A stretch of 64,000 bases of DNA from Haloferax mucosum ATCC BAA-1512 (GTDB lineage: Archaea > Halobacteriota > Halobacteria > Halobacteriales > Haloferacaceae), in assembly GCF_000337815.1 (NCBI RefSeq), contig NZ_AOLN01000018.1, forward strand, positions 248,001-312,000. The letters run 5' to 3'. The position numbers and the translations under genes were made by a program. Position 1 is the stretch's first letter. The number at the start of each line of letters is the position of its first letter. Positions 1 through 64,000 of the stretch are shown piece by piece. The notes under the pieces are model-generated. The model worked only from the letters and a program-made list of their open reading frames with translations, was not told the origin of the DNA and made no database searches.

Positions 1-2
1 CA

Positions 3-161
3 CACAACGTCGTCGAGCGCGAAAACGACAGCTTCCAATCCGAACTCACTGCGACCGAGGGACACACCTTCGAGTACACGTTCGAGGACTCGGGAGAGTA
101 CCGCTACGTCTGTGTGCCGCACGAAACGTTCGGCATGGTCGGCGCTGTCGTCGTCGAATAG
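3..161 (+). CDS. Halocyanin-like blue copper protein, C-terminal fragment
   Basis: Only the last 52 residues lie in the window; the gene starts upstream. The fragment opens with His-Asn-Val, typical of the first copper-binding histidine of a plastocyanin/halocyanin fold. It ends with CVPHETFGM, which supplies the Cys, His and Met ligands of a type I copper site in the usual C-x2-H-x4-M spacing. Halocyanins are membrane-anchored small electron carriers on the outer face of the haloarchaeal membrane. The anchor cannot be judged because the N-terminus is missing. It could also be the last domain of a larger multi-copper-domain protein. Confidence 0.85.
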   Translation, partial: HNVVERENDSFQSELTATEGHTFEYTFEDSGEYRYVCVPHETFGMVGAVVVE

Positions 162-207
162 CGGCCGTTCGAGCGGCTACCGCCCGTAGCCAACCCCTTC
201 TGACGTG

Positions 208-342
208 TTATACAGTGTGTTCGCTCTCACTCAGCGACGCCGTACACAGGACACAGCCCGTTTCGCAGAGCGTCTGTAACATCGGCTCGTTGACCCGATA
301 CCGCTCGCCGCACTGCGGGCAGGTCACGTCGAACTCGTGCAT
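208..342 (-). CDS. Small zinc ribbon protein (DUF7560-like), 44 aa
   Basis: A 44-residue ORF with an ATG start and TAA stop. It carries CPQCG at residues 8-12 and C-x2-C at residues 30-33, with an extra Cys at 26: a four-cysteine zinc ribbon. Many haloarchaeal genomes encode such micro-proteins, annotated as DUF7560-type zinc ribbons, of unknown function (family recalled, not searched). The paired CxxC motifs and the sequence between them (Glu-Arg-Tyr-Arg-Val) look like a real zinc site rather than chance translation. It lies convergent to the halocyanin gene and downstream of the HTH regulator on the same strand. Confidence 0.7.
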   Translation of the reverse strand: MHEFDVTCPQCGERYRVNEPMLQTLCETGCVLCTASLSESEHTV

Positions 343-434
343 TCCAGGGTCACCATCTAATGATTGGAGTCTCGAACCCGAGGGGAGACGCCCTCAATTC
401 ACGGGGTACTGATAGGTCTCCGAGCGGTTGCATC

Positions 435-1076
435 TCAGTCCTGCAGGATGGCACCCATGAGCTTTTTCTGTGCCATCGCAAGGTGTTCGGAGAACGTCGA
501 GGTCGTGATACCGAGTTCGGTCGCAACCTCGCCTTTGTTGGCGCGCCGCGGGTGGTCGAAGTATCCCATCTCGTGGGCCTGCTCTAACACCTCGCGCTGG
601 CGGTCGGTGAGTTGCCCGCGTTCGACTAACACGAGGTCGCGGGACTCGTCAGACGACGACTGGAGGAGTCGGCGCACGTCCACGGACCCCGATGCCTCGC
701 GCAGTGCGGACACGACGTTGCGGAGCGTCTCCACGTCGGGCGCGTGAAACGTCAAAAAGAGCGCGCCGTCGCGCGTCTGTACGTCAACGACGGGACAGCC
801 GAACGTCTCGACTTGCTCGCAAGGACAGCCTACACCACCCTCGCGTTCGAATCGGTAGACGGTGCCGTCGCCGTAGTCGAACAGTTGGTCCATCTCGTCG
901 GGAACGCTGTCGGCGTCGTCGAAGACGAACTCCTCGGTGACGGCACCGTCCGCGTTCGGTGCCATGCTCCGGGAGAGCGCGTACCCCGCCGTGTCGCCCT
1001 CGGAGACCGATGCGACGGGACAGTCCGTCGGCCCGGTGACCTTCAACTCCGCTCTGATGCCCGTTGCACTCATCAT
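435..1076 (-). CDS. Bacterio-opsin activator (Bat-type) HTH_10 regulator
   Basis: A 213-residue protein with an HTH_10 domain in the last 60 residues (LTDRQREVLEQAHEMGYFD, then a second helix with TSTFSEHLAMAQ), the DNA-binding module of Bat-family regulators. The N-terminal 150 residues form the usual haloarchaeal sensor-like module, with a Cys-Pro-Cys and a Gly-Cys-Pro pair around residues 95-107 that may bind a ligand or metal. It starts with two consecutive ATGs; I chose the outer one because a TATA-like box (TTTATATC, minus strand 1110-1103) lies about 30 bases upstream. A longer in-frame extension upstream is arginine-rich and antisense to the neighbour, so I discount it. Target genes are unknown. 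Confidence 0.85.
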   Translation of the reverse strand: MMSATGIRAELKVTGPTDCPVASVSEGDTAGYALSRSMAPNADGAVTEEFVFDDADSVPDEMDQLFDYGDGTVYRFEREGGVGCPCEQVETFGCPVVDVQTRDGALFLTFHAPDVETLRNVVSALREASGSVDVRRLLQSSSDESRDLVLVERGQLTDRQREVLEQAHEMGYFDHPRRANKGEVATELGITTSTFSEHLAMAQKKLMGAILQD

Positions 1077-1260
1077 ATCAGTACACAGCGCCCCCACGGC
1101 CTGATATAAACACCCACGATACACCGGGCCTTTATATTGCGGCCACTGTCCACCGGCCGTCGAATACGCGGACCGTAGGTCTCCTCGATGGCCCGTATAA
1201 ACTGCCCCGCATATTCGGGGTGACCTTCGACGGACTCTGCGGCCAAACCAACAGGTGAGC
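1077..1260. promoter_or_regulatory. Divergent promoter region with several TATA boxes and palindromes
   Basis: The region between the Bat-type regulator and the winged-helix gene holds TTTATATC on the minus strand (1103-1110), a second TTTATAT (1131-1137) and TATAAA on the plus strand (1196-1201). A perfect inverted repeat CCCCG/CGGGG flanks an AT-rich centre at 1205-1220, just after the plus-strand TATA, where a regulator could block transcription. The second TTTATAT is flanked by GGCC on both sides. Assignment of each box to a gene is inferred from spacing only. Confidence 0.5.
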
Positions 1261-1611
1261 ATGCAGACCGGCCTCAGACGCACCCAGACCGACGCCGCTC
1301 TCGCCGAAACAGAGGCAGAGCAGGTTCTCGAAGCGCTCTCGGACCCGGCGTGTCGTCGGATACTCACGACGCTTCGAAGCGCGGCCGACCCGATGACGGC
1401 ACAGGAGCTTTCGAGCGCGTGCGACGTGCCGCTCTCGACGACGTACCGAAAGCTCGAACAACTCTCCGAGGCGAGCCTGCTCGAAGAGACGCTTCAGTTG
1501 CGCGCCGACGGGACCCATACCCACCAGTACTGGACGGACGTGGATTCGGTGACGGTCCACCTGTCCGGCGAGGACGGACTCGACGTTGTCGTCCCGGGGG
1601 AACACCGATGA
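1261..1611 (+). CDS. ArsR-like winged-helix transcriptional regulator
   Basis: A 116-residue protein. Residues ~20-85 form a winged helix: a helix with DPACRRILTTLR, a recognition region PLSTTYRKLEQLSEAS, then a wing (RADGTHTHQYW). The same architecture and much of the same sequence recurs in the regulator at 47731-48072, so the two are paralogues. An in-frame GTG lies 6 bases upstream; I chose ATG. Its stop overlaps the DUF7511 start (ATGA), so the two are translated together. It is divergent from the Bat-type regulator and could control it; that is inference. Confidence 0.8.
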   Translation: MQTGLRRTQTDAALAETEAEQVLEALSDPACRRILTTLRSAADPMTAQELSSACDVPLSTTYRKLEQLSEASLLEETLQLRADGTHTHQYWTDVDSVTVHLSGEDGLDVVVPGEHR

Positions 1612-1808
1612 GTTCGGAATCGTCCCACACGATGGATTCAAACGTCGGACGGCCGTCCCGCCCGCACCTCACCTCGCGTATTATCACCCGCGACGACGGC
1701 CGCGAAGAGTGTACGATTCACCCGTCGAATGCGGGACCGAACGAACTCCTGACGACGTGGGTGACTGCGCTCGACGGGACGTTCGTTGACCTCGACACGA
1801 TGCGGTAG
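1608..1808 (+). CDS. DUF7511-like small haloarchaeal protein
   Basis: A 66-residue protein starting in an ATGA overlap with the preceding regulator. The core, with Ser-Arg-Ile-Ile-Thr-Arg-Asp-Asp-Gly near residue 24 and ELLTTWVTALDGTFVDLD at the C-terminus, matches what I recall of the DUF7511 family, found beside winged-helix regulators in haloarchaea. No catalytic or metal-binding residues stand out. Function is unknown; the overlap suggests a partner or accessory of the upstream regulator. A longer ORF in this frame reaches back into the regulator gene and is not credible as coding. Confidence 0.7.
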   Translation: MSSESSHTMDSNVGRPSRPHLTSRIITRDDGREECTIHPSNAGPNELLTTWVTALDGTFVDLDTMR

Positions 1809-1891
1809 CGGGTCGTACACGGGAGCGTAAAGGGTTCAGTCCAGAGCGGTCGATGCGGGTCGAATAGGGTCGTCGTACCGAATATAGTTGC

Positions 1892-2590
1892 TTACAGCCG
1901 ACTGTGGTCTGTCGGGTCGCGTTCTTCGTCCCGCGGATAGAGGCTATCGAGCGCCATCAGGTACTCTTCGAGAAGCGTCGGAAACGCCCGGCCGCGGAGG
2001 TTCCGAAGGCCGAAATCGGCGGCCCAACTGATGATGCCAGTATCCTCGGTGACGACGCCGGCGTTGAGTTCGCGGGCGAGGATGAGCAGGTCGAAGTCCT
2101 CGCGCGAGTCGAGTACTCCCTGTCTGAGCGCGCCGCGGTAGTCCTCCCGGAGGTCGGAGATAACCTTGTCAACGTCCGAGAGTTCTGACCCACCATCAGA
2201 CCGCCGTTTGGACTCTTCGGCTTTCCGCACGGCTTTTTCGGAGACGCGAAGCCCGCGGTTGACGCGGTCGGACATCTCGTCGATAAAGCGGTAGACGATT
2301 TCGGCCGGGATATAGACCTCGTAGCGGTCAGGGTGTTTCTTGATGACCCACGTGTCGAGTTTGCCGAGCACCGCTTCGGAGACGCCGCGCTCGCGGAGCA
2401 CGTGTTCCAGTTCGGCGGCGATAGACGGCGGCATGTAACACGAGATGTTCAGGTCTAATCGCGCCGCGGCAATCGTATCCAGAAGCCGCTCGATGCCCTC
2501 CTCGAACGTCTCGTCGTCGGCCCGAATCTCCTCGGAGAGAAAAAGCGAGGTGTCGAGCACGAACCGTTGTTTGAGCGGGTACTCGGCCAT
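1892..2590 (-). CDS. HARP, RNA-free RNase P homologue (PIN domain; formerly RNA ligase partner protein)
   Basis: A 232-residue PIN-domain protein of the UPF0278/RNA-ligase-partner family, now known as HARP (homologue of Aquifex RNase P). The first acidic residue is in FVLDTSLF near the N-terminus. The C-terminal half has [20 protein letters not shown], supplying the further aspartates of the nuclease site, and the middle has the helical insertion typical of HARP. Family members trim tRNA 5' leaders in vitro without RNA. Archaeal HARPs coexist with the RNA-based enzyme, as here (rnp3 and rnp2 are in this window), so its real role in the cell is uncertain. I chose ATG at 2590 over an ATG 21 bases upstream. 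Confidence 0.88.
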
Positions 2591-2733
2591 TGGTTGGATG
2601 TTCGCACTCACGCACTATGACGCTTCCCCGTGTCGCACCCCCCGAAACGCGACGCGAACGAGCCTCGACGAGAGTACACGACGAGCCAGTGACACAACCA
2701 GTGACTCGGACGGTGGCGCTTCCGAACTCTCGG

Positions 2734-4173
2734 TCAGTGCTCGAACGTGGAGTCGGTATCGAAGTCGGAGCCGGATTCAGCCTCGTCCGCACGTGCACCG
2801 ACCGACTCGCAGGCGAGTTCACCGACCGTCGAGAGCAACTCGTTCGAGTCGATGACGTGCCCGCGTTCGCGGAGTCGTTCGTAGACGGCGCGGCCCGCGT
2901 CGCCGGCGTAGTTCCGCGCGGAAAACGGGCGTTCCTCGATGAGCACGAGATGCTCGGCGGTCGTCGCGGCGTCGAGGTTCGGGAGGTTGCCCTCGCCGAC
3001 TTCGACGTCCGCGACGACGGTCACGTCGGCGGCTTCGACCCGCGAGTCGATAGCGGCCTTCGCCGCACCATCGACCGGGGCGTACGGCGGGACTGTCACG
3101 AGGTCCGCACCGACCCGTCGGGCCGCCTCAGCGTCGGTGTCGCCCTCGTTGAGCGCACCCGTAGAGAGCGCGTATCCTGCCGCAGAAAGGACGTACAGCG
3201 TTCGAGCGCCGGTTCCGCCGCCGCCGATGACGTGGACGCGACCGTTTGCGTCGTCGGCCGACTGCGGGAGGGCGGTCACGTACACCGACCCGGTTACGGG
3301 GTGCCGCGAGACGACCGCCTCGGCGTCGAACGCCGCCTGTAAATTGGCTTCCGTGAGCACCGTTTCGGGGTCACCGGCCGCGAGGATTCGGCCGCCCGAC
3401 AGGAGTATCAACACATCGCAGTAGTGCGCCGCGAGGTTCAGGTCGTGGATGGCCGCGACCGCAGTCGTGCCGTCGGCGACGAGGTCGGAAACGAGTTCGA
3501 GCGTGCGAACCTGATGGTTGATGTCGAGGCTGGCGGTCGGTTCGTCGAGGAGCAAGACGGGCGTCTCCTGTGCGAGCGCGCGGGCGATGAGGACGCGCTG
3601 TCGCTCGCCGCCGCTGACCGCCGTGACGGGGCGGTCGGCGAACGCCGCTACCGTCGTTCGGTCCATCGCTTGCTCGACGGCCGCTTCGTCGGCCGCACTC
3701 CAGCCGTCGAATCGGCCGCGGTGAGGCGTTCGACCCATCTTGACGACCTCGCGGACCGGGAAATCGAACGCGACGTTCGTCGTCTGTGGCACCGTCGCCA
3801 CCAGTCTGCTCGCCGCCTTCGAAGAGAGCGCGTGGATGTCTTGGTCGGTGATGGTGACGCGCCCGCGCTCCGGGGAGAGCGCGCCGTTGAGCGTCCTGAG
3901 AAGCGTCGTCTTCCCCGCGCCGTTGGGACCGATGAGACCGACGAACGTCCCGTCGCCGATTTCGACCGAGATGCCGTCGAGTATGCGGGAGCCGCCGAGC
4001 GAGACCGCCACGTCGTCGAGTTTGATTGCCGGGTTGGCATCGCTGAACGGGTCGATAACGGACGAATCTGGTCGTTCGGGCGACTCTGACGATTCGGGTG
4101 ACTCGGGCGACTCGGACAAGTTGGAACCGCCCGAATCGTCGGTCTCGGGCGTGTCCTGCACGGAGTCGCTCAT
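2734..4173 (-). CDS. btuD: Cobalamin ABC transporter ATP-binding protein, with C-terminal extra domain
   Basis: A 479-residue protein, far longer than a usual ~260-residue BtuD. Residues 1-45 are a Ser/Glu/Pro/Asp-rich tail. The ATPase spans ~49-300: Walker A GPNGAGKTT (82-90), signature VSGGERQRV, Walker B LLLDEPTASLD and H-loop AIHDLNLA. Residues ~310-455 form a second, Rossmann-like domain (VHVIGGGGTGARTLYVLSAAGYALS), followed by an acidic tail. The start overlaps the permease stop (ATGA), so the two are coupled. With btuC and divergent btuF it forms a B12/cobamide importer; heme or siderophore substrates cannot be excluded from sequence alone. Confidence 0.85.
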   Translation of the reverse strand: MSDSVQDTPETDDSGGSNLSESPESPESSESPERPDSSVIDPFSDANPAIKLDDVAVSLGGSRILDGISVEIGDGTFVGLIGPNGAGKTTLLRTLNGALSPERGRVTITDQDIHALSSKAASRLVATVPQTTNVAFDFPVREVVKMGRTPHRGRFDGWSAADEAAVEQAMDRTTVAAFADRPVTAVSGGERQRVLIARALAQETPVLLLDEPTASLDINHQVRTLELVSDLVADGTTAVAAIHDLNLAAHYCDVLILLSGGRILAAGDPETVLTEANLQAAFDAEAVVSRHPVTGSVYVTALPQSADDANGRVHVIGGGGTGARTLYVLSAAGYALSTGALNEGDTDAEAARRVGADLVTVPPYAPVDGAAKAAIDSRVEAADVTVVADVEVGEGNLPNLDAATTAEHLVLIEERPFSARNYAGDAGRAVYERLRERGHVIDSNELLSTVGELACESVGARADEAESGSDFDTDSTFEH

Positions 4174-5264
4174 GGGGAATGCACCTCCCGCGTGCGAAGC
4201 AGGTAGAGGAAGAAGGGCGCGCCGACCGCGGCGGTCACCACGCCGACCGGAATCTCCGCCGCACCCGACCGTGCAATCGTGTCGGTGGCGACGAGGAACG
4301 ACGCGCCCGCCAGCGCCGACGCCGGGAGGAGCACCCGGTGGTCGGGACCGACGAGAAGACGGAGCATGTGTGGAACGACGAGACCGACGAAGCCGATGAC
4401 GCCCGAAACGGCGACCGCGGCGGCGGTGATGATGCTCGCGGTGGCGAGAAGGAGTTTTTTCGTCCGCTCGACTTCGATGCCGAGCGCGTGCGCGTCGCCC
4501 TCGCCGAGGAGGAGCACGTTCAGGTCGCGGGCGTGAACGAGCACCAACAAGAACGGAAGCGGTAAGACGAGCGCGAGCATCCCGACTTCGTCCCACGTCG
4601 CGCCCGAGAGGTGGCCCATCAACCAGAAGACGACCTGTCGGAGGCTCTCACCGCTCTGTAACAAGAGAAACGAGATGACTGCCCCGAGGAACGTCTGGAC
4701 GGCGACTCCGGCGAGAAGCAGAGTTGCGACGGGCGTCCGACCGTCTTCGGTCGCAATCAGGTAAACGACGAACGCGGTGACGACCGCGGTGACGAACGCC
4801 GCGCCTTCGAGTCCGAACGGAACCGAAAGCGAGAGCACGATAGTCGCAACCGCACCGACCGCGGCACCCGACGAGACGCCGACGATAGACGGGTCGGCCA
4901 TCGGGTTTCGGAAGAATCCCTGCATGACGGTTCCGGCGGTTGCGAGGGCGAACCCAACGAGCGCCGCGAGGAGAATCCGGGGAAGCCGAACCGAGAGAAC
5001 GATGATTCGGGCGGGCCGCGAGGCGGCGAAGTCGAACGGCGAAACGAACTCGACACTCGGTGTCGGGACCGACCCCACGAGCGGCAGAACGGTCGAACCG
5101 CCGGTGGAGACGCCGACCGGAACCGGAATCGCGTCCACGAGAATCGCGGCGACGGTCCGCGGTTCGATGGTGACGGCCCCGATACCGGCGCTCACCACGA
5201 CGACGAGGGCTAAGAGCACGGTGAGGCCGACCGACCACGCGGTCGCCCGAGTTCGAACACTCAT
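4170..5264 (-). CDS. btuC: Cobalamin ABC transporter permease (FecCD family)
   Basis: A 364-residue polytopic membrane protein, about ten transmembrane helices, of the FecCD/BtuC family. Recognisable signatures are RLPRILLAALVGFALATAG after the first periplasmic stretch, GFFRNPMADPSIVGVSSGA, WLMGHLSGATWDEV, and GFVGLVVPHMLRLLVGPDHR near the C-terminus, which contains the coupling-helix region contacting the ATPase. The ATG is 33 bases from an AT-rich core shared with the divergent btuF promoter. It is followed directly by btuD. Confidence 0.9.
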   Translation of the reverse strand: MSVRTRATAWSVGLTVLLALVVVVSAGIGAVTIEPRTVAAILVDAIPVPVGVSTGGSTVLPLVGSVPTPSVEFVSPFDFAASRPARIIVLSVRLPRILLAALVGFALATAGTVMQGFFRNPMADPSIVGVSSGAAVGAVATIVLSLSVPFGLEGAAFVTAVVTAFVVYLIATEDGRTPVATLLLAGVAVQTFLGAVISFLLLQSGESLRQVVFWLMGHLSGATWDEVGMLALVLPLPFLLVLVHARDLNVLLLGEGDAHALGIEVERTKKLLLATASIITAAAVAVSGVIGFVGLVVPHMLRLLVGPDHRVLLPASALAGASFLVATDTIARSGAAEIPVGVVTAAVGAPFFLYLLRTREVHSP

Positions 5265-5284
5265 CTAACACAATCGCGCTTTCA

Positions 5285-5312
5285 GTAGGCAAATATTTAT
5301 TGAACTACCGAT
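5285..5312. promoter_or_regulatory. Shared bidirectional promoter core of btuCD and btuF
   Basis: The 60-base gap between btuC and btuF contains a single AT-rich core, AAATATTTATT (5291-5301), whose centre is about 28 bases before the btuF GTG and about 33 bases before the btuC ATG. Each strand reads as a plausible TATA box. Overlapping divergent promoters would link expression of the importer membrane and binding components. Confidence 0.55.
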
Positions 5313-5324
5313 GAGGCCACTACC

Positions 5325-6467
5325 GTGAACTACCGATACGTTGCCGCGTTGTTGGCACTCGTGACCGTGTTCGCCGGCGTTCCGGCACCGGTCGCGGCCG
5401 CAGACCAGACCACACAGTGTACGTTCCCGATGACGGTTACCGACGCCACGGGGACCGAAGTGAACATCACAGACGACCCGGAGCGCGTCGTCACGACGAA
5501 CCCGAGCGCCGCCCAAACGATGTGGGAAATCGGCGCGAAAGACGAAGTCGTCGGCGTCTCGCGGTACGCGATGTACCTCGATGGGGCGAGCGACAAGACG
5601 AACGTCTCGGGGTCGAACGGTCTCAACGTCGAGGTCGTCATCGGTCTCGAACCCGACCTCGTTCTCGTTCCGAACTCGTCGTACTCCGCTGACCCGGACC
5701 GAATCGCACAGCTCCGTGCTGCCAACCTCTCCGTCGTCGTCTTCGAGTCCGGCGAGTCGCTCGAAGGCGTCGCTAACAAGACCGAACGAATCGGTAGATA
5801 CACCGGCAACTGCGACGCTGGCGTCGAGCGCGCCGACGAGATGCGTACGTCCATCGAACACATGGAACAAGCGCTTGAAGGCGAGGAGCGCCCGGTCGGT
5901 CTCAACTCTTTCTTCGGCTACACCTCCGGAGCCGGAACGTTCATCTCCGACGTGATGACGACCGCCGGACTCCGGAACGGGGCCGCCGAAGCCAACATCA
6001 CCGACTTCGCACAGATTAACGAAGAACTCGTCGTCGAGATGAACCCCGAGTACATCGTCATTCCTTCGCACGCCCAAGTCCCGAGCGGTCCGGCCTACAA
6101 CAGCACGACCGCGATACAGGAGGGGAACGTCATCGTCGTCGAGAACAACAAAATCCAGCAACCCGCACCGCGCGCAATCGAAGCGAGCGAGGATATCATG
6201 AACGCGGTCCACCCCGACGCGTACGAGCGGTATCTGGCGCTCCAAAACGAGTCGGCGGCCGGCGCTACCGACTCGACCGATTCGACTGATGCAACAGATT
6301 CGACGAACGAGACGGCCACGTCGGAACCCACAAGCGAGAACGCTACCGAAGCACCCGAGACGACCGCGACAGCCGAACAGACCACCGAAAGCGATGCACC
6401 CGGATTCGGTGCAGTCGTGAGCGTCATCGCGCTCGCCGCCGTGGTGCTTTTCGCCCGGTTCCGATAA
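5325..6467 (+). CDS. btuF: Cobalamin-binding protein with PGF-CTERM anchor
   Basis: A 380-residue exported binding protein starting with GTG. Residues 1-26 are a Sec signal peptide (hydrophobic run ending VAAA). Residues ~35-300 form the PBP2 class III (BtuF/FhuD) fold: DDPERVVTTNPSAAQTMWEIG, then GLEPDLVLVPN, and a second lobe. A Thr/Ser/Asp-rich linker (~305-352) leads to a C-terminal PGF motif, one hydrophobic helix and a basic end: the PGF-CTERM signal processed by archaeosortase A and lipid-anchored. It is divergent from btuCD. The anchored protein would hand corrinoid to BtuC outside the membrane. Confidence 0.88.
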   Translation: MNYRYVAALLALVTVFAGVPAPVAAADQTTQCTFPMTVTDATGTEVNITDDPERVVTTNPSAAQTMWEIGAKDEVVGVSRYAMYLDGASDKTNVSGSNGLNVEVVIGLEPDLVLVPNSSYSADPDRIAQLRAANLSVVVFESGESLEGVANKTERIGRYTGNCDAGVERADEMRTSIEHMEQALEGEERPVGLNSFFGYTSGAGTFISDVMTTAGLRNGAAEANITDFAQINEELVVEMNPEYIVIPSHAQVPSGPAYNSTTAIQEGNVIVVENNKIQQPAPRAIEASEDIMNAVHPDAYERYLALQNESAAGATDSTDSTDATDSTNETATSEPTSENATEAPETTATAEQTTESDAPGFGAVVSVIALAAVVLFARFR

Positions 6468-6526
6468 GGAATACACACCCGACGTTTTTTCGCACGTTTC
6501 GCCGCGAGTCCGTCGCACACCAGTAG

Positions 6527-7474
6527 TCACAGCGCCGAAAGCAGGGCTGTGAAACTCGCATCGGACAGCCAGAACGCCAAGAGCTGTCCGCCAAAAATCA
6601 ACACGACACCGACGATGCCGAGCCGGTAGACGCGCTCGTGCATCGCGTGCTGTGCGCGTTCGATGTCGCCTCGAATCAAGGCCGCTTCGGACGAACCATC
6701 GATACAGACGACGCCGGGGTCCGAGGCCTGCGTCGCATTTCCGACGACGGTGACAGGGCCGTCGGTGGGGATGTATCGCTCGGCGAATCGGAGGTCGTCG
6801 TCCGACGACCCGGGAGCCGGGAGGTCCGGGTGTTCGCTGAGGGACGTGGCCGCAGGCTCCGGAACGTCCTTCGAGAGGTCGATACTGAACGTGTGTTCTT
6901 TTTTGTTGAACGTGTGGGGGTTCTCTGTAGCGACTTCGACTGCCCCGTCCCCGAGCGAGAACTCGACTTGCTCGGTTCCGTAGCCGAGATGCGCCCACTC
7001 TCCTCTCGAACCGCTGAAACTCCCCTTCCGAACGGTCCAATCGGTGTAGACAGACTGACGACCGGAAAACGGTGTTGTGGGCTGGCCTTCCCGGTCGTCT
7101 GCGGTCGGTGTCGGCCGACCCGAAGTAGCGACGAGTGAGCCTGTATCGCTCGGGGAGATTGATCCGGGTTCGACGACGGTCGCACGCCGCAACAGGCGAT
7201 AGGCGTCTCTCGAACTCACCGAAACAGCCACGAACAAGAACCCAACCCCGACGGCCGCGGAGCCGAAAAACCACAGGTCGTTGCCCATGTCTGCGCCCGC
7301 GAGAACGGGGAGATACGCCCACAGGAACGCCGCGATAGCGAACACCCAGCCAACGTGGCGTGGAATGCCGAACTGCTGAGACATGTGCGATGTCGCTCCC
7401 GGGTCGAGCCACCGGACTGAAAACGCCAACACGGCCGTGGCGACAACCACTGTAACGTACCCGGCGACACTCAT
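6527..7474 (-). CDS. Membrane protein with GIDE-like extracytoplasmic domain (tentative)
   Basis: A 315-residue protein with three predicted membrane helices near the N-terminus (~3-20, 42-60, 67-85) and one at the C-terminus (~287-308). The ~190 residues between have no classical motif, but the arrangement of β-rich segments such as GRQSVYTDWTVRK and FAERYIPTDGPVTVVGNA resembles the GIDE-type domain of MULAN-like proteins. That likeness is a weak visual impression. It has no RING finger. It lies alone, convergent with btuF and divergent from srp19. Function unknown. Confidence 0.7.
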   Translation of the reverse strand: MSVAGYVTVVVATAVLAFSVRWLDPGATSHMSQQFGIPRHVGWVFAIAAFLWAYLPVLAGADMGNDLWFFGSAAVGVGFLFVAVSVSSRDAYRLLRRATVVEPGSISPSDTGSLVATSGRPTPTADDREGQPTTPFSGRQSVYTDWTVRKGSFSGSRGEWAHLGYGTEQVEFSLGDGAVEVATENPHTFNKKEHTFSIDLSKDVPEPAATSLSEHPDLPAPGSSDDDLRFAERYIPTDGPVTVVGNATQASDPGVVCIDGSSEAALIRGDIERAQHAMHERVYRLGIVGVVLIFGGQLLAFWLSDASFTALLSAL

Positions 7475-7589
7475 GTTAGTTGGTTTTCAATCACCATTAC
7501 AATAAGTATCCGACTACGGAATTGGCAGGCCTCCGCGTCCCGCCTCGAAGACCACAACCGTATTACCGTCGGATGGCGGAAACACGAGT

Positions 7590-7868
7590 ATGGTCGAGAA
7601 CGTCATCTACCCCGCCTACCTCGACGCCTCGCTTTCGCGGAGCGAAGGCCGGCGGGTCTCGCAGTCCGCCGCAGTCGAAGACCCGACCGTAGACGAAGTT
7701 GCGAAGGCCGTCCAGCAGGTCGGCTACGACGCGGTCATCGAACGCGACAAACGGTACTCTCGTGAGTTCGAGACGCGCGGTCGCGTCCTCGTGAACAACG
7801 CCGACGACGCCACGAAAAACGATATCGTGCAGGCCGCCGCCGCCTACGTCGGCATCCTCCGCGACTGA
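7590..7868 (+). CDS. srp19: Signal recognition particle protein SRP19
   Basis: A 92-residue basic-patch protein matching archaeal SRP19: it begins [19 protein letters not shown] and continues with [28 protein letters not shown] split over the RNA-binding loop region. SRP19 binds 7S RNA and prepares it for SRP54, for co-translational targeting of membrane and secreted proteins. Its stop overlaps the gar1 start by one base (TGATG), so the two small RNP proteins are made from one message. Confidence 0.93.
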
Positions 7869-8092
7869 TGCGCCGAATCGGCACCGTCTCTCGGACGGCA
7901 CAGGGACTCGCAATCGTTCGCCTCGGCGACGACGACCACCCCGACATCGGGACGATGGTCGTTGACGAATCGCTCTCGACAGTCGGCCGCATCGTTGACG
8001 TGTTCGGTCCCGTGGGCCGCCCGTACGTCGCTATCACGGCCGATGACGGCAACCCGGCGCGACTCGTCGGGAGCAAGCTCTACGCTCGCTGA
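7868..8092 (+). CDS. gar1: H/ACA RNP protein Gar1
   Basis: A 74-residue protein with the six-stranded Gar1/Naf1 barrel sequence: RRIGTVSRTAQGLAIVRL at the N-terminus, then DESLSTVGRIVDVFGPVGRP, the most conserved part, which contacts Cbf5. Gar1 helps RNA-guided pseudouridylation by regulating the thumb loop of Cbf5. It lacks the Gly/Arg-rich tails of the eukaryotic protein, as normal for archaea. It is translationally coupled to srp19. Confidence 0.92.
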   Translation: MRRIGTVSRTAQGLAIVRLGDDDHPDIGTMVVDESLSTVGRIVDVFGPVGRPYVAITADDGNPARLVGSKLYAR

Positions 8093-8140
8093 CGAATCCA
8101 GAGCGCAATCCCCAAAGCCTTCGGGCGGAAACGCCCCTTC

Positions 8141-9181
8141 ATGTCACGCCGCGCCTATCGAGGGGTCGCCCTCGCCGCCCTCATCTTCCTCGTCGTGCAG
8201 GTGGGTGCGCTCGCCCTCGCTCCGACGTTTTCTGAACTCGGCTATCAGACCTTCGACGACCCGAGCAACCCGACGAACAGCCTCGTCTACATCGCCGCGA
8301 TTATCGGCATGACGGCGTTCATGCTCGCCGCGTTCAAATACGACCTCGACCAGCTTATCCGCGGGATTATCGTCCTCACGAGCGGGTTGCTCTCGTGGTA
8401 CGTCTTTTCGGCCGTCGTTCCGAGCGACCCCGTCGCCATCGCCCTCTCGGCGGCCGTCGCCATCGCGCTTTTCGTCTACCCCGAGTGGTACGTCATCGAC
8501 ACGTCGGGGGCACTCATGGGCGCGGGTGCGGCGGGGCTGTTCGGAATCAGTTTCGGACTGCTTCCCTCGCTCGTCCTCCTGTCGGTTCTCGCCGTCTACG
8601 ACGCGATTAGCGTCTACAAGACGAAACACATGCTCGACCTCGCCGAGGGCGTGATGGACCTCCGAATCCCGGTCGTCCTCGTCATCCCGACGACGTTCTC
8701 GTACTCGCTTCTCGACGACGACTTCGCGCGCGACGCGAACGACGTGGGTGAAAATGCGCCGGACGCAGACGTAGGCGCGGACGCGGAAGATGCGGGCGGT
8801 GAACTCGAAGCCGGAGACGAACACGAGTCCGAGGACGAACACGACGACGACCACGAAGCGGACGACCCGTCCGACCGCGACGCGTTTTTCATCGGTCTCG
8901 GCGACGCTGTGATGCCGACGGTGATGGTCGCCTCGGCGGCGGTCTTCTCCGAGGCTCCATCACTCGGCTTCTCGGCGCTTCCGGTGTTGAACCTCCCCGC
9001 ACTGCTCGCCATGGTCGGGACGTTCGTCGGCTTTGCGGGACTGATGTGGGCCGTGATGAAAGGCCGCGCACACGCCGGTCTCCCGCTTCTCAACGGCGGC
9101 GCTATCGGCGGCTATCTGGTCGGAACCATCATCGCTGGGATTCCGCTCGTCGAAGCGCTCGGTCTAGCGCAGTACCTCTAA
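8141..9181 (+). CDS. Presenilin/SPP-like intramembrane aspartyl protease PSH
   Basis: A 346-residue membrane protein with about nine helices. The two catalytic aspartates are in VLAVYDAISVYKTKHM (YD motif) and FIGLGDAVMPTVM (GLGD motif). A PAL-like element, HAGLPLLNGGAIGGY, is in the last third. These define the GxGD presenilin/signal peptide peptidase homologue family that cleaves substrates within the membrane. The loop between the two catalytic helices is long and extremely acidic with several histidines (about 60 residues around residue 200-245), as expected in a high-salt cytosol. Substrates are unknown. It directly follows gar1, 48 bases on. Confidence 0.92.
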   Translation: MSRRAYRGVALAALIFLVVQVGALALAPTFSELGYQTFDDPSNPTNSLVYIAAIIGMTAFMLAAFKYDLDQLIRGIIVLTSGLLSWYVFSAVVPSDPVAIALSAAVAIALFVYPEWYVIDTSGALMGAGAAGLFGISFGLLPSLVLLSVLAVYDAISVYKTKHMLDLAEGVMDLRIPVVLVIPTTFSYSLLDDDFARDANDVGENAPDADVGADAEDAGGELEAGDEHESEDEHDDDHEADDPSDRDAFFIGLGDAVMPTVMVASAAVFSEAPSLGFSALPVLNLPALLAMVGTFVGFAGLMWAVMKGRAHAGLPLLNGGAIGGYLVGTIIAGIPLVEALGLAQYL

Positions 9182-9260
9182 CTCGACTTCGAATTCGCTG
9201 GGTACCGGTACTGGGAACACCGCTTCGTCGGTGCTCGACGACAGAATTCGACGCTTCTTC

Positions 9261-9743
9261 TTACTCGTCGCTTCCCGCGCCTTCGCGGACTCGTACGGCC
9301 ATCCCGGTCTCGAAGTCGAGCATGGCATCCGCCGAGAGTTCCGCGCGGCCGACGCCGAGAAGGTTGCCCTCGGGTCCGACGACGCACACCTCGTCGCTCG
9401 ACCGAACGTCGGGGTCTACGTCGGTCACGAACTTCGCAAAGACGTTCTTGCCGTCGCGGACGAACGGAACCGATTCGTCGCCCACGCGGACGACGTACGC
9501 GTCGCCGTCGAGTCCTTCACGGAGTCGTCGCCCGCCGGCAACGCCGAGGGTGAATCGGCCGTCGGTCCCGTAGGAGGTGACACGGTCGCCTTCGACGTAC
9601 ACCTGTCTCGGTCGGCCGCTTCGGGAGCGAGAGAGTTCGATAGCCGCGTCCGTGGGGAACAGCGCGTCGCCCGCGCCAGCCCCGAACTGGTAGTCCGCGA
9701 CGACCCGGAGGTCCGTCAACCCGGTCGCATTGGCTTCGGTCAT
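9261..9743 (-). CDS. PUA domain RNA-binding protein
   Basis: A 160-residue protein. The N-terminal half (residues ~10-75) has LRVVADYQFGAGAGDALFP and a VEGDRVTSYGTDGRFTLG stretch, the pre-PUA-like domain of a TGT/PUA-type protein. The C-terminal ~75 residues (NVFAKFVTDVDPDVRSSDEV, then GNLLGVGRAELSADAML) form a canonical PUA domain. It is a stand-alone RNA-binding protein that could act in tRNA modification such as archaeosine formation; no catalytic domain is present. The start at ATG 9743 is chosen because the upstream in-frame extension is unlike the family. Confidence 0.85.
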   Translation of the reverse strand: MTEANATGLTDLRVVADYQFGAGAGDALFPTDAAIELSRSRSGRPRQVYVEGDRVTSYGTDGRFTLGVAGGRRLREGLDGDAYVVRVGDESVPFVRDGKNVFAKFVTDVDPDVRSSDEVCVVGPEGNLLGVGRAELSADAMLDFETGMAVRVREGAGSDE

Positions 9744-9862
9744 GGTCGGCCGTACAGGCCGCCCGGTAAAGTGGCTCGCGGTCGCGGCCGACCGCGTGCC
9801 GTATGTTGCCACAACAGTTCGAGACGGAAAGTCATAAGTACCGGAACGACCGCCGTCGGAGT

Positions 9863-10030
9863 ATGACTGTGGACGTTCGACTCGCCGGCGTGGGGACCAT
9901 CTTGCTCCTCGTGAGTAGTGGTCTACTCACGCAGACAGCAATCGACGGGCGGCTATCGCTTGTTCTCGCCGCCATCGCTACGCTCGGCGCGTTCGCAACC
10001 GTGCTTCGCGTGTCGTCGCCGACGGCCTGA
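9863..10030 (+). CDS. Small two-helix membrane protein, 55 aa
   Basis: A 55-residue ORF with two hydrophobic segments (about residues 8-22 and 30-48) separated by a short charged turn (DGR). It is not similar to anything I recognise. The amphipathic pattern and normal codon use make it plausible. A longer in-frame ATG 60 bases upstream gives a charged extension that I did not use. Confidence 0.55.
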   Translation: MTVDVRLAGVGTILLLVSSGLLTQTAIDGRLSLVLAAIATLGAFATVLRVSSPTA

Positions 10031-10304
10031 GGCAGGGTCCTATCGCCACGTCGGCGTCCCGACTGTCGAAGCGCGTTCGTTTTTCTCGAACATCGCGGGC
10101 GTCCGTTTTTCTCCGGCATTTCGATTTGAGATACCGAGGGTTGCAGTCGGGTCTGCGTTTAGTCTCTGGACGTATTGTGAGTGATTTCCAGTAGATTCGG
10201 CGAGAGACTCGCGTCTAACCGGACGACAAGGAGTGAGTCGTAGATGGAACGTGTCCCCGCAAAACCCGTCGCATTTACGTATTACCACTCCGACACATCG
10301 AGGT

Positions 10305-11204
10305 ATGGCTGTTATTAAATCCCTCCAGACCGCCCTAGAGGGAATCAAAACCAACCCGGTTTTATTCCTCGGTGGGCTTATCCTCGGTCTCATCGTCCTC
10401 CCGCAGACCGTCGCCCAGTTGGCGGAGATTCCGTTGCTCCCGCTTGCGTTGCAGGTGCTGACGTTCTTCATCACGCCGTTCATCCTCGCTGGAATCTACG
10501 GCATGGCCGACGAGGCGGTCGAAAGCGACACGTCGCGGACCTCGTTATCGACGCTGAAACGGGTCGGCCGCGACAAGTACATCCCGCTCCTGTTAGCGAC
10601 CATTGTCGACTTGGGGATTATGATTCCCTTCATCTTCGTCTTCACCATCCTCGGTATCGTAGGCGTGTTTGCACTCGGCTTCGGGACTGTCGCCACTGGT
10701 AGTGACCTTGCCCTCAGTGGCGGTGTCATCGCCCTTCTCCTCTTCGTCGCGGTGGTCTTGTTGGTGTATCTTATCGTCATGCTCGTCATTCAGTTCTTCC
10801 CGGTCGCCGTCGTCGCCAAGGACGCCGGCGCAATCGAGTCGTTCGGCAAAAGCTACCGACTCGTCAGGGAGAACATCCTCGCAACGATTGGCTACTCACT
10901 CGTTCGGTTCACGGTTGGATTCATCCTCTCGCTTCCGACTGTCGGACTCGGAATCTTCCTCTTCATCCAAGAGACGCAGTCACTACAATCCGTTGGGGGT
11001 ACGCCCGAAACGATGTCGGCGGCAACGGGCCTCTCAATGGTCGAAATCGCCGGCTTCGCGGCCATCTCGCTGGTGACACAGATGGTTCTGACCGCCTTCA
11101 ACACGACCTACGCGGTCGCCTTCTACGAAGCGCACGACTCGGGGTCGTCTACACCGTCCGGTCCCGACATCGATGGTGACGCGGCGATTCCGCAGTTCGA
11201 GTAG
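10305..11204 (+). CDS. Multi-pass membrane protein, DUF7847 family
   Basis: A 299-residue protein with about six long hydrophobic helices, beginning MAVIKSLQTALEGIKTNP and continuing GGLILGLIVLPQTV. Residues ~190-205 (AGAIESFGKSYRLVRENIL) look like the conserved polar loop of haloarchaeal DUF7847 and related YIPF/DUF4013-like membrane proteins, which often start with a short amphipathic helix. It ends in a soluble acidic tail. A TATA-like TTTACGTA is centred about 27 bases before this ATG, supporting it over an earlier in-frame start. Function unknown. Confidence 0.75.
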   Translation: MAVIKSLQTALEGIKTNPVLFLGGLILGLIVLPQTVAQLAEIPLLPLALQVLTFFITPFILAGIYGMADEAVESDTSRTSLSTLKRVGRDKYIPLLLATIVDLGIMIPFIFVFTILGIVGVFALGFGTVATGSDLALSGGVIALLLFVAVVLLVYLIVMLVIQFFPVAVVAKDAGAIESFGKSYRLVRENILATIGYSLVRFTVGFILSLPTVGLGIFLFIQETQSLQSVGGTPETMSAATGLSMVEIAGFAAISLVTQMVLTAFNTTYAVAFYEAHDSGSSTPSGPDIDGDAAIPQFE

Positions 11205-11222
11205 AACAGTGACGCGCTGAAC

Positions 11223-11720
11223 TTACAACAAGAACGTCTCTTTTCGCTCCGAGAGGTCGATAAAGGCGTCAGCCGCATCGACGAGTTCGGTCGCGGTCGA
11301 TTCTTCGAATGCCATCACCTCGACGCGCACGCCCTCGTGACGGAGGTGCGTACAGAGTCGCTCGAAGTCGCCGTCGCCAGAACAGAGGACGACGGTATCG
11401 ACGTGGTTCGCAAGGCTGACTGCGTCCAGCGCGATGCCGAGGTCCCAATCGGCCTTCTTCGACCCGTCGCCGAACGTCTTGATGTCCTTTATTTTCGTCT
11501 CGAATCCGATGTCAACGAGTGCGTCGAAAAAACGGTCTTCGTCCGGGGAATCCGCTCGGATGACGTAGGCGATTGCCCGCGTGAGCGACCGCTGTGCGGT
11601 CCCCTTCTTCAGTAACGACGAATAGTCGATGTTTCGTGAGTACAAGCTCTGTGCTGTGTGGTATAGGTTCTGCGCGTCGGCCAGAATGGCGACGCGTTGA
11701 CCGGGGTGAATCTCAGTCAT
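11223..11720 (-). CDS. NYN domain nuclease-like protein (LabA/DUF88 family)
   Basis: A 165-residue protein with the NYN (PIN-like) fold. It has VAILADAQNLY near residue 10 (Asp and Asn of the acidic pocket), KKADWDLGIALDAV in the middle, and VLCSGDGDFERLC, the hallmark GDGDF motif with two more aspartates. These place four acidic residues as in PIN nucleases, so metal-dependent RNA cleavage is likely. It follows the DUF7847 gene convergently. Substrate unknown. Confidence 0.87.
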   Translation of the reverse strand: MTEIHPGQRVAILADAQNLYHTAQSLYSRNIDYSSLLKKGTAQRSLTRAIAYVIRADSPDEDRFFDALVDIGFETKIKDIKTFGDGSKKADWDLGIALDAVSLANHVDTVVLCSGDGDFERLCTHLRHEGVRVEVMAFEESTATELVDAADAFIDLSERKETFLL

Positions 11721-12100
11721 TCGTTCGACGATTGTACGGCCCGGGCTAATAACCGTCCGGGAGCGACAACCGACGACGTTGTTACAACTCGAACGAATCG
11801 TCTCCGCCGTGAGACGTGTGGCGACGCCGACACCCGCCGGACGGCAGGACCTGCTGACGACGCAAGTTATATTACGCTTCCAGTTCCCACATCGAGTGTG
11901 AACGACGCGACGCCGGATTCGCTGACCACAACACGGTCAACAGCGTCGCGTACCGCTTTCTTTTCGAAAAAACGCGTGTATTGAATCGCTCGTTGCGGGT
12001 GTAGCGAACCCGTCTCGGGCGGCCTTCGGCTGACGCGCACTCGGTTTGACGACCGTTTCCCACGCAGGACTACATCGGTTCCGACACCACACAACGACAC
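11721..12100 (+). promoter_or_regulatory. 380-base non-coding stretch upstream of the lysine operon
   Basis: No convincing gene. A TATA-like TTATATTA at 11868-11875 lies over 220 bases before dapA, while the 40 bases before the dapA ATG contain no good TATA box. Transcription from that site would give a ~200-base leader. The leader could form CGGGT/ACCCG (about 11996-12012) and CGGCC-TTC-GGCTG (about 12019-12031) stem-loops. No tRNA-like fold or known riboswitch was recognised. Confidence 0.4.
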
Positions 12101-13018
12101 ATGACAACACTTGACTTTCGCGGCGTCTATCCCGCGATACCAACCCCGTTCGACGAGGACGGGCGTATCGACTTCGAGCAACTGCAATCCGACGTTCGGC
12201 GACTGGAGACCGCCGGTGTCGATGGGGTCGTCCCCGTCGGGTCCACGGGCGAATCGGCGACGCTAACCCACGACGAACACGTCGAGGTCGTCGAGGCCGT
12301 CGTCGAGGCGGTCGAAGACATCCCCGTCATCGCCGGGTCCGGGTCGAACTCGACCCGCGAGGCGCTCGAACTGTCACGACGCTCCGCCGACGCCGGTGCC
12401 GACGCGTTGCTCCTCATCTCGCCGTACTACAACAAGCCCGAACAGGCGGGTATCGTCGAACATTACCGCACCATCGCCGACGAGGTTCCCCTGCCGCAAA
12501 TCGTCTACAACGTCCCCGGACGGACCGGAAGCAACATCCTGCCCGAGACGGCGGCGACGCTCGCCGAGCACCCGAACATCGTCGGCTACAAGGCCGCAAG
12601 CGGCGACCTCGGCCAGATATCTGAGGTCGTCGAACGCACCCGCGACGAGGACTTTGCGGTACTCTCGGGCGACGACGGATTGACGCTACAGACGCTCGCT
12701 GTCGGCGGCGACGGTGCCATCTCGGTCGTGGCGAACGTCGAACCCGCACGTACGGGCGCGATGGTTCACTCAGCACTACAAGGCGACTACGACCGTGCCC
12801 GGGACCTCCACCACGAACTCGGCCCGCTCTGTCGGCACCTGTTCGTGGAAACGAACCCCATCCCGGTTAAGGAAGCGATGGCAATCCGAGGGTACGGTCC
12901 CGCACACCTGCGCCCACCGCTCACGCGGCTTTCGGAACCCTACGCCGACGAACTGCGCCGCATCCTCGACGAACTCGCCGCGGAACCGACGGTCCCGGAC
13001 GGAGGGTCCGACGCGTGA
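12101..13018 (+). CDS. dapA: 4-hydroxy-tetrahydrodipicolinate synthase
   Basis: A 305-residue TIM-barrel aldolase condensing pyruvate with aspartate semialdehyde, the first step specific to lysine/DAP synthesis. Visible signatures are VPVGSTGESATL (phosphate-loop equivalent, residues 45-55), YNVPGRTG with catalytic Tyr136, and GYKAASGD with the Schiff-base lysine Lys164. Length matches the family. It is the first gene of a six-gene operon and its stop overlaps the GTG of dapB. Confidence 0.95.
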   Translation: MTTLDFRGVYPAIPTPFDEDGRIDFEQLQSDVRRLETAGVDGVVPVGSTGESATLTHDEHVEVVEAVVEAVEDIPVIAGSGSNSTREALELSRRSADAGADALLLISPYYNKPEQAGIVEHYRTIADEVPLPQIVYNVPGRTGSNILPETAATLAEHPNIVGYKAASGDLGQISEVVERTRDEDFAVLSGDDGLTLQTLAVGGDGAISVVANVEPARTGAMVHSALQGDYDRARDLHHELGPLCRHLFVETNPIPVKEAMAIRGYGPAHLRPPLTRLSEPYADELRRILDELAAEPTVPDGGSDA

Positions 13019-13776
13019 CCGTTACCGTCGGCGTCGCGGGCGCGACCGGACGAATGGGCGAAGCAGTCATCGCCGCGGCCGCCGACCGCGACGACATCAA
13101 CGTCGCGCTCGCCGTCAGTCGCTCGCCCGGAGCACACGTCGAAGGCGTCGAAGTCGAAGACGCGGCCGACCTCCCGGGGTTGCTCGAACGCCGCACCCCG
13201 GACGTACTCGTCGATTTTACCGGTCCAGCCGCTTGTATCGAGTACGCGGCTACCTGCGCCGACGCAGGCGTCGCCTTCGTCTCGGGGACGACCGGACTCA
13301 GTGAGGGCGGATTCGACGCGCTCCACGAGGCCGCCGCGGACGTGCCGGTGCTCTACGCGTCGAACTTCTCGCGCGGCATCGCGGCGCTTCGCCGGGCGGT
13401 CCGAGAGGCGGTCCCCGCGCTCGACGGCTACGATATCGAACTCACCGAAACGCACCACAACGCCAAGCGAGACGCGCCCAGCGGGACGGCACTGACGCTT
13501 CTGGACGATATCGACGACGCGCGAGGGGAGTCGCCTCGTGTCCACGGCCGCGAGGGTGAGGCCCCGCGAGACGAGCGCGAAATCGGCGTCCACGCTCGGA
13601 GAGCGGGGGATATTGCCGGTGAGCACGAGGTATTACTGGCTGGCAATCACGAGTCACTATCACTCACGCACCGCGCGGGGTCGCGGGGTGTCTTCGCCGC
13701 CGGCGCGCTCGACGCCGCGGCGTGGGTCGCGGACCGCGACGCCGGATGGTACGATTTCACCGAGGTACTCGAATGA
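13015..13776 (+). CDS. dapB: 4-hydroxy-tetrahydrodipicolinate reductase
   Basis: A 253-residue NAD(P)H-dependent reductase. The Rossmann motif GVAGATGRMGEAV begins at residue 5, and the substrate-binding/catalytic segment ETHHNAKRDAPSGTA, with the conserved His-His and Lys, lies at ~143-157. It starts with GTG overlapping the dapA stop. The protein is near the usual ~250-270 residue length. Confidence 0.95.
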   Translation: MTVTVGVAGATGRMGEAVIAAAADRDDINVALAVSRSPGAHVEGVEVEDAADLPGLLERRTPDVLVDFTGPAACIEYAATCADAGVAFVSGTTGLSEGGFDALHEAAADVPVLYASNFSRGIAALRRAVREAVPALDGYDIELTETHHNAKRDAPSGTALTLLDDIDDARGESPRVHGREGEAPRDEREIGVHARRAGDIAGEHEVLLAGNHESLSLTHRAGSRGVFAAGALDAAAWVADRDAGWYDFTEVLE

Positions 13777-14615
13777 GTCTTGAATCCGACATCGAAACCC
13801 TGTGGCAACGATACGACGACGGCGACGTAGACGCCGCGTCCGCAACCGTTGACGAACTCGATACGCTCGACGCGTTCCTCGACGCTCTCGAAGCGGGCGC
13901 GGTTCGCGCGGCCGAAAAGACCGGCCCCGACGTGACCTCGTGGGAGGCAAACGAGTGGGTCAAACGCGGCATCCTCCTCAACTTCGGCCTGCGTGAGACG
14001 CTCGTCCGCGAGTACGGCGACGTTCGCTACCACGACGTGCTCCCGCTCCGCGACACCGACGACCTCGGCGACCGCGGCACCCGAAACACGCCCGACGGAA
14101 CCGTCGTCCGCCGCGGCGCGCACCTCGGCGCGGACTGCATCATGATGAGTCCCTCGTTCGTCAACATCGGCGCGTCCGTCGGCGACGACACGCTCGTCGA
14201 TTCTTGTGACACCGTCGGCTCTTGTGCCCAAATCGGTGCGGACGTAAAGCTCGGAGCGAACACGCTCATCGGCGGCGTCCTCGAACCCGTCGAGGACGCT
14301 CCAGTCGTCGTCGAAGACGGAGTCGCACTCGGCGCTGGCTGTCGCGTCACCTCGGGTTTCGTCGTCGGCGGGAACTCCATTGTCGGCGAGAACACGCTTC
14401 TTACGCCGCGTATTCCCGTTTACGACCTCGTGGACGAGGAGATTTACTACGGCCATCTGCCCGCGAACCGCCGGGCGTTTACCCGCTTCGTGGAGTCTTC
14501 GCTCGGCGACCACGACCTGTTTGCGGGCGGCGCGTACAAGCCCGCCGTCGTCGCCCTCGACATCGAAGATGACACCCTCGACGCGACCTGTCGGGAGGAG
14601 GCACTCCGCGAATGA
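13773..14615 (+). CDS. dapD: 2,3,4,5-tetrahydropyridine-2,6-dicarboxylate N-succinyltransferase
   Basis: A 280-residue acyltransferase. Residues 1-~100 form the helical N-terminal domain. From ~115 on there is a left-handed β-helix with hexapeptide repeats: GAHLGADCIMM, then VNIGASVGDDTLVDSCDTVG and CAQIGADVKLGANTLIGG. The C-terminus carries HLPANRRAF. Its presence with dapE shows the succinylase branch of the DAP route. It starts within an ATGA overlap with dapB and ends in one with lysA. Confidence 0.92.
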   Translation: MSLESDIETLWQRYDDGDVDAASATVDELDTLDAFLDALEAGAVRAAEKTGPDVTSWEANEWVKRGILLNFGLRETLVREYGDVRYHDVLPLRDTDDLGDRGTRNTPDGTVVRRGAHLGADCIMMSPSFVNIGASVGDDTLVDSCDTVGSCAQIGADVKLGANTLIGGVLEPVEDAPVVVEDGVALGAGCRVTSGFVVGGNSIVGENTLLTPRIPVYDLVDEEIYYGHLPANRRAFTRFVESSLGDHDLFAGGAYKPAVVALDIEDDTLDATCREEALRE

Positions 14616-15880
14616 GCGACGGAGGTCCGGCCGTCCGGCGACTGGCCGACTGGAACCGCGAGCGCCTCCTGTCGCTCGCCGACGAGTTCGGCTCGCCGCT
14701 GTACGTGACCGACCTCCAGCGCGTCCGCGAGAACTGTGCTCGTCTTCTGTCGGCGTTCCCCGACGCCCACGTCAGCTACGCCGTCAAGGCCCACGCCGGG
14801 CGAGCGGTCCTCGAAACCGTCCGCGAGACCGACATCGACGCGGAATGCGCCTCGGCAGGCGAAGTCGAGCGCGCACTGGCCGCTGGATTCCCGGGTGACC
14901 GTATCCGCTACACCGCGGTCAACCCGCCGGCGGCCGACCTCGACCACGTCGTCGAACGATGGGAAGAGAACCCCGAACTGACCATCACCGTCGGCGCGAC
15001 AGACACCATCGACCGTCTCCGAGAACGTGGATTCGACGGGCGACTCTGCCTTCGAGCGAATCCCGGTATCGGCGCGGGCCACCACGAGAAGGTCCGAACC
15101 GGTGCTCACGCGAAGTTCGGGATTCCAATCGACCGCGTGTCCGACCTCGCCGCGGGCGTCCGCGACGAGTTCGACCTCGTCGGCGTCCACGCCCACGCCG
15201 GAAGCGGTATCTCAGGCGACGACCTCTCGGCGCACCGCGAACTCGTCCGCCGGATGGGCGACCTCGCTCGCTCTGTCGGCGACCTCGAATTCGTGGCTGT
15301 CGGCGGCGGGTTCGGCGTCCCGTACCGCGAGGACGAACCGGCGCTCGACCTCGCCACCGTCGCCGACGCGACCCGCGAGGCACTCGGCGGGACCGACGCC
15401 CAATTGGCCATCGAACCGGGTCGCTACGTCGTCGCCGACGCGGGCGTGCTTCTCTCGCGGGTCAACACGGTAAAGGCCGTGCCCGAAACGACCGTGGTCG
15501 GCATCGACGCTGGTATGACGAGTTTACTCCGACCGGCGATGTACGACGCGTACCACGCGATTTCGAACCTCTCTCGCCCCGACACCGAGACGGTTCCGAC
15601 CATCGTCGCGGGCCCCGTCTGCGAGACGAGCGACGTGTTCGCCGACGGGCGACCGCTCTCCCGCCCCGAACGCGGCGACCTGCTCGCACTCGGCAACGCC
15701 GGCGCGTACGGTTACGAGATGGCGAGCACCTACAACTCCCGTCCGCGCCCCGCAGAAGTCGTCCTCGACGGCGACGAGTTCCGACTCGCTCGTCGCCGCG
15801 AGACCCTCGACGACGTCACGTCCCTCGAACGAACCGCATCCGAACATCCTCACACTGACCAAGCACCACACAATCTATGA
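14612..15880 (+). CDS. lysA: Diaminopimelate decarboxylase
   Basis: A 422-residue fold-type III PLP enzyme that decarboxylates meso-DAP to lysine. SYAVKAHAG has the PLP lysine (Lys59). Further motifs are HAHAGSGI, GGGFGVPY (phosphate-binding glycine loop), EPGRYVVADAG, and AGPVCETSDVF with the catalytic Cys from the dimer partner. Being inside the operon upstream of dapF and dapE, the order of genes does not follow the order of reactions. Confidence 0.95.
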   Translation: MSDGGPAVRRLADWNRERLLSLADEFGSPLYVTDLQRVRENCARLLSAFPDAHVSYAVKAHAGRAVLETVRETDIDAECASAGEVERALAAGFPGDRIRYTAVNPPAADLDHVVERWEENPELTITVGATDTIDRLRERGFDGRLCLRANPGIGAGHHEKVRTGAHAKFGIPIDRVSDLAAGVRDEFDLVGVHAHAGSGISGDDLSAHRELVRRMGDLARSVGDLEFVAVGGGFGVPYREDEPALDLATVADATREALGGTDAQLAIEPGRYVVADAGVLLSRVNTVKAVPETTVVGIDAGMTSLLRPAMYDAYHAISNLSRPDTETVPTIVAGPVCETSDVFADGRPLSRPERGDLLALGNAGAYGYEMASTYNSRPRPAEVVLDGDEFRLARRRETLDDVTSLERTASEHPHTDQAPHNL

Positions 15881-16743
15881 GCGTACTCAACTCCGTTCCG
15901 TTCGAAAAGTACCACGGCACCGGAAACGACTTCGTCGTCGTCGATGCCGAAGACCCAGTCCCGGACCGACCCGCATTCGCGCGAACGCACTGCGACAGAG
16001 ACGCCGGTATCGTCCCCGCCGGAAGCGACCGACGCGGTGCTGACGGCGTGCTCTTTCTCGCACTCGAATCCCGATACGACCCGCCGCGGGTCGTCATGAC
16101 GCTCGTCCAACCAGACGGCTCCGTCGCCGCGATGTGCGGCAACGGCGCTCGCGTGGCCGCCGCGTGGGCCGCCGAGCGAACCGACACGGACGAAATCATG
16201 ATCGACACGCCCGCGGGAACCCGACGGGCGACTATCGACGGCACCGACGTACACGTCGAGATGGGCGTCCCGTCGTTCAGTCCCCGCGACGTCCCGCTCG
16301 ACAGCGGCGGCGAACTCGTCGAGACCGACGTTGGCGAGCTGTCGATTACTGCCGTCAACACCGGCGTTCCGCACGCCGTCGCGTTCGTTGACGACGTAGA
16401 CGACGTTGACCTCGAATCCGTCGCGCCGTCGATTCGGCACGCGCCGTTGTTCCCCGATGGCGCGAACGTCACCGTCGCCTCGCCCGACGGCCGCGGCGGA
16501 TTCCGTCAGCGAACCTTCGAGCGCGGCGTCGAAGGCGAAACGCAGTCCTGCGGGACCGGCGCGGTCGCCGTCGTCGCCGTCGCCAAGCGACTCGGCCTCG
16601 TCTCCGGTGACGACCCCGTGTCGGTCTCGCCGCCGGGTGGCGCGCTTTCGGTCGTCGTTCCCGACGACGAGACGGCGCTTCTCGGCGGTCCAGCCGTCTA
16701 CGAGGGCGACGGCGAAGCCGACATCGTCTTCCGCGGTCGATGA
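15877..16743 (+). CDS. dapF: Diaminopimelate epimerase
   Basis: A 288-residue two-lobed isomerase converting LL-DAP to meso-DAP. Both catalytic cysteines are visible: AAMCGNGARVAA in the N-lobe and TQSCGTGAVAV in the C-lobe. The N-terminal FEKYHGTGNDFVVVD is also typical. Starts and ends in ATGA overlaps with lysA and dapE. Confidence 0.95.
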   Translation: MSVLNSVPFEKYHGTGNDFVVVDAEDPVPDRPAFARTHCDRDAGIVPAGSDRRGADGVLFLALESRYDPPRVVMTLVQPDGSVAAMCGNGARVAAAWAAERTDTDEIMIDTPAGTRRATIDGTDVHVEMGVPSFSPRDVPLDSGGELVETDVGELSITAVNTGVPHAVAFVDDVDDVDLESVAPSIRHAPLFPDGANVTVASPDGRGGFRQRTFERGVEGETQSCGTGAVAVVAVAKRLGLVSGDDPVSVSPPGGALSVVVPDDETALLGGPAVYEGDGEADIVFRGR

Positions 16744-17846
16744 GCGGCGAGCGATTCGACCCAATCGAGTTCCTCGAACGGGCCGTCCCCATCGCCTCGA
16801 ACGAAGACGTCGGCGAGATGCGCGACCGACTGGTCGAGACGCTCGAATCTCGCGGCGTCGAAACCGTCGTTGACGACGCGGGCAACACCCTCGCCGCGAA
16901 GGGTGCGGCCGACCCCGAAAGCCACCTCGTCCTCAACACGCACATCGACACTGTCTCGCCGCACGTCGCGTACGAACGCGAAGACGGAATCATCCGCGGG
17001 CGCGGCGCGTGCGATGCGAAGGGACCGCTCGCGGCGCTTCTCGCGGCCTTCTTCGCGGTCGAACCAGCACCCGACGCGCGGGTGACGCTGGCGGTCACGC
17101 CCGACGAAGAACTGCGTTCGACCGGCGCGGCCGCACTCGACGTTGCCGGCGACTGCTACATCGTCGGCGAACCGACCGGTCTCGACGTGTGTACGGCCGC
17201 GAAAGGGCGCTTCGAAGGGACGGTCACACTCTCCGGTGTCGCCGCCCACGCCGCGGAACCGGACTCGGGTGCCAACGCTATCGACGCGCTCGCGCCCGTG
17301 CTCGGCGCGATTCGCTCGTTCGACGACGACCGCGACGACCATCCCGACCTCGGAGCGGCGACCCTGACACCGACGATGGTCGAAGGCGGCGAGAACTCGA
17401 ATCAGGTGCCAGCGGCGTGCCGACTCGTCGTTGACCGCAGAAGCGTGCCGCCGGAGACGGCAGACGGCTTCCGCGAAGCGCTCGAATCGACCCTCCGAGA
17501 GTCAGTTCCGGACGGTGTCGGCGTCGCGTTCGCGCTTACCGAGCGGCCGACGCCGTTTCTCGAAGCGTTCGCAACCGACACCACTCACGAACTCGTGACG
17601 ACGCTCGCACAGGCGTCGCGGGACGCCGGCGGACGAGGCGACGTTCGCACGTTCACCGCGGCGACGGAAGCGTCGTACTTCTCACCTGCTCCCGTGGTCG
17701 TCTTCGGTCCCGGCGAACTCGCAGACGACGACGGGGCCGTCGCACACGCGGACCGCGAGTACGTGACCACGACCGCTGTCCGAACCGCGGCCGATGCGCT
17801 CGAAACCACCGTCACAGCCCTCGTTGGTGCGTCAACTGTCGATTAA
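16740..17846 (+). CDS. dapE: Succinyl-diaminopimelate desuccinylase (M20 family)
   Basis: A 368-residue M20 metallopeptidase-fold hydrolase. Metal ligands are seen in LNTHIDTVSPH (His), GRGACDAKGP (bridging Asp), DEELRSTGA (Glu-Glu) and IVGEPTGLDV; a C-terminal His (AVAHADREYV) completes the set. The dimerisation domain, with HAAEPDSGANAID, lies at ~170-270. M20 enzymes include ArgE and LysK, which are hard to distinguish by sequence, but the position directly after dapF, with dapD in the operon, supports DapE. The N-acetyl-ornithine-like aminotransferase (dapC step) is not in the window. Confidence 0.9.
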   Translation: MSGERFDPIEFLERAVPIASNEDVGEMRDRLVETLESRGVETVVDDAGNTLAAKGAADPESHLVLNTHIDTVSPHVAYEREDGIIRGRGACDAKGPLAALLAAFFAVEPAPDARVTLAVTPDEELRSTGAAALDVAGDCYIVGEPTGLDVCTAAKGRFEGTVTLSGVAAHAAEPDSGANAIDALAPVLGAIRSFDDDRDDHPDLGAATLTPTMVEGGENSNQVPAACRLVVDRRSVPPETADGFREALESTLRESVPDGVGVAFALTERPTPFLEAFATDTTHELVTTLAQASRDAGGRGDVRTFTAATEASYFSPAPVVVFGPGELADDDGAVAHADREYVTTTAVRTAADALETTVTALVGASTVD

Positions 17847-17884
17847 TCAAAACGTACTTGTCACCCGAAGATATATTTTGGGTG

Positions 17885-18463
17885 ATGCGTCCTCCCCAGT
17901 CGCTCGCCGTCGTCTTCGTCTTCCTCCTCCTTTCGGCATCCGGAGCCGTCATCGCTGACGGTGGGACCGTCATCGACCACCAAGGCGAGAGGCTCATCCT
18001 CGACGCCGCGGAAGGCCAGCACATCCACGGAACGACTCCGTTCGAAGCCGGGACCGTCATCGGCGTCCGGGTGCAGGCGGTCGGCGGCACCCATCCGTTT
18101 CTCGTCTCGAACATCGTCCGCGTCGGTGAAAACGGAACGTTCGACGCCTCGTTCGACTTCTCGGAGTTAGCGCCGCTTCGAGGCGGGCCGGTGCAAATCT
18201 CCGTTCGGCACAACGAAACATCAGTTCACCAGACAAACGGAACGCTCGTGACGAACAACATGCCCGAAGACTCGACGTTCACGCCCGTATCCGGCACCGA
18301 CGAGACGATGACCACGACCGCCCGAATTACGACGGTGCGCGCGACGAGCGATTCGATGTCCGGGTTCGACGTTCCCGGGTTCGGAGTCGAAACCGCTCTC
18401 ACCGCTCTTACCGCCGTTGTCTCGGTCGTTTGTGCGGCACTGGTCGCTCGCGGACGCTGGTAG
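17885..18463 (+). CDS. Exported PGF-CTERM surface protein
   Basis: A 192-residue secreted protein. Residues 1-26 are a signal peptide. The middle is a β-rich domain (DHQGERLILDAAEGQHIHG, then FDASFDFSELAPLRGG) resembling the BGTF/DUF7282-type β-sandwich of haloarchaeal surface proteins. A Thr/Ser-rich linker is followed by PGFGVE, a hydrophobic helix and Arg-Gly-Arg-Trp: a PGF-CTERM sorting signal. An AT-rich ATATATTTT flanked by CACCC/GGGTG lies just before the ATG; it is too close to act as the TATA of this start if the gene is leaderless. Function unknown. Confidence 0.75.
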   Translation: MRPPQSLAVVFVFLLLSASGAVIADGGTVIDHQGERLILDAAEGQHIHGTTPFEAGTVIGVRVQAVGGTHPFLVSNIVRVGENGTFDASFDFSELAPLRGGPVQISVRHNETSVHQTNGTLVTNNMPEDSTFTPVSGTDETMTTTARITTVRATSDSMSGFDVPGFGVETALTALTAVVSVVCAALVARGRW

Positions 18464-18515
18464 TGTCGTCACGGCCAGCACGTTTTTGCCACGTTCAGCA
18501 CGTCGGTTTGCCGTC

Positions 18516-18566
18516 CACGTGGCCGTTCGCGCTTTCATCTCGTCTCCGCACGTGGCCGTTCGCGCT
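18516..18566. repeat. 18-bp direct repeat upstream of rnp3
   Basis: The 18-base sequence CACGTGGCCGTTCGCGCT occurs exactly at 18516-18533 and again at 18549-18566, a 33-base period (about three helical turns). Both copies lie 80 to 130 bases upstream of the rnp3 ATG in the 183-base gap after the PGF-CTERM gene. Each begins with the palindromic hexamer CACGTG. It may be a regulator site pair or a local duplication. Confidence 0.75.
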
Positions 18567-18646
18567 CGCTTCGAACCCAGCTGTACGCGGTAGTCACGCG
18601 ACGCCGGAACGCAACGCCCTTTTTCCACCCCGCCTATCGTCGGCGT

Positions 18647-19342
18647 ATGTACGAGGCGGTCTACGCACACCCCGACGGTGAGAGCACGGCCAGTCGCGTC
18701 GCTACCGCCGCCGGGCGATACGGTTACGACGGTATCGTCGTGCGCGGTCTCGACGCCAGCCCCGACTACGACCGCCTCCGCGACGAACTCGACGTTGACT
18801 TCGTCGATGCCGTCGAAATCGACGCTCCCGACCCGGAACGCGCGAGCGGCGCGGTCGGGAACTACCGCCCCCAGCGCGAACTGCTCATCCTCCGCGGCGG
18901 GACGAACGCGCTCAATCGATTCGCCGTCGAACAGCCGCGGATAGACGTGCTCTCGCGGCCGATGCACGGGCACGGAAACTTCAATCACGTCCTCGCAAAG
19001 GCCGCCCGCGACAACGGCGTCCGCATCGAGTTCGACCTCGGGCCGGTCCTCAGAAGCAACGGCGGAACCCGCGTCCAAGCGCTTTCGGACCTTCGAAAGC
19101 TCCGCGAACTCGTCGAATACTACGACGCGCCGTACGTCGTCTCGGCGCGACCGAGGTCGCACCTCGAACTCCGCGCGCCCAGAGAGTTGGCCGGACTCGG
19201 CGAAGTCATCGGCTTCGACCGCGAGCAGGTTCTCGACGGACTCCGCGAGTGGGACCGCCTCGCGGCGCGAAACCGCGAGCGGATGTCCGAGTCGTTCATA
19301 GCCCCGGGTGTCGAACGTGGCAAATATGAAAAAGACGATTGA
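18647..19342 (+). CDS. rnp3: RNase P protein component 3 (Rpp30 homologue)
   Basis: A 231-residue TIM-barrel protein of the Rpp30 family: MYEAVYAHPDGESTAS at the N-terminus, GYDGIVVRGLD, and SRPMHGHGNFNHVLAKAARDN in the middle. It is a protein subunit of the RNA-based RNase P that removes tRNA 5' leaders; it pairs with Pop5 (rnp2), two genes downstream. The C-terminal end overlaps the start of the methyltransferase gene. This is the known archaeal rnp3-rnp2-psmA neighbourhood. Confidence 0.92.
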   Translation: MYEAVYAHPDGESTASRVATAAGRYGYDGIVVRGLDASPDYDRLRDELDVDFVDAVEIDAPDPERASGAVGNYRPQRELLILRGGTNALNRFAVEQPRIDVLSRPMHGHGNFNHVLAKAARDNGVRIEFDLGPVLRSNGGTRVQALSDLRKLRELVEYYDAPYVVSARPRSHLELRAPRELAGLGEVIGFDREQVLDGLREWDRLAARNRERMSESFIAPGVERGKYEKDD

Positions 19343-19952
19343 GGAACACGCGGACCGATTTTCCGACATCGCCACCGACTACGACGACTCACAGGACAGC
19401 GAGGAGTATCGCGCCTGCGTCTCGCTCGTGGTCCACTACGCCGACCCCGCGGACGACGACGTGGTACTCGACCTCGGCACCGGAACGGGCGCTATCGCGC
19501 TCGCGCTCGCACCCGACGCAAAGCGCGTCGTTGGCCGCGACATCAGCGAGGGGATGCTCGAACAGGCCCGCAAGAAAGCCGCCGACGTTAGCATCGAGAA
19601 CGTCGAATTCGGCGAGGGCCGCTTCCGTGACCCGAACGTAGACGAGACCGAACAGGTCGATATCGTCGTCTCCAACTTCGCCATGCACCACCTCTCGGAC
19701 GAAGAAAAACGCGAGGCAATCGAGGCCATCGCCGCGCTCGAACCGCGGCGGTTCGTCCTTGGCGACGTGATGTTCTTCGGCGAACCCGACCCGGAAGAGC
19801 CGTACTACTCGCCCGAAGTCGATGACCCCGCGACGGTCGGCTATCTCGCGGACGCGCTCACAGACGCCGGATTTGTCCTCACGGCCGTCGAATCGGTCCA
19901 CGAACAGGTCGGCGTGCTCGTCGCCGAGCGAGCGCCGGATATCGACGAATAG
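19326..19952 (+). CDS. Class I SAM-dependent methyltransferase
   Basis: A 208-residue protein with motif I VVLDLGTGTGAIALAL (~47-62), motif II region VVGRDISEGMLEQAR and VVSNFAMHHLSDEEK (post-II/III). The start overlaps the last 17 bases of rnp3. Its fixed place between the two RNase P protein genes in haloarchaea suggests a role in RNA or translation, but the fold alone does not reveal the substrate. Confidence 0.87.
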   Translation: MKKTIEEHADRFSDIATDYDDSQDSEEYRACVSLVVHYADPADDDVVLDLGTGTGAIALALAPDAKRVVGRDISEGMLEQARKKAADVSIENVEFGEGRFRDPNVDETEQVDIVVSNFAMHHLSDEEKREAIEAIAALEPRRFVLGDVMFFGEPDPEEPYYSPEVDDPATVGYLADALTDAGFVLTAVESVHEQVGVLVAERAPDIDE

Positions 19953-19957
19953 GCTCG

Positions 19958-20437
19958 ATGAAACACCTGCCAAAACACCTTCGGCCGCGGTGGCGATACC
20001 TCGCGGTCGAAATCGAGGCGTGGCCCGACGCGAGCCTCAATCGCGGGGCGTTCCAACGCGAACTCTGGTACGCCGCCCAGAACCTCATCGGCGACTCGGG
20101 GAGTGCAGACGCCGATTTGACGGTTCTCGGGTTCGATTCCGCGGACGGTGTGGCCGAAACCATCGTTCGCGCCCGTCGCGGCACTGTGGACGATGCTCGG
20201 GCCGCAATCGCCTGCATCGACGAACTCGGAAGCGACCCCGTCGGGGTGAGAGTGCGAGGCGTCTCCGGGACGGTGCGTGCCTGTTCGGAAAGGTATTTAC
20301 ACGGCCGGGCCGGAATTTCTGAGGAGAGAGACGTCGTGTTCGAGAACGAATCACGGACCGCCGCCGTCCGCAACTCCCTCCTGGACGTTCGCGGTCCGGA
20401 CGGGTTCACGGGCGCGACGCAACTCGATTTCGAGTGA
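19958..20437 (+). CDS. rnp2: RNase P protein component 2 (Pop5 homologue)
   Basis: A 159-residue protein of the Pop5/Rpp14 family: KHLPKHLRPRWRYLAVEIE at the N-terminus, then a ferredoxin-like fold with AETIVRARRGTVDDARAAIA and the SGTVRACSERYL segment. It partners Rnp3 in activating the RNase P RNA catalytic domain. It lies 5 bases after the methyltransferase stop and 6 bases before psmA. The tail beyond ~residue 118 is longer than in many archaea. Confidence 0.9.
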   Translation: MKHLPKHLRPRWRYLAVEIEAWPDASLNRGAFQRELWYAAQNLIGDSGSADADLTVLGFDSADGVAETIVRARRGTVDDARAAIACIDELGSDPVGVRVRGVSGTVRACSERYLHGRAGISEERDVVFENESRTAAVRNSLLDVRGPDGFTGATQLDFE

Positions 20438-20443
20438 TATTCC

Positions 20444-21208
20444 ATGCAGGGACAAGCGCAACAACAGGCGTACGACCGCGGGATTACGATCTTCTCGCCG
20501 GATGGTCGGCTCTATCAGGTCGAATACGCTCGTGAGGCCGTCAAGCGCGGCACCGCGAGCATCGGTGTGCGAACGCCCGAGGGCGTCGTCCTCGCGGCGG
20601 ACAAACGTTCTCGCTCGCCACTGATGGAACCGACGAGTGTCGAGAAGATTCACAAGGCGGACGACCACATCGGCATCGCAAGCGCCGGGCACGTCGCTGA
20701 CGCGCGTCAGCTTATCGACTTCGCCCGCCGCCAGTCGCAGGTCAATCGCCTCCGCTACGGCGAACCCATCGGTATCGAGACACTGACCAAGGAAGTTACG
20801 GACCACATCCAGCAGTACACGCAGGTCGGTGGTGCCCGCCCGTTCGGTGTCGCGCTCCTCATCGGCGGCGTCGAAAACGGCACGCCGCGCCTCTACGAGA
20901 CGGACCCCTCGGGGACGCCCTACGAGTGGAAGGCGGTCTCCATCGGTGCCGACCGCGGTGACCACCAATCCCACCTCGAAGAGAACTACAGCGACGACAT
21001 GTCCCTCGAAGACGGTATCGAGTTGGCGCTCGAAACCATCGCGTTGACGAACGACGAGGGCACGTCGCCCGAAGGTGTTGACGTTGCGACGGTCTCTGCC
21101 GAGACCGAAGCGTTCGTCGAACTGTCGAACGACGAAATCGAGTCGTACCTCGAAGCCAACGACCTGTTGGTTTCCGAGGAAGACGAAGAACAAGAACCCG
21201 AAGAGTAA
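20444..21208 (+). CDS. psmA: 20S proteasome alpha subunit
   Basis: A 254-residue proteasome α-type protein. YDRGITIFSPDGRLYQVEYA is the α-subunit signature helix region, whose N-terminus gates entry to the core. KRGTASIGVRTPEGVVLAADK follows. α-subunits lack the catalytic N-terminal Thr and form the outer rings. The C-terminus is strongly acidic. Haloferax has two α paralogues (α1 and α2); placement in the rnp3-rnp2 superoperon favours α1. Confidence 0.95.
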   Translation: MQGQAQQQAYDRGITIFSPDGRLYQVEYAREAVKRGTASIGVRTPEGVVLAADKRSRSPLMEPTSVEKIHKADDHIGIASAGHVADARQLIDFARRQSQVNRLRYGEPIGIETLTKEVTDHIQQYTQVGGARPFGVALLIGGVENGTPRLYETDPSGTPYEWKAVSIGADRGDHQSHLEENYSDDMSLEDGIELALETIALTNDEGTSPEGVDVATVSAETEAFVELSNDEIESYLEANDLLVSEEDEEQEPEE

Positions 21209-21209
21209 G

Positions 21210-21240
21210 CCGCGTCCCGCGGTTTCGCGTTTTCTTCTTT
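21210..21240 (+). terminator. psmA: Likely terminator after psmA
   Basis: Immediately after the psmA stop a perfect 5-bp stem CCGCG/CGCGG with a 3-base loop (21210-21222) is followed by a T-rich run (TTTTCTTCTTT to 21240). Archaeal termination relies mainly on T tracts, so the run is the stronger evidence. Confidence 0.6.
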
Positions 21241-21423
21241 GAGTCAGTGGACTATACGTAGCGGTTGCGCTGGATTCGACGACGGAGATTCAGCTATCGC
21301 TGTTCGACGACGGGTTCGACGACGAAGATACGAAAGACGCTGGAAAACGCTTCAGGTCAGTGTTTCTGCGACGCGATGCGATGACGCAAGCGTCGGGTCA
21401 GTGTTTCGACGATGTGAGTGTCG

Positions 21424-21777
21424 TCAGTACTCCTCGTAAGCGAGGTTCATCAACCACTGCGAGAAGGCGTTGCTGTTCGCGTTGATCTCTTCTTCGCCGA
21501 TGAACGGCGAGAGCATGTCCCCGGCCATGAGCATCGCAAATTCGAGGTCGCGGGCGGCGGGTTCGAGGTAGTAGGTCGTGTGGCCGCTGTAGACGGTCTG
21601 TGTGCGCTTGATGAGACTGAGCGACTCCAGCACTTCGGCGATGCGGCTTCCCTTCCGGGACGAGATATCGAGTTCCTTCCAGAAATCGCTCTGATGGATG
21701 CCGCCCGACTCGCGGATAAGTTCCAGTCCCGCGCGCTCATCGGAAGAAAGATCGGCTTCGGCTTCGCTCGCACTCAT
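21424..21777 (-). CDS. Winged-helix transcriptional regulator
   Basis: A 117-residue protein. Residues ~12-75 are a winged helix: DERAGLELIRESGGIHQSDF, recognition segment SRKGSRIAEVLESLSLIKR and wing TVYSGHTTYYLEP. The last 40 residues form helices (FAMLMAGDMLSPFIGEEEIN) probably used for dimerisation. It is reminiscent of MarR/Lrp-type single-domain regulators conserved in haloarchaea. It is convergent with psmA; targets unknown. Confidence 0.78.
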   Translation of the reverse strand: MSASEAEADLSSDERAGLELIRESGGIHQSDFWKELDISSRKGSRIAEVLESLSLIKRTQTVYSGHTTYYLEPAARDLEFAMLMAGDMLSPFIGEEEINANSNAFSQWLMNLAYEEY

Positions 21778-21802
21778 ACCACGTACACGTCGGGCGAGTG
21801 GT

Positions 21803-22555
21803 TTAATCCTGACGTTCGACCGGTTCGAAGGCGGTCTGACACGGCGGCCCGTCGGCGAATTCGTACGTGAATTCGTCCGCGCCGAGCGTGATGATGGACG
21901 ACGAACGCGTCCCGAATCGGCCCTCGGAGTCGTGGACGCAGACGCCGAAGTCGTGGTCGCCGAGTGCGTCACGTGCGCGGTCGCGCCACGCGGCCAGCGG
22001 CTCGCTCGCCTCGGGTTGGAGCGTTTCCCACAGTCGCCGGGCGTTGTCGGCTTGTCGTTCGCCGACTTCGGGACGTTCCGGCGGGACGAACCACGAATCC
22101 GGCGTGCCGACGTTCACGACGACGTGGACGCCGGGTTCGAAGTTCCGAACCGAGAGACCGCCGTCCCACTCGAAAAAGAGCGCGGCGTTCTCGTCGGCGA
22201 CGACGAGATTGAAGCCGTCGTAGGTGCGGTCGGCGACCGCGTGCTCGACGAACCGAGCGGCGTCCTCGGCAGTCTCGTGACGAAGCGCGTCGCGGACGAG
22301 GTGGCCCCGAGACTGCTCGCCGCCGCCATCGACTTCGACCCAGCGGTTCGTGATGCCGACGAAGACGCCGGCATCGTTGTAGCCGACCCACGTGCCGCCC
22401 GCGTCTGCGTCGCGGGGGGCGACGATTTCGGGACCCTCGCCGTCGGTCCAGTGCTGTGGCGGTTCCGCGGGTCTATCGAGACGCTCGTCACGGTTGGCGG
22501 CGACGACGACGGGCGCGTCTTCGAACACCTGCCACGCGAGGATGAGTGTGCACAC
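21803..22555 (-). CDS. NRDE/TANGO2-family protein
   Basis: A 250-residue protein starting with GTG, then Cys-Thr-Leu-Ile-Leu. The N-terminal Cys is the expected Ntn-hydrolase-like nucleophile of the NRDE family. The family motif ANRDE lies at ~19-23, and GGTWVGYNDAGVFVGITNR is typical of TANGO2 proteins. No ATG-initiated alternative places Cys at position 2, so GTG is preferred. Proteins of this family are linked to heme trafficking in eukaryotes and animals; the archaeal role is unknown. Confidence 0.85.
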   Translation of the reverse strand: MCTLILAWQVFEDAPVVVAANRDERLDRPAEPPQHWTDGEGPEIVAPRDADAGGTWVGYNDAGVFVGITNRWVEVDGGGEQSRGHLVRDALRHETAEDAARFVEHAVADRTYDGFNLVVADENAALFFEWDGGLSVRNFEPGVHVVVNVGTPDSWFVPPERPEVGERQADNARRLWETLQPEASEPLAAWRDRARDALGDHDFGVCVHDSEGRFGTRSSSIITLGADEFTYEFADGPPCQTAFEPVERQD

Positions 22556-22622
22556 GAAGTGTGGTAGGGTCTCGGAGTGCAAAAATGCACCACGCCGCAC
22601 TGCCACTGTCACCGGGTCACCG

Positions 22623-22826
22623 TTAGTCGCCGCGGTCGTCTTCGAGTCGCGTTTCCAGTCTCGCAACCTCGTCTTCCAACTCATCGACGCGCTGTTCGAG
22701 TTCGCGTCGGGAGGTGCGAATACGCCTGACGAACACGCTCACCGGGAAGACGACGAGGACACAGAACAGAAGAGCCGCTGGAACAGCAACGACGAGTACC
22801 GCCGGAAATGCGGTCGAGAGGTACAT
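22623..22826 (-). CDS. Small membrane protein with coiled coil, 67 aa
   Basis: A 67-residue protein: one or two hydrophobic stretches over residues 5-33, an Arg-rich boundary (RRIRTSRR, ~34-41), then a heptad-patterned coiled coil (LEQRVDELEDEVARLETRLE). This matches the phage-shock-protein-B/YvlC-like or small divisome-like topology seen in many archaeal micro-proteins, but no family is recognisable. It lies between folCP and the NRDE gene on the same strand. Confidence 0.65.
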   Translation of the reverse strand: MYLSTAFPAVLVVAVPAALLFCVLVVFPVSVFVRRIRTSRRELEQRVDELEDEVARLETRLEDDRGD

Positions 22827-22864
22827 ACACCATCCAACCGACCATGGTGTCAAAGTGTTATTGT

Positions 22865-25363
22865 CTACGCTCCGTCTTCGAACCGATTCGCGTCGCGGGA
22901 CGCGAGCGCGACGTTCACGGCCGCGACGTTCTCCGGCACGTCGTGGACGCGGACGATGTCGGCTCCGCGGTCGGCGGCGATAGCCGTCCCGGCGATGGTC
23001 GCCGCGAGGTTGTCGCCGGCCTCCTCGCCGACGAGCGAGAACATCGATTTGTGCGAGTGCCCGACGAGCACGGGACAACCGAGCGCGCGGAACTCGTCGG
23101 CGCGGCCGAGCAGTTCGAAGTTCTCGGCGTTCGACTTTCCGAAACCGAGACCGGGGTCGATGATGATGTTTCGGCGGGGGACGCCCGCTTTTTCCGCCAG
23201 CAGAACGCGCTCTGTGAGTTCGTCGATAACGTCTTCGACCACGTCGTCGTAGTCGATGTCCTTGTCCGGAATCACCGGCGCGTCGATGCTGTGCATCACG
23301 ATAATCGGCACGTCGCGCTCGGCGGCGAGAAACCGCATTTCGGGGTCTTCGAGACCGGTCACGTCGTTGAGGATATCGGCACCGGCGTCGAGAGCCGCCT
23401 CGGCGACCGCCGCTTTTCGGGTGTCAACAGAGACGAGCGCGTCGAGGTCGGAGATAGCCTCGATGACGGGCGTCACGCGCCGGATTTCTTCATCGACGGG
23501 AACATCGTCGGCACCGGGTCGGGTGCTTTCGCCGCCCACGTCGATGATGTCAGCGCCCGCTTCGACCATCGCGGCCGCCTGTTCGGCCGCGTCGTCGATG
23601 TCGTAGAACTCACCGCCGTCGTGGAAACTGTCCGGCGTGACGTTGAGAATGCCCATGACGGCGGTTTTGTCTTCCCACGGATAGCCACTCTCGGCCGCGG
23701 GAGACGTTTTGAGACTCGATTCGAGTTCGGCCGCAACTTCGGCCAGCGCGTACGGTCTCTCTCGGAGATTCGTCGTCAGTCGGTCGAACTGGTCGAGCGT
23801 CCCCATGAGCACGACATCGACGAGTTCGCCGCCGGATTCGTGGCCAGAGACGGCGCAGTCGCCGCCGAGCGAGAGCAGTTCTTCTCTGAGATGTCTCGCC
23901 TGCCGCCGTTGGACGCGCGTGTGAATCGACCGGTGAACTCCGGTCGCCGCTCGTTCGCGCCGGCCGCCTTCGTCGGCGACGTTGGCCCGTTCGAGCGTCG
24001 CTCGGGCGTCGTCGAGGGTGCGGTGTGTCTTCGGAATCATCGTCCGCGTCCACGTCGTTCGCGCCTCGGCGACGACGTACAGCGAGCCAACGACGAGCAC
24101 GCAATCGTTCGAGTCGGCGCGCGCTCGGGTGCGCTCTAACGCCGCGGCAACCGCGTCACCGGTTTCGACGTCGGGGACGCCGACGCGCTCGAACACCGAC
24201 GCGAGGATTTCGGGGTCTTCGCCCCGAGAGATGTCCGCGTGGCAGGTGGTGACCGAAGACACGTCGGGCAACGCCGCGACCATCTCGGCGTGGTCCTTGT
24301 CGTGCATCGCGCCGTAGACGAGATGCAAGTCGTCGTAGTCGAACTCGTCGAGCACGGTTGCGACCTGCGCACAGGCGTCGGGGTTGTGTGCGCCGTCTAA
24401 GACGACCATCGGAGCGGTCCCCATGACTTCGAACCGCCCCGGCCAGTGGGCGTTTCGAAGGCCGCGGTGAATCGCCGCGTCCGAGATATCGGGTCGAACC
24501 TGCCGCGCCAGTGCGACGGCGATTCCGGCATTCTTCGCCTGATACGCGCCTAAGAGTGGGATTCGAAGGTCGAGCGTCTCGTCGTCGGTTGCGACGGTGA
24601 CGGCCGCCTCCTGGTGGTTGACGCGGCCTTCGTAGGTGGTTCGAACGTCAGCATCGGAATCGGTATCGGTGTCGTCGGCAGTGTCGCTGTCGGCACCGCC
24701 ATTCGAGCGAGCGCCGCCGACAGTCAGCACCGCACCGGATTCTTCGCGGATGACGGCGAGTGCCTCGCCCGTCGCGCCCGTCACGAGCGGGTTGTCGGCG
24801 GGGGCGACGGCGGCTTTGGTGCGCGCGATTTCCTCGATAGTGTCGCCGAGGACTGCCGTGTGTTCGAGCGAGACGTTAGTGACGGCGCTCGCAACGGGGT
24901 CAACCGCGCTCGTCGCGTCGAGTTCGCCTCCCATCCCGACTTCGAGGACGGCCACGTCTACCGCTGCGCGGTCGAAATACCAGAGCGCGAGCGCGGTCAC
25001 CGTCTCGAAGAACGTGAGCGGCTCGCCGTCAGCGGCGCGCTCGACCAGATACGGTTTCGCCTCGGCGACGAACGCCGACACCGCGGACTCCGGAATCTTT
25101 CTCCCATCGACGCGGACGCGTTCGCGGACGTCGTCGAAGTGCGGCGACGTGTACAAGCCGACGCTCAGTCCTGATTCGCGGAGCGTCGAGTCGAGCATCC
25201 GGGCGGTGCTTCCCTTGCCGTTCGACCCTGCGACCTGCACGAACGAGACTCCCTCGTGCGGGTCGCCGAGGTGAGAGAGCAACCGCTGAATCGACTCAGT
25301 CCCCGGCTTGACCTGAAACCGCCGGAGGTCGAAAAGGAAGTTCACCGCCTCGTGATACTCCAT
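22865..25363 (-). CDS. folP: FolC-FolP fusion: dihydrofolate/folylpolyglutamate synthase with dihydropteroate synthase
   Basis: An 832-residue two-enzyme fusion. Residues 1-~435 are a Mur-ligase-like FolC: P-loop GSNGKGST (47-54), LEVGMGGELDATSAVDP and VLDGAHNPDACAQ. A ~120-residue stretch with LSLGGDCAVSGHESG and VLMGTLDQFDRLT resembles the N-terminal extension of clostridial-type DHPS. The DHPS barrel starts near 565 (MGILNVTPDSFHDGG), followed by DVGGESTRPGA and DPGLGFGKSNAEN. The fusion would join pteridine and pABA and then add glutamate. This bifunctional protein is known in Haloferax. A short Asp/Ser-rich low-complexity insert (~residues 223-238) lies in FolC. Confidence 0.93.
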   Translation of the reverse strand: MEYHEAVNFLFDLRRFQVKPGTESIQRLLSHLGDPHEGVSFVQVAGSNGKGSTARMLDSTLRESGLSVGLYTSPHFDDVRERVRVDGRKIPESAVSAFVAEAKPYLVERAADGEPLTFFETVTALALWYFDRAAVDVAVLEVGMGGELDATSAVDPVASAVTNVSLEHTAVLGDTIEEIARTKAAVAPADNPLVTGATGEALAVIREESGAVLTVGGARSNGGADSDTADDTDTDSDADVRTTYEGRVNHQEAAVTVATDDETLDLRIPLLGAYQAKNAGIAVALARQVRPDISDAAIHRGLRNAHWPGRFEVMGTAPMVVLDGAHNPDACAQVATVLDEFDYDDLHLVYGAMHDKDHAEMVAALPDVSSVTTCHADISRGEDPEILASVFERVGVPDVETGDAVAAALERTRARADSNDCVLVVGSLYVVAEARTTWTRTMIPKTHRTLDDARATLERANVADEGGRRERAATGVHRSIHTRVQRRQARHLREELLSLGGDCAVSGHESGGELVDVVLMGTLDQFDRLTTNLRERPYALAEVAAELESSLKTSPAAESGYPWEDKTAVMGILNVTPDSFHDGGEFYDIDDAAEQAAAMVEAGADIIDVGGESTRPGADDVPVDEEIRRVTPVIEAISDLDALVSVDTRKAAVAEAALDAGADILNDVTGLEDPEMRFLAAERDVPIIVMHSIDAPVIPDKDIDYDDVVEDVIDELTERVLLAEKAGVPRRNIIIDPGLGFGKSNAENFELLGRADEFRALGCPVLVGHSHKSMFSLVGEEAGDNLAATIAGTAIAADRGADIVRVHDVPENVAAVNVALASRDANRFEDGA

Positions 25364-25426
25364 ACCGAAGCAAACCCGCACGGTGGGCTTAGGCCTAACG
25401 TTCCGGTCTCACCGGCCGGCCTCGGA

Positions 25427-25855
25427 CTACTCGTCGATGTGGACGACGAGAACCGGGCGGCGTGCGTTCTCGACGACGCGTTCCGTGACGCTCCCCAGCG
25501 AGGCGAGTTTGTCGCGGCCGGTCCGCCCGTGGGTTCCCATCACGATGACGTCGATGTCGTGTTCGTCCGCGTATTCGAGGATGACTCGGTGCGGGACGCC
25601 CTCTCGAATCGCCGTCGTCGTCTCACAACTCCCCTCGCACTCGTCGGTGCACTTCTCGACGGCGCCGACGGCGTCGTCTCGAAGCGACTGAATCACCGCG
25701 TCCTGTTGGTCGCCGCCAGCCGCGAGATAGATGCGCTGGTCCACGACAGACAGCGCGTGGACTGTCGAGTTCGGTCCCACGAGTTCAAGTGCGTGCTCGA
25801 CCGCCTGCGTCGTTCCCGGGCTTCCGTCCGTCGGCACCAGAACGTGTTCGTACAT
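25427..25855 (-). CDS. Universal stress protein UspA family
   Basis: A 142-residue Usp-fold protein: YEHVLVPTDGSPGTTQAVEH at the N-terminus and the ATP-binding signature MGTHGRTGRDKLASLGSVT (G-x2-G-x9-G-S/T) near the C-terminus, so it is likely the ATP-binding class. Four cysteine-bearing residues around 65-85 include ECEGSCETTT. Haloarchaea have dozens of such proteins; no specific function can be assigned. Confidence 0.9.
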   Translation of the reverse strand: MYEHVLVPTDGSPGTTQAVEHALELVGPNSTVHALSVVDQRIYLAAGGDQQDAVIQSLRDDAVGAVEKCTDECEGSCETTTAIREGVPHRVILEYADEHDIDVIVMGTHGRTGRDKLASLGSVTERVVENARRPVLVVHIDE

Positions 25856-26011
25856 ACTCCTGTGTTCGACTCGTTAGCACTTGAAGGAATCCGTCAGTGT
25901 TAGTTGCTGAGAATACGCGTCGGGCGGAGTAGTTGTTAAATACCGGTTGGGCAGACTTTGAGGTGCGAGCGAACAACGCGAGCGAGTGCCCGACGGCGCG
26001 TCTAAAATCGC

Positions 26012-26036
26012 GTGAGACTCGCGTCGTTCGTCTCAC
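26012..26036 (-). terminator. Stem-loop downstream of the PurN-PurH gene
   Basis: A perfect 7-bp inverted repeat GTGAGAC/GTCTCAC separated by 11 bases lies 13 bases beyond the stop of the purine gene; on the transcript it is followed by GCGATTTTAG, a short T run. A role in termination or mRNA 3'-end stability is inferred. Confidence 0.45.
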
Positions 26037-26048
26037 TGACTGCCGTCA

Positions 26049-27626
26049 CTAATCGTGGCGGAAGCACCGCTCTCCGGTGAACACCATCGCAATCCCACGC
26101 TCGTCGCAGGCTTCGATAACGTCGTCGTCGTTCACCGACCCACCCGGCTGGATGACCGCCTCGATACCCGCATCGGCCGCTTTCTCGACGCCGTCCGGGA
26201 ACGGGAAGAACGCGTCGGAGGCCATGATGGCTCCCTGTGCGTCCTTGCCTTCGGCGTGTTCTTCGGCCTTCATCGCGGCGAGTTCGACCGCGTCAACACG
26301 GGAGACCTGTCCCATGCCGACGCCGACCGTCTCGGTGCCCTTGGCGAAGAGAATCCCGTTTGACTTCACGTGTTTCAAGACCTTCCACGCAAAGAGCATC
26401 GTCTCTAACTGCTCGTCGGTCGGTTCGGTCTCGGTGACGATTTCGATGTCGTCGCGCGTCGGCGTCCACAGGTCACGCTCTTGGACGAGTCGCCCGCCGA
26501 CGAGCGCCTTTTCGGTGTGGGTCTCGGTTCGGTCGCCGAGTTCACCCACGTCGAGCACGCGGAGGTTCTTCTTCTCTGTGAGCACGTCGAGCGCGTCGTC
26601 GGTGTAGCCGGGCGCGACGACGACTTCCTTGAACGAGTCGATTATGAGTTCAGCTGTCTCGGCGTCGCACTCGCGGTTGAGCGCGACGATGCCGCCGAAG
26701 GCACTCATCGGGTCGGTGGCGAGGGCGTCGGCGTAGGCCTCGGCGAGTGAGTCAGCCGTGGCGCATCCGGCCGGGTTGGTGTGTTTGATGACCGCGGCGG
26801 CGGGGTCGTCGAACTCCTTGATGAGGTTGAGCGCGCCGTCTGCATCGTTGTAGTTGTTGTACGAAAGCCCCTTCGCGCCCTCGTTGAGCTGGGGTGCGCC
26901 GACGACCGACGCCTCGTCGCACGTCTCGTCCACGTAGACGGCGGCGTCCTGATGCGGGTTCTCGCCGTACCGGAGCGTGTCGTAGCGGTCTTCGGAGGTG
27001 ACCCGGCGCTCTGGAAGCTCGGCGTCAACGTCGCCCTCGACGGTGGCGGTCCCGTCTTCGACGGTCACGCGGTCCTCGGCGAACCAGCGGACTGCGCGGG
27101 GGTAGGCTTTGAACTCCGCGTCGGAGAGAACACGCGATTTGAGGTCGTCCGCGTCGTCGTCGCCGTAGACGGGGACGGCTTCCTGCGTGACAATCGGCCC
27201 GGCGTCAACTTCCTCGTTGACGACGTGAACCGTACAGCCGGTCGTCTTCACGCCGGCGTCGAGGACCTGTTCGTGGGCGTCCATGCCGGGGAACGCGGGG
27301 AGAAGCGACGGGTGAACGTTGAGCGTCGTTGGCGCGGCGTCGAGGAACGTCGGCGTGAGAACACGCATGTAGCCGTCGAGACAGACGAGGTCGAAGTCGT
27401 AGTCGGAAAGTGCGTCGAGAACGCGTTCTTCGTGCGACTCACGGGACTCGTCGTCGCCGCGCTCTACGACTTCGGTCGGGATGCCGCGTTCCGCGGCGGC
27501 GTCGAGAACGGGCGCGTCGGCGTGGTTCGAGACGACGACGCCGAGTTCCGCCCCGCCGGGGGCGCGGTCAGCGATGTTGCGCAGATTTCGTCCACGATTG
27601 CTTGCGAGACCGGCGATGGTGACCAT
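26049..27626 (-). CDS. purH: PurN-PurH fusion: GAR transformylase with AICAR transformylase
   Basis: A 525-residue fusion. Residues 1-~190 are phosphoribosylglycinamide formyltransferase: ASNRGRNLRNI, LDGYMRVLTP, then NVHPSLLPAFPGMDAHEQ with the catalytic Asn and His and DAGPIVTQEAVPV. Residues ~210-525 are the AICAR transformylase half of PurH, with YGENPHQDAAVY, NYNDADGALNL and the Lys-His pair in IKHTNPAGCA. The IMP cyclohydrolase domain of bacterial PurH is absent, so IMP closure needs another enzyme (PurO in haloarchaea). Fusing two 10-formyl-THF-using steps near folCP fits one-carbon metabolism. Start chosen at ATG 27626. Confidence 0.92.
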   Translation of the reverse strand: MVTIAGLASNRGRNLRNIADRAPGGAELGVVVSNHADAPVLDAAAERGIPTEVVERGDDESRESHEERVLDALSDYDFDLVCLDGYMRVLTPTFLDAAPTTLNVHPSLLPAFPGMDAHEQVLDAGVKTTGCTVHVVNEEVDAGPIVTQEAVPVYGDDDADDLKSRVLSDAEFKAYPRAVRWFAEDRVTVEDGTATVEGDVDAELPERRVTSEDRYDTLRYGENPHQDAAVYVDETCDEASVVGAPQLNEGAKGLSYNNYNDADGALNLIKEFDDPAAAVIKHTNPAGCATADSLAEAYADALATDPMSAFGGIVALNRECDAETAELIIDSFKEVVVAPGYTDDALDVLTEKKNLRVLDVGELGDRTETHTEKALVGGRLVQERDLWTPTRDDIEIVTETEPTDEQLETMLFAWKVLKHVKSNGILFAKGTETVGVGMGQVSRVDAVELAAMKAEEHAEGKDAQGAIMASDAFFPFPDGVEKAADAGIEAVIQPGGSVNDDDVIEACDERGIAMVFTGERCFRHD

Positions 27627-27763
27627 GTGATGAGAGCGTGTCGCAGTCCTCAAAGTGGTTGCGGTCCACAACGTCCGGAATGTGCACGAATATGGTTGTT
27701 TTTGGAGTTCGAAGGCTGGATGTCGGCGTTAGTATTCACACTCGTGCTCAAAAGAGTGGCTCG

Positions 27764-27790
27764 CGGCGGGCGCGAACCCCCGCCGTTTAA
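27764..27790 (+). promoter_or_regulatory. purB: Palindrome abutting the purB TATA box
   Basis: A perfect inverted repeat CGGCGGG/CCCGCCG (27764-27770 and 27779-27785, 8-base spacer) touches TTTAA (27786-27790), the probable TATA element ~27 bases before the purB ATG. A protein bound there would cover the BRE. Confidence 0.5.
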
Positions 27791-27815
27791 CCTACCCGAC
27801 GGAGACGGGTCAGAT

Positions 27816-29207
27816 ATGACCGACGCCGACCGGAACGACCCGCTGTACGCGGTGTCACCGCTCGATGGGCGCTACGCCTCTCGAACCGCCGCGCTCGCGC
27901 CGCACGTGAGCGAAGCCGCGCTCATGCGTGCCCGCGTCCACGTGGAGGTCGAATACCTCGTCGCGCTCGCCGATTTGGACGCGACGCCGCTGGAACTCGA
28001 CGACGCGGCACACGAATCCCTGCGGGCGCTCTACGAGACGTTCGATGCCGACGACGCCGACCTCGTAAAACGCCTCGAAGTCGAGGGCGCAGAAGGGTTC
28101 TCCGCGACGAACCACGACGTGAAGGCCGTCGAGTACTTCATCCGCACCGAGACTGACGAGTCGGTTCACCCGTGGATTCACTTCGGGCTGACGTCTGAGG
28201 ACGTGAACAACCTCGCACAACGCTTGATGGTCAAGGGGGCCGTCGAGGACGTCTTAGTTCCCGAACTCCGCGAGATGCGCGACGAACTCGTCTCGCTCGC
28301 ACAGGAGTACCGCGACGTGCCGATGCTCGCGCGAACCCACGGCCAACCCGCGACGCCGACGACGTTCGGCAAGGAGATGGCCGTCTACGCCGCCCGTCTC
28401 GGACGCACGCTGGCCCGCGTCGAGGCCGCGAACGACGACCTCGCCGGAAAACTCGCCGGTGCGTCGGGGACGTACGCGGCCCACGTCGCCGCCTACCCCG
28501 ACGTCGATTGGCGGGCGTTCTCCCGCGACTTTGTCGGCTCGCTCGGACTGGAACACACCGCGCTGGCGACGCAGGTCAACCCCTGTGACGACCTCGCGGC
28601 GCTGTTCGACGCCTTCCGCGGCGTCAACAACGTCATCGTTGACCTCGACCGCGACGCGTGGCTCTACGTCTCCGACCGCTATCTCGGTCAAGAGGCCGTC
28701 GAGGGCGAAACCGGCTCTTCGACCATGCCGCACAAGGTCAACCCTATCGACTTCGAGAACTCCGAGGGTAACCTCTCGAAGGCGAACGCCGACCTGACGT
28801 TCCTCGCCGACTACGTGACGACTTCGCGCCTCCAGCGTGACCTCTCTGATTCGACCGTCAAGCGCAACATCGGTGCCGCGTTCGCTCACTGCCTCATCGG
28901 CTACAAGAAGACACAGACCGGTCTCGGAAAGGTCGTCCCGAACGAACACGTCATGCGCGACGAACTCGACGACATGCCGGCCATCATCGGCGAGGCGGTC
29001 CAGACGATTCTCCGGCGCGAGGGCGACACCCAGGCGTACGAACGCGTGAAAGAACTCACTCGCGGCCGCGACGTGACGCTCGACGACTTCCACGACCTCT
29101 TTGCGGACCTCGACGTGGACGAATCGACCCGCGAAGAACTCCTCGCGCTCACGCCCGCGACCTACGTTGGTCTCGCGGACGAACTCGTCGGCGATATCGA
29201 CGACTAA
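27816..29207 (+). CDS. purB: Adenylosuccinate lyase
   Basis: A 463-residue fumarase-superfamily lyase acting at two steps of purine synthesis. Signatures: VSPLDGRYASRT at the N-terminus, HFGLTSEDVNN, ARTHGQPATPTTFGKE with the catalytic His, and the signature loop GSSTMPHKVNPIDFEN with the catalytic Ser region. It is divergent from the PurN-PurH gene. Very long ORFs running in the same frame through the purNH antisense are artefacts of GC-rich sequence. Confidence 0.95.
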   Translation: MTDADRNDPLYAVSPLDGRYASRTAALAPHVSEAALMRARVHVEVEYLVALADLDATPLELDDAAHESLRALYETFDADDADLVKRLEVEGAEGFSATNHDVKAVEYFIRTETDESVHPWIHFGLTSEDVNNLAQRLMVKGAVEDVLVPELREMRDELVSLAQEYRDVPMLARTHGQPATPTTFGKEMAVYAARLGRTLARVEAANDDLAGKLAGASGTYAAHVAAYPDVDWRAFSRDFVGSLGLEHTALATQVNPCDDLAALFDAFRGVNNVIVDLDRDAWLYVSDRYLGQEAVEGETGSSTMPHKVNPIDFENSEGNLSKANADLTFLADYVTTSRLQRDLSDSTVKRNIGAAFAHCLIGYKKTQTGLGKVVPNEHVMRDELDDMPAIIGEAVQTILRREGDTQAYERVKELTRGRDVTLDDFHDLFADLDVDESTREELLALTPATYVGLADELVGDIDD

Positions 29208-29503
29208 CCGCGCCGACGGCGGACCCTGTTTTCGACGGGAACGCGTTGCTCGATGGTCAGTCGCGTTTCTCGGCGACGGTACTCAATCAGGAGAAAACCG
29301 CAGATAGAGACCGGTGGGCACGGACCGACGGTCTCGTCGCGGTCGGGCACGGGCAGGTGAACGCCGACACGGATGGGCTGGAGTGGCGGTCCGCGTGGCG
29401 GTGCGTCGTGGGCTGGTACGACGACGCCGGGGCGTTCACCGTGTTCAAATTATTTACTCATCATAGAATAAGTCTTTTGGTGGGGTGGGTCCTTGATGAA
29501 CGT
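29208..29503 (+). promoter_or_regulatory. gdh: Intergenic region with the gdh promoter
   Basis: No convincing gene in 296 bases. The last 70 bases before the gdh ATG are AT-rich compared with the surroundings, with CAAATTATTTACT at about 29446-29458 as the likely TATA region and AGAATAAG downstream. The A/T stretch would put transcription start about 20 to 30 bases ahead of the ATG. Confidence 0.4.
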
Positions 29504-30577
29504 ATGAAAGCAATCGCCGTCACGCGCGGGGAAGATAGACCGGTCGTTATCGAGAAACCGCGACCGGAACCCGAATCCGGAGAAGCGCTGATTCGGACGC
29601 TTCGGGTCGGTGTCGATGGGACCGACCACGAGGTCATCGCCGGTGGCCACGGCGGGTTTCCCGAAGGCGAAGACCATCTCGTGCTCGGTCACGAGGCGGT
29701 CGGCGTCGTCGTTGACCCAAACGACACCGAACTCGAAGCAGGCGATGTCGTCGTTCCGACCGTGCGACGACCGCCCGCCTCGGGCACGAACGAATACTTC
29801 GAACGCGACCAACCCGACATGGCTCCAGACGGGATGTACGTCGAGCGCGGCATCGTCGGCGCACACGGCTACATGTCGGAATACTTCACCAGTCCGGAGA
29901 AGTACCTCGTCCGCATTCCACAGTCGCAGGCTGAACTCGGCTTTCTCATCGAACCGATATCTATCACCGAAAAGGCGCTCGAACACGCCTACGCGAGCCG
30001 GTCGGCGTTCGATTGGGACCCCTCGTCGGCGCTCGTACTCGGCAACGGCAGTCTCGGACTCCTGACGCTCGCCATGCTCAAGGCGGACGACAAGGGCTAC
30101 GAGAACCTCTACTGTCTCGGTCGCCGCGACCGGCCGGACCCGACTATCGACATCATCGAAGAACTCGGCGCGACCTACGTCGATTCCAGACAGACACCGG
30201 TTGAGGATATCCCGGACGCGCACGAAGAGATGGACTTCATCTACGAAGCGACCGGCTTCCCGAAACACGCGATTCAGTCGGTCCAAGCGCTGGCACCGAA
30301 CGGCGTCGGCGCACTGCTGGGCGTTCCGAGCGACTGGGCCTTCGAGGTCGATGCCGGCGCGTTCCACCGCGAGATGGTCCTCCACAACAAGGCGCTCGTC
30401 GGAAGCGTCAACTCACACGTCACGCATTTCGAGGCCGCGACCGTGACGTTCACCAAGCTTCCCGAGTGGTTCCTCGAATCGCTCGTCACCGGCGTCCACC
30501 CGCTTTCGGAGTTCGAAGCAGCATTCGATGACGACGACACCACTATAAAAACCGCCATCGAATTCGGTACTGTATGA
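29504..30577 (+). CDS. gdh: Glucose 1-dehydrogenase (zinc-dependent MDR)
   Basis: A 357-residue medium-chain dehydrogenase, the same length as the crystallised Haloferax mediterranei glucose dehydrogenase and matching it almost throughout as I recall that sequence. GVDGTDHEVIAGGHGGFP supplies the catalytic-zinc Asp and adjacent residues; LGHEAVGVV has the His-Glu pair. The nucleotide-binding motif VLGNGSLGLLTLAML and CLGRRDRP (NADP preference) follow. It oxidises glucose to gluconolactone, entering the semi-phosphorylative Entner-Doudoroff path. Its stop overlaps the gfcR start. Confidence 0.95.
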   Translation: MKAIAVTRGEDRPVVIEKPRPEPESGEALIRTLRVGVDGTDHEVIAGGHGGFPEGEDHLVLGHEAVGVVVDPNDTELEAGDVVVPTVRRPPASGTNEYFERDQPDMAPDGMYVERGIVGAHGYMSEYFTSPEKYLVRIPQSQAELGFLIEPISITEKALEHAYASRSAFDWDPSSALVLGNGSLGLLTLAMLKADDKGYENLYCLGRRDRPDPTIDIIEELGATYVDSRQTPVEDIPDAHEEMDFIYEATGFPKHAIQSVQALAPNGVGALLGVPSDWAFEVDAGAFHREMVLHNKALVGSVNSHVTHFEAATVTFTKLPEWFLESLVTGVHPLSEFEAAFDDDDTTIKTAIEFGTV

Positions 30578-31206
30578 AGAACGTCGATGACCTCATCGCC
30601 AGCGCGGCGGAGCTTGCGGACCGTGGACTCTCGAAAGGCGAAATTGCCGACGAGCTGAACGTCTCCCGTGAGACCGCGAGTTGGTTGGTCGAACGAAGCG
30701 GCTCGGCGGCAAAGCCCGAACCCGACACCAAGCCCGAAGGCCCCGACGACATCCACGTCGATTGGAACGCCATCGGGAGCGGCGGCAAACGCCTCACCTA
30801 CGTCGGGCGCGCGCTCGCGGACCTGCTGATGGAGACCGGCGAGACGGCCGATGTAACCATCGGTATCGAGAAAGCCGGTGTCCCGCTCGCAACGTCTGTC
30901 TCACGCGAACTCGAAACGACACTCGGCGCGTACGCGCCCGCGAAACACCAGTGGGAGGAAGGCGACATCGAGGACCTCGGCGGCGGGTTCTCGCGTAACT
31001 TCGCGCCCGTGGACGGTCGCCAGTGTTTCATTGTCGATGACACGGTGACGAGCGGGACGACTCTCCGCGAGACCATCGACTCGATCCGTTCCGAAGGCGG
31101 CGAACCGCTCGCGTGCGTCGTCATCGTAGACAAGCAAGGTGTCGAAGAAATCGACGGCGTTCCGGTGTACTCTCTCATCAACGTCGTCCGCGTCGGCGAG
31201 CAGTAA
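30574..31206 (+). CDS. gfcR: Transcriptional regulator GfcR (HTH plus phosphoribosyltransferase-like domain)
   Basis: A 210-residue protein: an N-terminal helix-turn-helix (LADRGLSKGEIADELNVSRE, ~15-45), a charged linker, then a PRTase-fold domain (~65-205) with PRPP loop CFIVDDTVTSGTTLRE. Haloarchaeal GfcR is described as the activator of glucose/fructose degradation genes and was once annotated as a second orotate phosphoribosyltransferase (pyrE2). The 4-base overlap with gdh suggests gdh and its regulator are made together. The ligand is likely a phosphorylated sugar-acid intermediate (2-keto-3-deoxy-6-phosphogluconate in the literature). Confidence 0.9.
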   Translation: MKNVDDLIASAAELADRGLSKGEIADELNVSRETASWLVERSGSAAKPEPDTKPEGPDDIHVDWNAIGSGGKRLTYVGRALADLLMETGETADVTIGIEKAGVPLATSVSRELETTLGAYAPAKHQWEEGDIEDLGGGFSRNFAPVDGRQCFIVDDTVTSGTTLRETIDSIRSEGGEPLACVVIVDKQGVEEIDGVPVYSLINVVRVGEQ

Positions 31207-31310
31207 GCGAACGCCATCGGCGCACTCTCTCAGTGGCTCAGTCTCGTTTCCGGTCGCATCGAGCGATTTGCGACGCAACTCCTTTGTCCGCCCGGCCGTT
31301 ACCTGCGTGC

Positions 31311-31655
31311 ATGACATTCCAACCGGAGAGCGAGGACCCAGAAGCGGTACAAGAACGCGTCAGCGCCGCCATCGAGAACAACGACGTCGTGTTGTTCATG
31401 AAGGGCAACCGCCTGATGCCTCAGTGTGGCTACTCCGCGAAGGCGCTCGAACTCATCTCGCAGTACGTCGAGGAGTTCGAGACCATCGACGTGCTCCCCG
31501 CACTGCCGCACTACCGTGAGGCGCTCGACGAGAAAAGCGGCTGGGAGACGATTCCGCAGACGTTCGTTGACGGTGAGTTCGTCGGCGGAAGCGACATTCT
31601 CGAAGAACTCGACGAGCGAGGGGAACTCGAAGCGACGCTGACCGGCGCGAACTAA
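31311..31655 (+). CDS. Monothiol glutaredoxin-family protein
   Basis: A 114-residue thioredoxin-fold protein with the CGYS active site in LMPQCGYSAKALELI (~residues 36-50), the typical monothiol CGFS/CGYS centre, and TIPQTFVDGEFVGGSDIL (GSH/[2Fe-2S]-binding TVP and GG motifs) near the C-terminus. In organisms without glutathione, as most haloarchaea (γ-glutamylcysteine instead), such proteins carry Fe-S clusters or use another thiol. Confidence 0.9.
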   Translation: MTFQPESEDPEAVQERVSAAIENNDVVLFMKGNRLMPQCGYSAKALELISQYVEEFETIDVLPALPHYREALDEKSGWETIPQTFVDGEFVGGSDILEELDERGELEATLTGAN

Positions 31656-31706
31656 TTACCCGACTGCGGTCGGACTCGACATCGTATCTACGGACCAACG
31701 TGAAGG

Positions 31707-31725
31707 GGAGGCCATTTAAGCCTCC
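31707..31725. promoter_or_regulatory. Palindrome enclosing a TATA-like core before the DUF7110 gene
   Basis: GGAGGC (31707-31712) and GCCTCC (31720-31725) form a perfect 6-bp inverted repeat around CATTTAA. The TTTAA core is a credible haloarchaeal TATA, which would give a start about 50 bases before the ATG at 31800. A dimeric repressor could sit directly over it. It could also be the stem of a weak terminator of the glutaredoxin gene. Confidence 0.45.
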
Positions 31726-31799
31726 AACTCGTACATGCACACAGGTATCGCCAACCGCGTGCGCCCGCACCGTGGCTCTCGTCGATACCGAAGCCAACA

Positions 31800-32363
31800 A
31801 TGTCAGGCCGCGTATATCGACTTCATTCGACGTTGGAACTGCCACTCGAAGACGTAATGGACTACTTCGAGAATGACCCCGACCTCCCACCGGAGGTCGA
31901 AACCGTAGACATCACGCGCCGTAACAACACGCTCATCATCAAAGCCGTCTCCGCTGACGACAATCTCAGCAAGTACACGCCGACGGCACAACTGAAAGCG
32001 AGCGTGACGGAAAACCGCGTCTACGAAGAAGAGCCGCCCCGTGCGGGCGCGCCGAACTGGGGAGAAGAAGAAGAGGAGATTCCTTCGGAACTCGTCGAGT
32101 TCGCCTGTTTCAAAGGCGACCTCGAAACCGTTCTGCAGAACACCGCGCTCCAGTACCCGATGTTCCTCGTCCTCCGCGAGATTGCGATGCTCTCGGAGAA
32201 GGGGACACTCACCGCGATTACCGAAGAAAGCAACGAACTGCAAGCGACGCGCATCGTCGAAGGAGAAGTCCGCGCCGCATCCGTCGAAGTCGTCGAGAAC
32301 CCACAACAGAACGGGTCGTCCGACAGCGGCGTCAACTGGCGCGACAACAAGTTCATCTCCTGA
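31800..32363 (+). CDS. DUF7110-like haloarchaeal protein
   Basis: A 187-residue acidic protein beginning MSGRVYRLHSTLELPLED, with GAPNWGEEEEEIPSELVEFA at about residues 78-97 and ALQYPMFLVLREIAMLSE in the second half. The C-terminus ends WRDNKFIS. The pattern fits the haloarchaeal family DUF7110 (recalled, not searched). There are no metal-binding or catalytic motifs. It may be linked to the PP-loop genes that follow 133 bases downstream, but they have their own promoter. Confidence 0.72.
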   Translation: MSGRVYRLHSTLELPLEDVMDYFENDPDLPPEVETVDITRRNNTLIIKAVSADDNLSKYTPTAQLKASVTENRVYEEEPPRAGAPNWGEEEEEIPSELVEFACFKGDLETVLQNTALQYPMFLVLREIAMLSEKGTLTAITEESNELQATRIVEGEVRAASVEVVENPQQNGSSDSGVNWRDNKFIS

Positions 32364-32462
32364 ACGCGTCTTTCCTCTATCCCCGCCGCCGAACCACGTA
32401 AGTCTGCGGCCAACATCGTGATTCGCGGTGTCATCCGACACACCGTTCCGCGGGCAAAAAGC

Positions 32463-32496
32463 ATTTACACCACCTAATTAGATGTAATTACGAACA
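32463..32496 (+). promoter_or_regulatory. Promoter with paired TAATTA sites
   Basis: ATTTACAC at about 32463-32470 is the probable TATA of the PP-loop gene starting at 32497. Two copies of the self-palindromic TAATTA (32475-32480, 32485-32490), 10 bases apart start to start, fall between it and the ATG, where a dimeric repressor would sit on one face of the helix. Confidence 0.45.
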
Positions 32497-33468
32497 ATGT
32501 CGGAAGCCTTCCCAGACTATCTCGACGTCGATTACACCGACGGCGAAGGTGAAACGCCCGAGGACTACCCGAGCATCGAGGACAAAATCGAGAAGGCCAT
32601 CGAGGTCACCAAAGCGGGTCTCGAACAGTACGAGAACCCCGCGGTCATGTGGACCGGCGGCAAGGACTCCACGCTCACGCTCTACTTCATCAAGGAAGTC
32701 GCCGAGCGCTACGACCTCGAAGTCCCGCCTGCGGTCTTCATCGACCACTATCAGCACTTCGACGAAATCATGGAGTTCGTCAAGCACTGGGCCGACGAGT
32801 GGGACCTCGACGTTATCTGGGCTCGCAACGAGGACGTCGGCGCGTACGTTGACGAGAACGGTCTCGAACCCGGCGACGACATCCCGGTTTCGGACCTCTC
32901 CGAACACAACCAGCACCACGTCCGCGAGATTCTCGAATACGAGGAAGACACGTTCCCCTTCCTGCTCGACACGTACGTCGGCAACCACCTCCTGAAGACC
33001 GTCGCGCTCAACGACACGCTCGAAGAACACGACATCGACGGCGTCATCTCCGGTGTTCGCTGGGACGAACAGGAAGCCCGCGCCGACGAGACGTTCTTCA
33101 GCCCCCGCCACGACCCCGACATCTACCCGCCGCACGACCGCATTCAACCCATCCTCCAGTTCGAAGAGAGCGCCGTCTGGGACGCCTTCTGGTACTTCGC
33201 GGTCCCGGACACCGTCGAGAACTACCCCGACGACGGCTACGTCCCCGAGAGCGACACCGACCTCCCCGAGGGCGTCGAGCAGGAAGATATCCCAGTCTCG
33301 CCGAAGTACTTCGCCGGCTTCCGCAGTCTCGGAAGCGAAGTCTCGACCGACAAGTCCGCCGAGGAACCGGCGTGGCTGCAGGACATGGCGAACACGACCG
33401 AGCGCGCGGGCCGCGCCCAGGACAAAGAAGACCTGATGGAGCGCCTGCGCGACCTCGGCTACATGTGA
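32497..33468 (+). CDS. CysD/PAPS reductase-family PP-loop protein, copy 1
   Basis: A 323-residue ATP pyrophosphatase-type protein. The PP-loop is MWTGGKDST (51-59). The segment GVRWDEQEARADETFFSPR closely parallels the RRDEEKSRAKER region of CysD (ATP sulfurylase small subunit), and the CysH catalytic Cys is absent, so it may adenylylate sulfate or another acceptor rather than reduce PAPS. A CysN GTPase is not in the window. The C-terminus (RAQDKEDLMERLRDLGYM) is identical in style to copy 2. Annotated generically as PAPS reductase family; its true substrate is open. Confidence 0.82.
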   Translation: MSEAFPDYLDVDYTDGEGETPEDYPSIEDKIEKAIEVTKAGLEQYENPAVMWTGGKDSTLTLYFIKEVAERYDLEVPPAVFIDHYQHFDEIMEFVKHWADEWDLDVIWARNEDVGAYVDENGLEPGDDIPVSDLSEHNQHHVREILEYEEDTFPFLLDTYVGNHLLKTVALNDTLEEHDIDGVISGVRWDEQEARADETFFSPRHDPDIYPPHDRIQPILQFEESAVWDAFWYFAVPDTVENYPDDGYVPESDTDLPEGVEQEDIPVSPKYFAGFRSLGSEVSTDKSAEEPAWLQDMANTTERAGRAQDKEDLMERLRDLGYM

Positions 33469-33489
33469 AGTCGGCCGACGACTACAGGA

Positions 33490-33559
33490 GCGTTTGCACG
33501 GTAGCGCGCGTTCGACAGAACGCCGTCGTTCGGTCGGCCGTGTAACCTGCGACGGATGC
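33490..33559 (-). repeat. 70-bp intergenic repeat element, copy A
   Basis: The reverse complement aligns without gaps over 70 bases to 46870-46939 at about 52 of 70 identical positions by hand count. The best-conserved parts are GACCG-ACGACGGCGTTC and CTACCGTGCAAACGC. In this copy one terminal arm (GCGTTTGCA, plus strand 33490-33498) is intact and the other has decayed. It lies immediately after PP-loop copy 1. Confidence 0.7.
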
Positions 33560-33673
33560 TCCAATAACACGAACATCGCTACGCGGCCACTTTTTCGCGG
33601 CCCTAACTCGCCAGCGATAGCCGCACACACAACGTCGATAGCCGTGTCCGACGCGATGCGTGTCTGACGGTAA

Positions 33674-33692
33674 TATCGCCTCGACGGCGATA
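33674..33692. promoter_or_regulatory. Inverted repeat, candidate operator of PP-loop copy 2
   Basis: TATCGCC-TCGAC-GGCGATA is a perfect palindrome with 7-bp arms, centred about 100 bases before the ATG at 33783. Related GCGATAG words nearby suggest one regulator binding several half-sites. Confidence 0.45.
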
Positions 33693-33782
33693 ACTGACAG
33701 CGATAGTGCGTCCGATACCGTCGGTGATAGCGACTGATACACAGCGGAAACAGCGATGGTCTCCGGCGACGATACACATCAC

Positions 33783-34736
33783 ATGGTTCACAGGTTCCCC
33801 GACTACATCGACGTCGAGTACGCGAACGGCAGAACGCAGACCGCCGCCGACTATCCGACGCTCGAAGACAAACTCGAAAAGGCGGCCGAAGTCACCGCGA
33901 CGGCGCTCGAACAGTACGAGCGCCCGGCAATCATGTGGACCGGCGGGAAAGATTCGACGGTCGTCCTCTACGTCGTCCGCGAAGTCGCCGCCGACATGGG
34001 AGTCCCTGTCCCCCCGGTCGTCTTCATCGACCACTTCGAACACTTCGACGAGACCGAAGCGTTCGTCCACCGGTGGACTGAGACGTGGGACCTCGACCTC
34101 GTCGTCGCCCGCAACGAGGACTTCGCCCGACTCGGTGCCGAACCGGACGACGAACTCGCCCTGTCGGACCTGAGCGCGGAGACCCGGCGCGAACTCGACC
34201 GCCTCAGCTACGAAGGTGACACGCTCGTCCTCGACGCCGACACCTTCGAAGGCAACCACCTCTTGAAGACTGTCGCCCTCAACGACGTGATTTCGGACCA
34301 CGGGTTCGACGGCATCTTCTCGGGCGTCCGCTGGGACGAACAGGACGCCCGCGCCGACGAGACGTTCTTCAGCCCCCGTCACGACTCTGAGAAGTACCCA
34401 CCGCACGACCGCGTCCACTCGATTCTCCAGTTCACCGAGGCGGACGTGTGGGCGGCGTTCTGGCACTACGTCGTCCCTGATTCGGTCGAGGGGTTTCCGG
34501 CGGGACACGTCCCCGAAACGTCCGACGACCTTCCGGACGGAATCGCCCCGTCCGACCTCCCCGTCTCGCTGAAATACTTCGAGGGCTACCGCTCGCTCGG
34601 CACGGCATCCGGCTCTGCCAAATCTGACGACCGACCCGCGTGGGTGCAGGACCTCGGTGCGACCAAGGAACGCGAGGGCAGAGCGCAGGACAAAGAGAAT
34701 CTGATGGAGCGGCTTCGGGACTTGGGATACATGTAG
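33783..34736 (+). CDS. CysD/PAPS reductase-family PP-loop protein, copy 2
   Basis: A 317-residue paralogue of the preceding protein over its whole length: MWTGGKDSTVVLYVV PP-loop, FIDHFEHFDETEAFVHRW, GVRWDEQDARADETFFSPRHD and the same RAQDKENLMERLRDLGYM end. I aligned the start (MVHRFPDYIDVEY) with copy 1 (MSEAFPDYLDVDY). An in-frame ATG 27 bases upstream is possible. Divergence is spread along the gene, so the duplication is old. Confidence 0.82.
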   Translation: MVHRFPDYIDVEYANGRTQTAADYPTLEDKLEKAAEVTATALEQYERPAIMWTGGKDSTVVLYVVREVAADMGVPVPPVVFIDHFEHFDETEAFVHRWTETWDLDLVVARNEDFARLGAEPDDELALSDLSAETRRELDRLSYEGDTLVLDADTFEGNHLLKTVALNDVISDHGFDGIFSGVRWDEQDARADETFFSPRHDSEKYPPHDRVHSILQFTEADVWAAFWHYVVPDSVEGFPAGHVPETSDDLPDGIAPSDLPVSLKYFEGYRSLGTASGSAKSDDRPAWVQDLGATKEREGRAQDKENLMERLRDLGYM

Positions 34737-34771
34737 AAAAGAATTCATAAAATCGCTTGCGAGGTACACCT

Positions 34772-35434
34772 GTGCCCTCGCTTGACCCTCCACAACGACG
34801 CTTCGTTGTCCTCACGCTCGGTATCGCAGTCCTCTTCGCAGTGGTATTCGCACCGCTTGGGTCTGTCTTTTGGACCTACGAGTACACTGCCGAACCCATC
34901 GAACCGACCAATTCAAAACTCGATGGATGGCTATTTTGGCCGGAGAAGACTGTCTCGTGTATGGGTCATTGCAGTCTCGCGTCAGCTGTCAAGGACGACG
35001 GTCCGCGCGTCGTCTCGGATTCGACCTACGAGGGTGCGAACGCGTTCGACAGGGAGAAGACGCTCGTCGTGTTTCCGAACGGCGGCCACGCGTTCTACCG
35101 ACCGAACGCCACGCACTACGAGAACGGTACGGTTCGTGTTGCACTCACTCCGGTTTCGAACGCTACCGCGCTCGAACTCGCGTCCACTCCGGCCAGAGAA
35201 TTCCCGCGAGGTGTCCGGCGAATCGTTCGAGAGGGGACGGTCCGAACGAGTCACCAGCTCATCGGGACCAAAGTTTGGAGACATACCGACGCCGTCGTTT
35301 CGTACGAGGGTTCGTACTATCGAGGCTACGAGACCACAGACCGCGAGAGCACGGGTGGCCTGTTGTTCATGCTTCGGGTTATTCTCCTTACCGTCGGGGC
35401 TAGCATCTGCTATTGGGCCGGTCGAATCGACTGA
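34772..35434 (+). CDS. Membrane-anchored hypothetical protein, two helices
   Basis: A 220-residue protein starting with GTG. One transmembrane helix lies near the N-terminus (VVLTLGIAVLFAVVFAPLG) and one at the C-terminus (LLFMLRVILLTVGASICYW). The ~150 residues between face one side and contain several NAT/NGT sequons, as in an exported domain with N-glycosylation. AATTCATAAAAT (34742-34753) upstream could be its TATA. No family recognised. Confidence 0.65.
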   Translation: MPSLDPPQRRFVVLTLGIAVLFAVVFAPLGSVFWTYEYTAEPIEPTNSKLDGWLFWPEKTVSCMGHCSLASAVKDDGPRVVSDSTYEGANAFDREKTLVVFPNGGHAFYRPNATHYENGTVRVALTPVSNATALELASTPAREFPRGVRRIVREGTVRTSHQLIGTKVWRHTDAVVSYEGSYYRGYETTDRESTGGLLFMLRVILLTVGASICYWAGRID

Positions 35435-35546
35435 CTCTCGGTCCCTACTCGAACGCGAGCGATACATCACGATTGCGCCATGTGTCCCCGAGTAGGCCGA
35501 AACTCCACACCGTAGCGCCTATCTTTCCCAACCCGCTATCGCCTCC

Positions 35547-36257
35547 ATGACATCCGAGTGGGTCAGCCTCTTCTCCGGCGGGAAGGACTCCTCGTGGGCG
35601 CTCTACCGCGCGCTCGAAGAAGGACTGAACGTCTCCCGTCTCCTGACCGTCCACCCGAGCGACGACTCGTACATGTACCATGTCCCCGCGACGGACCTCG
35701 CCTCGCTCGCCGCCGAGAGCACCGGTATCGAACTCGTCGAGGTTCGCCCGGGCGACCTCGAAGCGACCGACGTTGACGACTCCGGCGCGCAGGGCGACGC
35801 GGAACTCGAACCGCTCGAAGCGGCCATTTCGGACCTACAGTCCGAACTCGACCTCGCGGGCGTCACCGCCGGCGCAATCGAAAGCGAGTTCCAGACGAAC
35901 CGCATCGAGGGGATGTGCGACCGCCTCGGAATCGACCTGTTCGCTCCGCTGTGGCAGGAAGACCCACGCGAACTCGGCGACGCGATGCTCGACGCCGGAT
36001 TCGAAATCACACTCATCCAAGTCGCCGCCCACGGTCTCGATGAGTCGTGGCTTGGGCGCACGCTCGATGCTGACGCGCTCGACGAGTTAGACGCGCTCAA
36101 CGACCAGTACGGCGTCCACATCCTCGGCGAAGGCGGGGAGTTCGAGACGCTCGTCACCGACGGCCCGCACATGGACCACCCCATCGAACTGGAATACGAA
36201 ACCGAGTGGGAGGGGACCCACGGCAGACTCCGGATTACGGACGCGTATCTCGGCTGA
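35547..36257 (+). CDS. dph6: Diphthine--ammonia ligase
   Basis: A 236-residue ATP-dependent amidase, the last step of diphthamide formation on elongation factor 2. The PP-loop is VSLFSGGKDSSWAL (6-19). Further conserved parts are ITLIQVAAHGLDESWLGR and GVHILGEGGEFETLVTDGP, typical of the Dph6/MJ0570 family. It stands alone with a promoter gap of ~110 bases. Confidence 0.92.
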   Translation: MTSEWVSLFSGGKDSSWALYRALEEGLNVSRLLTVHPSDDSYMYHVPATDLASLAAESTGIELVEVRPGDLEATDVDDSGAQGDAELEPLEAAISDLQSELDLAGVTAGAIESEFQTNRIEGMCDRLGIDLFAPLWQEDPRELGDAMLDAGFEITLIQVAAHGLDESWLGRTLDADALDELDALNDQYGVHILGEGGEFETLVTDGPHMDHPIELEYETEWEGTHGRLRITDAYLG

Positions 36258-36334
36258 ATCGCGGTTGAGACCGGCTCGTTGGAGTCGGTGATGAGGCCGG
36301 TACTCAGGTAGAAAATAACGGCCGTCCAGTCACC

Positions 36335-36366
36335 CGACTGTCCGACTGTCCGACTGTCCGGTTGTC
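36335..36366. repeat. 8-bp tandem repeat between convergent genes
   Basis: Three exact copies of CGACTGTC (36335-36358) followed by a degenerate CGGTTGTC (36359-36366). It lies in the 125-base space between dph6 and the convergent nucleotidyltransferase gene. Probably replication slippage; length likely varies between strains. Confidence 0.8.
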
Positions 36367-36382
36367 CGGTCGCCGACGCGGG

Positions 36383-37351
36383 TTACTGGCCGTTCGTCAG
36401 TTTCGAGTGCGCGCCGATGAGCGCGTTCGAGAGGTCGAGGTTCTCGATGTGCGTCTCCTCGTCTACGATAGAGTTCTTGACTTCGGCGTTTCGGATGACC
36501 GCACCGGGGAAGACGACCGACGATTCGAGCGTGGAGTCTTCGACCACCGCCTCGGCCATGACGTGGACGTTCGTCCCGAGTTCGGTGTTGGTCAGCGTCG
36601 CTGTCTCGTTGACGTGGTTCTCGCCGTCGAGATACCACGAGACTGCATCGAGATAGCTCTGGGGTGTGCCGATGTCGAACCACGCGCCGTCGAACGTGTA
36701 CGCGAACACGTCACCGTTCTGCTGGAGCCACTGCATGAACCAGCCGGGTTCGTCGGGATTGTTGTCGCCGTCGAGGTATTCGTCGAACTTCGGCAGGTCC
36801 TCGGCCGGGAACGCGTAACACGCGATAGAGACGAGCGTGCTCTTCGGGTCGTCGGGTTTCTCTTGGAAGTTGACGACGCGGTCGCCGTCGAGTTCCACCA
36901 GCCCGTAGGATTTTGCCCGCTCGCGGTCTTTGACGTCGTAGGCGGCCAGACACGGCTCGTCTTTCTCGTAGAAGAAGTCCACGAAGTCCGCAACGTCGAA
37001 ACTGATGAGATTGTCGCCCGCGATGACGACGAGGTCCTCATCGACACCTTCGCGGTCGATGAGTTGTTCGAGCGCGCCGACGACGCCGAACTTCTCGTCT
37101 TCGGCGCTGGTGTCTTCGACAGAGAGCGTCGGCTTTTCGAACGGTGAGTCGGCGAGGTACTCCTCGAACGAGTCGGCGAATCGCTCGTTCGTACTCACGA
37201 ACACCTCGGAGACGCGGTCGTCGGCTTCGAGGTCTTCGAAGATCGTATCGATAACGGTCTGGTCACCGACGGGTAAGAACATCTTCGGCCGGTGTTTGGT
37301 GATGGGCCACAAACGCGTCGCGTAACCACCAGCAAGGACGACTGCCTTCAT
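36383..37351 (-). CDS. NDP-sugar (glucose-1-phosphate type) nucleotidyltransferase
   Basis: A 322-residue nucleotidyltransferase. The activation motif is VLAGGYATRLWPITKHRPK (4-22, catalytic Arg and Lys), then IAGDNLISFDVADFVD with the metal Asp, and FDGAWFDIGTPQSYLDA (Trp-Phe-Asp metal and sugar site). A C-terminal left-handed β-helix starts near 250 with repeats such as SSVVFPGAVIRNAEV. It probably makes UDP- or dTDP-sugars for glycosylation. The upstream in-frame extension starts within the promoter and was not used. Confidence 0.9.
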   Translation of the reverse strand: MKAVVLAGGYATRLWPITKHRPKMFLPVGDQTVIDTIFEDLEADDRVSEVFVSTNERFADSFEEYLADSPFEKPTLSVEDTSAEDEKFGVVGALEQLIDREGVDEDLVVIAGDNLISFDVADFVDFFYEKDEPCLAAYDVKDRERAKSYGLVELDGDRVVNFQEKPDDPKSTLVSIACYAFPAEDLPKFDEYLDGDNNPDEPGWFMQWLQQNGDVFAYTFDGAWFDIGTPQSYLDAVSWYLDGENHVNETATLTNTELGTNVHVMAEAVVEDSTLESSVVFPGAVIRNAEVKNSIVDEETHIENLDLSNALIGAHSKLTNGQ

Positions 37352-37464
37352 ACCCTTGAAATCCCACCACGTAGTCAAGTCCTTTTTGCATCCTCTCTAC
37401 ATCTCTGACACGTCTGCGACGGGACGGCGGAAGGGATTTTCCCCTCGCCTCCTAAGCGGACGAT

Positions 37465-37764
37465 ATGACAGACCGGGAGTCCGCCGCGACGACACGCCAG
37501 CGCATCGCCGACGCCCTCCGGGCCGACCCCGCGACCGCCTCCGAACTCTCGACCGACGTCGGCGTCTCGGTGTCGTCGGTGTACGGGCATCTCCAGCACG
37601 TCGCCCGCTCCGTCCACGGCGACGACGGCGAACAGTTCCTCGTCGCGCCGCCGGAGTGTCGAAACTGCGGCTTCAGCGCGTTCGACGACCCCGTAAACTA
37701 CCCGTCTCGCTGTCCGGAGTGCCGGAACGAAGGTATCGACGAAGCCGTGTTTAAAATCGAGTGA
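37465..37764 (+). CDS. HTH protein with C-terminal zinc ribbon
   Basis: A 99-residue protein. Residues ~8-50 are an HTH (RQRIADALRADPATASELS followed by VSVSSVYGHLQHVAR). The C-terminal part is a rubredoxin-like zinc ribbon with ECRNCGFSAF and RCPECRNEG (C-x2-C twice). This is the architecture of a conserved archaeal regulator group; it could sense metal or redox. It lies convergent with the SRA-like/HNH gene, 51 bases apart at their 3' ends. Confidence 0.82.
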   Translation: MTDRESAATTRQRIADALRADPATASELSTDVGVSVSSVYGHLQHVARSVHGDDGEQFLVAPPECRNCGFSAFDDPVNYPSRCPECRNEGIDEAVFKIE

Positions 37765-37815
37765 CACGTCGGACGGACCGCCGTCTGGAACCGTCCCGAG
37801 CCATGCGGTCTCGGC

Positions 37816-38661
37816 TCAGAACGATGCGATTTCTCTGTTGTGGTAGTCGAGAAACGAGCCATCGAGGTCGTGGTCCGCACGGACGAATAGCTCTGTGCCG
37901 TCGATGTCGCGTTCGTACGCGTGTGCGATGGTGTACGTTTTCGGGTCAACAGCGAGCATGCCGTAGTCGAAATCGGCGTGATGGTCCGGGCAGAGAACGA
38001 CGATGTTTCCCTCCGTGTCCGGCCCGTCGTGCGGGCGGCCGAGCGGTCTGAGGTGGTGAGCCTCCGCGTATCCCTCATCGACGCCCCGGCGGCGACGCTC
38101 GCCGCAGACTTGACACGTGTGCGAGTAGCGTTCTTTGAGGTCGGTTGCGAGCGTCGTGTTTCTGATGACGCGACTTCGCGTCGTCTCGACTCGCTCGGCC
38201 GCCGAGAGGTCCGGTGTCGCTTCCGCGTCGTCAACCTGTTCTCCGTGTTCATAGTGTCGTTCCAGAACGAACCGGTACACGGTCCTGTCGCCGGTATCGA
38301 ACGGTCCCGAGTCGTAATCGACGACCGAAACCCGGCCTTGGTATTCCCAGTCGTCGTCACCGTCCGACCGGTGGAAGAAAAAAATCGGAAGCGGTCGGTC
38401 CTTGGCGTTGGCTAAGAATCGGTTGCCACCAGTGAGCGTTTGGTCACCCGTTTGGCCCTCACCGATGTACGTAAACTGCCCGCCGGTTACGTCGTCCGCG
38501 TACGGACCAGTGTCGCTCGAAAAGAGTCGCAGATAGCGCTGGTCATCGTCGTCGTAGCAGATTTCGATACCGCGTCCGGTCATCCCGCGGTCGAAGCGGT
38601 CTCGTAAGTCCGAACTGCTCAGTCGCTCGCCCGACTCTAGCGAGAGGTCTGCCAGTTTCAC
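37816..38661 (-). CDS. SRA-like domain HNH endonuclease, putative modification-dependent nuclease
   Basis: A 281-residue protein. Residues ~30-130 resemble an SRA/YDG modified-base-binding domain of the ScoMcrA type: GGQFTYIGEGQTGDQTLTGGN (60-80, split), then DWEYQGRVSV. Residues ~178-232 form an HNH nuclease: CQVCG (Cys183, Cys186), EAHHLRPLG (His202-203), N219 and LCPDHHADF (Cys224, His227-228). Such proteins cut DNA carrying methyl or phosphorothioate groups (type IV restriction). No methyltransferase is next to it. Binding specificity cannot be told from sequence. Confidence 0.78.
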   Translation of the reverse strand: MKLADLSLESGERLSSSDLRDRFDRGMTGRGIEICYDDDDQRYLRLFSSDTGPYADDVTGGQFTYIGEGQTGDQTLTGGNRFLANAKDRPLPIFFFHRSDGDDDWEYQGRVSVVDYDSGPFDTGDRTVYRFVLERHYEHGEQVDDAEATPDLSAAERVETTRSRVIRNTTLATDLKERYSHTCQVCGERRRRGVDEGYAEAHHLRPLGRPHDGPDTEGNIVVLCPDHHADFDYGMLAVDPKTYTIAHAYERDIDGTELFVRADHDLDGSFLDYHNREIASF

Positions 38662-38739
38662 GAGAGTACCCGACGACCGACCGCGAAAAAGAGTTTCTCG
38701 TCTATGTGACGGGCAGTGAGTGCGGCGAGAGTGTGCTGG

Positions 38740-39423
38740 TTATACCGAATCCAACTCATCCAGAAGCGTCCGTGCCGCCGCGGCCGACGATTCGGGACCG
38801 CGCGCGGTGATGAGGTCGCCATCGACGGTGACGCTCGTCTCACTGTCGAGTTCGGCGTCCCAGACGCCGCCCACGGCTCTGACCTCGTCTTCGACCCAGT
38901 ACGGGAGTTTCCGCCCGTCGGGCATCAGGTCGTCGTCGTCGAGGATGTCCGCTTCCCACTCGTTCGGGAACCCGGTGACCTCGCGGCCGTCCACGAGGAA
39001 CGAACCGTCTGCCTCGCGGGTGAATCCGAGGATACCGACGGCGTGGCAGACGACGAGCGCCTTGCTTCCATCGCCGGCGACGGCCTGCAAGAGCGCCTGC
39101 CGAGCGTGCCGGTCTTGGTTGATGTCCCATGCGGTTCCGTGACCGCCGGGGAACACCACGGCGTCGTAGTCGCCGGCATCGACCTGTGCGAGCGGCTTCG
39201 GATGCTGGAGTCGCTCGTCGGTTTCGTGTATTTCGAGGACGTGCTCGGCCAGTTCCTCGCCGACGGAGTCGGGATCGACGGACCGCTCGTCGATGACCGG
39301 CGGCGAACCGGTCGGCGTCGCCACCGTCACGTCGATACCGGCGTCTGTCAGGGTTGTCAGTGGCTCGATGCACTCTTCGCCCCAATAGCCTTCCTCGCTG
39401 ACGATAAAGAGCGCTTCTGTCAT
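38740..39423 (-). CDS. DJ-1/PfpI family protein
   Basis: A 227-residue class I glutamine amidotransferase-like protein. The nucleophile elbow is LVVCHAVG with Cys126-His127; Glu17 (in GYWGEECIEP) is the partner, and GGHGTAWDI is typical of Hsp31/glyoxalase III-like members. It could be a protease, deglycase, glyoxalase or chaperone; the family does not settle this. It has no operon partner. Confidence 0.88.
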   Translation of the reverse strand: MTEALFIVSEEGYWGEECIEPLTTLTDAGIDVTVATPTGSPPVIDERSVDPDSVGEELAEHVLEIHETDERLQHPKPLAQVDAGDYDAVVFPGGHGTAWDINQDRHARQALLQAVAGDGSKALVVCHAVGILGFTREADGSFLVDGREVTGFPNEWEADILDDDDLMPDGRKLPYWVEDEVRAVGGVWDAELDSETSVTVDGDLITARGPESSAAAARTLLDELDSV

Positions 39424-39516
39424 CACCCCCGCGTACGCCCTGGCTACAAAAAGGCCCCGTGGAGGCGGAAATCCAACGCGGGTACTCGACCGCTCGACAG
39501 GATGTTTGCGGGCGTT

Positions 39517-40818
39517 TTAGCTGGTCGGTGGCGGGTCGATTCGACGCTCGGTATCGACGCGGAGACACGCCGCCGACGTTCCCGCGCTGGTCGATTCCAG
39601 TTCGGGATGGTCGCGCTCGCAGACGCTCGAAAACGAGTCGTTGAGCGTGCGACGCGCCTCGTCGTGTTCGCCCTCGACGAGCGCCGAAATCGCGTCGGAG
39701 AGAACCGTCTCCGCGTTCGGGTCCGAAAGCGTCTGCGGAACGTCGAACTCCCGGCGTAATTCGCGTGCAACCGCCGCGTCGGGAACCTCCTCGGGGGTCG
39801 GTGCTTCGCCCTCGGCGACGAGGAACTCACGAATGTCGCTGGCATCGACGCCACGTTCGACGCGGAGGCGCAAGTCGAGCACGTGTCGCCACTCCGCCTG
39901 TTCGAGGTCGAACGCCTCGGGTTGGATGACCGCCGGACAGCGCGTGTGGAACCGACAGCCTGACGGCGGGTTCGACGGACTCGGCACGTCGCCGGAGAGT
40001 TCGACGCCCTCGTTTCGGCGCGAGGGGTCGGGCGTCGGAATCGACGACAACAGCGCCTTCGTGTACGGATGCTTGGGGTCCGAAAAGAGAGTCTCCGTGT
40101 CGGCGACCTCGACGATTTCACCGAGGTACATCACGGCGACGCGGTCGCAGACCTCGCGGACGACACCGAGGTCGTGGCTGATAAAGACGATAGAGAGACC
40201 GAACTCGGTCTGAAGGTCGCGCATCAGCGAGATAATCTCGGCCTGAATGGAGACGTCGAGCGCCGAGACGGGTTCGTCGGCGACGACGAGGTCCGGGTTG
40301 AGGACTAACGCCCGCGCGAGCGCGATTCGTTGTTTTTGCCCGCCGGAGAACTCGTGCGGATAGCGGTCGTACGCGGCCGCCGACAGTCCGACGCGTTCGA
40401 GGAGGTCCTCTACGATGCGTCGGCGTCGCGCTCGGTCGCGCATGCCGTGGATGGCGAGCGGTTCGGCGACCGATTCGCCGACGCTCATCCGCGGGTCGAA
40501 ACTCGAAGACGGGTCCTGAAACATCATCTGTGCCCGGCGGCGGAACGCTTTGAGGTCCGCGTCACCGTGCTCGACGATGTCGTCACCGTCGAACAGTATC
40601 TGTCCGTCTGTCGGCTCTTCGAGCCTGAGCAACGACGTTGCGGCCGTGGACTTCCCACAGCCGGATTCGCCGACAAGTCCGAGCGTCTCGCCGGGCGCGA
40701 CGTCGAAGGAGATGCCATCGACCGCTTTGACGCGGCCGACTTCCTTTTTCAGGATGCCTTTGGTAATCGGATAGTGTTTCTTCAGGTTTCGAACCGAGAG
40801 CAGTGGGTCGGCACTCAT
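39517..40818 (-). CDS. dppF: Peptide ABC transporter ATP-binding protein (OppF/DppF type)
   Basis: A 433-residue ATPase: Walker A GLVGESGCGKSTAA, signature EFSGGQKQRIALAR, Walker B VADEPVSALDVS. The oligopeptide-family C-terminal region has NPPSGCRFHTRCP, which resembles the [4Fe-4S]/Cys-containing tail of OppD/F. Beyond ~350 is an extra ~85-residue acidic helical tail absent from most DppF. It is the last gene of the operon. Its ATG overlaps the dppD stop. Confidence 0.9.
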   Translation of the reverse strand: MSADPLLSVRNLKKHYPITKGILKKEVGRVKAVDGISFDVAPGETLGLVGESGCGKSTAATSLLRLEEPTDGQILFDGDDIVEHGDADLKAFRRRAQMMFQDPSSSFDPRMSVGESVAEPLAIHGMRDRARRRRIVEDLLERVGLSAAAYDRYPHEFSGGQKQRIALARALVLNPDLVVADEPVSALDVSIQAEIISLMRDLQTEFGLSIVFISHDLGVVREVCDRVAVMYLGEIVEVADTETLFSDPKHPYTKALLSSIPTPDPSRRNEGVELSGDVPSPSNPPSGCRFHTRCPAVIQPEAFDLEQAEWRHVLDLRLRVERGVDASDIREFLVAEGEAPTPEEVPDAAVARELRREFDVPQTLSDPNAETVLSDAISALVEGEHDEARRTLNDSFSSVCERDHPELESTSAGTSAACLRVDTERRIDPPPTS

Positions 40819-41885
40819 CGTGAATCACCGTGAGAGTCGTGAGAATCGTCGCGGCCGCCGTCGGTGGCGCGGGTCTCCGCTTCGCCGTCGCCACGAATGG
40901 CCGACACATCGTAGCCCGGCCCGTAGTAGACACACGCCGCGCGGTGGTCGGATGCCGCTTCGAGCAGTTCCGGGTGGCTTCCACTCCGGCAATCGGCCGT
41001 CGCGTGCGGACATCGCGGATGGAACCGACAGCCTTCGGGCGGCGCGGTTAGGTCGGGAAGCGACCCGCCGATAGGCTCCATCGACCGGCCGATTCCGGGC
41101 AGGCATTCGAGAAGTGACTTGGTGTATGGGTGCGACGGTCGCTCGAACACGTCGTGGACGCTTCCGGTCTCCATCACCTTGCCCGCGTACATGACGACGA
41201 CGCGGTCGGCGACCTCGGCGACGACGCCGAGGTTGTGGGTGACGAAGATGATGCTCATGCCGAACTCGTCTTGGAGGTCTCGCAGGAGGTTGAGAATCTG
41301 TGACTGGATGGTCACGTCGAGCGCCGTCGTCGGTTCGTCGGCGATGAGCAGGTCCGGGTCGGCCGCGAGCGCCATGGCGATGACGACGCGCTGTTTCATG
41401 CCGCCAGAGAACTCGTGGGGGTAGTCGTCGACGCGGTTCGTCGCCTCCGGGATTCCCACGCGGTCGAGGAGGTCGATTGCGCGGTCGCGCGCGGCCGCCT
41501 TCGACACGTCGCTGTGGAGGCGAACTGCCTCGGCGATTTGTGCACCGACGGGATAGACCGGGTTGAGCGCCCCTTGTGGGTCCTGGAAGATGTGTGCGAT
41601 GCGGTCGCCCCGAATCGACTGTAACTGTTTTTCAGACGCGTCGGTGAGGTCGTCACCGTCGAAGCGAACCTCGCCGCCGGCGATTTCGCCGGGCGGCATC
41701 GGGATGAGTTTCGTAATCGACTCGCAGGCGACGGTCTTGCCGGACCCCGACTCACCGACGACACAGACCGTCTCGCCGGGCGCGACGTCGAAGGAGATGC
41801 CGTCAACCGCTCTGACGACTCCCTCGTCGGTGTTGAACTGGACGCGAAGGTCGCGGACGGACAACAGCGGAGCAGTGTCGCTCAT
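40815..41885 (-). CDS. dppD: Peptide ABC transporter ATP-binding protein (OppD/DppD type)
   Basis: A 356-residue ATPase with Walker [11 protein letters not shown], signature [10 protein letters not shown], Walker [12 protein letters not shown] and the oligopeptide C-terminal [18 protein letters not shown] motif, with Cys residues for an Fe-S cluster as in DppD/F. The ATG is inside an ATGA overlap with dppC; the longer reading of this frame upstream is antisense noise. Confidence 0.92.
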
Positions 41886-43054
41886 GCGTCTCCCTCCGAG
41901 CGCGGGTCGAGCGCATCGCGCAGTGCGTCGCCGACGAAGTTGAACGCCAAGACGGTACAGAACAGGAAGACGCCGGGGATAGTCGCAATCCACCACGCGC
42001 TGTCGAGGTCGCCGCGGCCAGACGCGATGACCTGTCCCCACGAGGGCGTCGCGGGGTCCGTCAGGCCGAGGAACGCGAACGTCGCTTCGAACAGGATGAA
42101 CGAGGGAATGAGAAGCGTCGCCGCCGTGATGACCGTGTTCGACACGTTCGGCATGAGATGTTTGCGGATAATCCACCCGTCCGACGCGCCGGCGTTCTCC
42201 GCGGCGCGAATGTACTCTTCTTCCCGGCGCTGGAGCGCCTCGGAACGGACGAGGCGGGCGATACCACCCCATCCGAGGAAGCCGAATATCGTGATGAGTA
42301 AGAACAGACTCGGCTTGAACAGGTACGTCACGATGAGGAACAGGAAGAACGTCGGGAAGGTCTGTTGAATATCGACGTAGCGCATCAACACCTCATCGAC
42401 GAGGTCGCCGAAGTACGCCGCCGACGTGCCGACGACGGTGCCGATGCTGATGACGATAAGCATCGTGATGAGACCGACCTGCATGCTCACGCGCATCCCG
42501 AAGACGACGAGTTTGGCGATGCCTTTCCCCTCGCTCGTCGTTCCGAGCGGGTATTTCCACGTCCCGTGGCACATGCCGTCGGCGACGGCACCGGCGCACG
42601 CCGAGGGCACGCTGGAATCGACGCTGACGAACACGGGCGGTTGGTACGCCGCGATGACGTTCAGTTCGGGTTTGGCGATCAACCACGGACCGACCGTTCC
42701 GACGGTGAACACGACGAGGAGGTAGATGGCGCTCACCACGGCGGCGCGGTTCTTTTTGAATCGCCGCCAGTAGTAGGCGGTCAGCCGCCGGTTTTCGGCC
42801 AGCGGCCACGCCACGAAAAACGCCCCCACGAGGAGTGTCAGGACGAACAGCCAGTCGGTCCCCGAGAGGACAGACCCCTCGGTGAGGAACACGTCGGTCG
42901 TGACGACAAGCGCGTAGATGGCGCTCACGGCGACTAGCAACCCGGTACGGAGCGGAAGGCCAAGACCGCCGAGGTCGTCCCAATCGACATCTTCGAACCG
43001 GTCGGTCGAACCGGCGGCCGTCGTCGAACCGGATGGCGTGTCGGCCGCCATCAT
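41882..43054 (-). CDS. dppC: Peptide ABC transporter permease (DppC type)
   Basis: A 390-residue permease. The first ~100 residues carry two extra helices (VAVSAIYALVVTTDVFL and FVLTLLVGAFFVAWPLA) ahead of the BPD_transp_1 core, where the usual DppC is ~300 residues. The EAA loop, RAAENAGASDGWIIRKHLMPN, contacts the ATPases. It starts in an ATGA overlap with dppB. Confidence 0.9.
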   Translation of the reverse strand: MMAADTPSGSTTAAGSTDRFEDVDWDDLGGLGLPLRTGLLVAVSAIYALVVTTDVFLTEGSVLSGTDWLFVLTLLVGAFFVAWPLAENRRLTAYYWRRFKKNRAAVVSAIYLLVVFTVGTVGPWLIAKPELNVIAAYQPPVFVSVDSSVPSACAGAVADGMCHGTWKYPLGTTSEGKGIAKLVVFGMRVSMQVGLITMLIVISIGTVVGTSAAYFGDLVDEVLMRYVDIQQTFPTFFLFLIVTYLFKPSLFLLITIFGFLGWGGIARLVRSEALQRREEEYIRAAENAGASDGWIIRKHLMPNVSNTVITAATLLIPSFILFEATFAFLGLTDPATPSWGQVIASGRGDLDSAWWIATIPGVFLFCTVLAFNFVGDALRDALDPRSEGDA

Positions 43055-44025
43055 CGACCTCCGTAGTCGATACGCGGGTCCAACACGGTGTAGGCGATGT
43101 CCTGTAGCAGGTTCCCGACGATGGCGATGAACACCGGAATGAGCGTCGTCGCCATGACGAGCGCCGTGTCCTGTTGGACGATAGCTTTGTAGCTCAGCAA
43201 CCCGAGACCGGGTATCTGGAAGACCACCTCCGTGATGTACGCCCCGGCGAACAGCAAGCCGAGGATGTCGGCGACGAGGATGGTCATAAGCGGCACGAGT
43301 GCCGGTCTGAAGATGTGTCGAACGAGGACGCGCCAGTCGTCCGCACCTTTCGCGCGCGCCGTCTTGACGAAGTCGGCGTGGACGTATTCGAGGGCTTCAG
43401 CGCGGGAGTAGCGCATGTTCCCGGCGATAGCCCCCGTCGAAAGGACGATAATCGGTAAGATGAGCTGTTTCGCGTTGGCGAGCGTCCAGACTCCTTTCCC
43501 GGTTTGGTAGTAGCTGGGAAGCCAGCCCAAATCGACTGCGAACACCAGTATGAGCATGATGCCGAACCAGAAATTCGGGATACTGATGCCGAAGAAGGCC
43601 GTGAACGTCCCGAAATAGTCGGTCAGCGTGTACTGGTGTGTCGCCGAGTACAACCCGATGGCGTAGCCCAAGACGATAGAGATGAGCGTCGCCGGCAAGG
43701 CGTACATGAGCGAGTACGGATACGCCTCTGAGATGGCCGTCAACACCGGTTGGTTCCGAGTGTACGACCACCCCCATTCGAGCGTCGCCATGTTCACCAT
43801 GTAGTTCTTGTAGCGGGTCAACATCGGTTCGTCGCGGCCGGTTATCTCGTCGAACGTCTCTTTCGCGTCGTCAACGTTACCGCCCTGTGTGGCGGCCTTG
43901 AACGCGAACGCTGTTTGGCCGTCGCCCGGCGCGACCACGAGCAGTCCGAACGTGAGACTCAAGATGAGATACGTCGCAATCACCGCCCACGCGACGCGGC
44001 GGGAGACGTACCAGAGCATACTCAT
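43051..44025 (-). CDS. dppB: Peptide ABC transporter permease (DppB type)
   Basis: A 324-residue six-helix permease: N-terminal WYVSRRVAWAVIATYLILSL, large extracellular loop with NYMVNMATLEWGWSYTRNQ, and EAA motif KTARAKGADDWRVLVRHIFRP. It lies 16 bases after the binding protein gene. An alternative ATG 6 bases downstream is possible. Confidence 0.92.
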   Translation of the reverse strand: MSMLWYVSRRVAWAVIATYLILSLTFGLLVVAPGDGQTAFAFKAATQGGNVDDAKETFDEITGRDEPMLTRYKNYMVNMATLEWGWSYTRNQPVLTAISEAYPYSLMYALPATLISIVLGYAIGLYSATHQYTLTDYFGTFTAFFGISIPNFWFGIMLILVFAVDLGWLPSYYQTGKGVWTLANAKQLILPIIVLSTGAIAGNMRYSRAEALEYVHADFVKTARAKGADDWRVLVRHIFRPALVPLMTILVADILGLLFAGAYITEVVFQIPGLGLLSYKAIVQQDTALVMATTLIPVFIAIVGNLLQDIAYTVLDPRIDYGGR

Positions 44026-44041
44026 CGGCGACCCTCCAGCA

Positions 44042-45901
44042 TCATTCGAACGAGTAGTCGCCGGACAGGTTGTCGGCGAGCATCTGTTTGGCCTTCGCAG
44101 TGTCGTAGTGCTCGCCGACGCCGGTCTTTTCGACCTTGGTGTCGTCGAACCAGTCGGAGAACGCTGGCTGGTGGGTGTGTGCGACCGAGGCGTATCCGCG
44201 GTCGATGTTCTCGACGATGGTCTTTTTGTTCACACCCATCGAGAGCGCGTGCCGAACCTCGCGGGTGCGCAGTTGGTCCCAGCCGTTTGCACGCTGGTTG
44301 TACGCGAGAATCGAACAGAACGCGTTCGGCGTCTGAATGACCTTCGTGGAGTCGAGGTCCTCGAACTTCTTCGCCTTCGACGACGGGAGCAACAGTTGGT
44401 CGATTTCACCGGTTTCGAACGCCGACAAGCGCGTCGATTGCTCACCGAACACTTGGAACTTGTACTCCTCGAAGTTCGGCGTCTCGTCGTAGCCCGCCAC
44501 GTCGCGCAGGTAGTAGTCTTCGTTTCGTTTCGCCACGAACACCGATTCGCGGTCCCAGCGGTCGAACGTGTACGGACCGAGGTTGCCGGAGTAGGTAATC
44601 TCCTGAATCGCGTTCGACTGGTTGAGCTTGTTGCCGCCGTCTTCCACGTCGCGGTACTGCTCGACGAGACCTTTCGGTAGACACATCGCCCCCCACATGA
44701 TGGGTTTCTTGACGAACGACGGGTCAACCTCGGGAAGTTGGATTTCGAAGCTCAGTTTGCCGGTCTTTTCCACCGGGATGGGTTCGTCGTTGCGGAACCA
44801 ATCTGACTGGTTCACGTCACCGGCCCAGTTGTCTTCTGCTTGGTGGACCTCTTTGATGTAGTACACCCAGTCGTCGGCGGTCATCTGGCCGTAGTCGCCG
44901 CCCCACTGGAGGTTGTCGCGGAGGGTGAACTCGTAATTTTGCTTGTCGTCGGTGTCGATAGACTCGACCCAGAGGTAGACGACCTCGTTGTCGTTGTCGA
45001 ACGTGTACGCTCCGTCGAGAGTGAGCGCGAGACGGTCCGAAGACGACTCGTCGTTGATGCGAATCGGGTTGAGCGTCTTCGCGTCCGTGCCCTCTCCGTA
45101 GCTGTAACCACCTGACATCGAGGCCGAGCCACCGGAATCACCGCGAAAGTACTGCTGGTAGTTGTAGTCGATGTTTTGTCCGGGTTTGATACCCTGCACG
45201 TCTTTCTGGAACCCGTTGAGGTCGACCGAGAACTCGTAGAAGTTCACCGGTTGGTCGTGGCTGAGAACACCAAACACATCGGCGAGGAGTTCCTGTCGTT
45301 TCGCCTCGTCTGTCTGTTTGGACGCCTCATCGAGCATTCCCGCGATGTTCTCGCTCGGGCGGTAGCCGTAGAAGTTAGTCGTCGATTGTTTGCGCTTTTC
45401 CTCGCTCGTCCAGAACGGACGAATCGACGTCGGTGTTCGCGGGTAGGAGTTGAAACCGATACCGAGCATCAGGTCCCACTGTTCCGTGCTCGTCGCCTCG
45501 TCGCGGGGACCGGCGTTGAACGACGACCGCTCTTCGCCACCCTCGGGCGAGTACGTGTTCTGTGCGTACTTTGAGAGCATCGTGTTGAACGGCACGCCGG
45601 TCAACTCGACACCGATTCCCAGCTTTCCGTACTCCTGTTTGATGAACTGGGCGATGGTTTTGGTCGTCTGGCCCCCGGTGGAGTAGACCATGCTGAGCGT
45701 CACCTGTTCGCCGTCGGGACCGAGAAGCGTGCTTCCGAGGTCGCCGCCGTCCGCCGAGTCGGTCCCACCCCCACTTCCGTCGTCACCGGAAGCGTCCTCG
45801 TTGCGTTCGCCGGTGCACCCCGCAAGTCCGGCGAGACCACCTGCACCGAGCGTTTTCAAAAGCGTTCGTCGATTTGGCTGGATAATGTTACCGCGAACCA
45901 T
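44042..45901 (-). CDS. Circularly permuted family-5 peptide-binding lipoprotein
   Basis: A 619-residue substrate-binding protein. NRRTLLKTLGAGGLAGLAGC (10-29) is a twin-arginine lipoprotein signal, so it is folded before export and lipid-anchored. A Gly/Asp/Ser linker follows. The order of the fold is rotated: residues ~60-240 match the C-terminal lobe of OppA/DppA (KLGIGVELTGVPFNTML, then DEASKQTDEAKRQELLAD), while ~265-619 match the N-terminal lobe (YGEGTDAKTLNPI, GPYTFDRW, and the end YDTAKAKQMLAD, which in ordinary proteins leads into the C-lobe). A low-complexity bridge (GDSGGSASMSGG) joins the original ends. It is first in the operon; a TATA box 25 bases upstream indicates a leaderless transcript. 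Confidence 0.9.
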   Translation of the reverse strand: MVRGNIIQPNRRTLLKTLGAGGLAGLAGCTGERNEDASGDDGSGGGTDSADGGDLGSTLLGPDGEQVTLSMVYSTGGQTTKTIAQFIKQEYGKLGIGVELTGVPFNTMLSKYAQNTYSPEGGEERSSFNAGPRDEATSTEQWDLMLGIGFNSYPRTPTSIRPFWTSEEKRKQSTTNFYGYRPSENIAGMLDEASKQTDEAKRQELLADVFGVLSHDQPVNFYEFSVDLNGFQKDVQGIKPGQNIDYNYQQYFRGDSGGSASMSGGYSYGEGTDAKTLNPIRINDESSSDRLALTLDGAYTFDNDNEVVYLWVESIDTDDKQNYEFTLRDNLQWGGDYGQMTADDWVYYIKEVHQAEDNWAGDVNQSDWFRNDEPIPVEKTGKLSFEIQLPEVDPSFVKKPIMWGAMCLPKGLVEQYRDVEDGGNKLNQSNAIQEITYSGNLGPYTFDRWDRESVFVAKRNEDYYLRDVAGYDETPNFEEYKFQVFGEQSTRLSAFETGEIDQLLLPSSKAKKFEDLDSTKVIQTPNAFCSILAYNQRANGWDQLRTREVRHALSMGVNKKTIVENIDRGYASVAHTHQPAFSDWFDDTKVEKTGVGEHYDTAKAKQMLADNLSGDYSFE

Positions 45902-45916
45902 GAACTGTGTGAACGA

Positions 45917-45932
45917 CTACATATATAAATAA
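45917..45932 (-). promoter_or_regulatory. TATA box of the peptide transporter operon
   Basis: On the minus strand TTTATTTATATATG ends about 17 bases before the ATG at 45901, centred ~25 bases away. It is the strongest TATA element in the window; the spacing implies a leaderless mRNA. Confidence 0.75.
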
Positions 45933-46138
45933 ATTCCGATTAACTGACATTGTTTCGAAATCACCCCGCCGCAGTATACGAAAATAAATAAATAGTTTAG
46001 AAGTTGTTTTCTGTTCGACGCGGCACGAACACTCATAAAGGGAGCCGAGCGCGCCCACAGCAACGGTTCGAACAGCGGCGCTGTGGCTGGCGTCGAACGC
46101 AGTTGCCCGGGAAAACAGCGAGTTGGTTTCGAGCGTCG

Positions 46139-46705
46139 TCAGTCGTCGCCGTGTTCGTCAACGATGACGACTTCACCGTCTTCGACGGTCACGTTGATGA
46201 GCGTCTTGACGTGATGGTCCGAATCGTCGAGTTCGGTCGGGCCGGCTTTCTTGATGATGGCGACGGTGTCAACGACATCCGCGCCGATGTGGTCGAGCGC
46301 GTCGAGGACGGCTTTCATCGTGCCGCCGGTCGAAAGCACGTCGTCGAGAACGAGCACGCGGTCGCCCTCGTTGACGTCGTTGATGAACATGTCGCCTTCG
46401 GAGTATCCGGTCTGCTGGTGGAGCGACACCTCGCCGTCGAGTCCATACTCGCGCTTGCGGATGACGACGAGCGGGATGTCGGTCATGAGCGACACTGCGG
46501 TCGAGATGTGGATACCCATGGCCGCAGGCGTGACGATTTTGTCCACGTCTTCGAGGTCCGCCTTGCGGATGATTCTGATGACAATCTCACGAAGGAGTCC
46601 CGGCTTGAGCATCGGGACGCCGTCACTGATGGGATGAACGAAGTACTCGTAGTCTCCTTTTTCGATGATCGGCGCGTCGAGAAGGGACTGCCGCAACTGG
46701 TCCAT
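46139..46705 (-). CDS. hpt: Hypoxanthine/guanine phosphoribosyltransferase
   Basis: A 188-residue PRTase, the archaeal Hpt (adenine/hypoxanthine type). It has [21 protein letters not shown], then [14 protein letters not shown], the PRPP-binding loop, and a lobe with [12 protein letters not shown]. It salvages purine bases with PRPP. TTTTATG on the minus strand (46728-46735) lies ~27 bases upstream of ATG 46705, supporting this start. Confidence 0.92.
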
Positions 46706-46869
46706 GACGCCCGTTTCCCGGGTTAGACATAAAATGTGGCGGTTCGAAGCCTGTCGGACACGGCGACCCACGATGCGCGGTATCGACTCCCGAGGGCGTG
46801 GCTCCCGAAGACGTTCGTGGCCGCGTTGTCACTCGACGCGGTCGGCGTCGTCACTCGAACATAAGAGTC

Positions 46870-46939
46870 GCGTTTGCAATTGGGTACACAGCCGACCGCA
46901 CGACGGCGTTCGATGGAGTGTGCACTACCGTGCAAACGC
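46870..46939 (+). repeat. 70-bp intergenic repeat element, copy B, with 9-bp terminal inverted repeats
   Basis: The element begins GCGTTTGCA (46870-46878) and ends TGCAAACGC (46931-46939), a perfect 9-bp inverted repeat. It aligns without gaps to the reverse complement of 33490-33559 with ~74 percent identity. It lies between the hpt promoter and the 3' end of the next gene. It is not part of any credible ORF. Confidence 0.75.
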
Positions 46940-46982
46940 TACGATAGGTTGTCGCCTCGGGACAGCACGGTCCCGAGTACGG

Positions 46983-47405
46983 TTACATACCGCCGAGGAG
47001 CTGTGAAGCCGTCCGCACGAGCGGTTCGACGGGTTCGTCCGGTTCGACGAAGAGCAACATGCCACGACCGCCACAGTACACCTGCAAGACACCGTAGTCG
47101 TCACGCTCTTTGAACCGGTATTCGACGCTGTTCTGAACCGGACTGAGTCCGGAGAACAACCCCCGTTCCATGAACTCGCGCCGAGTCTCCTCGGCGAGCG
47201 AACTCAAGTGTGCGACGAGTTCGTCGCGGCTCCCGAAGGCCTCACGGACCGTCCCCCCGACGTGAAACAGATCGAACGCTGTCGCACCGTAAACGGCGAC
47301 CAACGAGACAGCCCCCTCAGACGTGTCCCGAATCGCCTCCATTGCGACATCACTGTCGGGTCCCGGTCCGTTTACGGATGCCATCCGTGCCGGGTCGATT
47401 ATCAT
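46983..47405 (-). CDS. Small haloarchaeal protein (DUF7522-like)
   Basis: A 140-residue protein: VSLVAVYGATAFDLFHVGGTVREAF (split), an amphipathic helix, then VQNSVEYRFKERDDYGVLQVY and GRGMLLFVEPDEPVEPLV. This resembles the DUF7522/DUF7521-type haloarchaeal proteins often found beside HTH regulators, a likeness recalled rather than searched. The chosen ATG overlaps the stop of a 22-codon upstream ORF (ATGA). An internal ATG 21 bases later is possible. Confidence 0.7.
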   Translation of the reverse strand: MIIDPARMASVNGPGPDSDVAMEAIRDTSEGAVSLVAVYGATAFDLFHVGGTVREAFGSRDELVAHLSSLAEETRREFMERGLFSGLSPVQNSVEYRFKERDDYGVLQVYCGGRGMLLFVEPDEPVEPLVRTASQLLGGM

Positions 47406-47470
47406 TCGCTTCCCCCCACGCCCTGACGCTGCGCGTCTCCCTGCCCGGAGCGCGCGCCTGGACACTTCAT
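47402..47470 (-). CDS. Possible 22-codon upstream ORF (leader peptide)
   Basis: An ATG at 47470 sits 28 bases downstream of ATTTATA (47495-47501, minus strand), the spacing of a leaderless transcript. The frame runs 22 codons (starting MKCPGARSGQ) and its TGA overlaps the ATG of the next gene. No homology can be judged. It could be a real coupled leader peptide or a chance frame. Confidence 0.35.
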   Translation of the reverse strand: MKCPGARSGQGDAQRQGVGGSE

Positions 47471-47730
47471 GGAATTCAGATAGTCTCTCGATGCTATAAA
47501 TGTGGAGGTGGACTTTCGCTCGCTGAAAAATAGACGACCGCGCGGTGTTATTATGTTCTTCAACGATAATTTGAGAGTGATTGTCTAGTACTGTTGAACT
47601 GACAAAATTGCGTTTGAATGCAAATATCACTCTCGGCTCGAATGTGAGGAAAGACCGCTTTTAGCCGGGTTTTACAAGGGACGTGCTCTCGGTCTCGAAA
47701 CGAGAGCGCTGAGACGGAAGCGACGACGAT
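47406..47730. other. 325-base intergenic region, AT-richer than its neighbours
   Basis: Apart from the possible leader ORF and its TATA (47495-47501), no gene is seen. The region has TTTTTCTC-like and AT-rich stretches (47510-47640, e.g. GTTATTATG, TTTGAATGCAAATATCA). A likely stem TCTCGGTCTCGAAACGAGAGC at 47690-47709 lies near the 3' end of the winged-helix gene, and GTTTTACAAG beside it. Transcripts of the two flanking genes run in the same direction (minus). Confidence 0.5.
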
Positions 47731-48072
47731 TTACTCGGTGTCTGCGTCGCGGTGTTCGCTACCGGCCGATTGGTCGTCCGAGACGACTTCGACGAAAAAT
47801 CCCTCTTCCGACAGCGAAACCATCGTCCGGTCGAACGTACACTCGTACTGGCGGTAGTGCGTGCCGTCGTCTCGGACCCTCGTGGTCGATGCGACGAGAC
47901 CACACCCACACAGTTGGTCGAGTCGCCGGTACACTGTCGGAAGTGAGCGGTTGAGTGTCTCACCGAGTTCTTTTGCGGACCGCGGTTCCCGACGGAGCGC
48001 CACGAGAAGCGCTCTCGACTCAGTATCCCCGAGCACGTTGAGTAGTTCGTTGCTCGCCACACTTCCATCCAT
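47731..48072 (-). CDS. ArsR-like winged-helix regulator, paralogue of 1261-1611
   Basis: A 113-residue protein starting MDGSVASNELL. The winged helix has LGDTESRALLVALRREPRS, recognition segment LPTVYRRLDQLCGCGL and wing VRDDGTHYRQYE, directly comparable with the regulator at 1261. The last ~20 residues are acidic. TTTATA on the minus strand (48098-48103) lies ~26 bases upstream of this ATG, supporting a leaderless start and ruling out an upstream TTG. The two Cys in CGC could be a sensor pair. Confidence 0.82.
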   Translation of the reverse strand: MDGSVASNELLNVLGDTESRALLVALRREPRSAKELGETLNRSLPTVYRRLDQLCGCGLVASTTRVRDDGTHYRQYECTFDRTMVSLSEEGFFVEVVSDDQSAGSEHRDADTE

Positions 48073-48081
48073 CCTGGTCAA

Positions 48082-48448
48082 AGCGTCCGAATGTGTGTAT
48101 AAAGTAGTTGCGACCCCGTGACAACCACCCGCACAAGAACGGGTTTTTCCCGCCGGAGTCGAAGACGCACAACCGGTATCTCTGACTGCTCAAATCGCCA
48201 GTGCTCCGGGTCGTCGGGACCGAGACCAATCACAGTGGTCCCACCTCAGACGAGTGCTATCGTGAGACAGCCGCTGTCACCGGCAGTTCACAATCGCAAA
48301 GTGAGTTGCCAATCATTTACGTTCAAATTTGAATATCAATCAATATACCGGTTTTATTTGGAATACGGACAGCTTTTTGAGTTGATTCGACAGCGAAGGG
48401 CCGATGGGTTTGACAACACCTAAGTCTGCGCTACCCACAATTTCTCCC
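48082..48448. other. Non-coding region with the mrp promoter
   Basis: No gene is seen in this 367-base gap. It holds the promoter of the winged-helix gene on the left and an AT-rich stretch at 48300-48375 on the right with the 12-bp palindrome TTCAAATTTGAA (48322-48333), AATATACC and GGTTTTATTTGG (48349-48360). TAAGT at 48421-48425 is ~25 bases before the GTG start of mrpA. Confidence 0.5.
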
Positions 48449-50854
48449 GTGCAACCCACACCGGAAGTCGTCCTCGCGGTCGTCTTCCTGCCGTTTCTCG
48501 CCGCGGCGTTCACCCCTGCCGTCTATCGGCTCCTCGGTGAGCGCACGGCGTACTTCGCGGCCGCCGTCGCGTTGGTCACTCTCGGCCTCGTGACGGACCA
48601 GTATCTCGCGGGGGCAGATGGAACCGTTGCGTTCGAATGGATTCCCTCGCTCGGCGTCTCGCTGGCGTTTCACGTAGACGGGTTGGCGCTTCTCATCGCC
48701 TTCCTCGCCAGCGGTGTCGGCGTGCTCATCCTTACCTACTCGGGAGGCTACATGCACGGCGAGCCGGGCCAGGCGAAATACTACGCGACGCTGTTGGCAT
48801 TCATGGGGTCGATGCTCGGGGTGGCCCTCGCAGGCGACCTCATCGCCCTCTTCGTCTTCTGGGAGCTGACGAGTCTCTCGTCGTTCATTCTCATCGGTCA
48901 CTACACCGGGGAGAAAGCGTCCCAGTACGCCGCCCGGAAGTCGATGCTAATCACCGTCTCCGGTGGCCTGTTCATGCTAGTCGGCTTCCTCCTTTTGGTC
49001 TGGGCGTCCGGACAGACGACGGCCATCGAGGGGACGACCTACAGCATTCAGACACTCATCGCGCACGCGGACGCGATCCGCGAGGTGCTTTCCGCCTCCG
49101 GACTGCTCGTTCCCGTGCTCGTTCTCGTCGGTCTCGGCGCGGCGACGAAGTCCGCGCAGGTCCCGTTTCACGTGTGGCTTCCGAACGCGATGGAAGCCCC
49201 GACGCCGGTCTCGGCGTTCCTTCATTCCGCGACGATGGTCAAAGCTGGCGTCTACCTCGTCGGCCGCTTCCGACCGCTGTTCCTTCCGGAGGACGCGGCG
49301 GTCCTCGGCGAGTGGACGCTTATTTTCGCCGTGCTCGGCCTGCTGACGATGACCGTCGCGGCCATGCTCGCGGTGAGCGCGACCGACATCAAGGAACTGC
49401 TCGCGTACTCCACCGCCTCGCACCTCGGTCTCATCATCGCCGCGTTCGGCTTCGCAAACAGCTACGGTGCCGAAGCCGGCGCGTTCCACATCCTGAACCA
49501 CGCGAGCTTCAAGGCGGCGCTGTTCATGGTCGCCGGAATCATCGCTCACGAGGCCGGAACACGGAAGATTGACCGCCTCGGCGGGCTTCGGAAACACCTC
49601 CCAATTACGGCGGTTATCGCGGTCGTCGCATCGCTTTCGATGGCCGGGTTCCCGCCGTTCAACGGCTTCTACTCGAAGGAGCTGTTGTTCGAATCGACCT
49701 ACTACGCCGCAAAACACATGGGAGGTATCGCGTGGGTCTTCCCGGTCGTGGCGGTGTTCGGGAGCATCTTCACGTTCCTCTATTCCATCAAGTTCGCCTC
49801 GCTGTTCTTCGGCGACGAACCCGACGGACTGGGTCACGTCCACCGCCCGCCGATTGCGATGCTCGTTCCGCCGGCCATTCTCGGCGCGCTCGTGCTCGCA
49901 ATCTCGGCACAGCCGAACCTCTTCATCGAGGGTCTCGTCGGCGAGGTCTACGGGAGTGTCGTCCCCGGCGACGCGCACTCGTTTTCGGTGCACTTCCCCA
50001 CTGAACTGACGCCGTACGTCATCATGAGTATCATCACAATCGTCGTCGGCGCGGTGTCGTTCCCGTTCTACGACACCCTCCACGACGGTATCAACGCGGC
50101 CCTTCGCGGTCCGACTCGCGCCAACTGGTGGTACGATAACTTCGTCGAAGGCCTGACGACTACGAGCGTCGCGGTCACACCGAAGGTTCAGACCGGTCTC
50201 CTTCGCACGTACGCGACGTGGAGTCTCTTCGGCTTCGTCGCGCTCGCACTCGGCGGCTACGCGGCCGCCGGCCTGCAGATACCGGCCATCGACGGACTCA
50301 GCGTTTCGATCCCCATCGTGCTCGTCTTACTCGTGGCGCTCGTCGCCGCGTTCGCGGTGGACATCGCGCCGTCGCACGTCGCCGGTGTGCTGACGCTCTC
50401 TATCGTCGGCTTCATGGTCGCAATCTTCTACATCCTCGCGGACGCGCCCGACCTCGCGTTGACGCAACTCGTGGTCGAGACGCTCGTGTTGGTCATCTTC
50501 CTGCTCGTCTTGGACCGCCTTCCGGCGTTCTACGGCGACGCACCCGACAGGACCGTCTCCATCCGAGACGGGCTTCTCTCGTTGGCCGTCGGCACGACGG
50601 TGGCTCTCACCGTCCTCTTTTCGACGGATGCATCGCCAGACCCGCTCCTACAGCGGTTCTTCATCGAACGCGGGGGCGTCCCTGCCGAGCATCCGCCGTT
50701 CTTCGCGGACTTCGGCGGTGGGTCGAACATCGTCAACGTCATCCTCGTTGACTTCCGGGGAATCGATACGATGGGTGAGATTTCAGTCGTCGTGATGGCG
50801 TCACTCGCCATCTTGACGCTGGTTCGCATGCGTGGACAGGGTGAGACCCAATGA
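48449..50854 (+). CDS. mrpA: Na+/H+ antiporter subunit MrpA
   Basis: An ~801-residue membrane protein. The NuoL-like core spans ~1-560: FWELTSLSSFILIGHYTG with the conserved Glu and KSAQVPFHVWLPNAMEAPTP with the essential Lys. The C-terminal ~200 residues hold the MbhD/MbhE-like (DUF4040) segment (ADAPDLALTQLVVETLVLV), as in full-length MrpA. I chose the GTG at 48449 because the helix begins there; an in-frame ATG lies at 48404. It is the first gene of a seven-gene operon, coupled to mrpB by ATGA. The complex exports Na+ in exchange for H+. Confidence 0.92.
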   Translation: MQPTPEVVLAVVFLPFLAAAFTPAVYRLLGERTAYFAAAVALVTLGLVTDQYLAGADGTVAFEWIPSLGVSLAFHVDGLALLIAFLASGVGVLILTYSGGYMHGEPGQAKYYATLLAFMGSMLGVALAGDLIALFVFWELTSLSSFILIGHYTGEKASQYAARKSMLITVSGGLFMLVGFLLLVWASGQTTAIEGTTYSIQTLIAHADAIREVLSASGLLVPVLVLVGLGAATKSAQVPFHVWLPNAMEAPTPVSAFLHSATMVKAGVYLVGRFRPLFLPEDAAVLGEWTLIFAVLGLLTMTVAAMLAVSATDIKELLAYSTASHLGLIIAAFGFANSYGAEAGAFHILNHASFKAALFMVAGIIAHEAGTRKIDRLGGLRKHLPITAVIAVVASLSMAGFPPFNGFYSKELLFESTYYAAKHMGGIAWVFPVVAVFGSIFTFLYSIKFASLFFGDEPDGLGHVHRPPIAMLVPPAILGALVLAISAQPNLFIEGLVGEVYGSVVPGDAHSFSVHFPTELTPYVIMSIITIVVGAVSFPFYDTLHDGINAALRGPTRANWWYDNFVEGLTTTSVAVTPKVQTGLLRTYATWSLFGFVALALGGYAAAGLQIPAIDGLSVSIPIVLVLLVALVAAFAVDIAPSHVAGVLTLSIVGFMVAIFYILADAPDLALTQLVVETLVLVIFLLVLDRLPAFYGDAPDRTVSIRDGLLSLAVGTTVALTVLFSTDASPDPLLQRFFIERGGVPAEHPPFFADFGGGSNIVNVILVDFRGIDTMGEISVVVMASLAILTLVRMRGQGETQ

Positions 50855-51324
50855 GCGGCTCGTCCGGTCGTACGACGGTCATCTCACGGACCGTCGCGCG
50901 CATCGTCGTCCCGATCATCTTGGTGACGGCGATTGCGCTTTTGTTCCGCGGACACAACCTGCCGGGCGGCGGTTTCATCGGGGCCGTCCTCGCCGCCGCC
51001 GCCTTCGCGCTCGTGTACGTCATCTTCGGGCTGGAGTTCATCCAGCGCGAGATTCTCGACATCGCCCCCGACGGGTCAGAGCGACACCAACTCGTCGAGA
51101 GCTATCGCTGGATGGCCTCGCTCGGCCTCGCGCTCGCGGTCGCATCCAGCCTCGCACCGCTCGCATTCGACATGCCGTTCCTGACGCAGGGCGTGTTGTT
51201 CGTGGAGGGCATCCCGATTTACCACGAACTCGAAGTTGCGAGCGCGTTCGCCTTCGACATCGGCGTCTTCTTCGCCGTCGTCGGTGGCCTTCTCACGATT
51301 GTCGCGGAGGTCGGTAACGAATGA
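50851..51324 (+). CDS. mrpB: Na+/H+ antiporter subunit MrpB
   Basis: A 157-residue protein with four helices and the MnhB signature RGHNLPGGGFIGAVLAAAAF (~29-48). YRWMASLGLALAVASSLAP and a C-terminal GVFFAVVGGLLTIVAEVG follow. It is coupled by ATGA to mrpA and mrpC. Confidence 0.93.
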   Translation: MSGSSGRTTVISRTVARIVVPIILVTAIALLFRGHNLPGGGFIGAVLAAAAFALVYVIFGLEFIQREILDIAPDGSERHQLVESYRWMASLGLALAVASSLAPLAFDMPFLTQGVLFVEGIPIYHELEVASAFAFDIGVFFAVVGGLLTIVAEVGNE

Positions 51325-51665
51325 CACAAGTATTCCTCGCCGTCGTTCTCGGCGTTCTCTTCACCATCGGCACGTATCTCGTCCTCCGTCGGGACGTCGT
51401 ACGCGTCGTCTGGGGTATCAGCATCATCAGTCAATCGGCGAACGTCTACCTCGTCACCATGGGCGGGTTCGACGGTCTCGCGCCCATCCTCTCCGGTCAC
51501 GGTGGCGGCGATGTTGCGGCCACGTCGGACCCAATCGTTCAGGCGTTGGTGCTCACCGCCATCGTCATCGGATTCGGGACGACGGCGCTGGCTCTCGTCT
51601 TGACCTACCGGGTGTACGAGGAACACGGAACTATCGACATGTACGAACTCGGAGGTAGCAGATGA
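51321..51665 (+). CDS. mrpC: Na+/H+ antiporter subunit MrpC (NuoK-like)
   Basis: A 114-residue three-helix protein related to NuoK: VFLAVVLGVLFTIGTYLVL, GISIISQSANVYLV and DPIVQALVLTAIVIGFGTTA, the last the most conserved segment of the family. The loop in the middle is longer than in bacteria. Overlaps mrpB and mrpD by ATGA. Confidence 0.93.
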   Translation: MTQVFLAVVLGVLFTIGTYLVLRRDVVRVVWGISIISQSANVYLVTMGGFDGLAPILSGHGGGDVAATSDPIVQALVLTAIVIGFGTTALALVLTYRVYEEHGTIDMYELGGSR

Positions 51666-53365
51666 GTACGCTCGTCATCGCACCGCTCCTCGTGGCCCTC
51701 GTGACAGCCATTCTGACACTGCTCACGCGCCCGAGCGACATACTCCAGCGGACGGTCAGTCTGCTCGGCGCGGTCGGCTATCTCGTCGCCGTCGTCGCGC
51801 TGTTCGACGAGGTGATTCTCCCCCTCGGGAGCGAACCGGCCACGCTCGTCTATCAAGTCTCTAACTGGGCCGCGCCGTTCGGTATCTCGCTCGTCGCCGA
51901 CGCGCTCTCGGTGTTCATGCTGGCGCTCACCGGCTTCGTGTCGCTTCTGGTGCTCGTGTACTCCATCGCCTCGGTCGATGGGTTCGGCCAGCGACTCAGC
52001 TACCACCCGCTGTATCACTTCATGGTGGTCGGTGTGACCGGCTCGTTCCTCACCGGCGACATCTTCAACCTGTTCGTCTGGTTCGAGGTCATGCTCATGT
52101 CGAGTTACATCCTCGTGTTGTTCTACTCCGGGCGCGAGCACACCCGCGCGGCGCTCAACTACGTCGTGCTCAACCTCATCGGGAGCGCGGTGATGCTCAT
52201 CGCCATCGGTGGTCTCTACAGCACGACCGGCACGCTCAACATGGCCGACTTGGCCCAGCGACTCGCCGCGCCCGGCGCGTACGACGTTGCGCTCCTCCCG
52301 ACACTCGGTCTCTCCGCGGTGTTGTTTTCGGTCTTCGCGCTGAAGGCCGGTCTCGCACCCTTCCAGTTTTGGGTGCCGGCGGCCTACCGCGCCGCTCCGT
52401 CACCGGTGACTGCGATGCTCGCTGGTGTCGTGAAGAAGGTCGGCGTCTACGCCATCATCCGGCTGTACTTCACCATCTTCGCCGCGGCCGCTATCGACCT
52501 CTCGTTCCTCGGCATCTCCGGAAACTCCTTCCTCGGCTTCTTCGGCCCGGTCATGTTCGTCATGGCCGCGGTCAGCATCATCCTCGGCGGTATCGGGGCC
52601 GTCGGCCGCGACGACGTGGATGGTATCCTCGCGTTCTCCTCTATCAGCCAGGTGGGCTTTATCGTCCTCCCGCTTGCGGTGGCCGCGACCGCACCGTCCG
52701 AGACCGTTCGCGTGCTCGGCGTGACCGCCGCGCTCGTCTACGCGTTCAACCACGGTCTCGCCAAGAGCCTGCTGTTCCTCGCAAGCGGCACCATTCAGGA
52801 CACCATCGGAAGCGACCGCATCTCCGACCTCGGCGGTCTCGCAAACCGCGCACCGGTGCTCGCGGCGGGCTTCCTCCTCGGTGCGCTGACGCTCATCGGC
52901 GTCCCACCGCTTTCGGGCTTCTTCGGGAAGTACCTCGTCTTCCAAGCCGCCGCGGAGGCGTTCGCCGCCGGGGCCGCCGGTGCCGGACTCGCGCTTGCAG
53001 TCGCCCTCGCCGGTGCAATCTTGACCATCGCCTACTACACCCGCGCGTGGAACGCGGTGTTCTGGGGCCGCCCGAGCGACCTCGTGAACGCGGCGCTCCC
53101 TGACCGCTGGTCGATTGGCTCGCGTGACGTGGCGATGACCGACGGTGGCGACGGCAACCTCGAACGACTCGAACTCACCACGCAGGTGACGGTGGTCGTT
53201 GCGCTCGCGGTCGCCGCCATCGGCTTCGGCATCGGTTTCGAGGCGCTTTTTGCCACGGCCGACGCCGCGGCCCACGCCGCGCTCGATACGAACGGCTACA
53301 TCGACGCCGTGATGAACGGTCCAGGCGTCGGTCTCGAAGCCGCGACTGGAGGTGGCCACGCATGA
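51662..53365 (+). CDS. mrpD: Na+/H+ antiporter subunit MrpD (NuoN-like)
   Basis: A 567-residue ~14-helix antiporter-like subunit: WFEVMLMSSYILVLF with the key Glu, FALKAGLAPFQFWVPAAYRAAP with Lys, VAFNHGLAKSLLF-type helix with His/Lys, and a C-terminal helical tail. Together with MrpA it forms the proton/sodium pathways. Confidence 0.93.
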   Translation: MSTLVIAPLLVALVTAILTLLTRPSDILQRTVSLLGAVGYLVAVVALFDEVILPLGSEPATLVYQVSNWAAPFGISLVADALSVFMLALTGFVSLLVLVYSIASVDGFGQRLSYHPLYHFMVVGVTGSFLTGDIFNLFVWFEVMLMSSYILVLFYSGREHTRAALNYVVLNLIGSAVMLIAIGGLYSTTGTLNMADLAQRLAAPGAYDVALLPTLGLSAVLFSVFALKAGLAPFQFWVPAAYRAAPSPVTAMLAGVVKKVGVYAIIRLYFTIFAAAAIDLSFLGISGNSFLGFFGPVMFVMAAVSIILGGIGAVGRDDVDGILAFSSISQVGFIVLPLAVAATAPSETVRVLGVTAALVYAFNHGLAKSLLFLASGTIQDTIGSDRISDLGGLANRAPVLAAGFLLGALTLIGVPPLSGFFGKYLVFQAAAEAFAAGAAGAGLALAVALAGAILTIAYYTRAWNAVFWGRPSDLVNAALPDRWSIGSRDVAMTDGGDGNLERLELTTQVTVVVALAVAAIGFGIGFEALFATADAAAHAALDTNGYIDAVMNGPGVGLEAATGGGHA

Positions 53366-53958
53366 GTCGCCGCTGGCCAATTTCAGGGGTCGTCATGGCC
53401 ATCCTCTGGCTGTTCGTCCGCGGGACCGAACTCACGCCGGTGCGACTCTTCGAAGAGTTCCTCATCGGACTCGGCGTCGGGATGGGTATCGCGTACTTCT
53501 TCCGGCGATTCTACGCGGACGAGACGTCTGTCCGACGGAGCGCCCAGGCCGCACCCTACGCGGTGTTGTACCTGACGACGTTCCTCTGGGAACTCCTCAC
53601 GGCGAACATCGACGTGGCTCGACGGACGCTGTCGCCGTCGATGCCTATCGACCCGGCCGTCGTGGAGGTCCCGCTCCGCGTGCGTTCGGCCGTCGCCATC
53701 ACGACGATTGCGAACAGTATCACCCTGACTCCGGGGACGTTGACCATGGATTACGACGACGACACGAACACGCTGTACGTGCACAGCATCGACGGGAGCG
53801 ACCCCGACGGCATCCTCGAACCGATTCGCCGGTGGGAAGATTACGCGCTCGTCATCTTCGACGAAGAACTGAAGCCCGGCGACCCTGCGCCACAAGTGCA
53901 GGCCGACGGGGAAGACGGACAGACCGCGGCTGTCGCGGGAGGTGAGCAACATGGCTGA
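53362..53958 (+). CDS. mrpE: Na+/H+ antiporter subunit MrpE
   Basis: A 198-residue protein with two N-terminal membrane helices (VVMAILWLFVRGTELTP and FLIGLGVGMGIAYFF), then the MnhE domain with ITTIANSITLTPGTLTMDYDDD, which is its hallmark. The C-terminus is an acidic, soluble extension. Its end overlaps the mrpF start by eight bases. Confidence 0.9.
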   Translation: MSRRWPISGVVMAILWLFVRGTELTPVRLFEEFLIGLGVGMGIAYFFRRFYADETSVRRSAQAAPYAVLYLTTFLWELLTANIDVARRTLSPSMPIDPAVVEVPLRVRSAVAITTIANSITLTPGTLTMDYDDDTNTLYVHSIDGSDPDGILEPIRRWEDYALVIFDEELKPGDPAPQVQADGEDGQTAAVAGGEQHG

Positions 53959-54244
53959 CCCGGCGTACCTCTCGTTGTTGGACGACGCGTTGTTCGCCGG
54001 ACTCGTCCTTGCGGCGGGGCTGACGCTCCTCGTGAGTTACCGCGTCATTCGCGGGCCGACGGTTCCCGACCGCGTCGTCGCACTCGACACGATTGGGACG
54101 AACGTCGTCGCCATCGCCGCCCTGTACGCTATGTTCTCCGGGCAGGGCTTCTTCGTCGGTGTGAGCCTCGTGCTCGCCATTATCGGGTTTATCAGCACGA
54201 TTACCGTGGCTCGGTACGTCACGGAGGGGGACATCATCGAATGA
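53951..54244 (+). CDS. mrpF: Na+/H+ antiporter subunit MrpF
   Basis: A 97-residue three-helix protein with RVIRGPTVPDRVVALDTIGTN (~35-55, the PDR...D signature of MnhF), the same residues thought to contribute to the ion route. The ATG at 53951 is preferred over a GTG nine bases upstream. Confidence 0.92.
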   Translation: MADPAYLSLLDDALFAGLVLAAGLTLLVSYRVIRGPTVPDRVVALDTIGTNVVAIAALYAMFSGQGFFVGVSLVLAIIGFISTITVARYVTEGDIIE

Positions 54245-54627
54245 GCGCCGAAGCCACCGCCGCCGTGACGGTCGGTCCCGTCCGCGCGGCCCTCGTCGGC
54301 CTGCTTGTCCTCGTCGGAGGGTTCTTCCTCGTCGTCGGGACCATCGGCCTGCTTCGGTTCCCCACCATCTACAACCGGATGCACGCCACGTCGAAGGCGA
54401 CCACCCTCGGTGCGGCCTCTATCGCCCTCGCCGCGTCGGTGTACTACCTGCCGCACGGTGACGGACTGATGGCACTCGTGACGGTGCTGTTTTTGTTCCT
54501 CACCGCCCCGACCGGCGCGCACATGATTTCGCAGGCCGCCCAACGGATGGGCGTCCCATTCGTCGATGGCGTCGAATGGCCCGGTGACGAAGACGACCTG
54601 ATGACCGAAGCCGACGCCGACGACTAA
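54241..54627 (+). CDS. mrpG: Na+/H+ antiporter subunit MrpG
   Basis: A 128-residue three-helix protein with the MnhG signature GTIGLLRFPTIYNRMHATSK (~35-54) and TAPTGAHMISQAAQR. The end is acidic. It closes the mrpA-G operon and is convergent with coaBC, 7 bases apart. Confidence 0.93.
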   Translation: MSAEATAAVTVGPVRAALVGLLVLVGGFFLVVGTIGLLRFPTIYNRMHATSKATTLGAASIALAASVYYLPHGDGLMALVTVLFLFLTAPTGAHMISQAAQRMGVPFVDGVEWPGDEDDLMTEADADD

Positions 54628-54634
54628 TCGTCGG

Positions 54635-55807
54635 TCAATCCTCGGTCTCTTGTACGAGTACTGTTTTTAGTTCGGCCGCCACGCGAGCGCCGAGTCCGTC
54701 TTTCGAGCCGACGAACTCGCCCGTCTCGCCGTCGTGGACAATCAGTGCGCGCGTCTCCTCGGCACCCATCACCGAGGCGTCGTTGGCGACGACGAACGCG
54801 AGACCGACGCGGTCCATGATGCGTCTCGCCTCGCCGACCATCGCGTCGTCGTCCCCCGTCGTCTCAGCCTTGAAGCCGACGATGGGCAGGTCCGGATGCG
54901 ACTCACGAACCGTGTCGATGAGCTTCGGCGTGGGTTCGAGGTCAAGCGTGCGGGCCTCACCCGAGCGAATCTTCTGGTCGGCGGCATCGACGGTGAAATC
55001 AGAGATGGCCGCCGCAGAGACGAGCGCGTCCGCGCCGGCTTCGACCGCCGCCTCGACCGCATCGAGCATCTCGGCCGCCGATTCGATACCGAGCACGTCC
55101 GCGTAGTGAACGTCGCCGCCGTCGTGGACGAGCGTCACGTCCGCACCGCGGATGGCGAGCGCGCGGGCGACTGCGCGTCCCGTCCGGCCCGACGCGCGGT
55201 TCGACAGGGTTCGAATGGGGTCGATAGACTCCGTCGTCGCACCGGCGGTGACGACGACTGATTTCCCGGCGAGCGTCTGTTCCGACGTCGCCTTCGCAAC
55301 GCCGGTGATGACGGCCTCCTCGGTGGCGATTTTGGCTTTCCCCTCTTCGAGACGCGGGGTGACGAACTCGACGTCCCACGACCGCACGCGGTCGATGGCG
55401 TCTGCGACGCCCGGATGGTCGTACATCGGCTCGTGCATCGCAGGTGTGACGACGACCGGGACGCCGGCCCCGAGCGCAGTGGTCGCACAGGTCGTGACAG
55501 GCGAGTCGTCGATGGCGCTGGCTATCTTCCCGACCGTGTTGGCCGTCGCCGGCGCGACGAGAAAGACGTCCGCCCACCCGTCGCGGCCGCAGAGTTCGAC
55601 GTGTTCGACGCGACCGGTGATTTCTGTCACCACGTCGTGTTCGGTGGCGAACTCGACGGCCCACGGGTGGATGATTCCCGTCGATGCGTCGGTCATCACT
55701 GCACGAACCGACGCACCGTGCCGACGGAGTTCGTGCGCCAACTCGACGACTTTCACGGCCGCGATACTACCCGTCACCCCGAGCGCGACGTTCACACCTT
55801 CGAGCAT
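54635..55807 (-). CDS. coaBC: Bifunctional phosphopantothenoylcysteine decarboxylase/phosphopantothenate-cysteine ligase
   Basis: A 390-residue fusion for coenzyme A synthesis. The N-terminal flavoprotein CoaC (~1-180): ALGVTGSIAAVKVVEL, VAPATANTVGKIASAID (PASANT-like flavin site) and TPAMHEPMYDHP (MxxxM). The C-terminal CoaB (~185-390): VVVTAGATTESIDPIRTLSN RASGRTG region and VSAAAISDF with a catalytic Lys region nearby (QKIRSG). Archaea make phosphopantothenate by their own route, but use this ligase/decarboxylase. Confidence 0.93.
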   Translation of the reverse strand: MLEGVNVALGVTGSIAAVKVVELAHELRRHGASVRAVMTDASTGIIHPWAVEFATEHDVVTEITGRVEHVELCGRDGWADVFLVAPATANTVGKIASAIDDSPVTTCATTALGAGVPVVVTPAMHEPMYDHPGVADAIDRVRSWDVEFVTPRLEEGKAKIATEEAVITGVAKATSEQTLAGKSVVVTAGATTESIDPIRTLSNRASGRTGRAVARALAIRGADVTLVHDGGDVHYADVLGIESAAEMLDAVEAAVEAGADALVSAAAISDFTVDAADQKIRSGEARTLDLEPTPKLIDTVRESHPDLPIVGFKAETTGDDDAMVGEARRIMDRVGLAFVVANDASVMGAEETRALIVHDGETGEFVGSKDGLGARVAAELKTVLVQETED

Positions 55808-55908
55808 TCACTCGTCTCTGCGCCCGCTAGCGGTTAAAAGGATTCGCGTCCGCGAACACGGACTCGCACACGAGCACGAGCGAGGACTCAGAGCCGGATA
55901 GCGGCGAA

Positions 55909-56688
55909 CTACTCGTCTAGTCGTCCGAGTTCGTCGTCAACCAGGCTCGGATGTGTCCGCTGTGGTTCGGCGTGCGGTTCTGCGAAGAACGATTGCATGA
56001 CTGCGCGCGATTCTGCCTCGCGGCGTTCGCGCTCGTCGGCGTCGATTTCCTCACACGCCGGCGGGACCTCTCGCCCGCGGTCCGTGAAGTAGCCGGTCGG
56101 CGTCACCCAGTCGTTGTAGAACGGCGTCTCAGAGTCGTGGACGAGCGTGATGGCCGTTTCCGCGGCGTCGCCGGCGGCGACGACCGTCTGGTGGTAGATT
56201 TCGGTGATGCGGCCGGCGGCGTACAGTCCGGAGACGGCGGTTCGACCGCAGTCATCGACATCGACGTACGTTTTCGACCCGGCGTCTCGGAGTTCGACAC
56301 CGGTCCCTTCGAGATACGACGCGTCAGACCACGAAGCGGCGACGACCCGCGTGGCGGTAATCGATTCCTCGCCGGCTTCGGATTCGACCGTCGCACGGAA
56401 CCTCGGGTCGTCCGCGTCACCGAGGACGTCGAGCGCGACGACGCGCCCGGTCTGCCTGTTCGCGCCGCTCCGGTCTGCCTGCTCCGTGAGGAGGTCGGTG
56501 AACAGTCGGCTGTTGACGCCCGCGGGAAAGCCCGCCACGTTTTCGAGGTGCGCGTTTCGGCGGACGATAGACTCGCCTTCGTTCACGACGAGCGTATCGA
56601 GACCGGCACGTGCGAGAAACGTCGCCGCGGTAAGCCCTGCGACGCCACCGCCGACGACGAGGACATCCCGTGGTTGTGATTCGCTCAT
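55909..56688 (-). CDS. FAD-dependent oxidoreductase, thioredoxin-reductase-like but without CxxC
   Basis: A 259-residue protein with the FAD Rossmann motif VLVVGGGVAGLTAATFLARAG (residues 8-28, split) and the C-terminal FAD motif SGLYAAGRITEIYHQTVVAAG. It lines up with TrxR/AhpF-type FAD domains (NVAGFPAGVN) but the NADPH domain, which carries CxxC in TrxR, is missing: no CxxC is present and the length is ~60 residues short. Its electron donor and acceptor are unknown. It lies between coaBC and a hypothetical gene on the same strand. Confidence 0.83.
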   Translation of the reverse strand: MSESQPRDVLVVGGGVAGLTAATFLARAGLDTLVVNEGESIVRRNAHLENVAGFPAGVNSRLFTDLLTEQADRSGANRQTGRVVALDVLGDADDPRFRATVESEAGEESITATRVVAASWSDASYLEGTGVELRDAGSKTYVDVDDCGRTAVSGLYAAGRITEIYHQTVVAAGDAAETAITLVHDSETPFYNDWVTPTGYFTDRGREVPPACEEIDADERERREAESRAVMQSFFAEPHAEPQRTHPSLVDDELGRLDE

Positions 56689-56759
56689 ATCCGGAGATAG
56701 CCAAGCGGCGACTAAAGCCGTATGGGTGTTGCGAGCGACCGGCGTGGCGTCGGCGACCG

Positions 56760-57680
56760 TTACAGCTGTTGTGACGCGCCAGTGTCGTTGAGCCAGCGGT
56801 TTTCGATGGCTTCGACGCTGACGAGCCCCGCCGAGTCGCCGCCGGGGACGAGTTGCACTCGAAGCCGCCACCGGCCATCAGAAAGCGCCTCACCGCCGAT
56901 GAACCGAACCCCGAACTCCGGCGCACAGCGGCGCAGACAGACCGCAACTGGAAGCGTCGGGATGCGGCCGGTTCGCTCCGCGAGCGCGTACTGACCAACC
57001 GTGAGTTCCCACGTCTCGCCTGCGGTCTCCGGCGGGTCCGCGCCCGCTCGTCTCTCGTCCGTTTCGCACACCGAGCGCATCGAAAAGCCGTCGATGAACC
57101 CGACCGATTGAAGGGTTCGAAGCGTCACACCGACCGGATTTGGCGTTGTCCGCGGCGCAAAAAACGACGCGGCCGTCTCGATAACCGTCGTCTGTTCCGC
57201 CTGGGAGAGACGAACGTCGAGTTCGCTCATCAGACTCCACAGCATGGTCAGACAGAAATTGTCGTGGTCTTCGACGACCTCAGTCAGCGTGAGATACGTC
57301 TCCATCGCCGCCGATTCGACGACTCGGTGGCCCGTCTCCGCGAGCGCTTCGAACAGCGCCCCCGAGATATCGTGACAGAACGCGCTGTACCGAGCGTGTC
57401 TGTCACCCGAGTCTATCTCGAGCGGTTGCATCGGCCGCTCAGACAACTCGTTGACCAACGGCTCGTGGTACGGTACTCCGGGGTCGTACCGTCGAAGGAC
57501 AGCACGGTAGTCACTCACCAGCTCCGCGGCCTCGCCGGCGCTGTGCCGGTCAGGAAACTGTCGCCCAATTACCGCACCGGGTTCTGTCCCGGTCCGTCCG
57601 CACACAACTATGTAGTCGCCATCGGAACATGCCAGCGCCCGAATTTCGGACCTGATGTCCCGCAGCGTCCCCCCCACCAT
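56760..57680 (-). CDS. Haloarchaeal hypothetical protein with DUF7552-like N-terminus
   Basis: A 306-residue soluble protein. The first ~75 residues, TLRDIRSEIRALACSDGDYI and the YRAVLRRYDPGVPYHEPL region, look like a small haloarchaeal domain (DUF7552) found in several genomes, joined to a helical middle (~95-200, LFEALAETGHRVVESAAMETY) and a β-rich C-terminal third. Annotated in databases, as I recall, as DUF7551. No active-site motif is visible. Its start overlaps nothing; it is divergent from the SRPBCC gene. Confidence 0.72.
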   Translation of the reverse strand: MVGGTLRDIRSEIRALACSDGDYIVVCGRTGTEPGAVIGRQFPDRHSAGEAAELVSDYRAVLRRYDPGVPYHEPLVNELSERPMQPLEIDSGDRHARYSAFCHDISGALFEALAETGHRVVESAAMETYLTLTEVVEDHDNFCLTMLWSLMSELDVRLSQAEQTTVIETAASFFAPRTTPNPVGVTLRTLQSVGFIDGFSMRSVCETDERRAGADPPETAGETWELTVGQYALAERTGRIPTLPVAVCLRRCAPEFGVRFIGGEALSDGRWRLRVQLVPGGDSAGLVSVEAIENRWLNDTGASQQL

Positions 57681-57795
57681 TCGGCTGTAGGTCTCGACAG
57701 GGGCCGATTATATGTTGCGATTGCGATGATGTACGGGACGGGTCACCGAACCGCCAGCCCACAAGGCTTAGTTTACCCCGAGCAAATGCTGGTTC

Positions 57796-58332
57796 GTGGA
57801 CGAGATAGCCGTCAGCACCGTCGTCTACCTGCCGCCTGAGGAGGTATACGACTTCCTCGTGGACTTCCCGCGGTACGCCAACTACTCGAAGCATCTCCGG
57901 GACGTACGGCAGTTTGGCGACGGATCGCCGGGGACGAAATACGATCTCCACTTCTCGTGGTGGAAACTTACCTACACCGCGAAGTCGGAGGTGACGGACG
58001 TGACGCCGCCGACGCGAATCGACTGGTCGATTATCAAGGACATCGACGCGGTGGGTCGCTGGCGCGTCGAGTCGCTCGACGAACTGCCGGAGCACGCACC
58101 GTCGGACGCCGAGACGGCCTGTCGCGTCTTTTTCGAGGTCGAGTACGACACACAGAGCGTCTCGGCTGGCGATATCGACCTGCCGCGGTTCGTCTCTCTC
58201 GGCTGGGTCGTCGAGAAAGTAAAGCCCGTCCTCCAGAAGGAAGCAGAGCGCATCGTCGAGCGAATCGTCGCCGACATCGAAGGCCGCCCCCGGCGGGTCG
58301 AACTGACGATACACACGAATCGCAATACGTGA
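57796..58332 (+). CDS. SRPBCC/RatA-COQ10-like START-fold protein
   Basis: A 178-residue START-fold protein beginning with GTG: STVVYLPPEEVYDFLVDFPR (YDFLVDFPRYANYSKHL is the RatA/COQ10 signature), then β-strands and a long C-terminal helix (VKPVLQKEAERIVERIVADI). Such proteins bind lipophilic ligands such as quinones, or 23S RNA in RatA. The role here is not clear. It is 103 bases upstream of trkA. Confidence 0.82.
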   Translation: MDEIAVSTVVYLPPEEVYDFLVDFPRYANYSKHLRDVRQFGDGSPGTKYDLHFSWWKLTYTAKSEVTDVTPPTRIDWSIIKDIDAVGRWRVESLDELPEHAPSDAETACRVFFEVEYDTQSVSAGDIDLPRFVSLGWVVEKVKPVLQKEAERIVERIVADIEGRPRRVELTIHTNRNT

Positions 58333-58435
58333 CCGACACACTGCTTTTCGACGTCGAAACGGCTCCGCGTGTCGAAGGGAAATGCACATACGCGCAGGCA
58401 GTCCAACGAAGACGTATGATAGGGGCTGGTCACTC

Positions 58436-59773
58436 GTGCGCGTGATAATCATCGGCGCTGGGCAGGTGGGGTCGTCGATCGCGGCCGACCTGGACAACTC
58501 CCACGAAGTCGTCATTATCGACTGCGACCCCGAGCGAGTCGACGAACTGAACTACTCGCTCGACGTGCTCGCGCTTCACGGCGACGGGACGTCCGTCGAT
58601 ACGCTCGAAGAAGCGGACGTCGAGCGCGCCGACATGGTCATCGCATCGACCGACGACGACGAGACGAACATCGTCGCGTGCGCGACGGCCAAAGCCATCT
58701 CCAACGCGTTCACCATCGCCCGCGTGAAAAACACGGAGTATCTCCGGACGTGGCAACGCTCTGAGAAGGCCTTCGGCATCGACTTCATGGTCTGTACGAA
58801 CCTGCTCGCCGCGGAGTCTATCGTCCGCGTCGTCGGGCTTCCGGCCGCCCGCGACGTAGACCCGTTCGCGGGCGGACAGGTTCAGATGGCCGAGTTCGAA
58901 GTTAACGAAGAAAGCCCCGTTGCGAACCAGACCGTCAGCGAGGCCGACCGGTTCGACGCGCTCACGTTCGCGGCGATTCTCCGAGACGGCGAGGTGACGA
59001 TTCCACGCGGTGACACCGTTATCGAACCGGGCGACCGCGTCGTCGTCATCGGTAGTCCACAGAGCGTTCAAGGCTTTGCGAGTTCGGTTTCACCGGACGA
59101 GCCGCCGGGCACGGCAGAAGAGGTCGTCATCGTCGGCGGGAGCGAAATCGGCTACCACGTCGCCAGACTGCTCGAAGAACGCGGGTTCAAGCCGCGACTC
59201 ATCGAACAGGACGCAGATCGTGCCCGCGAACTCGCCGAAGAGCTACCCGGAACCATCGTCATGGAAAGCGATGCGACCGACATCGACTTCCTCGAACGCG
59301 AGTACATCGGCGACGCCGACCTGCTCGTCTCCGCGCTCGACTCCGACGAGAAGAACCTGCTTGTCTCGCTTTTAGCCGCCCGACTGGGCGTCGAACGAAC
59401 CGTCGCAGTCATCGACACGACGCCGTACGTGGACCTCTTCGAGGCCGTCGGCGTCAGCGTCGGCGTCAGCCCCCGAGAAGTCGTCGCCGAGGAGATAACG
59501 CGCTTTACCCGCGACGGCGGCGCGGAGAACGTCGCACTCATCGAATCGGACAAGGCCGAGGTGCTCGAAATCGAAATTGACGCCGAAAGCATACTCGCCG
59601 GGAAACCCATCCGCGAGTCGATTGCGTCGCTCCCCGAAGGCGTCGTCATCGGCGCAATCACGCGACGACGCGAGTTCATAACGCCTCGTGGTGACACCAT
59701 CATTAAACCAGGCGACCACGTCGTCGTCTTCGTCGATAGCTATGTCACCGACGAAGTGTCGCCGAAACTGTAA
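58436..59773 (+). CDS. trkA: Trk potassium uptake regulatory protein TrkA (two RCK repeats)
   Basis: A 445-residue protein with two complete RCK units. The first nucleotide-binding motif is IIIGAGQVGSSIA (3-15) and the second VVIVGGSEIGYHVARL (~229-244). Each is followed by a TrkA-C domain (VTIPRGDTVIEPGDRVVV and EFITPRGDTIIKPGDHVVV). It binds NAD/ATP and gates TrkH. It starts at GTG. It is co-oriented with trkH copy 1, 210 bases downstream. Confidence 0.92.
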   Translation: MRVIIIGAGQVGSSIAADLDNSHEVVIIDCDPERVDELNYSLDVLALHGDGTSVDTLEEADVERADMVIASTDDDETNIVACATAKAISNAFTIARVKNTEYLRTWQRSEKAFGIDFMVCTNLLAAESIVRVVGLPAARDVDPFAGGQVQMAEFEVNEESPVANQTVSEADRFDALTFAAILRDGEVTIPRGDTVIEPGDRVVVIGSPQSVQGFASSVSPDEPPGTAEEVVIVGGSEIGYHVARLLEERGFKPRLIEQDADRARELAEELPGTIVMESDATDIDFLEREYIGDADLLVSALDSDEKNLLVSLLAARLGVERTVAVIDTTPYVDLFEAVGVSVGVSPREVVAEEITRFTRDGGAENVALIESDKAEVLEIEIDAESILAGKPIRESIASLPEGVVIGAITRRREFITPRGDTIIKPGDHVVVFVDSYVTDEVSPKL

Positions 59774-59983
59774 GCGACTCTGACCTGATTTTCTGTCTTC
59801 CTATTCCGCGTCCACGCGTCCCTGTGTCCCCGTGTCTCTCCTCGGTGCCGTGCGCGCGCTTAACTGCTGTTACTGCGGTACAACGCCCGTTTAGGCGTGC
59901 TCGGAGCTATTTTTGGGTCGTTCTCTGACGCGCAGGCGAACCCGAACAGGGAAGAACCCGGCGCGCAGTACGTTAGTCCACGG

Positions 59984-61588
59984 ATGAAATTGCGGGTCGA
60001 TTACAGAGCCAGCCTGCGTCTCGTCGGGACCGTACTGAAGTATCTCACAGTCCCGCTTTGTTTCCCTCTCGTCGTCGCACTGTACTACGGTGAGTCGGTG
60101 TTACCGTTCGTCGTCACGATGGCCGTCACGGTCCTCGTCGGGACGGGACTCGAACGTCTCGCCGAAGACCCCGACATCGGGACCAGAGAGGGCTTCCTAA
60201 TGGTCGCAACGACGTGGTTTGCCGTGACGCTCGTCGGTACTATCCCGTATCTCATCGAGGCCCACGGCATCCCGTTTCTCTTCGAGCCGATTCATCCCGG
60301 ATCGACCCTCGCCAACCCGGTGAACGCACTCTTCGAGACGATGAGCGGCTTTACGACGACCGGAGCGACGGTTCTCGGTGACATCTCGTTCGACTCGCAC
60401 ACACGTGGCATCATGATGTGGCGGCAACTCACCCAGTGGCTCGGCGGGATGGGTATCGTCGTCCTCGCGGTGGCGATTCTGCCCGAACTCTCGGTCGGTG
60501 GCGCACAACTGATGGACGCGGAAGCGCCCGGCCCCGGCATCGAAAAGCTCACGCCGCGCATCGCCGAGACGGCCCGCGCGCTCTGGGGCGCGTATCTCGG
60601 CCTCACGGTCCTCGAAATCGTCCTCCTCTACGGACTCAACGTCACCGGCCACGCCACGAACATGGGCGTCTACAACGCTATCGCCCACGGGTTGACGACG
60701 ATGCCGACCGGGGGATTCTCACCGGAAGCAAAGAGTATCGAGGCGTTTTCTGCCGCGGCGCAGTGGGTTATCATCCCCTTCATGCTCGCCGCGGGGACCA
60801 ACTTCGCGCTCTTCTGGCACGTCCTCACTGGCGACCCGAAACGCCTCGTCCGCGACACCGAATTCAAGTCCTATCTCGGCATCATCGGCGTTATCTCGGC
60901 CATTCTCGCGGGATTACTCTTCCTCGGTGACGGACTCATGTCCGTCGCTCCTGCGGGCGAAACCTACGACCAAGTGTACCTCGAAGGCATCCGCACGGCC
61001 ATTATCGGCAACGTCGAACCGGCGGTTCGCCAGTCGCTGTTTCAAGTCGTCTCCATCGTCACGACGACCGGCTACGCGAGCATCGACTTCAACGCGTGGA
61101 GCGCGCCGACGCAGTACCTGCTCTTGTTCGCCATGTTCATCGGCGGGTCCGGCGGTTCGACCGGCGGTGCCGTCAAAATCGTCCGTTGGTACGTCATCCT
61201 GAAATCGCTCCGCCGAGAACTGTTTACGACGGCGCACCCGGAGGCGATTCGTCCGGTTCGACTCGCCGGCCGCGCGGTCGATGAACGCGCTATTCGCGGT
61301 ATCTACGCCTTTACGCTCCTGTATCTCGTGTTGTTCTTCATCTCGGTAGGACTGGTCCACCTCGACGCCGCTCGCGTCGGCTTCGACGTGAGTATCCTCG
61401 AAACGATGAGCGCCGTCGCCGCGACGCTCGGAAACGTCGGCCCGGGCTTCGGCATCGTCGGTCCGATGGGGAGCTACCTCGACTTCTCCAACAGTTCGAA
61501 ACTGTACATGGTCCTCCTGATGTGGGTGGGACGACTGGAGATTCTACCGGTGCTTGTCATCTTCACGCCGGAGTACTGGCGGCGATAG
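59984..61588 (+). CDS. trkH: Trk potassium channel subunit TrkH, copy 1
   Basis: A 534-residue four-repeat channel protein. Selectivity filter sites are visible in all four repeats: SGFTTTGATV, TTMPTGGFSP, TTTGYASID and ATLGNVGPGFG. The start MKLRVDYRASLR was preferred over an in-frame TTG-like start 87 bases upstream. The gap before it contains no clear TATA, so it may share the trkA transcript. It is convergent with trkH copy 2. Confidence 0.92.
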   Translation: MKLRVDYRASLRLVGTVLKYLTVPLCFPLVVALYYGESVLPFVVTMAVTVLVGTGLERLAEDPDIGTREGFLMVATTWFAVTLVGTIPYLIEAHGIPFLFEPIHPGSTLANPVNALFETMSGFTTTGATVLGDISFDSHTRGIMMWRQLTQWLGGMGIVVLAVAILPELSVGGAQLMDAEAPGPGIEKLTPRIAETARALWGAYLGLTVLEIVLLYGLNVTGHATNMGVYNAIAHGLTTMPTGGFSPEAKSIEAFSAAAQWVIIPFMLAAGTNFALFWHVLTGDPKRLVRDTEFKSYLGIIGVISAILAGLLFLGDGLMSVAPAGETYDQVYLEGIRTAIIGNVEPAVRQSLFQVVSIVTTTGYASIDFNAWSAPTQYLLLFAMFIGGSGGSTGGAVKIVRWYVILKSLRRELFTTAHPEAIRPVRLAGRAVDERAIRGIYAFTLLYLVLFFISVGLVHLDAARVGFDVSILETMSAVAATLGNVGPGFGIVGPMGSYLDFSNSSKLYMVLLMWVGRLEILPVLVIFTPEYWRR

Positions 61589-61614
61589 AACCAACCACAC
61601 GCCGAAAGCCGGTA

Positions 61615-63276
61615 CTACGGGTTCAGGCCGTAGATAACCGCCCGGAAGAACACCAACACGGGAATGATTTCGAGCCGTCCGATCCACATGTTGAAGAGGA
61701 ACATCGTCTCCGCGATCGGATGCATGGACGGTCCCGTGATGCCCGTCGAGATGCCGACGTTGCCTTGCGCCGATGCGACTTCGAACAGCGCGTCCGCGTA
61801 GGTGAACCCCTCCGGGGCGAGGTTCACGAGGAGAACGCTCGACGCGACGAGCAAGAGCACCCAGAGCATCGACACGATGGCCGCCTCGGAGAACTCGCGG
61901 TCCATCTCGGGCCGAGACAGTCGCCGACCGTTCATCTCGATGTTCACGACGGCGCTTTCGGGCAGGAACACGCGAGAGAACTGCCACTGAATGCCGCGAG
62001 AGATAGTGTATCCGCGGATGATTTTGATGCCGCCGACGGTCGAACCGGCCGCACCGCCGAGCGTCATCGCTCCGGAGAGAAGCAGTTTCCCGCCGTCCGA
62101 CCACTGACCGAGCGGGGCGGCCTGAAAGCCGGTACACGAAAGCGCGCTGACCCAGTGGAACGCCGAATCGCGGACGACGTCGGCTTCCAGGCCGCCGGCG
62201 AGCGTCGAGAGTCCGAAGTAATCGGCCGTTTCGACGAACGCCGTGCCGGCGGTCGCGGGAAGCGAAACGAGATTCTGAAGCGCGAGTACGACACCGCCGA
62301 CGGCGAAGATGACGAACAACCACCGCGTCTGGAGGTCTGTCCACAACTTGTCGATGTCGCGGTTTCGGAGGATGGTGTAGTGGATGGGAAAGGCGATTGC
62401 GCCGAGCGCCATGATGGGCAACAGAATCGTCTCGATGAGCGGCGAGTTGTACGTCCCGATGGAGTTGTCGGTGACGGCGAATCCGCCGGTCGAAAGCCCC
62501 GTCATCGCGTGGTTGAGCGCCTGCCAACCGGCCTCCCACAGGGGAAGCGCCGCGCCGTAGTCGCTCGTTCGGATGGCGACAAAGAGGACAGCGACAGAAA
62601 GCAACGTGTAGCCGACGAAAATCTTCCAGACCGTCCGAACCGTCGAGACGACGCTCGGGTGAATCTTCTCCTCGCGGGCCTCACCGCGATAGAGGGCGTA
62701 ACTCCCGCTTCCGGGCCGCGAGAGAATCGAGACGGTGAGGACGATGACACCCACGCCGCCGACCCACTGGATGAGAGAACGCCACCACTGAATCGTCCGC
62801 GGAAGCGACGGTTCGTGAATCCCCATCGTCAGACCACTGCCGGTCCAGCCGCTCATGCTCTCGAAGAGCGCGTGCAACGGGTCTCGGAAGTAGACGAGAC
62901 TCGACTGGCTGTATTCGACGCCCGCCGGGACGAGCGCGGTAAACACCGACTCGGAGGCGAAATGGGCCGTCAGGAAAAACGGGAGCGAGCCGAACGCGGC
63001 CGTAGCGAACCAGCCCGCGGCGGCGATTATCATCCCGTGTTTCATGCGCGGTACGGGCGCTTCGTCGAACGCGCTTCGCGCACCGAGACCGACTCCGGCG
63101 GTCGCACCCGCGGCGGTGAAGAACGCGAGCGCGGCGTACCACTCACCGAATCCGACGGCGACGAGAACCGAGACGGTCATTAGCAACGATTCCATGGCGA
63201 GAAGCGACCCGACGTCGCGGCCGATAACCGCGAGGTCGGCGGGCCACCCGGCGACCAACCGTCCGCGCCGCGTCAT
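61615..63276 (-). CDS. trkH: Trk potassium channel subunit TrkH, copy 2
   Basis: A 553-residue channel protein with filter sites SGWTGSGLTMG, MTGLSTGGFAV, LSCTGFQAAP and SAQGNVGIS. It is divergent from copy 1 in many loops, and the first filter lacks the TTT motif. It starts by a one-base TGATG overlap with its TrkA gene, so channel and regulator are co-translated. Confidence 0.92.
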   Translation of the reverse strand: MTRRGRLVAGWPADLAVIGRDVGSLLAMESLLMTVSVLVAVGFGEWYAALAFFTAAGATAGVGLGARSAFDEAPVPRMKHGMIIAAAGWFATAAFGSLPFFLTAHFASESVFTALVPAGVEYSQSSLVYFRDPLHALFESMSGWTGSGLTMGIHEPSLPRTIQWWRSLIQWVGGVGVIVLTVSILSRPGSGSYALYRGEAREEKIHPSVVSTVRTVWKIFVGYTLLSVAVLFVAIRTSDYGAALPLWEAGWQALNHAMTGLSTGGFAVTDNSIGTYNSPLIETILLPIMALGAIAFPIHYTILRNRDIDKLWTDLQTRWLFVIFAVGGVVLALQNLVSLPATAGTAFVETADYFGLSTLAGGLEADVVRDSAFHWVSALSCTGFQAAPLGQWSDGGKLLLSGAMTLGGAAGSTVGGIKIIRGYTISRGIQWQFSRVFLPESAVVNIEMNGRRLSRPEMDREFSEAAIVSMLWVLLLVASSVLLVNLAPEGFTYADALFEVASAQGNVGISTGITGPSMHPIAETMFLFNMWIGRLEIIPVLVFFRAVIYGLNP

Positions 63277-63956
63277 CAGTGGTCCTCGTAGTGGCCGAAC
63301 ACGTCAGTCACGTCCGGCGTCGCACCCTTCGCGGAGTAGACAGTCAACAGGTCGTCTGCGCCGATAACCGTGTCTCCGCGTGGCGTAACGGGACCGTCGC
63401 TCTCCTCACGCTCGATGGCGACGATGAGTGTATCGCCGTCGAGGAGACCGTCCTGTGCGGCTTCCTGAATGGTCCGCCCCTCGATTGGTGCCTCCTCTTC
63501 GACGCGGATTTCGAACACCTCGGCGCGGTCGCCGATGCGCATGTAATCGACGATAGAGGGCCGTTTGACCGCTCGGTAGAGATACTCCGCGATGAGTCGC
63601 TGTGGGTTCTCCATCGTGTTGACGCCGATTTGCCGATAGAGACTCATGTGCTCGGGGTTGTGGACGACAGAGACGATATCCGGGATTTCGAGTTCCTTCG
63701 CCAACAGACAGACCATGATGTTGGTGGCGTCCTTGTCGGTCGTCGTGATGATAGCGTCGGCGCGGTCCGCGCCGGCCTCTTCGAGCGTCCGTTTGACCGT
63801 GGCGTCGTCGTTGAGCACGAGACAGTCGAATTCAGACGCCGCGGCCTCGGCTTTCGCCTCGTCGCGCTCGACGACGACGACCTCGTTACCGCCCTCGGTG
63901 GCGATTTCGATGAGCGGCGTCCCGATGTTGCCGGCGCCGACGACGATGATATACAT
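63276..63956 (-). CDS. trkA: TrkA-like RCK regulator, single unit
   Basis: A 226-residue single RCK protein: IIVVGAGNIGTPLIE (3-17), VVVERDEAKAEA, ATNIMVCLLAKELEI, then a C-terminal TrkA-C domain (TPRGDTVIGADDLLTVY). A single unit would need to dimerise to form the RCK ring, while the two-unit protein at 58436 is a natural fusion. It forms an operon with trkH copy 2. The region from 63957 to the window end shows no further gene. Confidence 0.92.
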   Translation of the reverse strand: MYIIVVGAGNIGTPLIEIATEGGNEVVVVERDEAKAEAAASEFDCLVLNDDATVKRTLEEAGADRADAIITTTDKDATNIMVCLLAKELEIPDIVSVVHNPEHMSLYRQIGVNTMENPQRLIAEYLYRAVKRPSIVDYMRIGDRAEVFEIRVEEEAPIEGRTIQEAAQDGLLDGDTLIVAIEREESDGPVTPRGDTVIGADDLLTVYSAKGATPDVTDVFGHYEDH

Positions 63957-64000
63957 GACGTTCCGGCGTGCGCGTCGGGTCGTGGAAAAACTATCGGCAT

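Follow-up and report, generated by a model that had tools for sequence, protein, structure and literature searches.

A circularly permuted family-5 solute-binding lipoprotein of Haloferax mucosum and its permuted relatives among haloarchaea

Natural circular permutations are mostly known as old differences that separate distant protein families. A described case among the receptors of ABC importers is Treponema pallidum TpMglB-2 (Tp0684), a permuted type I sugar-binding protein with a solved structure, for which the designation 'Type Ic' was proposed (PMC4990184). For the family-5 solute-binding proteins (SBP_bac_5, PF00496), our literature search, for which most subscription journals were outside reach, returned no paper on permuted members. 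Here we describe such a member in Haloferax mucosum ATCC BAA-1512, in which Pfam detected PF00496 and a TAT signal only, and which therefore does not belong to the type I sugar-binding family of TpMglB-2. As far as is known, the new element is the apparent recurrence of the permutation at close range: since a single locus holds either chain order in close relatives, it becomes possible to read and test which DNA steps were taken, how the breakpoint was chosen and what the change costs in function.

Gene, operon and order of the body blocks

The window, meaning the whole 64,000-nucleotide stretch of DNA analysed, carries on its minus strand an open reading frame of 619 codons without an internal stop. 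The gene, its parts and its neighbors are as follows.

44042..45901, minus strand: circularly permuted family-5 solute-binding lipoprotein, 619 amino acids, whole gene (reading frame and translation; PF00496, E = 9.9e-45)
45815..45901, minus strand: Tat lipoprotein leader, residues 1-29 (RRTLLKTLGAGGLAGLAGC; twin arginine and lipobox cysteine in the sequence)
45716..45814, minus strand: Asp/Gly/Ser-rich spacer, residues 30-62 (pLDDT <50 for residues 1-52)
45146..45715, minus strand: body block 2, residues 63-252, equivalent to the C-terminal part of a normal family-5 protein (PF00496 287-365)
45107..45145, minus strand: joint of the old C-end and old N-end, residues 253-265 (sequence; old termini of normal sisters)
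44045..45106, minus strand: body block 1, residues 266-619, equivalent to the N-terminal part of a normal family-5 protein (PF00496 3-275)
43051..44025, minus strand: DppB/OppB-type permease (PF00528; NF045470, Opp2B-like)
41882..43054, minus strand: DppC/OppC-type permease (PF00528 and OppC_N, PF12911)
40815..41885, minus strand: DppD-type ATPase, start MSDTAPLL (ATPase motifs; homologues at the same place in related operons)
39517..40818, minus strand: DppF-type ATPase (ABC_tran and oligo_HPY; DppF-like models)
46139..46771, minus strand: hypoxanthine/guanine phosphoribosyltransferase, upstream (NF040646 HPT_Archaea, 247 bits, cut-off 200; synteny)

Matches to PF00496 fell in reversed order, with profile positions 287-365 in the N-terminal half of the protein and 3-275 in the C-terminal half, in place of the canonical N-to-C order of the family-5 fold. 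After rotation of the mature protein, these merged into a single match spanning 3-365 of the 368 profile positions, and the same rotation gave a single match (13-344) for a protein of clade B, one of the permuted groups described below. A profile built from 29 permuted proteins matched 5isu in three pieces (query 307-612 to chain 59-333, 70-112 to 341-383, and 153-231 to 393-471), which were collinear only once rotated, and rotation likewise brought the entire body back into line with unpermuted homologues. The SBP_bac_5 score was 153.7 bits against a cut-off of 32.4, and coverage of the profile was essentially complete after rotation. Because its block order is reversed, the protein ranks as a permuted variant of this known family, neither a standard member of it nor a member of a new family. 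Scored unrotated, the protein stayed below the NCBIfam equivalog cut-offs for Opp4A (59/650 bits), NikA (51/393-600), OppA (26/947) and DppA (25/1005). Four other family-5 genes were found by a whole-genome profile scan of the same genome, each of them matching in one stretch across nearly the whole profile.

Block 2 contains the remaining C-lobe and the last N-lobe segment, and block 1 the N-lobe and the opening part of the C-lobe, ending ..AKQMLADNLSGDYSFE; compared with the corresponding C- and N-terminal parts of the normal-order sister L017, they show 48% and 57% identity, respectively. They are connected by a 13-residue Gly/Ser linker, RGDSGGSASMSGG (residues 253-265), as anticipated by the first-pass annotation, which had described a Ser/Gly-rich joint of the former termini in a circularly permuted protein. 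The profile order, the rotation, the sister proteins, the exchange of blocks in DNA and the predicted structure agree on this point, and confirm that the body of the window protein is a circular permutation of a family-5 solute-binding protein. The leader scored 17.2 bits with Pfam TAT_signal, below the cut-off of 22.7, and among permuted homologues its twin arginine is invariant and C29 nearly invariant. The same annotation had placed a leader at both ends, which does not hold, as the Tat/lipobox leader occurs only at the new N-terminus and is absent from the old N-end.

Dpp/Opp-type permeases and ATPases adjoin the gene, the four reading frames at 39517-44025 on the minus strand corresponding to the DppB-C-D-F operon already proposed, and this operon is kept at most loci, permuted and normal alike. 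Values of dN/dS among Haloferax species were 0.02-0.06 for block 2 and 0.08-0.16 for block 1, and the block order is common to many species, including named, separately sequenced ones. The conserved operon and low dN/dS bear out the earlier view of a used, unbroken gene; given operon retention and purifying selection, the window protein is probably the working flytrap receptor of a DppBCDF importer. In DppA of E. coli, a scoop motif of the permease inserts between the lobes (PMC12136057), and since such insertion would not depend on chain order, docking should be possible for the permutant. The permuted chain would then fold into the usual two-lobed flytrap, capture ligand and dock on DppBC.

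A gene matching HPT_Archaea is the immediate upstream neighbor of the transporter in several genera, and in some others it lies downstream in convergent orientation; loci with this neighbor include both permuted (L037-L040, L096, L151, L152) and normal-order (L051-L056, L098) examples. This neighborhood hints at a substrate that may be purine-related rather than a dipeptide, and our literature search returned no paper linking a transporter of this kind to purine salvage. No DppBCDF genes were recognised within 14 kb of permuted loci L045, L048 and L050 (clade B) or L094 and L095 (g91), whose products are possibly orphan receptors sharing another importer.

Predicted structure, cut site and tether

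The AlphaFold2 model of the window protein, computed with 29 permuted sequences as input, had a pTM of 0.75 and a pLDDT of 77, with the N-terminal block mostly confident, and the normal-order sister L017, used as a control, had a pTM of 0.78. Secondary structure of the rotated protein agreed with that of L017 at 89.8% of 547 aligned positions, compared with a mean of 35% and a maximum of 46% in a cyclic-shift null. Foldseek, whose alignment follows chain order, covered ∼570 columns for the control, with a TMt of 0.87 to 1xoc, but ∼370 for the permutant, with a TMt of 0.53 to both 5isu and 1xoc, and the permutant's matches (5isu, 1xoc and 1dpe) each covered part of the fold. This contrast between models is expected if the fold is the same and the chain rewired, and as modelled the protein is a single compact unit with the two-lobed family-5 fold. 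The first-pass annotation would have abandoned its reading for a model in ordinary strand order, or for an N-terminal half unrelated to the C-lobe by HMM; the predicted strand order is ordinary only after rotation, and the N-terminal half does match the C-lobe. At residues 144-165, the NDPDAYKSLYL of 5isu is replaced by NTYPRTP..xFW in permuted homologues, normal haloarchaeal relatives being similar, and this haloarchaeal subfamily may contact its ligand differently from peptide-binding relatives.

In alignments, the window protein ends ..HYDTAKAKQMLADNLSGDYSFE and its body begins DLGSTLLGPDGEQVTLSMVY, where the normal sister L074 runs ..SYDPAGARDLLEANLSSDYGYDGDTLVGPDGEQVTLTLVY uninterrupted. 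In the C-lobe, the new ends fall where the AKxML helix leads to the VTLxxVY strand. Judged by the aligned range of 1dpe, the cut corresponds to about residue 338 of the mature DppA of E. coli, a position that we take to fall within the C-lobe of the DppA structure. The chain passes through the rest of the C-lobe, the last N-lobe segment, RGDSGGSASMSGG, the N-lobe and the first C-lobe part. The suggestion that the C-lobe comes first and the N-lobe last was thus right about the reversed order but not about the boundary, as the cut is within the C-lobe, and the chain has the later C-lobe part at its start and the N-lobe with the first C-lobe part at its end. In the surveyed orthologues, three clades are cut at this same loop, which makes it a candidate site for engineered permuted biosensors. 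The cut in clade B lies ∼35 residues upstream, with an end at ..WSEFYPGDE* and a start at DFPQFGVGDLYGQEVARTLAR.., compared with an unbroken ..FSEFYPPEDDIPKFGVGDSYGSEVARGLAE.. in a normal g14 protein.

Because the cut is within the C-lobe, the lipid anchor enters at the C-lobe, and the predicted move of the anchor to the other lobe is upheld by a leader that now stands ahead of the C-lobe part. The median spacer from the lipobox cysteine to the core is 37 aa in permuted proteins and 36 aa in normal ones; with flexible spacers of about equal length, the new tether point may matter little, and the change may be near-neutral for transport.

Distribution and origins among haloarchaea

Searches were made of the family and the order, and extracted reading frames were scored for block order, a relative being counted as permuted if it gave a collinear full-length match to the window protein. 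Many permuted and many normal-order relatives were obtained, and in a phylum-level sample there were no further matches beyond the order at E <= 1e-50. When the window protein was searched against genome contigs, matches came solely from Haloferax (H. elongans, H. marinum, H. profundi and H. larsenii), and the permuted order was present in 7 of the 15 genomes of the genus sampled, the window's own included. Permuted clade A1 includes Haloferax, g19, g85 and g97; clade A2 includes g18, g65, g91, g63, g66, g71, g82, g86 and g102; clade B comes from many g14 genomes and clade D from one g55 genome. Within genus g14, 19 genomes had the permuted order, 15 the normal order, and none had both. A named sister of normal order, from Halorussus halophilus (L160), was found in the plasmid collection, where it and other matches are annotated merely as ABC transporter substrate-binding protein.

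Three normal-order proteins of the Halorussus group (L069, L070 and L071) have a Tat leader that lacks the lipobox cysteine (e.g., ..GVGSVGAQ), and so are apparently not lipid-anchored. In genome G065, two normal-order copies (C1:722407-723513 and 730022-731152) lie on the same strand ∼7.6 kb apart, about one operon length, which suggests that the whole transporter operon was tandemly duplicated.

A tree was constructed from rotated cores with the break region left out, and the careful tree was kept unrooted because the outgroups, L001 and L002, were too distant for a reliable root. The rotated-core tree contained four order changes, all four forced by well-supported branches, and the range across 200 bootstrap trees was 4 to 4. 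Trees of the separate blocks had 4 and 5 changes, the 5 belonging to the block-2-only tree, in which A2 was not one clade. AU tests rejected A1+A2 as one clade (p = 0.00044) and also B+D (p = 0.0128, a value somewhat weakened because the groups were named after a first tree), and clades D and B both have normal-order relatives in their own genus. Within sampling limits, these sequence trees show the permuted proteins as four clades among normal-order relatives. We therefore consider it very likely that permutation of haloarchaeal family-5 proteins is recurrent, with at least four independent events in one taxonomic order, three of them at the same loop, and with both orders orthologous at one locus within a genus. 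Recurrence in other haloarchaea was not foreseen in the first-pass annotation.

A single ancient permutation, with the normal-order relatives inside the group as reversions or tree misplacements, appears improbable to us. It would account for the loop and the similar starting motif (..GDxLVGPDGEQV) shared by three of the four clades, and for the position of A1 near A2 in the tree (87/97), but the motif is present in unpermuted sisters too (SSDYGYDGDTLVGPDGEQV in L074), the breakpoint of clade B differs, and reversion would need the exact ancestral joint to be restored. In addition to the AU rejections of A1+A2 and B+D, clade D groups with a normal-order protein of its own genus at 100/99, their blocks being 77/71% identical. 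We give very little credence to a chimeric or decaying gene, in which half-genes of different paralogues were fused by chance and the N-terminal 190 residues lie outside the same fold. Although a single-sequence PDB search matched chiefly the C-terminal half, separate block trees put the permuted groups in like positions, both blocks are under purifying selection, the N-terminal block is confidently folded in the AlphaFold model, and the order is kept across many species, some from named independent assemblies.

Exchange of blocks in DNA and comparison with known systems

At the DNA level, clade D locus L089 and normal-order L141 of the same genus are 80.7% identical in block 2, 81.1% in block 1 and 82.7% in the downstream dpp genes, with the blocks exchanged and the downstream part unmoved. 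Between clade B locus L041 and normal g14 locus L144, alignment extends over the leader, the two blocks and 5.4 kb of downstream sequence, the exchange being confined to the blocks. Similarly, the window and L098 are collinear in the upstream hpt and the downstream dppBCDF, with the blocks in between exchanged. The clade D joint retains a piece resembling the old lipoprotein spacer (GLPEDIEEPPAVEGSYN; compare GIPEETDELPSVSGSYD, the N-end of L112). The DNA swaps and the spacer remnant fit a route of tandem duplication and loss in which the leader was retained: in each clade the body would have been duplicated in tandem and in frame behind the existing leader, after which block 1 would have lost its first copy and block 2 its last. 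No tandem, 1.5-copy or split-gene intermediate was present among the extracted reading frames, all of which had exactly one copy of each block, and the duplication route is thus one that we infer. One candidate split intermediate, L129 (G013), was rejected, being a normal-order copy with an in-frame stop and hence a decaying gene; a transposase-like reading frame lies just upstream of its body.

Tandem duplication with loss is one recognised route to circular permutation, and others are recognised too (PMC3320104). The lack of a tandem intermediate among the reading frames scored would agree with fission and fusion, or with cut-and-paste of blocks, but we regard these routes as unlikely here, since the clade B leader is unmoved at the DNA level, split-gene relatives were looked for and none found, and the spacer-like piece in the clade D joint is predicted by head-to-tail fusion of two copies. 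Duplication and loss, the preferred route, is compatible with the permutation being adaptive, a possibility that we view as somewhat doubtful, in which moving the tether from the N-lobe to the C-lobe alters receptor docking or opening, and hence recurs. Four origins, three of them at the same loop, would be consistent with such an advantage, and a like idea was raised for tethered TpMglB-2 (PMC4990184), but the nearly equal spacers (medians 37 and 36 aa) and the fact that orthologues of either order work with the same operon in one genus fit near-neutrality as well. Overall, we are confident in a joint reading in which the gene encodes the binding lipoprotein of a DppBCDF-type importer, with a permuted body, belonging to one of four clades that would have originated by duplication and loss.

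If recurrent permutation is true, haloarchaeal family-5 proteins constitute a natural laboratory for fold rewiring, and a rare natural record of proteins rewired with their shape retained. Caution is appropriate in profile-based annotation of such proteins, which detects mainly one half.

Like OppA, DppA and NikA (PF00496), the window protein has a whole-domain profile match once rotated, the predicted fold, an operon of the OppB/C/D/F type and an N-terminal export/lipid leader; unlike them, it has the C-terminal block first, new termini in the C-lobe and fused old termini. It resembles TpMglB-2 in being a tethered ABC-importer receptor whose chain is circularly permuted in nature. However, TpMglB-2 belongs to Type I/cluster B and is permuted in the N-lobe, with the strand order of the C-lobe intact (PMC4990184), whereas the window protein belongs to family 5, is cut in the C-lobe and very likely represents one of several origins. 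The haloarchaeal sisters L017, L074, L112, L123 and L160 have homologous blocks (about 45-57% identity for those of L017, L074 and the Halorussus protein), a DppBCDF operon, a similar Tat leader and often the hpt neighbor, but, in contrast to the window protein, they are unpermuted.
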